IMG/VR virus record: IMGVR_UViG_3300018005_000202
Span: 1-27,044 of that record
Strand: one strand, 5' to 3'
Length of the DNA stretch: 27,044 nucleotides
From: a virus
Position numbers and translations under genes: made by a program
Notes under the pieces: model-generated
What the model saw: only the letters and a program-made list of their open reading frames with translations
Told to the model about the DNA's origin: nothing
Database searches by the model: none
Shown here: in pieces, positions 1 through 27,044 of the stretch
Numbering within the stretch: position 1 is the stretch's first letter
How the letters are laid out: every line of letters begins with the position of its first letter

Positions 1-207
1 GGCGCTGACCAACGTCGGGAAGGCCGAAGCCTGGGTCTCCGCCTCGATGCGTTGCTGCGCGGAAGTCGCGGAGCCCTGCTGCGACGCCCACATGCGGAGG
101 ACCAGGATGTCGACCGACGGCGCCGCGGGCGGATTGATGTAATCGAGCGTGATGGCTGAGTTCGCGAGCGTGAGGCCGTCGCCGCCAACCGTAAATTCAC
201 GAGACAT
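1..207 (-). CDS. Hypothetical phage protein, partial (C-terminus beyond window)
   Basis: The frame opens with ATG at 205-207 and stays open to the window edge, giving 69 visible codons that begin MSREFTVGGDGLTLANSAIT. The start overlaps the end of the upstream TPR-glycosyltransferase gene by 11 bases, which fits the packed operon. The visible part is small, Ala/Ser/Gln-rich and has no signal peptide or membrane segment. A GGAG lies about 12 bases before the ATG. Its place after the tail-fibre cluster suggests a small structural or tail-associated protein, but I recognise no family. Confidence 0.6.
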   Translation of the reverse strand, partial: MSREFTVGGDGLTLANSAITLDYINPPAAPSVDILVLRMWASQQGSATSAQQRIEAETQASAFPTLVSA

Positions 208-1516
208 GGTGCATGGTCTCCGCTGATGTTGTCTTAGCCGATTGCGACCTGCCCTGTTGCACCAAGTCGCTGAGTCTTGCTCTTAGCACGGCGACCACGG
301 ATTTCCAATCCCCGTCGTGAGGTTGCCGAAAGCACGTCGCCGACGGATACCAGGGATTGTCAGTGCGGCCGCGAATCCAGAGCCAATATGTTCGATACGA
401 TGTCAGCATCACCCATGTTTTGACGCCGACCGTGCCGGCCAAATGAGCGACCGACGTGTCGACCGTGATCACGAGATCAAGGCCGGCGATGACGCAGGCG
501 GTGTCGAGGAAATTCTTCACCTTCGAGCCGACGTCGAAGATGTCCATTTCGTCGAACGCGGCCTTGTCGGTGTCCCTGATGTCGAGTTGCAGGCTGTAGA
601 ACTCGACGCCGGGAATCTCGAACAGCGGCGCGAGTTCACGCAGCGGGATGTTGCGGACGCGGTCGTACTGGCTCTCGCGCGATCCGGACCAGCACAGGCC
701 AACGCGCAAACGCGGCTCGCCCATCAACATCCCGGATTTCCACTTCGCCTTGAGTTGGAGCGGCAGTTGATACGGAGCTGGTGGCGGGCAGGTATCGACA
801 TCGGTGCCGAAGCAATGGGCCAAGCTCATCATACGAACCCAGTAATCGTGCTTCGGCGTCTCATCCTTGATCTGGAGCATCAACCCCGGCAGCGTGGCGG
901 CGAGTGGCTGCATGACCGAGGGGACGGCAGCGATCACTTTAGCTCCGCACTTCCGCAGCATCGGCACGTAGCGCAGGAACATGATGTTGTCGCCGTGACC
1001 CATCTCGCCGACGATGAGGATGGTCTTGCCGTCGAGCGGCTGCTTGCCGGTCCACTCTGGCGTCGAGCGCGGTGGCAGTTTCATTTTCTTGCGATACTCA
1101 AAATCCACGAAGCCGTCGCGCAAATTGCCGAGCACGAGATTGCAGAAGCCGCGCCCGAAGCGCGCCGCGTGCTCATAAGGCTTTTCCACATCAGGATTGT
1201 CGATCAGCATGTCGTAGTTGGTGATCGCGTCCTCGTGGCGCTGCACCTGCATGAGCAGGTGGCCAAGGTTGAGCCGCGCGACGTGGTAGAGTGGGTCATT
1301 GCGGAGAATGGCGTAGAGGATTGACAGCGCCTCGTCAGCACGTCCTAGTTCTCCAAGCGCAACGGCCCGATTGCATAGCGCGGCGCGCATATCCTCCTGC
1401 ATCTGGGCAATGGCTTGGTCGAGCCACGGCAATGCCTCCTCAAAATATCTTTTCTGAACTAATTCGAGGCCAATCATAAGCCTGCCGTGAGCGTTTAAAT
1501 CCGGCATAGAGTTCAT
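197..1516 (-). CDS. TPR-repeat protein with glycosyltransferase-like C-terminal domain
   Basis: 439 aa in two parts. Residues about 1-150 carry tetratricopeptide-like helical repeats (runs such as ALCNRAVALGELGRADEAL and ARLNLGHLLMQVQRHEDAI). Residues about 160-420 resemble the glycosyltransferase domain of bacterial TPR-glycosyltransferases (GT9/heptosyltransferase-like): an N-terminal Rossmann strand GKTILIVGEMGHGDNIMFLR, VGLCWSGS, and the nucleotide-sugar-site stretch LDLVITVDTSVAHLAG. It has no signal peptide. An AGGAG lies upstream and the start overlaps the preceding 64-aa gene by ATGA. In a phage it could glycosylate virion proteins or alter host surface sugars; that role is inference from position beside tail genes. 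Acceptor and donor are unknown. Confidence 0.75.
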   Translation of the reverse strand: MNSMPDLNAHGRLMIGLELVQKRYFEEALPWLDQAIAQMQEDMRAALCNRAVALGELGRADEALSILYAILRNDPLYHVARLNLGHLLMQVQRHEDAITNYDMLIDNPDVEKPYEHAARFGRGFCNLVLGNLRDGFVDFEYRKKMKLPPRSTPEWTGKQPLDGKTILIVGEMGHGDNIMFLRYVPMLRKCGAKVIAAVPSVMQPLAATLPGLMLQIKDETPKHDYWVRMMSLAHCFGTDVDTCPPPAPYQLPLQLKAKWKSGMLMGEPRLRVGLCWSGSRESQYDRVRNIPLRELAPLFEIPGVEFYSLQLDIRDTDKAAFDEMDIFDVGSKVKNFLDTACVIAGLDLVITVDTSVAHLAGTVGVKTWVMLTSYRTYWLWIRGRTDNPWYPSATCFRQPHDGDWKSVVAVLRARLSDLVQQGRSQSAKTTSAETMHHVS

Positions 1517-1707
1517 CGGCTTCCTACTCCTGGAAAATGCAGCACCATCATTTTGCCTGGGTTCTGCGGGGGCGACGATGGAGGCGGCGCTGTCGATACC
1601 GTTTCGTTGACGTAGACCGGACCTGCTGCGATGGCCTGCCGCGTCCCGGTCTCGTTGATGTAGAGCGGGAAGGGGAATCCGGCGACGATAGCTTGTCTGC
1701 CTGCCAT
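1513..1707 (-). CDS. Small phage protein with tandem R-Q-A-I ... Y-(I/V)-N-E-T repeat
   Basis: 64 aa. It contains an imperfect internal duplication: RQAIVAGFPFPLYINET followed by RQAIAAGPVYVNET, then a Pro-rich tail. The repeats suggest short beta-hairpin units, as in small structural proteins next to tail fibres. It sits 7 bases after the 639-aa tail protein and overlaps the TPR-glycosyltransferase start by four bases (ATGA). The function is unknown. The repeated motif and operon position argue that it is genuine rather than a shadow. Confidence 0.6.
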   Translation of the reverse strand: MAGRQAIVAGFPFPLYINETGTRQAIAAGPVYVNETVSTAPPPSSPPQNPGKMMVLHFPGVGSR

Positions 1708-1714
1708 GTCAGCC

Positions 1715-3634
1715 TCAACTGAAATTCATCAGAGGGTCTACAAAAAACGTCGTGCTTGCCTCGGCAGCCTTCACCGTGCCGTAGATGTAGCCAACCATCT
1801 GCGCCGTCAGCGTCACCACCATCGAGAACCGACACCCGGCGCGGAACGTGGCACCGCCGTCAGTGACGGAGCCTCCGTCCACGGCACTCGCGTATCCGGC
1901 AGGCTCGCTGCTGGCGCTGGTCCCCGCCGACGTGCAGAAGAACACGCGGCCCGCGTTGTCCGGCACGCTAATCGTGTTGCCGAGCGAATAAGACGTGCTG
2001 TTGGCTCGCGCCGTCGCGTTCCATTGCGACGTTGAGTCGGCGGTGAGCGCGGTGCCGGTAGCGAGATTGTTGGCTTTGGTATCATTGGCGAAGCTGGCCA
2101 TCGGCGAACTCGCCGAGCCGAAGTATTCGCACTCCAGCCATATCTGATCGTTGTTAGGAACTGCGGCGGCGTTGACGAGACCGTAAACCGTGACATTGCG
2201 GGACGATCCGGTAAGTGTGTTCCACTCTGGAATCTGGAAAGCATTGAATGGATTGATCCACTTGCTGTTCGCTGTCGTGACGATGTTCCAGCTAATCGGC
2301 GTCGTGCCGTCCGATGCGCCGCCACTGCGGTAAACCGATGTCGATTGCGTCAAAACACCGGAGTAGTGGTATCGTGCCTGCCGGTAATTTGTCGCCGCGC
2401 TATCGCTAGTGATGAAATCTACGTTACATCCTGGGTAAGTTTGCGCGATGCAAGGCGTCACGCCAGACCCCAACAGACAATCCCTGAATATCACGCCACC
2501 GTTGAGCGAAGTCGAATCAACAAGTGTCTTACCGGAGCCCAAGGCCGAAAGGTCAACGCCGTCTATCAATGCCAATCCGAGGACAATACCTTGGAATAGA
2601 TTCGTCGGCAAAGTCGCGCCTTGGATTGCACTCGGCGTATTCTTCCAGATAAAATTAGAGGTATTAATCGATACCCCATCGGCGGTGGTTCCGATTTGCA
2701 GCGTCGTGTTAACGAGTTCGACGTAGATGTTATACACTGTTGTAATAGAACCTGAGTTAGAAGATGTGCCCAATTTTGCAATCGTGCAATTTTCTATCTT
2801 TTGCCAGTTCGCTCCAAAAGTAAAAGTAGCATAAGAGCTTGAACCGCTGCCCGCGTTGAACGTGAGGCCATTGCAATAAACGGCGGTGCCAGCAAGACTA
2901 AGGTTACTAATCAGAGTCGTAGAAATTGATGCGCCAGTGATTATGTCGCCGGTGCCAGGCGGAACGCTGCCTGGGGATTGTGCCACGCAGTAGCAATATG
3001 CCGGAGCGGCAAAAGTGCCAGGTGAAGTCAGCGTGTTTGCTGATGCTTGCGTCTCGGCATGAATGGCGCTGATGAAGAAAGAGTTCCCGGCCTGTCCCCA
3101 AGTTGAAGCGAAGGCGTTACCTAGCCGCGCGTGCGGCGCGCTCCAGATTGAAAAGCCACTTGCCAGCCCGAGCGAAGTCCAGGTCGCGCTGGCGTCCGAC
3201 GCGGTGACGCCAGCCGTCGCCGAGAACGTTGGAGAACCGGAGGTCTTGCCTGCTCCGCCGACCGTGCAAATCTGGATCGAGGTCGTGCCAGGATCGTAGA
3301 TGTGCTGACCAAGCACCCAAGTCTTGCTCAGTGACCACTGCGGCGTGTTGGTGATGTCGCCGTTGAGGCCGCTGAGTCCGGTACATTCCTGGAAGACCGC
3401 CGTACCGCTGGTGTTCAGCGCGCCGCGCGTCACCGTCCATGTCGGTTCCGTCGTGGTCGAGCCCGCCGTTGTAACGATGAAGCAGCGTTCGCTGCCAACC
3501 GCTGGCGTCGTGAGCTGCCGATAAAGCGCGCCAGCCGCAACAACGGTCAAGCCAGGGAATGTCGGGATGGCGTAATAGCCTGTCGAGGAGCCGTTGCCGA
3601 AGTTGACATACCAAGCATTATCGACGAGGGCCAT
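1715..3634 (-). CDS. Putative tail fibre/spike protein
   Basis: 639 aa, rich in Ser, Thr, Gly, Ala and Asn with few charged residues, typical of beta-structured phage fibre or spike proteins. The N-terminal third has short modules of the kind W-x-L-G-x-x-I/Y (for example WVLGQHIYDPG), often seen in phage surface proteins. The middle has beta-helix-like rhythm (NCTIAKLGTSSNSGSITTVY and following). The C-terminal part again has an N-S-T-S-Y-S-L-G-N-T module. No catalytic motif is recognisable. Start and stop each touch a neighbour closely: the stop of the 103-aa gene shares one base with this ATG (TGATG). A carbohydrate-binding or receptor-binding role is inference. Confidence 0.65.
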   Translation of the reverse strand: MALVDNAWYVNFGNGSSTGYYAIPTFPGLTVVAAGALYRQLTTPAVGSERCFIVTTAGSTTTEPTWTVTRGALNTSGTAVFQECTGLSGLNGDITNTPQWSLSKTWVLGQHIYDPGTTSIQICTVGGAGKTSGSPTFSATAGVTASDASATWTSLGLASGFSIWSAPHARLGNAFASTWGQAGNSFFISAIHAETQASANTLTSPGTFAAPAYCYCVAQSPGSVPPGTGDIITGASISTTLISNLSLAGTAVYCNGLTFNAGSGSSSYATFTFGANWQKIENCTIAKLGTSSNSGSITTVYNIYVELVNTTLQIGTTADGVSINTSNFIWKNTPSAIQGATLPTNLFQGIVLGLALIDGVDLSALGSGKTLVDSTSLNGGVIFRDCLLGSGVTPCIAQTYPGCNVDFITSDSAATNYRQARYHYSGVLTQSTSVYRSGGASDGTTPISWNIVTTANSKWINPFNAFQIPEWNTLTGSSRNVTVYGLVNAAAVPNNDQIWLECEYFGSASSPMASFANDTKANNLATGTALTADSTSQWNATARANSTSYSLGNTISVPDNAGRVFFCTSAGTSASSEPAGYASAVDGGSVTDGGATFRAGCRFSMVVTLTAQMVGYIYGTVKAAEASTTFFVDPLMNFS

Positions 3635-3945
3635 CAGACGAAGCCTCTCCTAGACCGGCTGAATGACTTCCAGCCGTAATGCCCGAAAATCTTCACCACG
3701 CCGCGCTGGTACACGATCTTGCGCGCGACCTCCCCGGTATCAACATCGTTCCGCATCACCGTCCACTCGAACTCGCCGCTGTGGACCTCGTACTGCGTCC
3801 CGATGGTCCAGGCCGCACCGTCGGAATCGGTGATGATGAAGGCTGGCGGTATCTCGACATAACTCTCCGTCTTGTTCGCGCGCTCGTAGCGGGCACCGTT
3901 GATGATGCCGACGAGCATGTCTTTGTCAAAAAGAAAATCCGTCAT
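3634..3945 (-). CDS. Hypothetical small phage protein in tail-fibre cluster
   Basis: 103 aa, MTDFLFDKDMLVGIINGARY at the N-terminus, mixed alpha/beta character, no signal peptide or membrane segment. It lies one base after the 308-aa protein and its TGA overlaps the ATG of the downstream fibre gene by one base (TGATG), so translation is probably coupled. The middle region (GAAWTIGTQYEVHSGEFEWTV) looks beta-rich. I recognise no family. A baseplate, chaperone or linker role is possible from position only. Confidence 0.6.
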   Translation of the reverse strand: MTDFLFDKDMLVGIINGARYERANKTESYVEIPPAFIITDSDGAAWTIGTQYEVHSGEFEWTVMRNDVDTGEVARKIVYQRGVVKIFGHYGWKSFSRSRRGFV

Positions 3946-3946
3946 G

Positions 3947-4873
3947 TCATGCTGCTTTCTTCGGCAGGATCAGGCCACGATTCGGCACTAGCAAGCCAGA
4001 CTTTCTATGCCGCTGGTAGCGTGGCGGTAACCAACCCACAGATTTCCGCCGCTGCGCCAGGATAGGCCCTTGCTGCGGCCAAGGATTATAAGGATTGAGG
4101 CCGGTAGCGCCGCCGGTCTGCGATAGTGCGTCCACCATGATGCCCCAGCCGCCCGCCGTCGCGGCAGAGGCGAATGCGGCAGAGGCGGAGGAAATAGTGG
4201 CGGCCAGAACCCGATATTCTACTTGGAGACCAGCCGCATTGCTTCCAGAGTTTTCAAGCGCGACATCCGGCGTGACCGAAGTTCCTGTTGTACCAGCGAG
4301 TGGTCCAGGCTGGACACTTTCAAAAAATGGGACAGTAGCGCCGTTGTCCGAGCTACCGCCGAACGCAAAGGTTAACGTCGCGGCATTCGCGGTTGAGACG
4401 TTAGCCCCGGACGTCAACTGTGTCCGCGTAGCGCCGTTGTTGGTGACCGCAAACCCGAGTGCCGTCGTTGCCGACTGATCCCACGGATTTGTCCGATAGG
4501 ATGTTCCCGTGAACCCGGTGACCGAGAAGCTCATGAACGCGCCGTTGTCCAAGGCACCGCCAGCGGTGGTGATCGAAATAGAACTCGAGACTGTTAATGC
4601 CGTGGCAATGTAGGTCCACCAGATCTCCAAATCGGTCAATCCGCTGCCAAACGCCGAATTAGACGTGTACTGAATGCCGTTGCGTTTTTGATAGATGTTG
4701 CTGGTTCCGTCAGATGGCGGAGTAGAAGTCGATATCGTTGGGTACGATGCGCTGACACTGTCCATGACGGAACAAATGATGACGACGTCACCCACGCTCG
4801 CGAGCATCCCAGTTTCCGCGATGGGCGAGGTCGTCGAGATTCCCGAGGCATAGTCTCGTATGCTTAGAGCCAT
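3947..4873 (-). CDS. Putative tail-associated structural protein
   Basis: 308 aa, strongly Ser/Thr/Ala/Gly-rich over about residues 1-250, consistent with a beta-sandwich fibre or decoration protein. The last 60 residues change character to Pro, Arg and Lys (NPYNPWPQQGPILAQRRKS and a terminal LPKKAA), perhaps a disordered tail or interaction segment. It follows the beta-helix protein by one base and precedes the 103-aa gene by one base. I see no enzymatic motif. It may bind carbohydrate or form part of the fibre, but this rests on composition and neighbours. Confidence 0.6.
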   Translation of the reverse strand: MALSIRDYASGISTTSPIAETGMLASVGDVVIICSVMDSVSASYPTISTSTPPSDGTSNIYQKRNGIQYTSNSAFGSGLTDLEIWWTYIATALTVSSSISITTAGGALDNGAFMSFSVTGFTGTSYRTNPWDQSATTALGFAVTNNGATRTQLTSGANVSTANAATLTFAFGGSSDNGATVPFFESVQPGPLAGTTGTSVTPDVALENSGSNAAGLQVEYRVLAATISSASAAFASAATAGGWGIMVDALSQTGGATGLNPYNPWPQQGPILAQRRKSVGWLPPRYQRHRKSGLLVPNRGLILPKKAA

Positions 4874-4874
4874 C

Positions 4875-6353
4875 TCATCCGCCTAAGTTGGCGCCAGTCT
4901 TCAGGTTCGTGTTGCCGGAATAAGTGATTGTTGGATTGTAAGTCCCTTCGCCTTCGTTAGCCACAGAGAACACTCCGTAGTCCGTTCCGGTCGGATCGAC
5001 AAAATTATTCTCATAGGTCATCGAGGTCTTAATGTTGCTCGTATCGACGTACCAATCATAGCTGACGGTATTCGTCCCGAGCGTCACCATTGTATTATTA
5101 TTCGTAACGACAACGGTTGCGCTGCCGCTGTTGCCAGCCGCACTGACGATGCTTAAACCTTGTGTCGCGGCTCCGGCATAAGTTCCCGTCAAGCCCGGTT
5201 GGCGCCAAAGATTGAAGTTCGTGGTGATAGTCTGAATGTTGCTGGCGGAAATGTTGAAAACCTGCAACCAGTCACCATGAGAACCGTCGATTGGAAAACC
5301 AGCTCCAGCGACTTCAACTAGATTGTATTGAATTGTCAGCGTCACTCCGGTTTGTGCCGGAGTATCCTGACCATAGACAACATCTTCGTTCCAGAAATTC
5401 TTGATCCAATTATATTGGATTAGATTAGTGCCATACCCATTGCCCTCAATCCCTCCGGCATTATTGTTGGTGTAACCCTGCAACGCACCCCCGTCCACGA
5501 TGTTGTACGCGACCGTTACGTTGGATGCCACAAGACTCGCGGAACCTACTGTTTCAATTCCCGGTACAGTAATCTGGCCAGACCCATAAGTCGTGCCGCC
5601 GCCGCCTTCATGCCAATAGTTATCGCGGATAGTGAACCCGGAACAATTAGCCACGATGATGCCAATGCCAGTATGCAGCGAGAAGTCATAGCCCCACAAC
5701 ACGGCATTATTGGCCGATGATCCTGAGAACTGAATAGCTTGACCATTGCCGCTATAAGAGCCGGGGTAAGTGCCGCCAATCGCTGTCAGTATAGAGACGA
5801 GCGTTCCGACCGTGTTGCTTGTGTAGCTAGAGAACGGATCGCGCAGGAAATAAAAGTTGTTCCCCGACATACCAGAAGTCGAGGCGTTGATCGCCGATCC
5901 GCCGCTAGTTGTCGAGACTTGGAATTGCGTTTCCGTCAATCCAGTCGAAATGACATAGTACGGTACGCCCTGCGTCAGCGCGCTAGGCAAAACGTTCGTG
6001 CTGGTCAGTGGTAGACCGCTGGTGGGAGAAATGTTGTCCTGTTGTGCATAGAAGGTGATGATCTGGCCAGCGGAAAGACCATGCGTCGACGGTAACCCGG
6101 GCGGTGCGACATAGGTAAACAAGATCGTCGAACCAAAGTTTGACATCGTCAAGTTGGCATTGATGCCGACGGCGTAATCCCAACCGCTTACCTTCCATGC
6201 CGGTGGATGAGCATAGTTGGCCCGCTCGTTCGGCCACTGCGCCGAGCCAATCGCAGCGTTCGGCGAGCCATCCACTCCCGCATATGGATCGGTGGACGAA
6301 CCGGACGATGGCGGCGACAATTTCGGCTTTGTCTGAATGAGAACGTAATCCAT
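4875..6353 (-). CDS. Right-handed beta-helix tail protein (pectate-lyase-fold-like)
   Basis: 492 aa. Residues about 210-480 show the recurring short-strand pattern of a parallel beta-helix (NCSGFTIRDNYWHEGGGG, SNVTVAYNIVDGGALQGYTN, TNLIQYNWIKNF, LTIQYNLVEVAG), as in right-handed beta-helix and pectate-lyase-like proteins. Residues about 85-170 carry a module common in phage tail proteins (T-H-G-L-x-x-G-Q, then P-Y-Y-V-I and F-Q-V-S). The N-terminus MDYVLIQTKPKLSPPSSGSS resembles that of the neighbouring 488-aa glycosidase, so both may dock on the tail by the same tag. Polysaccharide binding or depolymerase activity is inferred; catalytic residues cannot be assigned by eye. Confidence 0.7.
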   Translation of the reverse strand: MDYVLIQTKPKLSPPSSGSSTDPYAGVDGSPNAAIGSAQWPNERANYAHPPAWKVSGWDYAVGINANLTMSNFGSTILFTYVAPPGLPSTHGLSAGQIITFYAQQDNISPTSGLPLTSTNVLPSALTQGVPYYVISTGLTETQFQVSTTSGGSAINASTSGMSGNNFYFLRDPFSSYTSNTVGTLVSILTAIGGTYPGSYSGNGQAIQFSGSSANNAVLWGYDFSLHTGIGIIVANCSGFTIRDNYWHEGGGGTTYGSGQITVPGIETVGSASLVASNVTVAYNIVDGGALQGYTNNNAGGIEGNGYGTNLIQYNWIKNFWNEDVVYGQDTPAQTGVTLTIQYNLVEVAGAGFPIDGSHGDWLQVFNISASNIQTITTNFNLWRQPGLTGTYAGAATQGLSIVSAAGNSGSATVVVTNNNTMVTLGTNTVSYDWYVDTSNIKTSMTYENNFVDPTGTDYGVFSVANEGEGTYNPTITYSGNTNLKTGANLGG

Positions 6354-6362
6354 CGTCGCCCT

Positions 6363-7829
6363 CTATGGTGCCGTCAGCACCAAGACCCAGTCCGGGTCGC
6401 CGTTGGCGTTGTTGGATGTCGGAACAAAGTTATGCGTGCCGGTATTGGAAAACGGCGAACCAGAGATGGCCGTAAATGCTCCGTTAGTCGGGTCGAGCCA
6501 TCGTGCCGTCACGCTGCCAGCAAAGTGTGACATGGCAACCGTGAGCGTGCCTGTCTGACCATAGATGAAATACGCGAGGGCCAGCGTACCATCCGGCGTC
6601 GCCGACACCGTGATGTAGTTGGTTGCTGCGAAGCCAGTGGCAGCAGTCGGGTTTGAACCATAACCAGCAGTGCCTACGGTGTGGGCGTTATCTGGAACTA
6701 GGTTCTGCCACGCGATAGTGGAAAGGAAATTTCTTTGTACGGTAAGATCCGCGACGCCCGGCGTCGCCATGTTGTTCTTCCATCGCGGCGACGTGTTGTT
6801 GTAACCAGTCACCTGAATGTTAGAACCGACGTTGACCTCAAATCCGGTACTGAGAAAGCCATTACCGTATTGCTGCCCGAATACCCCAGAGCACAGCGTC
6901 CACCATGCCTGCTGCCGCAGATTCAGACGGTTGCCGGGGTTGCCGACGTTGTTCTCATATTCGTAATTGGCTTCAAGCATCGTTGACGGGCACGGCGTCG
7001 GCGTCTTATTGGTGCCGGTCACGCCGGCGAACGCGGCTGGCGACTGCAAATAAGACACGAGCGAATACCAAAAGGTCACATAGTAGGAATAATTGCCCGT
7101 CCAGTTGACGTAAGACCTGAAGTTCGCATCGTCGAGCGCGGTACTGTCTGATGGAGTATAATTCATCTCCATCGTGATCAGCGTGCCAGCAGGAGCAGTT
7201 TCCTGGACGCCTAACATCATGGCGGCGACCTGCGCGTCGAAAGAGCCGCCATAGTCGTTGCCGAACTGATAGGCGACGTGCTTGTAGCTCTTGTAGCGGT
7301 TGGCGACCCATGCCGTGTACGCCGTGCAGTCAGCAGTTGCAAAGCCTTCGAAGTTGCCTTCCGATCCGGTCTGCATCGGGTTGAGGATGCACCACATCCC
7401 ATAAGTCGCGCATAGTTGAACGAAAGTATCCATGCGCGACCAGTAGGCCGCGTTGACGCTGCTGTTGCCGTTGAATGGTGACGGGATGAAGCCGTTGCCG
7501 ACGAAGGCGTAGAGACCGTCGAGAGTTCCGTAGTTATTGTAGGAGATTGTTCCGCCGCCGCTTGTCACGTAACCACCAGCGCCAGGGGCCAAATCCCACT
7601 GCACGGCGTTGAAGCCGAGTGATGACATGGTCGAGAGAAAGGTCGTGACATCGGCGACTGACTGCTGCGACATTCCCTGCGCCGATATGCATTGCAAATA
7701 GAATGGCTGGCCCTGCGCGTTGACCAGATAGCGGCCGTTGGAACTGGCGGCCAACGGGAATGGACCGCTCGATGCGGAAGGCAACGGGATCGATCGCGGC
7801 GCTCTCTGGACCAGGATGAAATCGTCCAC
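6363..7829 (-). CDS. Apiosidase-like (DUF4038) glycoside hydrolase with C-terminal collagen-binding-like domain
   Basis: 488 aa. Residues about 30-370 match my picture of the DUF4038/apiosidase-like TIM-barrel family: NGRYLVNAQGQPFYLQ at the N-terminus, LGFNAVQWDL, a long Tyr/Trp-rich middle and LEANYEYENN. Residues about 390-488 match the domain usually found after it and named putative collagen-binding (TPDGTLALAYFIYGQTGTLT, ARWLDPTNGAF, WVLVLTAP). As a virion protein it is most likely a tail-spike glycosidase that cuts host surface polysaccharide. The N-terminal tag MDDFILVQRAPRS resembles that of the downstream beta-helix protein. It starts 6 bases after the 112-aa gene. Substrate is unknown. 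Confidence 0.75.
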   Translation of the reverse strand: MDDFILVQRAPRSIPLPSASSGPFPLAASSNGRYLVNAQGQPFYLQCISAQGMSQQSVADVTTFLSTMSSLGFNAVQWDLAPGAGGYVTSGGGTISYNNYGTLDGLYAFVGNGFIPSPFNGNSSVNAAYWSRMDTFVQLCATYGMWCILNPMQTGSEGNFEGFATADCTAYTAWVANRYKSYKHVAYQFGNDYGGSFDAQVAAMMLGVQETAPAGTLITMEMNYTPSDSTALDDANFRSYVNWTGNYSYYVTFWYSLVSYLQSPAAFAGVTGTNKTPTPCPSTMLEANYEYENNVGNPGNRLNLRQQAWWTLCSGVFGQQYGNGFLSTGFEVNVGSNIQVTGYNNTSPRWKNNMATPGVADLTVQRNFLSTIAWQNLVPDNAHTVGTAGYGSNPTAATGFAATNYITVSATPDGTLALAYFIYGQTGTLTVAMSHFAGSVTARWLDPTNGAFTAISGSPFSNTGTHNFVPTSNNANGDPDWVLVLTAP

Positions 7830-7835
7830 GGCCGT

Positions 7836-8174
7836 TCACTTCCTGACGGGGCCGACGTACTCCCATCTCGCCCGCATCAAGTGACTGGTCGGCCACGCGA
7901 GCCGGTTGCCGCGGTCGGGGATCGCGGACGCCCATGCCCGCTCCGCCGCGACCCAGATCATCTCCAACGGCTTCGCGCCGCCGGGCGGCTTCATGAGATG
8001 GATGGTGCCGTTCCTCGTTCCAGCGCCGGGTTCACAATTCTTGCTGCCGCGCGCGCTCGCGGGAAGCTCCGGCGGACCACTATGCTTGAGGTAGCCGATC
8101 CCGCGAAGGAGCTGATGATGCGTCCGCTGCTTGACGGCCTCTGATCGGGTGACGAGCGGCGAGGCGGCAATCAT
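7836..8174 (-). CDS. Conserved-type phage protein (112 aa), neck/tail region
   Basis: 112 aa. The central segment has a distinctive run, HLMKPPGGAKPLEMIWVAAE, followed by a conserved-looking R-L-A-W-P and a C-terminal WEYVGP. I have the impression of a family of small phage proteins with this run, without a known function. Its ATG overlaps the stop of the preceding 61-aa gene by four bases (ATGA at 8171-8174), which supports both the start and translational coupling. It sits between tail-completion genes and the spike glycosidase. No membrane segment or enzyme motif is seen. Confidence 0.65.
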   Translation of the reverse strand: MIAASPLVTRSEAVKQRTHHQLLRGIGYLKHSGPPELPASARGSKNCEPGAGTRNGTIHLMKPPGGAKPLEMIWVAAERAWASAIPDRGNRLAWPTSHLMRARWEYVGPVRK

Positions 8175-8356
8175 AGCGCCAAAGCCTTAAATACGTCGCC
8201 CAATGTCGAAGATTGAGCCTTCGACATTTGTAAGCCAATAACAAGCGCGTCATTCGTGCGATCTCTGATCATACAGCGCACTTCCTCGCCATCTGGGCTA
8301 TCGACTTTGCGGACGATTAGATCGACATCGCCGATTCGGATCGTTTTCTCGCCCAT
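8171..8356 (-). CDS. Small hypothetical protein (61 aa)
   Basis: I start this gene at the second in-frame ATG (8354-8356, MGEKTIRIGDVDLIVRK) because an AGGAG lies about 8 bases upstream; an earlier ATG at 8372-8374 would add six residues. The product is mixed alpha/beta with no membrane segment. Its 5-prime end overlaps the truncated GIY-YIG frame by about 59 bases in a different frame, suggesting it was joined to that remnant by deletion. Its stop overlaps the next gene's ATG by ATGA. Function unknown. Confidence 0.55.
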   Translation of the reverse strand: MGEKTIRIGDVDLIVRKVDSPDGEEVRCMIRDRTNDALVIGLQMSKAQSSTLGDVFKALAL

Positions 8357-8474
8357 GCGATTTTCTCCTCTCATGATGAAGCCAACGTTGACCTTTGCCT
8401 TTACCGATGTAGCAAGGCGAACCGTCCCACGGTCGAAAAAGAGCGTAAACGTAATAAATACGTTTTTCTGGCAT
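8298..8474 (-). pseudogene. Truncated GIY-YIG endonuclease remnant
   Basis: 58 aa from ATG at 8472-8474. The first 37 residues match the start of the GIY-YIG nuclease fold: an IYYVYALF strand in place of GIY, then CYIGKGKGQRWLHHERR, where YIG and the following Lys/Arg cluster are typical. After about residue 37 the sequence turns into a shadow of the overlapping 61-aa gene and stops, so the catalytic Glu helix is missing (family proteins usually run past 90 aa). I infer a decayed homing-type endonuclease. Its ATG overlaps the stop of the 157-aa gene by one base (TGATG). Confidence 0.65.
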
Positions 8475-8947
8475 CACGTAATCCAAGCGAGAGAACTCGC
8501 ACTATATAAACCGCTATCAATAAACGAAACTCCCGTTCCCGGCCGCGCGCGTTTGAAACGTGCCGATCGTTTTTTGCCGGAACGGCGGTCGAGCGCGGCT
8601 TGCGTCGGCACGCCGGGATAGCCGATCTTTTCCATTTCGCCTTCGGATAGGAACTTCTTGAAGCGGTCGCCGATCTTTGACGTCGCGGAGCCGAAGACGT
8701 CGAGCGAAGTCGGGGCACCCATCAAAAGGCTTTCCAGCGCGCCAGCGAGACCATCTTCAAGATCGCCAGCGATATTTTCTTTGTGAAGCTCCCAGAAGTT
8801 TTCGAATATGTGATATTTCGCCTCTAGAATTTCAGCCACGTCACCCGTCGTCTGTGTCCCGGCCGCGATTTTCTTTCTCCGTCTTTTGCCGCTCGGCGGA
8901 GGCTCGTTGTACGGAATGTCGTTTACACCGAGATGAAGTGTCGGCAT
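8474..8947 (-). CDS. Phage neck/tail-completion-like protein (157 aa)
   Basis: I set the start at ATG 8945-8947 (MPTLHLGVNDIPYNEPPPSG); the longer frame upstream is a shadow of the preceding gene. The protein has features of a phage family found between capsid and tail genes: N-terminal H-L-G-V-x-D-I-P-Y, a Lys/Arg patch, then TGDVAEILEAKYHIFENFWE, LAGALESLLMGAP, ATSKIGDRFKKFLS, and GYPGVPTQAAL near the C-terminus. A role in neck or tail-terminus assembly is inferred from position. It begins 5 bases after the 195-aa gene and ends at the GIY-YIG remnant. Confidence 0.7.
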   Translation of the reverse strand: MPTLHLGVNDIPYNEPPPSGKRRRKKIAAGTQTTGDVAEILEAKYHIFENFWELHKENIAGDLEDGLAGALESLLMGAPTSLDVFGSATSKIGDRFKKFLSEGEMEKIGYPGVPTQAALDRRSGKKRSARFKRARPGTGVSFIDSGLYSASSLAWIT

Positions 8948-8952
8948 GGGCG

Positions 8953-9540
8953 TCACACGTAGAACACTGTGAGGTTCGCCGCGCCACCGCCGTCCGTCGC
9001 GATGGCGATCAAGCCTTCCTCGATCGCCGCGCCGACCGGGATGAAGTCCTGCGCCGTAGTCGAGTAGGTCCCGATCGGATCGGAGACGTTCCACCCGGTC
9101 TGTGTCCCAGATTGGGAGCCGGACGTATTGATCTGATTCGTGCCGGCGAGCGCATGCGTCTTGGTGTCTGAGACGGCGAAAGTGTTCGCCGTCAGATTCG
9201 CATCCTGGGCGACGTAATATGTCGTGTTCGCCGTCAGCCCGGTCGGTAGTGCGCCGCCGCTGCTGGTCGTGAACTTGACCGCCGCGCCGGCCGCGAGACC
9301 GTGACTTGGCCAAGTGATGACGCCCGGCGAGGCGAGCGTGATGGTGACCGTCGAGCTCAAGCCGTCGTACATCGTGACCGCCGAAGAAGTCCCGGCAGTG
9401 TTGATCCCGAGGCCGGAGAAAACGCCGGCACCCTCCTCGATCTGGAAATTCGCCGACGTCGTCAGGTTTTCCCAATAGGAACCGCCATTGAACGACGGGA
9501 TCGCGCCGTTCGGGCCGAGGAAGTCGTTGGGGTTGCCCAT
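8953..9540 (-). CDS. Beta-rich structural protein with tail-type module
   Basis: 195 aa, Gly/Thr/Ala-rich. Residues about 70-135 carry a module seen in many phage virion proteins: W-P-S-H-G-L-A-A-G, then G-A-L-P-T-G-L, T-T-Y-Y-V, and A-N-T-F-A-V-S. A related module occurs in the beta-helix protein at 4875-6353. There is no catalytic motif. The gene lies between two neck-region genes, 5 and 11 bases from its neighbours. A minor structural or tail-tube-like role is possible; the call is by composition and context. Confidence 0.6.
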   Translation of the reverse strand: MGNPNDFLGPNGAIPSFNGGSYWENLTTSANFQIEEGAGVFSGLGINTAGTSSAVTMYDGLSSTVTITLASPGVITWPSHGLAAGAAVKFTTSSGGALPTGLTANTTYYVAQDANLTANTFAVSDTKTHALAGTNQINTSGSQSGTQTGWNVSDPIGTYSTTAQDFIPVGAAIEEGLIAIATDGGGAANLTVFYV

Positions 9541-9551
9541 GTTGCGTTTCC

Positions 9552-10034
9552 TTATGAAATGCCGACGGTTGATGGCCCATAGCCCTGAGCGATTTGAAGA
9601 TACATTCGCCCATACGGGTCCTTCAATCGTTGGAGATCAGAAAGCGTAAATTTCTTCGCTGCTTCCTGAACGACCATGTTCTGGCTCGTCGATTCGTCTG
9701 ACGCGGATTGTATCACGCCGGACACGAAGCCATTGATGTTGAACTTGGCACGGAGTTTCTCGAAGAATTTCCGGCCAGATTGATCCTGTGCAAAATTGAT
9801 AACGAGACTAGCCGCGAGGTTATAGATCGCCGTGACGTAGACGGAGACCGGCGGAAGCCCAGGAATCGGCGGCCCGCAGGTGGAGACACCGCGGAGCGCC
9901 GGATTGACGATCTGGATGGCGAACGACAGCGCCCAAGCAACTACGGCCGAGTTCGGCGGCAGATCGTTCGCGCCGATTTGCATGATGTTCGCGATGAAAA
10001 ATTGGAACCCAGCGAGCGTCGGCTGCTGCTGCAT
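9552..10034 (-). CDS. Hypothetical phage protein, neck/adaptor region (160 aa)
   Basis: 160 aa beginning MQQQPTLAGFQFFIANIMQ. It is mostly helical, with a hydrophobic centre (VSVYVTAIYNLAASLVINFA) that may be an amphipathic helix rather than a membrane span, and a polar C-terminal half with F-T-L-S-D-L-Q-R-L. It starts 4 bases after the 202-aa gene. Its location just downstream of the capsid terminator fits an adaptor, stopper or other connector protein, but I cannot assign a family. Confidence 0.6.
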   Translation of the reverse strand: MQQQPTLAGFQFFIANIMQIGANDLPPNSAVVAWALSFAIQIVNPALRGVSTCGPPIPGLPPVSVYVTAIYNLAASLVINFAQDQSGRKFFEKLRAKFNINGFVSGVIQSASDESTSQNMVVQEAAKKFTLSDLQRLKDPYGRMYLQIAQGYGPSTVGIS

Positions 10035-10038
10035 CTAA

Positions 10039-10647
10039 TCACCCCGCAGCTCTCCGCCTGCCGAGGCCGCGCTTCGGCGACGCGGTCACGCGGCCCTTGA
10101 ACTCCCGCCCTGGTGCCACGGCGTCAGTGACGCGGACGCCCTCCGCAATCGTCTTCTCGCCGGCCGGCGTCTGCTCGACCTGCTCAAACGTCGTCTCGAC
10201 GCCGGGGATCTTGACCTCGTTGGGATCGCCGCCGAGGTTGGCGACCGCGTTCTGGACCGCCGTCTCGATGGCTTGATTGTTCGCCACTGCGGCCTTTCTC
10301 CGCCGCTCCGCGCCTTCCTGAGCAAGGACGCCCATGTTCAGCGCGCGAACGCGCTCGATGATGGCCGCCGGCACCGGCTTGTCGACGTTGAAAACGAGCG
10401 GCGTGTACACCCTCTGCCGTTGAACGTCCGTGACGCCGATCGCGCCATATTTCGAGAGCTGCTTCACGATCGATTCGACTTGAGAAATATGCAGGTCGCC
10501 GCCAATGGCATTCTGCTTCCCGGACGGAATCGGATGCTGTTTCGCTGGCGTGAAGCGGACGTTCGGCGAACCGTCGTCGTTGAAGTCGAGACGATAGAAG
10601 ATGATCCAATTTTGCGGGGTGGCATTGGCCACGAACAGCTTGGACAT
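10039..10647 (-). CDS. Hypothetical phage structural protein (202 aa)
   Basis: 202 aa. The N-terminal half is folded-looking and beta-rich (NATPQNWIIFYRLDFNDDG). The C-terminal half is low-complexity, acidic then basic, ending in an Arg-rich tail (LGRRRAAG). The start ATG is preceded by the leader CCAACAGGGGAGATTATCG, shared with two other genes here. It is the first gene after the capsid terminator at 10713-10745, so it may begin a separate transcript. The function is unknown; a head-tail or decoration role is conjecture. Confidence 0.6.
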   Translation of the reverse strand: MSKLFVANATPQNWIIFYRLDFNDDGSPNVRFTPAKQHPIPSGKQNAIGGDLHISQVESIVKQLSKYGAIGVTDVQRQRVYTPLVFNVDKPVPAAIIERVRALNMGVLAQEGAERRRKAAVANNQAIETAVQNAVANLGGDPNEVKIPGVETTFEQVEQTPAGEKTIAEGVRVTDAVAPGREFKGRVTASPKRGLGRRRAAG

Positions 10648-10668
10648 TCGATAATCTCCCCTGTTGGC
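10648..10668 (-). promoter_or_regulatory. Shared translation-initiation leader, copy 1
   Basis: On the minus strand the bases before the 202-aa gene read CCAACAGGGGAGATTATCGA then ATG. The first 13 bases, CCAACAGGGGAGA, recur exactly before the 94-aa gene at 15833 and with one G fewer before the 78-aa gene at 19121. The core is a strong Shine-Dalgarno (GGGGAG). The identity beyond the core suggests a duplicated initiation module. Confidence 0.55.
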
Positions 10669-10712
10669 GCCGATTCATCGCGGCGCACGGCATCATAGCA
10701 CTCCCGAAACGA

Positions 10713-10745
10713 AAGAGCGAAGGGCCGACCAGGCCCCTCGCTCTT
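10713..10745 (-). terminator. Intrinsic terminator after major capsid gene
   Basis: An 8-bp stem (AAGAGCGA with TCGCTCTT), one internal mismatch, then a 5-bp GGGCC/GGCCC stem closes a short loop. On the minus strand the hairpin runs into a T-containing tail (CTCTTTCGTTTCG). It lies 41 bases after the capsid stop codon and before the 202-aa gene, a common place to limit read-through after a highly expressed capsid gene. Confidence 0.7.
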
Positions 10746-10785
10746 AATCCCCACTTCCCCTCGGTTCTCGACCGATTGCGAATCG

Positions 10786-11811
10786 CTATGAATACACCAT
10801 CAGGATTTGGGTTACTGCCTGTGGCCGCGGCGTCCATCCCGACGTGATGCGCCATTCCTGCAGGAAATCCGTGGCGCCGCCAGCCAGCGGCGAGACGATC
10901 TCGCGTGGCGCCGCCATATCGCAATACTGCGTTACGCAGACCTTATTGCCGGGCGACATCGACGCGAAGATGTTGGTATTCACCGGCTTGTCGGTCGCTG
11001 GCTTCTCGACCTCCGGCATGACAAGGAGAACGACATCGGTGTCGGCATTGCCACCGGCGCCCTGCAGCGTATCGTCGTAGGCCCAGAGCAGCGTGTCGCC
11101 GTTGTCCATCAGAATCGATTTGAACGTCCCGGCGGTCGAGGTCGTGCCGGCGCCGATGCGCTGGAATTGCACGAGCTGAACCACGTTGTACTCGAAGAGG
11201 CCGAGCGTCCGCTGCGGGCCGAGGATGCAGAACAACCGACCCATACCGAGTTGGTAGGTCCGCTGCTTCAATGCGAGGACCTGCGATGCTACGAAGAACG
11301 CCATCTCGCCGTTGTCATAGGTCACGACAGTGTCGTTGCCGTTGGTGTCCGGCGGCAGCGGCACCGTGGTGGTACCCGGCGCATTGACGATGCCCTCGCC
11401 GATCTGAGGATTGAAGCCGAAGAGCGCAGCATCCCTGGCAAGCTGGAAGTGACCCTGCCGGCCGCCGAGGCGGTAGGCTTCCGGGACCGCGAAGCCCCAG
11501 CGACCGCCGGCCGCGACATCATGGTGGTTCCACTCTGCGCGAACTTGCAGCAAGTAAGTCGCGGTCGAGAACATCGTCGCCATGATGTCCACGCCGGGAA
11601 GTTCGTTGTAGGAAGCCTGCCCCGCCGCCATCTTGGTGCGGAGATTGAGCTGCTTCATGTAGACCACCAAATCATCCTCGGCGAGCCGGACGCGAAGCTG
11701 CTGGTCGGCCATGAGATCGAGGAAGCCACTGACTTGGCTGTATTGAAGTATAAGCTCGGGCTCGATGAACGAAGGGTTCACCGTGATATATGCGTCGGCT
11801 TGAATCCCCAC
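10786..11811 (-). CDS. Major capsid protein, DUF2184-like
   Basis: 341 aa, no signal peptide. The pattern fits DUF2184-type major capsid proteins: N-terminal segment VNPSFIEPELILQYSQ, a region with W-N-H-H-D-V-A-A-G-G-R-W-G-F, DAALFGFNPQIGEGIVNAPG near the middle, a Gly/Asp-rich beta region, and a C-terminal TSGWTPRPQAVTQILMVYS. The order DUF1073 portal, MuF, DUF2213 protease/scaffold, small beta protein, this protein, then a terminator, is the usual head module order. Start codon and AAGGAGG upstream agree. The product would form the icosahedral shell. The family assignment is by recognition, not by search. Confidence 0.78.
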   Translation of the reverse strand: MGIQADAYITVNPSFIEPELILQYSQVSGFLDLMADQQLRVRLAEDDLVVYMKQLNLRTKMAAGQASYNELPGVDIMATMFSTATYLLQVRAEWNHHDVAAGGRWGFAVPEAYRLGGRQGHFQLARDAALFGFNPQIGEGIVNAPGTTTVPLPPDTNGNDTVVTYDNGEMAFFVASQVLALKQRTYQLGMGRLFCILGPQRTLGLFEYNVVQLVQFQRIGAGTTSTAGTFKSILMDNGDTLLWAYDDTLQGAGGNADTDVVLLVMPEVEKPATDKPVNTNIFASMSPGNKVCVTQYCDMAAPREIVSPLAGGATDFLQEWRITSGWTPRPQAVTQILMVYS

Positions 11812-11826
11812 GGTTGATCCTCCTTC

Positions 11827-12717
11827 TCAGATCTGAATCACGGCGCACGCGCCGTTGAAATTCCAAGTCGCAAACCCGGTCGTCGGATTGTAGACGACCG
11901 TCTCGCAGTTCGTCACTTGGACGTCGAGAACCTCGACCGGGATCGCGACGTCCGAGCCGGAGCCCGGCGTTACCGTGCCGCCGGTAATGGTGGTGGCACC
12001 CAAAGATGCGGCCGCCTGATAGGTGATCACGTCACCGGAAACCGATAGCACCGTGTAGGTGCCGTTCTGTCCGCTGATGGAGCTGCCAGTCAAGGACGAG
12101 ACGACAATCGAATCGCCGGGCGATCCGCCGTAGGCGGTCGTCAGCGTCAGCGAAACGATACCGCTGGTATTGTTGTAGGCGCTACCCGTCGAATTGACCG
12201 TGTAAGCGGCGAGGTACGGCACGAGCACTTGGTTGACGAAATCCCAAGAGACCGACGCACCGATCGGTCCGCCTTCGAGGTCGGCGAGGATCGGGTCGCA
12301 GGCGACTGCGATGCGGGCCTGGGAACCGAAGGCATAGGCGTTGACGTGATTGAGGGAACCGGCCAGCGGGACTGGCGATTGCGGCGACGTGATCATCGCG
12401 TAGGCCTGGTCGAAGACGGAGAACCCGGCAAGGTTCTTGGAGCCGCCCGTCAGCGCGGTCGCGCGCCCCATTTGGACGCCGAGCGTCGTGCTGGGGCCGG
12501 TATTGCCACTGCCGCGATTCGGCACGTTCATGTAGACGCCGACGCCGCCCCACATCGGAAGCGTCTCACTATTGGCGAGGATGCCGCCGCGCAGCCGCCA
12601 GCGTGAAGACGGATCGGGATAGGCGGTGCCCTGCCGAAGTCCGACGGAGCTAACGTTGAAAAGCCCGGCGTTGCCGACGGTCGTCTGATAGGGAGCAATC
12701 GTGACGTTCGCGCTCAT
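11827..12717 (-). CDS. Putative head decoration/structural protein
   Basis: 296 aa, beta-rich and low in charge. Residues about 1-165 form one region with MWGGVGVYMNVPNRGSGNTG and FDQAYAMITSPQSPVPLAG. Residues about 170-270 look like an inserted Ig-like or beta-sandwich module (GIVSLTLTTAYGGSPGDSIV, then GQNGTYTVLSVSGDVITYQA), and the C-terminus returns to the first style (NPTTGFATWNFNGACAVIQI). It sits directly between the protease-scaffold and major capsid genes, where decoration proteins often lie. The role is inferred from context. Confidence 0.65.
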   Translation of the reverse strand: MSANVTIAPYQTTVGNAGLFNVSSVGLRQGTAYPDPSSRWRLRGGILANSETLPMWGGVGVYMNVPNRGSGNTGPSTTLGVQMGRATALTGGSKNLAGFSVFDQAYAMITSPQSPVPLAGSLNHVNAYAFGSQARIAVACDPILADLEGGPIGASVSWDFVNQVLVPYLAAYTVNSTGSAYNNTSGIVSLTLTTAYGGSPGDSIVVSSLTGSSISGQNGTYTVLSVSGDVITYQAAASLGATTITGGTVTPGSGSDVAIPVEVLDVQVTNCETVVYNPTTGFATWNFNGACAVIQI

Positions 12718-12785
12718 TGCGGCCTCATCTCCTGATGTTCAACGACCGTTCCCCTGTTTTTACCTCCATCGCTCGGCGCTCGACC

Positions 12786-14729
12786 TCAATGCTGAGTGAC
12801 GTTTCGCTTGAAGAAGTTCGCGCCAGGCGCCTTCGCCGCGCGTCCGGTCTGCCCGGCGAATTGGCTCATCCAAGTCGAAGGCTGGCCGTAGAAGTCGCGA
12901 TAGGTGTGGCCGCCCTCGACCCGCTCGACCATGCGTAGTACGTCGACCCCGATGTTCGTGGGATCGCGCGCCGCGACGATGGAATCCTCGAGAATCTGTC
13001 CGGAAGCGACGTTGAATGCGGCATCGTCGGCGAAAGCGGCCGACTTAAGGTCAACGCCCTTCCACCGCGGGCTGAGGACTTGAAGATCAAGCGTGGTGCG
13101 GCGCCGGAACTGCTTCGAGGTCTCACCCGGGATCGGGCGCGGCGTCTGCTTGCCGAGCAACGGGTAGACGCGGTCGGCCTCGGTCCAGGCGTCGGCGAGC
13201 GCGGCGTGCTCGTCGTCGGCGAGCGGGCGCACGAGCTTGGAAAGTTCGTCGAGTTGGCGTTTGACGTCGGCGCTATCGGCCATCGCGGCATCCTTCTTCG
13301 CCTTGTCGGCCTTTTCCTTTTCCTCTTTTTCCTTGTCCTCGGCGTCCTTCTTGGCCTTATCGGCGGCGAGCTTCTCGGCCTCGCCCTTGTCCTTGTCTTC
13401 GGCGTCTTTCTTCGCCGCGTCGTCCTTGCGGCGGGCGTCGTCGCGAGCCTTGTCCTTCTCCTCCATCGAATCCATGCGGCGGCCGAGGTGCGAGACGGCG
13501 TCCGCCATCTTGCCGAGATAGCCCGAGATTTCGGAGAGCTTGTCGTCGAGGTTCTTGCCAGCGTCGGCATCTTTGCGCGCGGCGTCGTCTTTGGCTTTGT
13601 CGTCGCGCGCTTTATCGTCTCGCTTCGCGGCGTCGTCGGCGGCCTTCTTCGCGGCAGCTTCCTCTTCAGGGGTCATCGCTGAGTCCTCTCTCGATTCGGA
13701 TCGAACGCCACTAATCTCGTCACCTTTATCCCAAACGCCGCGCGAACACAACGCGACGTGATCCAAAAGGCTAGGATCGCCCTCGACCAGCAGCTTCGCT
13801 CCGTTCTCCAGGGTGAGCTTCTGGTTGACGCTGAGATCGTGGAAGTAGACCGCCGGCGATGTCGATAGCTGGCCATCTTCAAGTTCTCGGCCAGCCTCTT
13901 CGTCGTAGACCTTGGCGATTCCCCAGACCTCGTCGCCCTTTTCGCCGCCAATGTACGGCAGAAAGATGCTCCCCACAACTCTTTCGGCGAACTCGTCGGA
14001 GTCCAGGAGCTGCCCCTTGGGATGCTTGTAGATTACCGTGAGACCGTTACAGCGCGCCAAGGCTTCGTCGTTCAGCCATATCTTCGGATCGCGGAAGACG
14101 AACTCCTTTAGCTTCGGCCGATAGGCGTATCCGGTCCCAGTGATTCGGATCGCCACCAGCCACATGTTCTCGTAACGCTGCGGAGACGTCAGCCGATTCG
14201 CGGCGATGGCGCGCGCGATGCCGAGCTCGTTCATGGTGAGTCGTTCGAGCGCGATCGAGCAGCCTGGATGAAGCGGCGCCGGCGGCGAGGCGACCGGGAC
14301 CCATGCCCAGCCATCGTGTTCGTCGTTCAGTTCCGGCGTGAACTCATTCGTCACTTTTTGCAAAAACGTGGAATAGTCCACGCCCGGCGCCCCCATCGGA
14401 CCAGCCGCGATCGCGCTTGCGGGGGGAGCCGGTGCCGGAGCAGCGGGCGGCGTAACAGGGACCGCCGCGGTCGCCGATCCGGCACCACCGTTGAGGTCGG
14501 CAACGGGCGCCCCTTTCTGCCGGGTCAGGAGCGACCGCACCCCCTCCGGCAGGAAACCAATCTCTTCGCGGGTTTCTCGGATCGCGGTCTGTTCGGTCGA
14601 TTCGTCACCATCTTGCCCGCCGCCGGGCAGATCCCAGTATCCGGCGAAATCTTGCGAGGCCGCGCTGCGGCGGAGAAAGAGCGCCGTTCCGTTCAACGAC
14701 AAAAAAAGTATGCCAGCGCCGCGGATCAC
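12786..14729 (-). CDS. Nudix hydrolase - DUF2213 protease - scaffold fusion
   Basis: 647 aa with three regions. (1) Residues about 1-165: a Nudix domain with box G-x5-E-x7-R-E-x2-E-E-x-G at residues 37-59; E52, E55 and E56 are present. An Ala/Pro-rich insert (about 75-125) interrupts it. (2) Residues about 175-350: a DUF2213-like domain (RYENMWLVAIRITGTGYAYR, WLNDEALARCNGLTVIYKHP, GQLSTSPAVYF), the family seen in prohead protease/scaffold genes. (3) Residues about 360-510: a long Lys/Asp/Glu/Ala coiled coil, then a folded C-terminal region. It probably acts as scaffold and maturation protease for the head; a substrate for the Nudix part is unknown. Its ATG overlaps the preceding stop by ATGA. 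Confidence 0.78.
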   Translation of the reverse strand: MIRGAGILFLSLNGTALFLRRSAASQDFAGYWDLPGGGQDGDESTEQTAIRETREEIGFLPEGVRSLLTRQKGAPVADLNGGAGSATAAVPVTPPAAPAPAPPASAIAAGPMGAPGVDYSTFLQKVTNEFTPELNDEHDGWAWVPVASPPAPLHPGCSIALERLTMNELGIARAIAANRLTSPQRYENMWLVAIRITGTGYAYRPKLKEFVFRDPKIWLNDEALARCNGLTVIYKHPKGQLLDSDEFAERVVGSIFLPYIGGEKGDEVWGIAKVYDEEAGRELEDGQLSTSPAVYFHDLSVNQKLTLENGAKLLVEGDPSLLDHVALCSRGVWDKGDEISGVRSESREDSAMTPEEEAAAKKAADDAAKRDDKARDDKAKDDAARKDADAGKNLDDKLSEISGYLGKMADAVSHLGRRMDSMEEKDKARDDARRKDDAAKKDAEDKDKGEAEKLAADKAKKDAEDKEKEEKEKADKAKKDAAMADSADVKRQLDELSKLVRPLADDEHAALADAWTEADRVYPLLGKQTPRPIPGETSKQFRRRTTLDLQVLSPRWKGVDLKSAAFADDAAFNVASGQILEDSIVAARDPTNIGVDVLRMVERVEGGHTYRDFYGQPSTWMSQFAGQTGRAAKAPGANFFKRNVTQH

Positions 14730-15166
14730 TCTTTGTGCTCCGGTTCGCGCTTTTCCTCGCTGATGAACTTCTCGATGCCCTTCCAGTCTTCTGGCGTCAT
14801 GTCTCGCTTTGCCTTTCCGGCATCGGCCAATTTTGCGAACTCATTCATGTTCGGGCGCGCGCCTTCGTCGGCCCGGAGCGTCTTCGCTTTCGCGTGGAGG
14901 CGCATGTGCTCATCCGCATTGAAAAGTGGCGTTGAAAACGACTCAGCATCCATGCGGGCGCAGCGGGCATCCATCCGCATGTGAAGCCGCGTGATGCCGT
15001 CGCAGATCGTCTTGACGGCGTCGAGGATAGCTCCGGCTTCATCGTCGTCGATGCCCTTGAACGTTCCCTTGTTCTTCCCCGCGTAGAGAACGCGCTCACC
15101 TTTCTCAGCGCCGTACTCCTTCTGGAGCGCAGCCTTGATCGTCTCGCCTTTGGCTGTTAACGGCAT
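14726..15166 (-). CDS. Conserved-type phage protein (146 aa)
   Basis: I start it at the ATG giving MPLTAKGETIKAALQKEYGA; the longer frame upstream is a shadow of the 101-aa gene. The first 50 residues have a recurring phage pattern: M-P-L-T-x-K-G, K-E-Y-G-x-x-K-G-E-R-V-L-Y-A-G-K-N-K-G-T. The rest is helical and charged. It overlaps the upstream gene by 10 bases and its stop overlaps the Nudix fusion start by ATGA, so it is probably co-translated with the head protease. Function unknown. Confidence 0.65.
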   Translation of the reverse strand: MPLTAKGETIKAALQKEYGAEKGERVLYAGKNKGTFKGIDDDEAGAILDAVKTICDGITRLHMRMDARCARMDAESFSTPLFNADEHMRLHAKAKTLRADEGARPNMNEFAKLADAGKAKRDMTPEDWKGIEKFISEEKREPEHKE

Positions 15167-15462
15167 CGCTTCCCTCCCAATCCCATCGCCCGCTCGTTCG
15201 TCTCGATCGCAACGGCGTGCAAGATGAAAGTCTCCGCGAGGCGGTCGGCGATCACGGCGTCGTCCTGTGTGAAAACCCAGGTTCCGTCTTCGTAGCGGAC
15301 CACGGAAACGTCGCCGCAAAGTTGGAGATTGAGCGGGAAGTAGAAGGCGCTGCTGGCGTCGCTCGGCGTCCCGGTCTTGAAACCGGCCTTGGCGAGCTTG
15401 CGGCGGAGCGCCGACGCGATGAGCTTCTGCAACTCGCCGTCGGTTAATCGAAGCTCGCGCAC
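15157..15462 (-). CDS. Hypothetical phage protein (101 aa)
   Basis: 101 aa starting at GTG (MRELRLTDGELQKLIASALR), with AAAGG upstream. The N-terminal half is a helical, basic segment; the C-terminal half has a hydrophobic, alanine-containing region (ADRLAETFILHAVAIET). No known motif. It begins just after the hairpin at 15485-15512 and overlaps the next gene by 10 bases. It is probably a real accessory gene of the head operon; function unknown. Confidence 0.6.
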   Translation of the reverse strand: MRELRLTDGELQKLIASALRRKLAKAGFKTGTPSDASSAFYFPLNLQLCGDVSVVRYEDGTWVFTQDDAVIADRLAETFILHAVAIETNERAMGLGGKRCR

Positions 15463-15484
15463 GGTTTACCTTTCCACGAAAATG

Positions 15485-15512
15485 ACAAGCCCCGGTACTA
15501 GCCGGGGCTTGT
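15485..15512. terminator. Perfect 11-bp hairpin, possible bidirectional terminator
   Basis: ACAAGCCCCGG and CCGGGGCTTGT pair perfectly around a 6-base loop. On the minus strand it is followed by CATTTTCG, on the plus strand by TATAACATTT, so the U-tract is weak on both sides. It lies between the 94-aa gene stop (15549) and the 101-aa gene start (15462). It could attenuate transcription or protect an mRNA end. Confidence 0.6.
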
Positions 15513-15548
15513 TATAACATTTAACCGCGTGATTCACAAAAGCGCGGA

Positions 15549-15833
15549 TTAGATTGCTCCGTCGAGCCGCGAGCCGACTTCATAGATTCGGTCGCTCAGG
15601 CGGGAAAGTCTATCGACTTGATCCGTTAAATCGCTGACGAGACCCCCAACACCGGCTTCCTTCAATAATGCCTTTCCTTCAACGTTCTTTGGAGCGCCAA
15701 CTAACTTGTCGGTAAGACCTTCAAGTCGAGCGGCATGTTTCTCGAACGTATCGGCCAAATCTAACAAACGAGTATGGATTTGATCGAGCTGACTAGCTTT
15801 GCGAGCTTCGTCCTTCGCATGCGAGACTGACAT
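15549..15833 (-). CDS. Small coiled-coil protein (94 aa)
   Basis: 94 aa, almost entirely helical with heptad-like leucines (QLDQIHTRLLDLADTFEKHA, LTDQVDRLSRLSDRIYEVGS), separated by a short Gly-rich link. No membrane segment. The start ATG (15831-15833) has the leader CCAACAGGGGAGAATCATCC, also found before two other genes. It follows the broken HD-hydrolase gene and precedes the hairpin terminator. It may be a scaffold-type or chaperone helper; this is only from its coiled-coil nature. Confidence 0.65.
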   Translation of the reverse strand: MSVSHAKDEARKASQLDQIHTRLLDLADTFEKHAARLEGLTDKLVGAPKNVEGKALLKEAGVGGLVSDLTDQVDRLSRLSDRIYEVGSRLDGAI

Positions 15834-15837
15834 AGGA

Positions 15838-15856
15838 TGATTCTCCCCTGTTGGAA
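15838..15856 (-). promoter_or_regulatory. Shared translation-initiation leader, copy 2
   Basis: Minus-strand sequence CCAACAGGGGAGAATCATCC before ATG of the 94-aa gene. It matches copy 3 (before 19121) over about 18 of 20 positions and copy 1 (before 10647) over its first 13 bases. Its GGGGAG core is a strong Shine-Dalgarno at about 10 bases from the ATG. Confidence 0.55.
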
Positions 15857-15930
15857 TGGATTAGAAGACGCACGCCACCTATAGCACGTCTGCGGGATTC
15901 GTCACGAATCGGTTGAGGAGAGCGAGCCAG

Positions 15931-15948
15931 TCAGATTTTGTCACTGCG
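15931..15948. repeat. 18-bp direct repeat, copy 1 (3-prime end of HD-hydrolase gene)
   Basis: The 18 bases from the stop codon inward (plus strand TCAGATTTTGTCACTGCG) are identical to 21295-21312. Both encode a C-terminal R-S-D-K-I on the minus strand, and both genes are otherwise unrelated and damaged. Confidence 0.75.
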
Positions 15949-16338
15949 AGAAAGCTCTGCGAGAAATTCCCGCTTCGCTCTCGGTGGCGACCAGAATTGA
16001 AGCTTAACCCCAACAGGCTCGGCGGCTGTGCTCCATGCTATGGGCGGCGGCGCCATGTTCTGCTGCATCTCATCGGTCAGGATGCGCGTATCCAATTCCT
16101 TCACTTCTGCTGGCATTTCTGCGAGTAGACCAAACCGCTCACAAACCGCGCGCATGATTTTTTCTTCGGCTTCACGATAGCCGACGAGAAACGGTTTTAG
16201 CGGGCGTGGCACGTCCACCAAATATGCCTCGCTGGCGTCACGCAGGAGCGCCCAAAGCCTATTCTCGGCTGATACCTTGCGCGCCAACAATACGGAATGT
16301 TCTGCCACGCTGTAGAACCTGAGACAGTGACCACCGAA

Positions 16339-16556
16339 GCCGCAGTGGCCAATCAAAAATAAAACTTGGCTGCTCAACTGAAATGCTAAGGCCGAAAATC
16401 GACGATGTGTGGGAGTTTAGATAAAAAGATTGCGCCCCACCGTCCTATCCACGGGAATCCCGTAGAACGCACGCCATCCGGCGACAGTTCGGAGCGGCGG
16501 GGCGACTTTTCGAACCGGAAAATGTGCGCCTCGAGGGCGTTTGTCAAACGCTTGCG
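16339..16556 (-). other. 218-bp insertion in the HD-hydrolase gene
   Basis: If the HD-hydrolase is continuous between L-S-L-Q-C-R and F-G-G-H-C, the insert is about 218 bases. It contains several short perfect hairpins (CGTTT/AAACG, CGCC/GGCG, TTTTC/GAAAA, CGGG/CCCG). A second frame runs from the upstream exon to a TAA at 16417-16419 and ends GWRAFYGIPVDRTVGRNLFI, which looks like the tail of a protein. I do not see group I intron core sequences or a clear terminal repeat. Its nature is open. Confidence 0.5.
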
Positions 16557-16731
16557 CCGACACTGAAGCGATAAGGCATGGGCGACATCCTGCGGTTCGA
16601 TCTCGCTCGACCGAGGATCAATCGGCCAAAACTGGCCGCCTAGCGCCGTCTGTATCCAGTCGCCCCTTGCGTTCATTTGTTCCTCAGACTGGTCTTTAGA
16701 GCGCGAGTATAGAGAAATCTTTATCTAAAGT

Positions 16732-18888
16732 CTATCCTATGGCTTCGAGACGCCGCATCAGTCGTCGTCGCTCCGCTTCGATCCCGACCGCTGGCCGAAT
16801 CGTCATCCGCTCCTCCCAGAATTGCGCCAGTTCGGCCGGGAGCGGCAGCTTCAGCATGAATCGCGCATAGCTTTCCGCGAAGACTTCCGAAGCGACGCTA
16901 TCGACCTTACCGCGGCGGCGGAGATCATCGAGATGTATCCGGTTCGCCATCTCGAGGAACGAACCGATCTTGTTCAGGTGCCGACGCTTGAACTCGGCGT
17001 AGGTCCCAGGGTCGATCTCCTGCCCGCGGTGGCCGGCCTCATGAAGGAGGATTTGGACGCGGTCCATCGCCGGGAGTTGATCGAATTTCCGCTGGATTTC
17101 GACGCTGTCATCGTCCGATTCGTAGGAAGCGTGCCAAGCGTCGCGATCATCCACGAAGCGAACATCGGTCACCCCGACGAAATATCCGAGCGCGTCGCGC
17201 CGCAGCGCCTTGCGGAAGATCTCTGAGTGGACGAGGTCGAGCCCGCTCGCCGCATCATCCGCCCGGGCCGCAGAGACTATGCGCGCATTCGCGAGCCACG
17301 CCTTGCCCTTCGCCGTGAGCATGTCGTCTGGCAAATCCCGGAGCGCGTATAAAAATCTGTAGGAACAACGGCAATTATGGACGATAATGCCATCGGCAAC
17401 AAACCAGCCTGATTCGGTTTGGAGATTATAGACATGCCCAGACCATTGCCGCCGTTCGATCTTGATGATGCGCGTCGCTCGTACCTCGAAGGGGAAAGTC
17501 TCTTGAGTTTGTCCAAACGATTGTGTGTTTCGCGCGGTGCGCTTGCCCACCATCTCAATATTCCTCTGCGGAATGGCTCCGAAGCAAACTTGATCCGTAT
17601 GGCCCGCGAAGGCGAAGATGGTCGGCGCAAATTGGTTGAGGCAGCACATAAAGCGCGCACCGGCGCTAAAGCTAGTTTGGAGGAAAAACTTAACCGCGCC
17701 CGCCGCCGTTCGACAGAGGTCGGCTACGGAGAACGAGAAGTGATGCAAGCCCTGCAGGCGCATGGGATTAAAACCGAATCTCAATGGCCATGCGGTCCCT
17801 ACAACATCGACATCGCTTGCGGTTCCATCGCCGTGGAATTGCTTACACGAGCCTCCAATCCTCTCAATGACCCCGAATTTATTGAGCGTAGCAAATATCT
17901 CTGCAATGCAGGTTACTGTCTTATTTTGGTTCGTTTCCGAGTTGACCGAACGGACGATGTTATCGCTAATCTCGATCATATCGTCGCCTTCATTGAGCGC
18001 GCCAATCTGGACCCATCCATGAGAAGTAAGAATTGGGTGATTAGGTGTAGCTCGGAGCGTTTTGCCAGAGGCCGTAATGATCGTGGTCAAGTCACCGCTG
18101 TACCAACGCCGATACGCTTTTTCCACATTATCAGCGAATGGTATCTGTGAGTCGCCAGGGAAGCAGAAGGGAAGTTGCGCCGGTGCTTCGATTTCGTCGA
18201 CGAAAGGTCGACTATTCTTCTTGACCAAACCGGCACGATGCGCCCACGAATCGCGGACAAGATAGATTTGCTCGTCGCGCGCTTTATGCTCAGGCCTCGC
18301 GTCATAGCCTGCCTGACGCCACATACTTCGCCACATTCCCGCTATCGCTCCCCCGTCCGTGGCAACGAGATCGTTGATTGAGGCGATGAGTTTAGCCGAT
18401 TGATCGATCACAACGCGGCGTTCTTCATACGGCAGCGAGGCAAGCGCCTTCTTAACGTTTTGCTTGACCTCGCGCCTTCCCTCTGCCGAAACCCCGCCGG
18501 GCGGAATCGACGTCGACCAACCCTGGAATCGCCGCAGCGTCTTCTCGATCGATTCGGCCCGGTTGAGCTTGATGAGATCGGACGAGGCGACGATCCGCCG
18601 GTCGAGTTCGGCACGGAGTTGAGGTCGCACCTTCTCCAGCGTGAACCGCTCGACGCCTTGGTGATATTTTGCGATCCCGCCGCGCTCGACGAGACGCCGG
18701 TAGATCGTCGCCAATCCTTCCCGGAGCTGCTGCTCCAGCGCCACCGCCGAGATCATCGAGGCCTCGGCCGCGATCCGGAGTTCGCGCGTCCACTTCGCGA
18801 TTCGTTCCCCCGAATCAAAGCCATGCTGCAAAATGTCCTCGACCGCAGCGTCAAGGACTTCCTGAAAGGTCTTCAGGCGGGCGGTCAT
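16732..18888 (-). CDS. MuF-like head morphogenesis protein with intein and C-terminal HExxH domain
   Basis: 718 aa precursor. N-extein (1-241): helical MuF-type minor head protein, with RPEHKARDEQIYLVRDSW before the intein. Intein: residues 242-505. C-extein (506-718): C-R-C-S-Y-R-F, the conserved end of the MuF domain, then a C-terminal region with HEAGH at 616-620 and a downstream EVFAESYARF (E668, E672) that could give the third zinc ligand, so a possible metallopeptidase. Splicing would give about 454 aa. MuF proteins are minor capsid components near the portal, and here it follows the portal gene. Its ATG overlaps the stop of the 78-aa gene by ATGA. The peptidase reading is inference. 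Confidence 0.85.
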   Translation of the reverse strand: MTARLKTFQEVLDAAVEDILQHGFDSGERIAKWTRELRIAAEASMISAVALEQQLREGLATIYRRLVERGGIAKYHQGVERFTLEKVRPQLRAELDRRIVASSDLIKLNRAESIEKTLRRFQGWSTSIPPGGVSAEGRREVKQNVKKALASLPYEERRVVIDQSAKLIASINDLVATDGGAIAGMWRSMWRQAGYDARPEHKARDEQIYLVRDSWAHRAGLVKKNSRPFVDEIEAPAQLPFCFPGDSQIPFADNVEKAYRRWYSGDLTTIITASGKTLRATPNHPILTSHGWVQIGALNEGDDMIEISDNIVRSVNSETNQNKTVTCIAEIFATLNKFGVIERIGGSCKQFHGDGTASDVDVVGTAWPLRFGFNPMRLQGLHHFSFSVADLCRTAAGAVKFFLQTSFSAGARFMCCLNQFAPTIFAFAGHTDQVCFGAIPQRNIEMVGKRTARNTQSFGQTQETFPFEVRATRIIKIERRQWSGHVYNLQTESGWFVADGIIVHNCRCSYRFLYALRDLPDDMLTAKGKAWLANARIVSAARADDAASGLDLVHSEIFRKALRRDALGYFVGVTDVRFVDDRDAWHASYESDDDSVEIQRKFDQLPAMDRVQILLHEAGHRGQEIDPGTYAEFKRRHLNKIGSFLEMANRIHLDDLRRRGKVDSVASEVFAESYARFMLKLPLPAELAQFWEERMTIRPAVGIEAERRRLMRRLEAIG
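17421..17424 (+). promoter_or_regulatory. Shine-Dalgarno for antisense nuclease
   Basis: GGAG lies 9 bases before ATG 17434-17436 on the plus strand. The TTG at 17419 would also open the frame but lacks such a site. This decides the start. It is also part of the intein coding sequence on the other strand. Confidence 0.5.
17434..18150 (+). CDS. Putative homing endonuclease (Vsr/DUF559-like) nested antisense in the intein
   Basis: 238 aa, the only convincing plus-strand gene. Residues about 10-35 form a helix-turn-helix (YLEGESLLSLSKRLCVSRGA). Residues about 45-90 are basic (MAREGEDGRRKLVEAAHKAR). Residues about 97-170 form a Vsr/DUF559-like nuclease core: GYGEREVMQALQAHGI, then GPYNIDIACGSIAVEL (D and E of a PD-(D/E)xK-type site), then CNAGYCLILVRF. 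Homologue-like features continue to NWVIRCSSERFARG. GGAG supports the ATG, and TGA at 18148-18150 lies opposite intein Ser6. It starts 60 bases inside one intein end and stops 15 inside the other. I infer it cuts intein-less MuF alleles. The typical Lys of ExK is not obvious. Confidence 0.75.
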   Translation: MPRPLPPFDLDDARRSYLEGESLLSLSKRLCVSRGALAHHLNIPLRNGSEANLIRMAREGEDGRRKLVEAAHKARTGAKASLEEKLNRARRRSTEVGYGEREVMQALQAHGIKTESQWPCGPYNIDIACGSIAVELLTRASNPLNDPEFIERSKYLCNAGYCLILVRFRVDRTDDVIANLDHIVAFIERANLDPSMRSKNWVIRCSSERFARGRNDRGQVTAVPTPIRFFHIISEWYL

Positions 18889-19121
18889 GGCAGCTTCCTC
18901 GGATCAACCGCGGCGATGATGGCGTTGCGCGCGGCGGGCGAGATGCGGCCCCGGAGGCTGATCGTCGTCATCATCTTCGCCATCCGCTCGAAGCGATCGC
19001 GGTCACCGGGACCGGACAGGGCATGGAGCGCCCTGGAAGGTTCAAACAGGTGGGCCGCGGCGGAGGGCTGAAAGACCGTCCCATCGCGGAACGCGCGCTT
19101 CTTCTGCTCGTAAGGCGTCAC
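18885..19121 (-). CDS. Small hypothetical protein (78 aa)
   Basis: 78 aa starting at GTG (MTPYEQKKRAFRDGTVFQPS), with the shared leader CCAACAGGGAGAATCAGCC just upstream. It is basic and helical, with no membrane segment. Its stop overlaps the MuF start by ATGA. Its first 80 bases also lie in the 3-prime end of the 80-aa winged-helix-like gene in another frame; the tail of that gene probably overruns a lost stop. Function unknown; the position suggests a portal/MuF accessory. Confidence 0.6.
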   Translation of the reverse strand: MTPYEQKKRAFRDGTVFQPSAAAHLFEPSRALHALSGPGDRDRFERMAKMMTTISLRGRISPAARNAIIAAVDPRKLP

Positions 19122-19284
19122 GGCTGATTCTCCCTGTTGGCTTCCGCGGCGGCGGCTCGGCCGCGGCGGAGAGGGCCGACCAACCCTTCTCGGTCAGCAA
19201 GAACCTACCGTGCGTCGACCGTTCGATAAAGCCCTGCCGCTCGAGGTCGAGGATTCGGCTTAGCTGAGCGCCCTCGATCGACAT
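19042..19284 (-). CDS. Winged-helix-like small protein (80 aa)
   Basis: Starts at ATG 19282-19284, two bases after the TAG of the upstream gene; the longer frame is a shadow. Residues 1-36 look like the end of a winged helix (SRILDLERQGFIERSTHGRF followed by LLTEKGWSAL), as in small ArsR/MarR-type DNA-binding folds, although only part of the fold is present. From about residue 50 the sequence (RISRDALRAEEARVP) is the shadow of the 78-aa gene, so the true C-terminus may have been shorter. Operon position suggests an accessory or regulatory role; weak. Confidence 0.5.
   Translation of the reverse strand: MSIEGAQLSRILDLERQGFIERSTHGRFLLTEKGWSALSAAAEPPPRKPTGRISRDALRAEEARVPRWDGLSALRRGPPV
19126..19141 (-). 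promoter_or_regulatory. Shared translation-initiation leader, copy 3
   Basis: Minus-strand CCAACAGGGAGAATCAGCC before the GTG of the 78-aa gene. It matches copy 2 except for one missing G and one or two substitutions. It falls within the coding part of the upstream winged-helix-like gene. Confidence 0.5.
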
Positions 19285-19286
19285 CG

Positions 19287-19670
19287 CTATCCCTGTGCGC
19301 CGGGCATGAAACATCTGATTTGCGTTGCCCCATCTGCGTCCATGTACGGCCACACCACGGCCGGGCCGAAGCGATTCGGTTCCGTCACCAGGGCGCTCTC
19401 CGGGACGTAGACCCATTCACCGTGCAGGCGCACGCGGTAGCGGCACTCTTTCCGCCCGAGCAGGTCGTCTTTGCATTGCGTGTCCCAGTCGACGTCCTGG
19501 ATGCTCACGCCGTCGGCGAAGGAGCAGCACAAGCCCTTCCCGCTCGCGAGTTGGCTGAACCAGAGGCGCATCTTCGGGTCCATTCCGGCGTAGCGGCCGT
19601 CGTCGCGCGCGGCGACCGAGGCCGTCGTCACGATGGCGATGCCCATCCCGGCGAGCGCGCCCCGGATCAC
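19287..19670 (-). CDS. Putative secreted/periplasmic Cys-containing protein (127 aa)
   Basis: 127 aa with a probable signal peptide (MIRGALAGMGIAIVTTASVA, cleavage near A-A-R). The mature part has G-L-C-C-S-F-A-D-G, a D-W-D-T-Q-C, R-K-E-C-R-Y-R-V-R and I-R-C-F-M-P, with at least four Cys that could form disulphides. I associate this pattern with small proteins in Bradyrhizobium-type prophages. Its ATG overlaps the portal stop by ATGA. A periplasmic protein in a head operon may act on host superinfection or lysis; this is a guess. Confidence 0.65.
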   Translation of the reverse strand: MIRGALAGMGIAIVTTASVAARDDGRYAGMDPKMRLWFSQLASGKGLCCSFADGVSIQDVDWDTQCKDDLLGRKECRYRVRLHGEWVYVPESALVTEPNRFGPAVVWPYMDADGATQIRCFMPGAQG

Positions 19671-21253
19671 GACGGCACCCTGGAGCGGGAGCCGTTCCCC
19701 GGCTTCGGAGGCGCGAGTCGCGGGCGTTCCCGCTTTTCCAACATCTCCACCAACTCAGCGGCTGCGTCCGAATAACGATCAAGCGCCCGGCGATGCCGAT
19801 CCGCCGAATCCTGGGCCGCAAACGGCCTCGGTTCTTTTGGCTCTTCGAGCGGCTGCGGCGGCACATATTCGCGCAGCTTGTCGAAGTCGAAGGAAAGCGG
19901 GTTTTGGAACATGTACTTGTCGTCGTTGATGTTGTCTTGAAGCCACTGGATGATGATGGCCTTGTTCTCCGGATCGAGCGCGGGCATCAAGACCTCGATG
20001 GTCGCGATGATCGCCTTCAACTTCACGTCCGCGCTCTTGACCTTCTCCGAATCGGGTTCGGTAAGCAGATTCGGCCAGATCGCCTTGAACGACACTGACC
20101 AGCGGTAGAACGCCTCCTCGTAGGTAACGTCGGCCCAAGCCGGATACTTCTTCTGGATGATTTCGTAGAACTGCCGGTTCCACGCCCGGTGCATGCAGAT
20201 CTTGTTGAAGTAGACGTAGAGCGGCAGCATCTCGACGCGCATGCGGTCGACCCAGCGCGCGACCTGCTTCGCGTCCTCGGTGCCCTCGCCGAAGCCCTCC
20301 GCGAAGGTTTCCTCCTTCAGCAAGATCGCCGGCATGGCGGCGCCCGACGCGATGTTCTCCAGCACGTTCTGCCGCGCCGTGGTCATCGCCTTGTCGATGT
20401 TCTGCATGTTCAGCGTCTCGACCTCCTCCTCGGTCCCGATCGAGATCACGTTGCCGTTGGTCGATACCTTCAGGAACCACCGCTTCAGCGCGGCCATTCC
20501 CTGCATGATGTTGTTGATGATGGCGCCGGCGACCGATAGCTTGAAGATGAAGACGCCCGCCTTCTTCGTCACCAGATCGTCCGTGATCATCGACTGAACG
20601 AACGATTTCAGCGGAAAGAGGATGCGTTGGTAGACCGACCGGCCGACGAAGCCGAACGCCGAAGTCGTATAGGCGATGTAGATCGGCCGCTCGTTCATCA
20701 CCGTGACCGCCCGGCTCCGATGATAGATCTGGCCGGAGACGGCGATCGTCGTCACTTTCATGAAGTCGATGGCGTTTGGATTCTGGTTGAGAACGAGCGA
20801 GCCCGCCGTGTTGAGCGGGTCGAAAACCGAGAACGCGATCGGCAGGTCGGCGATCTTGTCGAAATCGAGCGGTTCAGATGGCGGTAGCTTTTCCGAGACC
20901 AGCGCGACCGACGCGATGCCGTAGACCCGGGAAAGCGACTTGACGTTGAAAATAACCTCGTCGAAACCGTCCTCCTCCCATTGCTGGACGAACCGCTCCC
21001 GGACGTCGTCCTCCGGACTGTCGGGAATACTGATCTCGCGCTTCTGGCACTGCGCCATGATGATCGGCAGTTCGGCCAACTTCGCGCCGAGCGGATGCGC
21101 CAAAAATATGCTTTTGCAAAGGGCGTAACTGGGCTGTTCGCCGGGGACAATGTCTTCGGCCTCGAGCAGTTCAGTTAAGGCGTTTCCGAGGCTTGAGCCG
21201 ACCGTGATCTCTGCCAACGCCGTCCCCTCCGAGCGATTCCCGCCGGACAGCAC
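19667..21253 (-). CDS. Portal protein, DUF1073-type
   Basis: 528 aa. N-terminal FLAHPLGAKLAELPIIMAQC, a long mixed central region with SAFGFVGRSVYQRILFPLKS, a VIFNVKSLSRVYGIASVALV core, a helical stem (ILKEETFAEGFGEGTEDAK followed by VARWVDRMR), and MHRAWNRQFYEIIQKKYP near the C-terminal third. This fits phage portals of the DUF1073 family and lies after terL and before MuF, as expected. It would form the dodecameric entry ring. The frame opens at GTG 21253, but a TTG at 21215-21217 has a much better site (GGAGGGG), so translation may begin 12 codons later. Its stop overlaps the next ATG by ATGA. Confidence 0.85.
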   Translation of the reverse strand: MLSGGNRSEGTALAEITVGSSLGNALTELLEAEDIVPGEQPSYALCKSIFLAHPLGAKLAELPIIMAQCQKREISIPDSPEDDVRERFVQQWEEDGFDEVIFNVKSLSRVYGIASVALVSEKLPPSEPLDFDKIADLPIAFSVFDPLNTAGSLVLNQNPNAIDFMKVTTIAVSGQIYHRSRAVTVMNERPIYIAYTTSAFGFVGRSVYQRILFPLKSFVQSMITDDLVTKKAGVFIFKLSVAGAIINNIMQGMAALKRWFLKVSTNGNVISIGTEEEVETLNMQNIDKAMTTARQNVLENIASGAAMPAILLKEETFAEGFGEGTEDAKQVARWVDRMRVEMLPLYVYFNKICMHRAWNRQFYEIIQKKYPAWADVTYEEAFYRWSVSFKAIWPNLLTEPDSEKVKSADVKLKAIIATIEVLMPALDPENKAIIIQWLQDNINDDKYMFQNPLSFDFDKLREYVPPQPLEEPKEPRPFAAQDSADRHRRALDRYSDAAAELVEMLEKRERPRLAPPKPGNGSRSRVPS

Positions 21254-21294
21254 CTTAGCCTATCTTCGCGCGGGGTTCATCCCCTGCGGGCCGA

Positions 21295-21312
21295 TCAGAT
21301 TTTGTCACTGCG
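21295..21312. repeat. 18-bp direct repeat, copy 2 (3-prime end of amber-interrupted gene)
   Basis: Identical to 15931-15948 (plus strand TCAGATTTTGTCACTGCG), encoding C-terminal R-S-D-K-I on the minus strand. Flanking bases differ on both sides. Confidence 0.75.
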
Positions 21313-21861
21313 GGCGATCGAGATCATAAGATCGCGGAACGCCAATGGCGTTGCTGCCAACTCTGCATCCGGCAGAAGCGGCAGTTTTTGGTCGAATTTT
21401 CCGATCTGATATTTGCCAGCAACTCGCCTCCATCTAAGCAGTGGCGGAGTTATACCGGCACAAAGCAACCACGTCCGCTTGCGGGCGCGATGCCCATAGG
21501 AGGATTGCCATATCTCGGTAACCCAATCTCCGTCGATTGTCCTTTGCCAACCGTCGTCTATTGGCTCTGGTAATCCATGAAATTTGAAGGCTCGAGATTC
21601 GGCGGGATGCTCAAGCACACCACCCCAACGACGGACGGCGGCCAATGCCGCTGCAAAGCATCCGTCGTCATCGTCTATCTTGTAGCCCCATCGTTTATGA
21701 TTGACCGCGCTCAGTTGGTGCCATCGCTCACAGGGAGGATGGGCCACGACCGACCAAGGGCCATCGTACAGCCGCGCATCACGCTCGACCGGCTACAGGT
21801 CCACGTCCGGCAAACCGGCATAGATGCCCTCGGCGTCAACGAATAGAGCGGCTATCTTCAT
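21295..21861 (-). pseudogene. Accessory phage protein (about 188 codons) interrupted by an in-frame TAG
   Basis: From ATG 21859-21861 the frame reads MKIAALFVDAEGIYAGLPDV-D-L, TAG at 21793-21795 (codon 23), then PVERDARLYDGPWSVVAHPP and an open frame to 21295. Both sides belong together: relatives I recall have a Trp exactly there (L-W-P or similar), so one base (TGG to TAG) explains the stop. The downstream part has C-F-A-A-A-L-A-A-V-R-R-W-G-G-V-L-E-H-P and RKRTWLLCAG. A GTG at 21745-21747 could restart translation, but it would lose a conserved segment. TAG is used as a normal stop elsewhere here, so genome-wide recoding is unlikely. Function unknown. Confidence 0.65.
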
Positions 21862-21885
21862 CGCGGTCAGGTCTTTAGACCAGCC

Positions 21886-22341
21886 CTAGCCCCGCCGCGG
21901 CGGCGGTGCTGGCATTCCCATCACTAACGGCCCGCGCGGCGGCTGCTTCTCGGCCGGTCTCGGCTTCACCGAATCGACGCCCTCGGCGAACGCCTTCTTC
22001 ATGTCGGCCCTGAGCCTGAGAACCGGGCCGATATCGCCTTGGAGCGCGTCCGACATCAGGCCGCCGGCGACGCGGGCGACCGACATAAAAAGCAAGCCCG
22101 GCGGGATGCCCGGTCCCGAGACTAGGAGACCGCGCAGCACGATCCCGATGACCTGTTGCACCTGCGGGTCGAGCATCGCCTTGACCTTGTCCATCGGCGC
22201 GTCGTTGCCTTCCGGGACTGGTTCGGCGAGCGCCTCGCGGAGCTTGTTGACTTTGCCTTCGATCGCGGGACCGCCGAGCTGACCGTTGGCGCGTTGGTCA
22301 AAATCGGCGATTGAATCGCGTGGCTTTTCGTCTTCCGTCAT
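21886..22341 (-). CDS. Hypothetical phage protein (151 aa)
   Basis: 151 aa. A polar N-terminus (SIADFDQRANGQLGG), a central hydrophobic region (QVIGIVLRGLLVSGPGIPPG then LLFMSVARVAGGLMSD) that could be an amphipathic or membrane-associated helix pair, and a basic Pro-rich C-terminus (MPAPPPRRG). It lies upstream of the portal in the packaging cluster. Its start is 66 bases downstream of repeat copy A, as the 226-aa gene is 65 bases downstream of copy B, so the two may share control. Family unknown. Confidence 0.6.
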   Translation of the reverse strand: MTEDEKPRDSIADFDQRANGQLGGPAIEGKVNKLREALAEPVPEGNDAPMDKVKAMLDPQVQQVIGIVLRGLLVSGPGIPPGLLFMSVARVAGGLMSDALQGDIGPVLRLRADMKKAFAEGVDSVKPRPAEKQPPRGPLVMGMPAPPPRRG

Positions 22342-22406
22342 AGGAGTTCTTCTTTTGCTGTAAGCATCGCCTTTATGGCCTGAATTTTTGTTTCATCCCT
22401 TATATC

Positions 22407-22447
22407 ATGCTTATCCGGTTTAGACACACAGCCCTACATCTTGTGGT
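22407..22447 (-). repeat. 41-bp repeat, copy A (possible regulatory element)
   Basis: On the plus strand it reads ATGCTTATCCGGTTTAGACA then ACAGCC, TACA and CTTGTGGT, with 38 of 41 bases identical to 26353-26393. It covers the 3-prime end of the 84-aa gene and lies 66 bases before the ATG of the 151-aa gene. The coding frame differs from that of copy B, so a regulatory role is more likely than shared protein. Confidence 0.6.
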
Positions 22448-22688
22448 CAGGTTCGCGCCCGTGAAAATCTTGGGCTTGGTCCCAGCGTTCGCCGGTCTCG
22501 CCGCCTTTGCTTACCGAGCAAACGATAGATGCCCATTCCGCCGCTGGAATTACCAATGTGGTGCGGCCATCACCCGGCGCGCAGTTAGGATCGTGCTTTT
22601 CAAAGTCGCCGTGATTGCGAACTTCTACGCTGCCATCCGGCAGCCGCGACCAGTACCATCCATTTTGCCAGTGAAAAGCCATCGTCAT
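22434..22688 (-). CDS. Small phage protein, W-Y-W-S-R-L-P-D-G-S type (84 aa)
   Basis: 84 aa. N-terminal AFHWQNGWYWSRLPDGSVEV, later VIPAAEWASIVCSVSKGGET and a C-terminal DFHGREPDHKM. The aromatic-rich start and the E-W-A-S-I-V segment resemble a family of small phage proteins I have seen near packaging genes; function unknown. An AGGAG lies 4 bases before the first ATG (22688) and 10 before a second (22682), so the start may be M3. It ends in repeat copy A. Confidence 0.6.
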   Translation of the reverse strand: MTMAFHWQNGWYWSRLPDGSVEVRNHGDFEKHDPNCAPGDGRTTLVIPAAEWASIVCSVSKGGETGERWDQAQDFHGREPDHKM

Positions 22689-22710
22689 TTTCTCCTATAT
22701 CTAGTGGGTT

Positions 22711-22821
22711 TCAGGGCTTGTGTGTGGCAACCGGATAAGCAATGTTTTCGTTTTTAAGCGGCATATTCTGAAACGTTTGAAGACGCATCAGTAAGTTCGG
22801 ATGGAATCGAAATTCGTTCAT
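22711..22821 (-). CDS. Micro-gene (36 aa)
   Basis: ATG 22819-22821 (MNEFRFHPNLLMRLQTFQNM) follows a strong AAGGAGAGG Shine-Dalgarno and overlaps the stop of the 68-aa membrane gene by ATGA. It ends TGA at 22711-22713, with C-terminal N-I-A-Y-P-V-A-T-H-K-P that coincides with the partial inverted repeat (copy C). Basic and Asn-rich; no function known. The coupled start argues that it is real. Confidence 0.5.
   Translation of the reverse strand: MNEFRFHPNLLMRLQTFQNMPLKNENIAYPVATHKP
22713..22742 (+). repeat. Partial inverted copy (C) of the 41-bp repeat
   Basis: Plus strand GGGCTTGTGTGTGGC then AACCGGATAAGCA matches the reverse complement of copies A and B (AACCGGATAAGCA identical over 13 bases, GTGTGT conserved, one base inserted, three changed). 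The orientation is opposite to A and B. Confidence 0.5.
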
Positions 22822-23024
22822 CGTCGCCTCTCCTTAATAAAACAGCTTAAACCATAGATGAAAAACCAAGGCCAAAGAGAAATTCCTAAAAACGAATCTA
22901 TAATTCCTTCGTGCCAACTTTTGCGGAAATGCGAAAATCTCTTGGTAATAAGGTCCATCGTTTGTAGAAATAAACCTATAAGCAAATATAAAGTTAACGC
23001 AATTAGTTCGAGATCGTCGCTCAT
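22818..23024 (-). CDS. Small membrane protein (68 aa, two predicted spans)
   Basis: 68 aa. Residues about 6-23 (ELIALTLYLLIGLFLQT) and 45-60 (FLGISLWPWFFIYGLSCF) are hydrophobic, separated by a basic loop, with a basic end (KERRR). GAGAG lies 8 bases upstream. The stop overlaps the next micro-gene by ATGA. The two spans and the place between terL and portal fit a holin-like or membrane-associated phage protein; this is inference. Confidence 0.6.
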   Translation of the reverse strand: MSDDLELIALTLYLLIGLFLQTMDLITKRFSHFRKSWHEGIIDSFLGISLWPWFFIYGLSCFIKERRR

Positions 23025-23039
23025 CGTCGTTCTCTCTGT

Positions 23040-23123
23040 TTAGCGCCAGCAAAGTGAGCGATGCGCCACCATCGTAACGGCAGGCTGGACGCGCGTGGCA
23101 CCGGCAATGTGTCCGATTTGCAT
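23040..23123 (-). CDS. Micro-gene (27 aa)
   Basis: ATG 23121-23123, MQIGHIAGATRVQPAVTM, 27 aa, preceded by AAAGGGTTCTGAA. Its leader is nearly the same as that before the 25-aa gene, where the equivalent bases also encode the end of the frameshifted terL. The N-terminus M-Q-I-G-H-I-A-G-A-T-R-V resembles the start of small phage proteins I recall, so it may be a truncated member. Low confidence. Confidence 0.4.
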   Translation of the reverse strand: MQIGHIAGATRVQPAVTMVAHRSLCWR

Positions 23124-23144
23124 TTCAGAACCCTTTCGCGTTGT

Positions 23145-23222
23145 TTATAGACGCCAAAGTAGCGCATAGATAGGAATCATTGCTACAGCGATACCGAGCA
23201 CGATCCACCATTCCACCGGCAT
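23145..23222 (-). CDS. Single-span membrane micro-protein (25 aa)
   Basis: ATG 23220-23222, 25 aa, MPVEWWIVLGIAVAMIPIYA then LLWRL. Residues 5-23 form one hydrophobic segment. The start lies one base after the stop reached by the shifted terL frame (TGA at 23224-23226), and AAAGGG is 9 bases upstream. Small membrane peptides of this kind occur in phage lysis or host-takeover genes; the role here is unknown. Confidence 0.45.
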   Translation of the reverse strand: MPVEWWIVLGIAVAMIPIYALLWRL

Positions 23223-23223
23223 C

Positions 23224-24580
23224 TCAGAATCCCTTTGCGTTACCAAGGGCAATCGCCACGCCATAACAGAAGCAGTCAAAGCAAGTCGTCGGACCGAGTC
23301 GGCGTCTTGTCGCCGACTCGGAAGCCAACGACTTCCCCTAAGAGATGATTCCTGGTTGTGCCTTTGTAAATCGTCGTTTTGTCATAGGCGTGGCGGCTGA
23401 TCTTGACGAAGCCGCGATAGACGTATCCAGAGACAGAGATTGCGCGCTCGTCCTTGCCTAGAGCTGTCAGCTTAGAATCGATCGCATGCGCTGGCCAGCC
23501 GCGCCGCATGGCCTGTTGAATCAGGACCATGCCCGTCGCTTTATCCTCGATCATTGAACCGAGAGAGCCCATGCGAGCATGGCAAGTTTGCGCGAAATGT
23601 TGCAGATGCTGGAAGACAGTCGGGAGCCAAGTCTCCAATAGCGCGCCTTCGATCTGCTGAATATCCCAATCGAGGATGATGAGATTGTATTGCGGGCCAA
23701 CAACGCCTTCAGCGGAGACCGACCGAATAACGTTTCGGAGGAGCGCGTAATAGACCACCGCCGTTCCATCGTTTTCCTTCCCGGTCTTTACGGCCGTGTC
23801 GATAACGGCGAACACAGCTTCGCAGCGAATGGGATAATCTACGGGCTGACCATTCACAAGCAAGCTGTCGCGCGTGAAAAAAGCCGACCCTGACCAATCC
23901 ACAAATTCAGCAAGAAATTCTTGCTCATAAACGAGCGGGAGATTGTCTCGTTGTAATGCCTCGACCTCGGCGCGGGGAAGATACGGATTTGATCGTGTCG
24001 GGGCATGAAATTGAACAAAGCCGTATCTCGCCTCATTGCATAGCGCAAACAACATGTTGTCAGGATCGATGCCGTTTGTGTTCGACATCATCAGCGCGCG
24101 GCCGCCGTAATCGAGAAGCGTCGGTTTGATCGATTTCGTCCAGATGTCGATCGACTTCGGCTTGGTGAATGCGATTTCGTCGCCGATGACGCGATGGTAT
24201 TTCCGGGACCGGCCGGCGTTCTCGTCCTCCATCGACCAGAACTCGACGCGGCCTCCGGTGATGGTCTCGATCATGCCGTGGGTCTTGTCGGATCGTTTCT
24301 TGATCGGATCCAGCGCCTCGACGATGACGTTGTAGCTCTCGGAGAGCCGCTTGTTCTCCGGGGCGAACCAGCCGACCCGCAGGCCGTGCGCGGCATCATC
24401 GCTGGCGACCGTCTCGCCGACGACGTTCTTGCCCCATCGCCGACCACAGCGGGCGACCACGAACCGGCACTGCGACATCAGCCAGCGAAGTTTCGCTTGG
24501 GCCGGGAAGAACGTCGGGAGATTGACGACCGCCGTCTCGGAGTTCTGCGGCGGCAGATCGAGAAGTGTGGCGTCGGACAT
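23224..24580 (-). CDS. terL: Terminase large subunit (TerL), probably completed by +1 frameshift
   Basis: The in-frame product is 434 aa (24580-23276). ATPase: Walker A-like C-G-R-R-W-G-K-N at 45-52 and Walker B R-V-I-G-D-E-I-A-F at 130-138. Nuclease: F-A-V-I-D at about 257-261 and M-I-E-D at 343-346. Motif III starts as R-S-D-D-L-L and the frame then stops (TGA 23276-23278). In the +1 frame it continues D-C-F-C-Y-G-V-A-I-A-L-G-N-A-K-G-F, stop at 23224, so the joined sequence D-D-L-L-D-x-x-x-Y-G has the normal motif III. The full product would be 451 aa. The site CTT TGA C is the prfB-type slip site. TerL translocates and cuts DNA at the portal. Confidence 0.9.
23275..23281 (-). promoter_or_regulatory. 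Putative +1 frameshift site CTT TGA C in terL
   Basis: CTT TGA C on the minus strand equals the slippery heptamer of bacterial prfB (RF2). A shift on CTT to TTT bypasses the TGA and reads GAC, restoring motif III. Unlike prfB there is no AGGGGG just upstream. A sequencing error or a point insertion is the alternative. Confidence 0.6.
23294..23321 (-). other. Perfect 11-bp hairpin just upstream of the terL slip site
   Basis: CCGAGTCGGCG and CGCCGACTCGG pair around a 6-base loop within terL. In the mRNA the stem ends about 12 bases before the CTT. It could be a stimulatory element or reflect coding (R-V-G-D-K-T-P-T-R). Confidence 0.55.
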
Positions 24581-24594
24581 CGTCTATTACGATC

Positions 24595-24780
24595 CTACTT
24601 TTTGGGTAGTGTTGTCCCAAATGAAACGGTCGGCCGGGAAATCGCAGCAGTCATTGGCAGGCAAGCCGGCGCCTTGTCGCCGTCATCCCAAGCGAGGCCG
24701 CACCGTTCGCACTCCCAACCTGCCCAACCTGTGGCGAGCTGCTGGGCGACGCAGACGATGGCAGGTTTCTCTTCACTCAT
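24595..24780 (-). CDS. Small Cys-containing protein (61 aa)
   Basis: I start at ATG 24778-24780 (MSEEKPAIVCVAQQLATGWA); the longer frame is a shadow. It has W-E-C-E-R-C-G-L-A-W, a C-x2-C pair, plus another Cys, suggesting a small zinc ribbon. It overlaps the upstream gene by eight bases and ends 14 bases before terL, which it may help to express by coupling. The stop is TAG. Function unknown. Confidence 0.55.
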   Translation of the reverse strand: MSEEKPAIVCVAQQLATGWAGWECERCGLAWDDGDKAPACLPMTAAISRPTVSFGTTLPKK

Positions 24781-25006
24781 ACGCGATTGCCCATCCGTAG
24801 ATCTCTTGCGCGGCATTCTGATAGGCGGCAGCGCGAGCCTTGGCAGCACCATAATCTGCGCCAGGGAACTGCTCTGACTTCTCCTGTTTCTGACTCAGCC
24901 AATCGCCGGCGCGGTAAAAAGCTAGTCGGGTCGCGGCGTCGGCGATCTTGGCTTCTCGCTCAGAAAGGTTTTCAAGCAATGTGCGATCGTCATCTGCTCG
25001 GCTCAT
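24773..25006 (-). CDS. Small helical protein (77 aa)
   Basis: 77 aa, fully helical-looking and acidic at the start (MSRADDDRTLLENLSEREAK), then DAATRLAFYRAGDWLSQKQE and AAAYQNAAQEIYGWAIAYE. ATGA overlap with the upstream 85-aa gene at 25003-25006. It may be a packaging-cluster helper; no family recognised. Confidence 0.55.
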   Translation of the reverse strand: MSRADDDRTLLENLSEREAKIADAATRLAFYRAGDWLSQKQEKSEQFPGADYGAAKARAAAYQNAAQEIYGWAIAYE

Positions 25007-25260
25007 GCGCTGCGCGCCTCTCTGGCATTGACACCCATGCCGATACCATGAATTTCCTTTTGCCGGTCGACTCGGAGATCAAGCGACCCTTGCAAAGGAC
25101 TGATTCTCTTAGGCCGCGTTGTCGCAGGTAAGTGCCTGATTTTTCTGATCATTGCACCGATTCTCTTGTGAGGCCGTTCTGACGCTTTTGCCGCGACGAT
25201 TTGCGCTTTTTTGATGATGTCGGCGACGGTGTCTGCAATTAATTTGGCGCGTATTGTCAT
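25003..25260 (-). CDS. Small basic protein (85 aa)
   Basis: I place the start at ATG 25258-25260 (MTIRAKLIADTVADIIKKAQ), where it overlaps the upstream stop by ATGA; the longer frame upstream is a shadow of the 105-aa gene. It is basic, with ASERPHKRIGAMIRKIRHLP and a C-terminal GVNAREARSA. It could bind nucleic acid, by charge only. Confidence 0.55.
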   Translation of the reverse strand: MTIRAKLIADTVADIIKKAQIVAAKASERPHKRIGAMIRKIRHLPATTRPKRISPLQGSLDLRVDRQKEIHGIGMGVNAREARSA

Positions 25261-25574
25261 GTTTTGCTCTCCGCCTTTCGACGCCACCAGGTTCGCTCCG
25301 AAATACCTTGGGCAACCCACGGCTTGCGTTGCGTGATCGTTTCCTGTTCGCTTCCGCGCCGCGGACGGCCACCAGTTCCCTTTGGCGGACCTTTCCGTTT
25401 CTTTGGCGGCTTGGACGTTATGCCAGTCAAGATCTTCACCGCCGTAATAGTGGCCTTGGCTACTCCGATCATACCGCCAGAATGCTTCGTTGGTTTGTTC
25501 GGCGTTCCCATGAATTTGGGGCACGGCCCGATGCGATGCCGTTCGCCGCACGTCCTGCATTTCACTGCGTCCAT
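25257..25574 (-). CDS. Zinc-ribbon-like small protein (105 aa)
   Basis: 105 aa. N-terminal V-K-C-R-T-C-G-E-R-H-R-I-G-P-C has C-x2-C and a later Cys/His, a probable zinc site. The middle is a Pro/Lys/Gly linker (PPKKRKGPPKGTGGRPRRGS). The end PWVAQGISERTWWRRKAES looks like a short helix-turn-helix found at the C-terminus of small phage proteins. DNA binding is inferred. It overlaps the next gene by ATGA. Confidence 0.6.
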   Translation of the reverse strand: MDAVKCRTCGERHRIGPCPKFMGTPNKPTKHSGGMIGVAKATITAVKILTGITSKPPKKRKGPPKGTGGRPRRGSEQETITQRKPWVAQGISERTWWRRKAESKT

Positions 25575-25607
25575 GACATACTTAAAGGCATACTTTTGGC
25601 ACGGTGT

Positions 25608-26288
25608 CTAGCTCGCCGCGGCTCTCGGCGGCGGCAACGGCGCTGATTCTTCGCCTTCTGGCGGATCATCCTCGGCCGTGATCACCGTCAGCGCCGGCAA
25701 CGCCGCGCCCTCTAGCTCCACTGAAGGCTTAAAATCATTAGGCATTCCGCCTTCCACCTTGATCTTCGTCACCACGGTCGCCCCGACGACAACGGCCGAA
25801 TAGCGGGGATCCTGGAACGGTGCCAACGCCTTGGCGGCATCGACCGCCAGCGCGGCGTATTTGTCGAATTTCGCGTCGTCCGGCTTCCGACCCGGCGGCG
25901 GCACGGTCATCCCCGGAGGGAGCGGCTGAGACACCGCCGCCATCCCCGCGAACAATTCCATGAAGTTTTCCAATACCTTCTTGGCCCGCCTCGAATCCGG
26001 CATGCCCTTGCGTTCCAAGGCCTCGATCGCCGCGTCCTTCGCCACCGCCGCGGCCGCCGCCTCCCGGGCAACCCGCTTTAATCTCTCGATCTCGAGCGTC
26101 TTCTTGTTCTTGATGCCGGGCTTGCGGCCGCCTTTGCCCTTGGGTGGCCCGCGTTTCTTCTGCGGACGCCCGTCTTTCGTTAATTTGATGGGAGGTGGCT
26201 CACTACCGGCAATGTTGGTTCCGCCTTCCAGCGGCGTTTTCTGCGCGATTGCGGGGCCTTCTGGTGGCGATGGGAGATCGTCTGACAT
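25608..26288 (-). CDS. Putative small terminase subunit-like protein (226 aa)
   Basis: 226 aa. N-terminus acidic and Pro-rich; residues about 35-60 hold a basic G-R-K-P-G-I-K-N-K-K-T patch (after PQKKRGPPKGKGG) as in terminase small-subunit-like or DUF5681-type proteins. Then a helical part (LERKGMPDSRRAKKVLENFM, ELFAGMAAVSQPLPPG) and a region D-D-A-K-F-D-K-Y-A-A-L-A-V-D-A-A-K-A-L-A. The C-terminus is beta-rich (TKIKVEGG) then acidic and Pro-rich. It lies four small genes upstream of terL, 65 bases after repeat copy B. The TerS reading rests on position and the DNA-binding-like patch. Confidence 0.55.
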   Translation of the reverse strand: MSDDLPSPPEGPAIAQKTPLEGGTNIAGSEPPPIKLTKDGRPQKKRGPPKGKGGRKPGIKNKKTLEIERLKRVAREAAAAAVAKDAAIEALERKGMPDSRRAKKVLENFMELFAGMAAVSQPLPPGMTVPPPGRKPDDAKFDKYAALAVDAAKALAPFQDPRYSAVVVGATVVTKIKVEGGMPNDFKPSVELEGAALPALTVITAEDDPPEGEESAPLPPPRAAAS

Positions 26289-26352
26289 GCCTTGAAAATA
26301 GTTTATGAAACTTAATTTTGGAAACTTTTTTGTTAAACCATTGATTTCATAT

Positions 26353-26393
26353 ATGCTTATCCGGTTTAGACAGACAGCCTTACAGCTTGTGGT
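26353..26393 (-). repeat. 41-bp repeat, copy B (possible regulatory element)
   Basis: Matches copy A (22407-22447) at 38 of 41 bases. It covers the 3-prime end of the 56-aa gene, in a different reading frame from copy A, and lies 65 bases before the ATG of the 226-aa gene. Reverse-complement core AACCGGATAAGCAT precedes an AT-rich stretch. It may be a promoter, operator or leader. Confidence 0.6.
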
Positions 26394-26536
26394 TCGTGGG
26401 TTAGCAACAGTTGCATGAGATGCTGATCTTTGCCGCTGCGAAGATCGTAAACGCCGATGCGGCTGAAATCGGCGCTGAGGCGGCTCAACCAGTCTCCGGA
26501 AAAGTCAACGGACAAATAATCCGGGCAATTGTCCAT
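26366..26536 (-). CDS. Small hypothetical protein (56 aa)
   Basis: ATG 26534-26536, MDNCPDYLSVDFSGDWLSRL, 56 aa, with AGGAG just before the start (spacing short). Contains R-I-G-V-Y-D-L-R-S-G-K-D-Q-H and an Ala/Val-rich C-terminus that lies in repeat copy B. No family known. Confidence 0.45.
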   Translation of the reverse strand: MDNCPDYLSVDFSGDWLSRLSADFSRIGVYDLRSGKDQHLMQLLLTHEPQAVRLSV

Positions 26537-26654
26537 CGCTCCTAATTGTACGTGCGCGTAGCGTCACGACCGTCCGCAAAGGTACGCGCAATATTAGGAG
26601 CGTCGCGGCTTCCTTGCCTTTGGCCGGTGCCCGCCGGCTGGTGACGGTGACCAT
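26505..26654 (-). CDS. Possible small basic protein (49 aa)
   Basis: ATG 26652-26654 (MVTVTSRRAPAKGKEAATLL) has GGGGAG 7 bases upstream, but the C-terminal half is an unusual run of Arg/Val/Leu, and it overlaps the next gene by 32 bases. The Shine-Dalgarno lies in a short TTCTCC/GGAGAA hairpin. I keep it only as a possibility. Confidence 0.3.
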   Translation of the reverse strand: MVTVTSRRAPAKGKEAATLLILRVPLRTVVTLRARTIRSDGQLPGLFVR

Positions 26655-26814
26655 GTCGGTTCTCCCCGACCGGAGAATCGCAGGCGAGGGTTAATGGTTC
26701 CTGACAAAAGCCGCCGCGAAGCACCTGGGGCGGCAGCGTTTCCGGGCGGTGTAGGGCCGCCAGCTTCACTTTTTGGATCAATAAATCGGTCGCAAAAATG
26801 AAGCCCAGACCGCG

Positions 26815-27044
26815 CTATGAGCTAGCATCCGCCCGGTTCCAAGACGCCAGCCCAGCTAAAACACGCCATATCATAACAATGGCATTGTTATTGGATAATT
26901 TGCAGTGGCGTAGGGCGTATGGCCAAGGCCCCTCTCGAAGGGCGAGATCGATTTCTTCATTGAGAAGCGGATCGTCCTCAAATGCCGCTCTAGCAACTGC
27001 CGCTACAGCTTCTTCTTCTCCGGGCACCATGAGATGATACGTCA
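26815..27044 (-). CDS. Hypothetical phage protein, 5-prime end outside window
   Basis: The frame is open to the window edge (T-Y-H-L-M-V-P-G-E-E-E-A-V-A-A-V-A-R-A-A), so the ATG at 27028-27030 may be internal. Followed by FEDDPLLNEEIDLALREGPW, and ending V-L-A-G-L-A-S-W-N-R-A-D-A-S-S. Acidic, helical, no membrane span. There is no clear Shine-Dalgarno before the ATG, supporting a longer gene. Function unknown. Confidence 0.5.
   Translation of the reverse strand, partial: TYHLMVPGEEEAVAAVARAAFEDDPLLNEEIDLALREGPWPYALRHCKLSNNNAIVMIWRVLAGLASWNRADASS

Follow-up and report, generated by a model that had tools for sequence, protein, structure and literature searches.

The window, i.e., the whole stretch of 27,044 nucleotides of viral DNA analysed here, carries on its minus strand a MuF-type head morphogenesis gene with an in-frame intein, and on the plus strand, opposite the intein, a second long reading frame with the characters of a nuclease (Table 1). 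The minus-strand frame is similar to phrog_324 (head morphogenesis, E 2.2e-12) and to phrog_15127 (head protein, E 2.4e-50), and the intein enters it as F/CFPGDS...IIVHN/CRC. The hallmarks expected of an intein, namely Cys1, the TxxH of block B, the C-terminal Asn and Cys+1, are all present in this in-frame insertion. Among 48 relatives, C1, T40, N42, H43, T47 and N264 are invariant, and the C-terminal junction is HN/C; intein Leu128 is likewise invariant in 48 relatives. In the AlphaFold model, the Hint parts have pLDDT values above 90 and find their best PDB match in the Mtu RecA intein, while residues 128-221 are mostly below 50 and are predicted to be disordered. The C-terminal extein (16732-17373) contains a LLHEAGHRG run that resembles a zinc-peptidase motif, without a Pfam match.

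Table 1. Features of the intein and of the opposite reading frame, in window coordinates unless a record is named
Feature	Position	Strand	Remarks
MuF-type head morphogenesis gene with intein	16732..18888	-	single open frame, 718 residues (translation)
Intein, 264 residues, CFPGDS...IIVHN, then Cys+1	17374..18165	-	Pfam Intein_splicing E 2.9e-11
Intein block A, CFPGDS	18148..18165	-	contains the nuclease stop codon
Intein block B, TPNHPILT, residues 40-47	18025..18048	-	complement of nuclease SKNWVIRC (198-205)
Intein FHGD, residues 110-113	17827..17838	-	complement of nuclease IAVE (132-135)
Intein block F, GHVYNLQT, residues 243-250	17416..17439	-	His CAT faces the nuclease ATG codon on the other strand
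Possible -10 box, GATAAT	17383..17388	+	complement of intein ...GII-HN; TATAAT in several relatives
Shine-Dalgarno GGAG of the nuclease	17421..17424	+	complement of block-F Leu-Gln codons
Antisense nuclease of putative homing type, 238 residues	17434..18150	+	ATG 17434, TGA 18148-18150
Nuclease N-terminal helix-turn-helix, residues 9-41	17458..17556	+	family HTH matches; three helices in model
Nuclease PD-(D/E)XK/Vsr-like core, residues 97-191	17722..18006	+	profile match to 3hrl, E 2.7e-6
Nuclease C-terminal tail, residues 192-238	18007..18147	+	opposite intein residues 7-53
Segment flagged by the sequence-only reading	17782..17844	both	nuclease catalytic motif opposite intein FHGD...VDVV
Gordonia phage MuF inteins with in-register antisense LAGLIDADG (I-MsoI-like) ORF	L252 2435-3259; L253 2381-3205		

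The plus-strand frame faces the intein codon-on-codon, nuclease residue k lying opposite intein residue 245-k, and the overlap spans residues 7-244 of the 264-residue intein; block B and the beginning of block F lie within it. The segment in which the sequence-only reading had noticed the overlap, at the catalytic core (QWPCGPYNIDIACGSIAVELL on the plus strand and KQFHGDGTASDVDVVGTAWPL on the minus strand), is one part of this near-whole-intein overlap. The nuclease was modelled by AlphaFold with a pLDDT of 94.0 and a pTM of 0.77, and the fold matches 1vsr (Vsr, Z 11.2), 1cw0 (Z 10.8) and 3r3p (I-Bth0305I, Z 10.4). Among 76 members of its family, HTH_7 is found in 39, HTH_23 in 35 and Pfam REase MTES_1575 in 49; Y123, N124, D126 and E135 are invariant in these sequences and E100 is nearly so. 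By modelled fold and by family, the plus-strand product is predicted to be a helix-turn-helix protein with a Vsr/I-Bth0305I-type nuclease domain.

Register and constraint on the two strands

When two genes overlap codon-on-codon in antisense, the codons TTA, CTA and TCA of one frame are stops in the other. The exact codon-by-codon complementarity claimed from the sequence alone is borne out, with the codons of both frames starting at positions equal to 1 mod 3 and GPYNIDIACGSIAVEL facing QFHGDGTASDVDVVGT. The accompanying claim that the three codons are banned holds as well, none occurring in the window nuclease, where base composition predicts 8.4 (log10 P = -4.1). The two remaining antisense registers of the same sequence contain 16-17 and 6 stops. 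In 102 nuclease families, each represented by one member per 70% identity cluster, there is not a single TTA, CTA or TCA against about 832 expected from composition. A count inside and outside inteins had also been proposed, and the free-standing copy in Acinetobacter phage IME285, compared with this zero, has 12 such codons (12.3 expected). On the intein side, none of the 4786 Leu/Ser codons is a forbidden one, versus 373 of 2962 in the exteins of the same genes.

The arrangement is widespread. The window nuclease matches 124 GenBank phage records by tblastn, plus many viral contigs, and in 14 of the 15 records first examined (from phages of Klebsiella, Haemophilus, Edwardsiella, Vibrio, Pseudomonas, Gordonia, Cronobacter, Salmonella and Acinetobacter) the nuclease is antisense, in the same register and stop-free; in these 14 the annotated gene is a head protein or hypothetical only, and the exception is IME285. 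A 20-member nuclease alignment offered no conserved stretch for profile scans, and subfamily alignments were used instead; the first scan of genome contigs gave no matches and the second gave three loci. With a profile over all loci, 133 of 134 distinct nuclease ORFs have zero stops in the in-register antisense frame. All 80 inteins found by their N-terminal splicing domain alone have the nuclease opposite, in register. The in-register openness of the pair is more than chance.

In the overlap, relatives differ by 0.30, 0.16 and 0.39 per codon at nuclease positions 1, 2 and 3, respectively, and the exteins by 0.34, 0.27 and 0.56 at positions 1, 2 and 3; the middle base, shared by both frames, is thus unusually constrained (0.16 versus 0.27). 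Dividing position-3 by position-1 differences gives about 0.5 for splicing sequence that the nuclease does not cover, 0.6-1.0 for blocks A and B opposite the nuclease C-terminus, and 1.3-1.9 in the nuclease middle, i.e., the overlap evolves intein-like at its ends and nuclease-like in its centre. Opposite block B, nuclease V202, I203 and R204 are the commonest residues in 76-84% of the nucleases. As read from aligned relatives, these substitution patterns show selection on both products.

The start signals of the nuclease are also spelled by splicing codons, those of block F. The block-F His codon is CAT in 70 of 79 cases, versus 82 of 241 in the exteins (p 3e-18), and the block-F Leu codon is CTC in 75 of 90, versus 408 of 1670 (p 7e-30), with a Shine-Dalgarno-like site in 82 of 94 families. 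Further upstream, the hexamer seen most often opposite the intein C-terminal Ile-Ile is TATAAT (14 of 96), and the rare codon ATA is used for Ile there in 25 of 48 cases, versus 182 of 1013 in the exteins; a -10-like promoter box for the nuclease is, on this sequence pattern, suggestive only.

According to the sequence-only reading, if the FHGD-type run recurs in phage inteins, its conservation there may be explained by the antisense nuclease rather than by the intein. The recurrence stands, since FHGD is found in 71 and LHGD in 15 of 100 families with the antisense nuclease, and across relatives FHGD is the complement of the nuclease (V/I)AVE as VDVV is that of YNID. The explanation stands in part: FHGD was found only together with the nuclease, and it is absent from three inteins that lack a Vsr-like nuclease (L252 and L253 of Gordonia phages, and L254 of Xanthomonas phage FoX3), but the codons facing H-G-D are fixed beyond what the nuclease needs. 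In the V-A-V-E of the nuclease, Ala is GCC in 95 of 97 cases (background 1179/2688, 44%), the following Val is GTG in 88 of 92 (background 346/1757, 20%), and the preceding Val/Ile codon ends in C in 95 of 97 (background about 50%). This bias persists in AT-rich phages, and the third bases at the nuclease Y, N, D and E vary, unlike those of the three codons facing H-G-D. The latter bases, which are free as far as the nuclease is concerned, begin the H, G and D codons of the intein; as they are nearly invariant, H-G-D is selected in the intein too. The earlier proposal had named free-standing homologues with no conserved complement as evidence against itself, and the IME285 relative is of this kind, for it keeps the motif as VALE, written GTG GCG CTG GAA, alongside its 12 forbidden codons. 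Both strands are thus under selection at the catalytic site, and the view that the nuclease alone explains FHGD is not supported; a clearer case of an intein residue dictated by the nuclease is the block-F histidine, the complement of its ATG.

A DNA-level cause of the invariance of GCCGTGGA, for instance a recognition site or an operator, was not retained, as the intein-synonymous GAC/GAT varies (65:30) and the amino-acid-changing bases do not.

A competing reading is that only the nuclease is selected and the opposite frame is merely kept open, in which case FHGD and all other parts of the intein except its splicing blocks would have no function of their own. This is unlikely. The predicted disorder of the intein centre and the lack of FHGD in the three inteins without the Vsr-like nuclease would suit it, but the near-invariance of those H-G-D codon positions that the nuclease leaves free, and a free-standing nuclease that does without them, argue against it.

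Empty sites, copies at other sites, and probable homing

In Salmonella phage SGPC, the element is a precise 816-bp insertion between HPN and CRS of MuF; Salmonella phage FSL SP-101 has this gene in one piece, and the flanks of the two phages are identical at 193 of 200 and 175 of 200 positions. The joined exteins match 1480 phage records, many of them unbroken. Such precise empty sites in near-identical phages indicate, from genome comparison, a mobile element. Other copies sit elsewhere: at a different MuF site in phage KMB36, in the terminase of one contig (L158), and in Virus Rctr197k (L257, 2165-3517), where the element splits a dCMP deaminase-like gene (Pfam E 2.9e-10) annotated as head morphogenesis. 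In one locus (L012, 2218-3003), the nuclease is broken by a nonsense codon after VAVELM and the intein frame is still open, which argues that splicing does not depend on the nuclease, in line with what a homing element would show.

In all, the element is very probably a mobile intein with its homing endonuclease gene on the complementary strand, codon-on-codon across nearly the whole intein. The minus strand would be translated within the MuF head protein, from which the Hint domain (residues 1-70 and 226-264) would splice the intein out, and the sequence of the central intein linker would simply follow from the nuclease gene on the other strand. On the plus strand, a Shine-Dalgarno and an ATG of its own would start the separate translation of the HTH and Vsr-like (PD-(D/E)XK) nuclease, and this in turn would cut intein-free MuF genes near the insertion site, upon which repair would copy the element in. 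Splicing, nuclease expression, cutting and homing are thus predicted activities.

That the nuclease serves the phage in some other way, for instance by competitor exclusion or by HTH regulation, is very unlikely. It does resemble phage nucleases that stand alone, and Acinetobacter phages have one such copy next to an intact MuF gene; however, an element that occurs sporadically, at exact sites for which nearly identical empty alleles exist, is what homing predicts, the enzyme is related to the homing endonuclease I-Bth0305I, and the cutting of intein-free competitors is itself compatible with homing. As to the notion that the intein alone is selected and the plus-strand ORF is a ghost produced by its codons, in-register antisense ORFs are common in GC-rich genes and nearly all records annotate the MuF strand only, but this is refuted: the ORF matches HTH and nuclease families independently, is modelled with high confidence as a Vsr-like nuclease, stays open in phages of 38-45% GC where 9-14 forbidden codons are expected each, and evolves fastest at its own third positions in the nuclease middle.

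The Acinetobacter copies (L034, 455-1345; L259, 2501-3391) bear on the history of the mobile intein, as they lie beside an intact, intein-less MuF gene (CKCRA), and the first of them groups, on a long branch, within a clade of 24 rows whose other members are all intein-borne (99% SH-aLRT). This free-standing nuclease is likely, from its place in the tree, to be an escape from an intein, and its retained C-terminal tail agrees with this. A search for further free-standing copies returned near-identical Acinetobacter phages only. For the element itself, we infer that the loop of the intein received an HTH-Vsr gene in antisense orientation and that the end of this gene was overprinted on the splicing domain, because the sequence homology of the nuclease to 3hrl ends near residue 191 and the tail, which lies beyond the sequence match of known nucleases, faces intein residues 7-53. 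Against an overprinted tail, the structural alignment to Vsr extends to residue 237.

A second case and known systems

Gordonia phages Barsten and Nordenberg carry a different intein, without FHGD, at the same MuF site. Its antisense ORF of 195 codons is in register and contains no forbidden codons; it matches I-MsoI, a LAGLIDADG enzyme (E 5e-4), and phrog_5046 endonucleases (E 1e-15), and also resembles annotated phage endonucleases. The two phages differ in this ORF at 10, 5 and 44 codon positions 1, 2 and 3, respectively. An unrelated antisense nuclease of LAGLIDADG type suggests that the arrangement arose twice; a scan of viral sequences for more antisense LAGLIDADG cases yielded partial matches only.

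Canonical mobile inteins, such as PI-PfuI and the TliVMA intein, likewise have a Hint domain interrupted by a homing region at a conserved residue of an essential gene, but their endonuclease forms one domain of the intein polypeptide, whereas the present element encodes it on the complementary strand, as a protein in its own right, and has dual-coded splicing blocks. The I-Bth0305I and Vsr-like (EDxHD) homing endonucleases share the nuclease fold (Z 10.4-11.2); by comparison, the present enzyme has HTH repeats at its N-terminus, about 47 C-terminal residues beyond the 3hrl sequence match, and a gene lying antisense in an intein.

To our knowledge, long antisense gene pairs in which both products belong to recognisable conserved families are very rare and disputed. 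Here, more than 100 diverged families keep one such pair, a free-standing escapee serves as a control, and the whole provides a natural data set for measuring dual-strand constraint. It also shows a way for an intein to carry a homing gene without added length, lets a start codon on the other strand explain an intein residue (the block-F histidine), and reveals a whole nuclease family hidden by gene callers. No earlier description of an antisense intein-nuclease arrangement was found in the literature searched, although the preprint of Gosselin et al. (2025) may overlap with the present finding; this work by Gosselin, Arsenault and Gogarten reportedly deals with actinobacteriophage inteins of non-canonical architecture, and may cover inteins with other-frame nucleases, possibly those of Gordonia phages. 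The pair probably represents an undescribed class of selfish element, widespread in tailed phages and formed at least two times (Vsr-like and LAGLIDADG), in which intein and homing nuclease share codons on opposite strands, and splicing blocks and start signals are mutual complements.

The nearest description found is that of the ShiLan hidden HNH (PMC11855218), likewise a homing-type endonuclease in another frame of an insertion that is open in the host frame, which lies in a third frame relative to the host gene and has no splicing domain.

A further overlapping intein-nuclease layout is seen in Xanthomonas phage FoX3 (L254, 2330-3271), where the intein of a helicase-type gene annotated as head morphogenesis also encodes, on the same strand but in a different frame, a LAGLIDADG_2 endonuclease (Pfam E 1e-21). 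Within the window, a 336-aa ORF (10807-11817, plus strand) lies in register opposite 10786-11811, which has a weak match to the major head protein family phrog_6671, and is probably a GC-rich ghost. A large phage protein (phrog_6216) encoded at 12786-14729 has a NUDIX domain (Pfam E 1e-14) fused to its N-terminus.

Follow-up and report, generated by a model that had tools for sequence, protein, structure and literature searches.

The CTT TGA C site of +1 ribosomal frameshifting is known from prfB, and a Shine-Dalgarno duplex stimulates +1 shifting at a spacing of 3 nt (PMC5009743). Within the RECODE collection, every +1 case that has the CUU-stop motif is a prfB gene (PMC10885494). Stimulation by hairpins is known from designed sequences: in yeast, hairpins placed close to the E site increase +1 shifting (PMC3639245), and an engineered hairpin at CUUUGA gave ~60% of the Shine-Dalgarno effect with Escherichia coli 70S ribosomes, only without RF2 and in vitro (PMC6321510). 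For the designed hairpins, it has been proposed either that closure of the stem pulls the mRNA 5′-ward or that the hairpin acts as a wheel-chock against backward movement (PMC3639245); a related zippering model exists for T4 gene 60, a phage gene whose recoded insert possibly conferred protection from a homing endonuclease (PMC5009743).

The locus described here is a terminase large subunit gene (terL) in a virus record of IMG/VR; the window is the whole stretch analysed, 27,044 bases in length. Its shift site resembles that of prfB in the sequence CTT TGA C, in a duplexed mRNA strand that ends 3 nt before CUU, and in a UGA followed by C, but it resides near the 3′ end of terL instead, adjoins an mRNA hairpin and not an mRNA–16S rRNA duplex, and shows no evident autoregulation by the gene product. 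The site can thus be said to work like prfB without being a member of that class, as it has no AGGGGG Shine-Dalgarno sequence and the gene is not that of release factor 2. With the engineered systems it shares a stable GC-rich hairpin next to the E site and 5′ of a site prone to +1 shifting; those are designed constructs, whereas the terL arrangement, a putative stimulator, is natural, conserved, and located in an essential phage gene. T4 gene 60 likewise combines a recoding insert in a phage gene, an upstream stem-loop, and a link to an endonuclease-rich site, but it involves a 50-nt bypass and not a one-base +1 shift, and in terL a replacement 3′ end is present, the old tail is displaced, and an endonuclease gene adjoins only one of the five shifting lineages. 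T4 gene 60 is the nearest precedent for the hotspot at the terL 3′ end. Recoding in a terminase gene has also been proposed for Streptomyces phage Hau3, but as bypassing at a UUA codon, not as a +1 shift at CUU UGA (PMC5009743). The literature searched contains no report of a terminase with a CUU-stop +1 site, in agreement with the original prediction, which knew of none; neither the natural occurrence of this combination in terL nor its exchange between phages seems to have been reported there.

The terL reading frames and their conservation

The frames of the window gene are as follows.

23276..24580, minus strand: terL in the 0 frame, 434 aa, ending in RSDDLL at TGA 23278–23276 (open reading frame, PHROG match, and predicted structure)
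23275..23281, minus strand: shift site CTTTGAC, with CTT in the P site and TGA in the A site; the same heptamer is found in all five shifting lineages
23224..23277, minus strand: +1-frame tail DCFCYGVAIALGNAKGF and stop (23226–23224), completing motif III (D435) and the last nuclease helix (432–445)

The gene was identified as terL by a PHROG match (E 2.5e-23) and by an AlphaFold model (pLDDT 89), which contains both parts of the large-terminase fold (ATPase and RNase H-like nuclease), matching the D6E TerL over residues 23–447 (Z 26.6) and the G20c nuclease over 228–445 (Z 13.8). The predicted protein matches these solved terminases through its last helix, 432–445. It was originally predicted that the 434-aa frame (24580..23276, minus strand) stops inside nuclease motif III (DDLL) and that a +1 shift at CTT TGA C restores DDLL-DCFCYGVAIALGNAKGF; the positions and the reading both proved correct. 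D432 and D435, the latter being the first residue past the shift, are invariant across 55 aligned TerLs; judging from the model, the 434-aa product would end before D435 and lack most of the last helix of the 451-aa shifted form. A −2 shift at the site was rejected because it would add one residue (F) that is absent from every relative. CTTTGAC occurs twice in the window (2.8 expected), and its frequency by itself is ordinary; it stands out from chance through its conservation and its placement at nuclease motif III.

No tRNA genes were found in the window, and an Rfam search gave no match at the shift site. Elsewhere in the window, Rfam RNA DUF3800-IX (RF02968) lies at 16431–16502 (minus strand; 58 bits against a gathering score of 36.8), and the ORF at 12786–14729 (minus strand) encodes 647 aa, in which a NUDIX domain at the N terminus is fused to phage protein phrog_6216 (function unassigned).

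The extra T is kept in all 12 IMG/VR contigs with 99–100% identical TerL. Four further lineages, at 60–73% TerL identity to the window, have the same CTTTGAC and an open +1 tail of equal length: L016 (70%), L024/L031/L061 (73%), L066 (61%), and L058 (60%), the last three of which were added via a pattern scan followed by tblastn. The shifting form thus amounts to five lineages and 19 records, window included, all of them metagenome-derived. The other shifting loci were read by script, as blanket decoding of CTTT as L misreads their earlier CTTT codons. The tail keeps its length and sequence, and where the lineages differ in it, they do so mainly at third positions of the +1-frame codons. Conservation of both the shift site and the shifted frame in divergent relatives, the mark of a programmed +1 frameshift, is therefore present in this gene.

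Further TerL relatives were fetched, and essentially all of them read motif III without a shift; among them are relatives, such as L015 (78%), that resemble the window more than the distant shifting lineages do. Two types of terL allele, shifting and uninterrupted, therefore coexist. One TerL relative (L019, 1816–3921) is split in its Walker A region by an insert that resembles LAGLIDADG endonucleases and is apparently an intein; in the window, a head-morphogenesis-like protein of 718 aa (16732–18888, minus strand; PHROG head protein) contains an inserted intein splicing domain (Pfam PF14890, residues 253–505).

The original prediction had named two grounds for rejecting it: data lacking the extra T, and relatives with an uninterrupted frame. 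The first is contradicted by the 12 near-identical contigs and the four divergent lineages, all of which keep the T. Close relatives of the second kind, such as L015 and L206, would favour an artefact of sequencing or assembly, or a terL that has broken down recently. Such relatives do exist, but their entire terL 3′ end belongs to another allele, with GQ and E/Q before DD in place of GE and S/P, and for this reason they do not show the shifting allele to be an error. The same extra base is present in 19 records of five lineages, the +1 tail is constrained, and the surrounding sequence is hyper-conserved (see the next section); a read error at the site is ruled out by independent assemblies with the same extra base, and error or gene decay as a whole is extremely improbable. 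With the extra T conserved in near-identical and divergent phages alike and the tails open, the proposal that TerL needs a +1 shift at an RF2-type site is supported, and the site is very probably a programmed +1 ribosomal frameshift required for full-length TerL.

Comparison of the conserved DNA with INPHARED phages and PLSDB plasmids yielded short chance matches only, and matches of the site and cassette patterns outside terL in IMG/VR were likewise at chance. A partial terL near L079 is present in a Hyphomicrobiales bog MAG and ends before the shift site; no other close TerL was found among 397 Hyphomicrobiales genomes, this MAG included. The prfB-like pattern AGGRGG-N3-CTTTGAC was not found in the bog MAG and had one match in a Rhizobiales MAG.

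The upstream hairpin and the 68-nt cassette

The prfB-like Shine-Dalgarno sequence AGGGGG is absent from the position 3 nt upstream of CTT, as had been predicted; the sequence there is CCGACGACTTG, and its register is occupied by one strand of a hairpin, which the original prediction did not include.

23271..23338, minus strand: recoding cassette of 68 nt, GGGGAAGTYGTYGG...CTTTGACTGCT, conserved in all five lineages and ending just past the heptamer
23325..23334, minus strand: 5′ arm of the lower stem, AAGUCGUUGG, from folding
23294..23321, minus strand: upper stem-loop, a perfect 11-bp stem (arms 23321–23311 and 23304–23294) with a 6-nt loop
23283..23292, minus strand: 3′ arm of the lower stem, CCGACGACUU, with CCGACGAC at −11 to −4 from CUU, the register of the prfB Shine-Dalgarno sequence

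The cassette folds into a single long hairpin composed of a 10-bp lower stem (AAGUCGUYGG/CCGACGACUU) and the upper stem, which is perfect at 11 bp in the window. The hairpin was found in all five lineages, with folding z-scores of −3.9 to −6.5 versus −1.1 in one uninterrupted relative. Because the VVG and DD codons can pair anyway, each region was synonymously recoded 1000 times to separate RNA folding from protein demand. In all five shifting lineages the native sequence folds more stably than its recodings (z −2.2 to −2.9); in eight uninterrupted relatives it does not (z +0.2 to +1.8). The lower stem comes free with the protein in part, its VVG/DD codons being pairable in any relative. Synonymous identity over the 23 codons around the cassette is 0.763 versus 0.541 gene-wide (13 of 20,000 permutations), and is 0.431 in this region of the uninterrupted relatives. 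When only the mRNA upstream of the E-site codon was folded, pairing reached exactly −4 in all shifting lineages, leaving three bases before CUU. A stable hairpin that adjoins the E site and goes beyond protein-coding constraint is thus present in shifting terL. Covariation is weak because most stem positions never vary: a single pair shows substitutions in both strands, and where only one strand has changed, G-U pairing is mostly kept. One upper-stem pair is broken by a polymorphism inside the window's lineage.

Packaging sites are often located near terminase genes. It is conceivable that the conserved inverted repeat acts as DNA, e.g. as an endonuclease, packaging, or recombination site, with the shift being incidental or unstimulated; the weak covariation, this neighbourhood, and the location of the cassette at a replacement hotspot (see the next section) are compatible with such a role. 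We nevertheless consider it unlikely, since several variable stem positions have changed from C to T opposite G, which keeps RNA pairing but not DNA pairing, pairing stops at −4 from CUU in all shifting lineages, and the element occurs only together with the shift site, the 5′ half of the cassette being confined to shifting terL genes in IMG/VR. The 434-aa product could also be the working protein and the +1 tail a relic maintained only by recombination with uninterrupted alleles, given that the shifting tails resemble those of uninterrupted relatives and that 3′ ends are exchanged. A relic would require conservation of neither heptamer nor hairpin, yet D435 is invariant and the +1 reading is maintained in every shifting lineage, which makes a relic very improbable. 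Programmed frameshifting, aided by the hairpin, is thus the preferred reading.

Exchange of terL 3′ ends between phages

In a TerL tree built without the last 70 residues, the shifting lineages do not form one clade (log-likelihood difference 211, p-AU 2e-65), and the shifting form swaps between phages that are 96–97% identical in TerL. The DNA of L283 (the L024 contig, shifting) is 97.6% identical to that of L206 (uninterrupted) up to the terL end, with the mismatches bunched in the last ~200 bases of terL; beyond the gene, 181 or 691 bp differ and then 99% identity resumes. The same swap pattern recurs between the shifting L197 (the L066 contig) and the uninterrupted L198, with ~630 extra bp in L197. 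Occupied and empty sites are therefore found in two pairs of near-identical genomes, and the exchange is confined to the site.

Displaced terL tails are found beyond the exchanged ends. In L197, the native tail GVAIALGNAEGF and its stop lie after an endonuclease gene and are followed by the next gene; L283 contains the displaced tail CYGATIALGDSEGF with a stop, and L058 contains GALGNAEGF with a stop. The extra DNA of L016 terminates in a TGACCATGTCGAACAACGG junction that exactly matches the native end of terL in L198. The candidate counterpart in the window is short and weak alone, those in L283, L197, and L058 being stronger.

23125..23142, minus strand: possible displaced native terL end AACGCGAAAGGGTTCTGA, reading NAKGF and a stop

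The terL tails of L206 and L015 are closely similar. The 3′ end of terL is thus a replacement hotspot: incoming elements supply a new 3′ end, and the old tail is displaced downstream. The frameshift cassette represents one such replacement, i.e. one of at least two interchangeable terL 3′-end alleles. The region behind terL is variable. In the gap between terL and the portal gene (window 21858–22790), near-identical phages (the window versus L013, L008, and L011) differ by indels of several hundred bases.

Several of these 3′ ends are accompanied by endonuclease genes. The extra DNA of L197 encodes a GIY-YIG/NUMOD3-type endonuclease (PHROG homing endonuclease, E 8e-17; Pfam marginal), the ATG of which overlaps the terL stop; this L066 lineage is the only one of the five shifting lineages with an adjoining endonuclease. 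In the uninterrupted L206 and L082, HNH-type genes lie on the opposite strand, and here too a displaced tail follows; L015 has an HNH remnant. GIY-YIG-like ORFs start at the end of uninterrupted terL as well (L151 and L018), and endonucleases at this position are therefore not confined to the shifting allele. In the window, a 62-aa ORF, YYVYALFRPWDGSPCYIGKG, at 8298–8486 (minus strand) looks by eye like a GIY-YIG start and resembles the gene behind the L066 terL; it has no Pfam match.

The distribution of the shifting form could alternatively reflect ancestry, with several losses and no spread between phages, and change counts on the tree cannot separate gain from loss. However, the uninterrupted relatives differ over the whole 3′ end and not by one T, and L206 carries an L015-like tail and an HNH gene inside DNA that is 97–99% identical to that of L283; loss would then likewise have occurred by replacement. 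Ancestry with repeated loss seems to us a rather unlikely history. Exchange between phages being preferred, the endonucleases may drive the spread of the cassette, and the cassette may give immunity to them. It is possible, although we put this forward only tentatively, that the cassette is a mobile recoding element: a replacement terL 3′ end would be spread by homing-type gene conversion, the altered sequence and the extra base would destroy an endonuclease target lying in those nuclease-motif codons that are under the strongest constraint, and the hairpin-driven +1 shift would leave TerL essentially unchanged, so that recoding would serve as homing immunity. Neither the hotspot with its displaced tails nor the endonucleases had been part of the original prediction, the observation of which is confirmed and the core interpretation supported, with a different stimulator and in a wider context.

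Proposed mechanism and its implications

In the proposed mechanism, CUU would occupy the P site and UGA(C) the A site, where termination would be slow. The mRNA just behind the E site would refold into the GC-rich hairpin, the 3′ strand of which ends at −4, and this duplex may stand in for the Shine-Dalgarno duplex of prfB, either blocking the ribosome or pulling it 3′-ward, much as has been proposed for the designed upstream hairpins. The peptidyl-tRNA-Leu would then re-pair from CUU to UUU, and translation would continue in the +1 frame, adding D435 and the last nuclease helix. Non-shifting ribosomes would release the 434-aa protein, which lacks D435 and this helix and is probably inactive as a nuclease. 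One possible use of the shift may be to set a low ratio of full-length to truncated TerL. The shift may depend on RF2, and the suggested coupling of nuclease output to release-factor level, i.e. gating by RF2 supply, is likewise possible by analogy.

Gene callers would give a truncated TerL at such sites, so that similar cases are easily overlooked. If the reading is correct, the prfB-type site has a second gene, which encodes an essential phage motor, and a natural mRNA hairpin lies in the exact register of the prfB Shine-Dalgarno duplex. The way in which a duplex upstream of the site promotes +1 shifting could then be tested directly, and recoding would be tied to an endonuclease-rich recombination hotspot.
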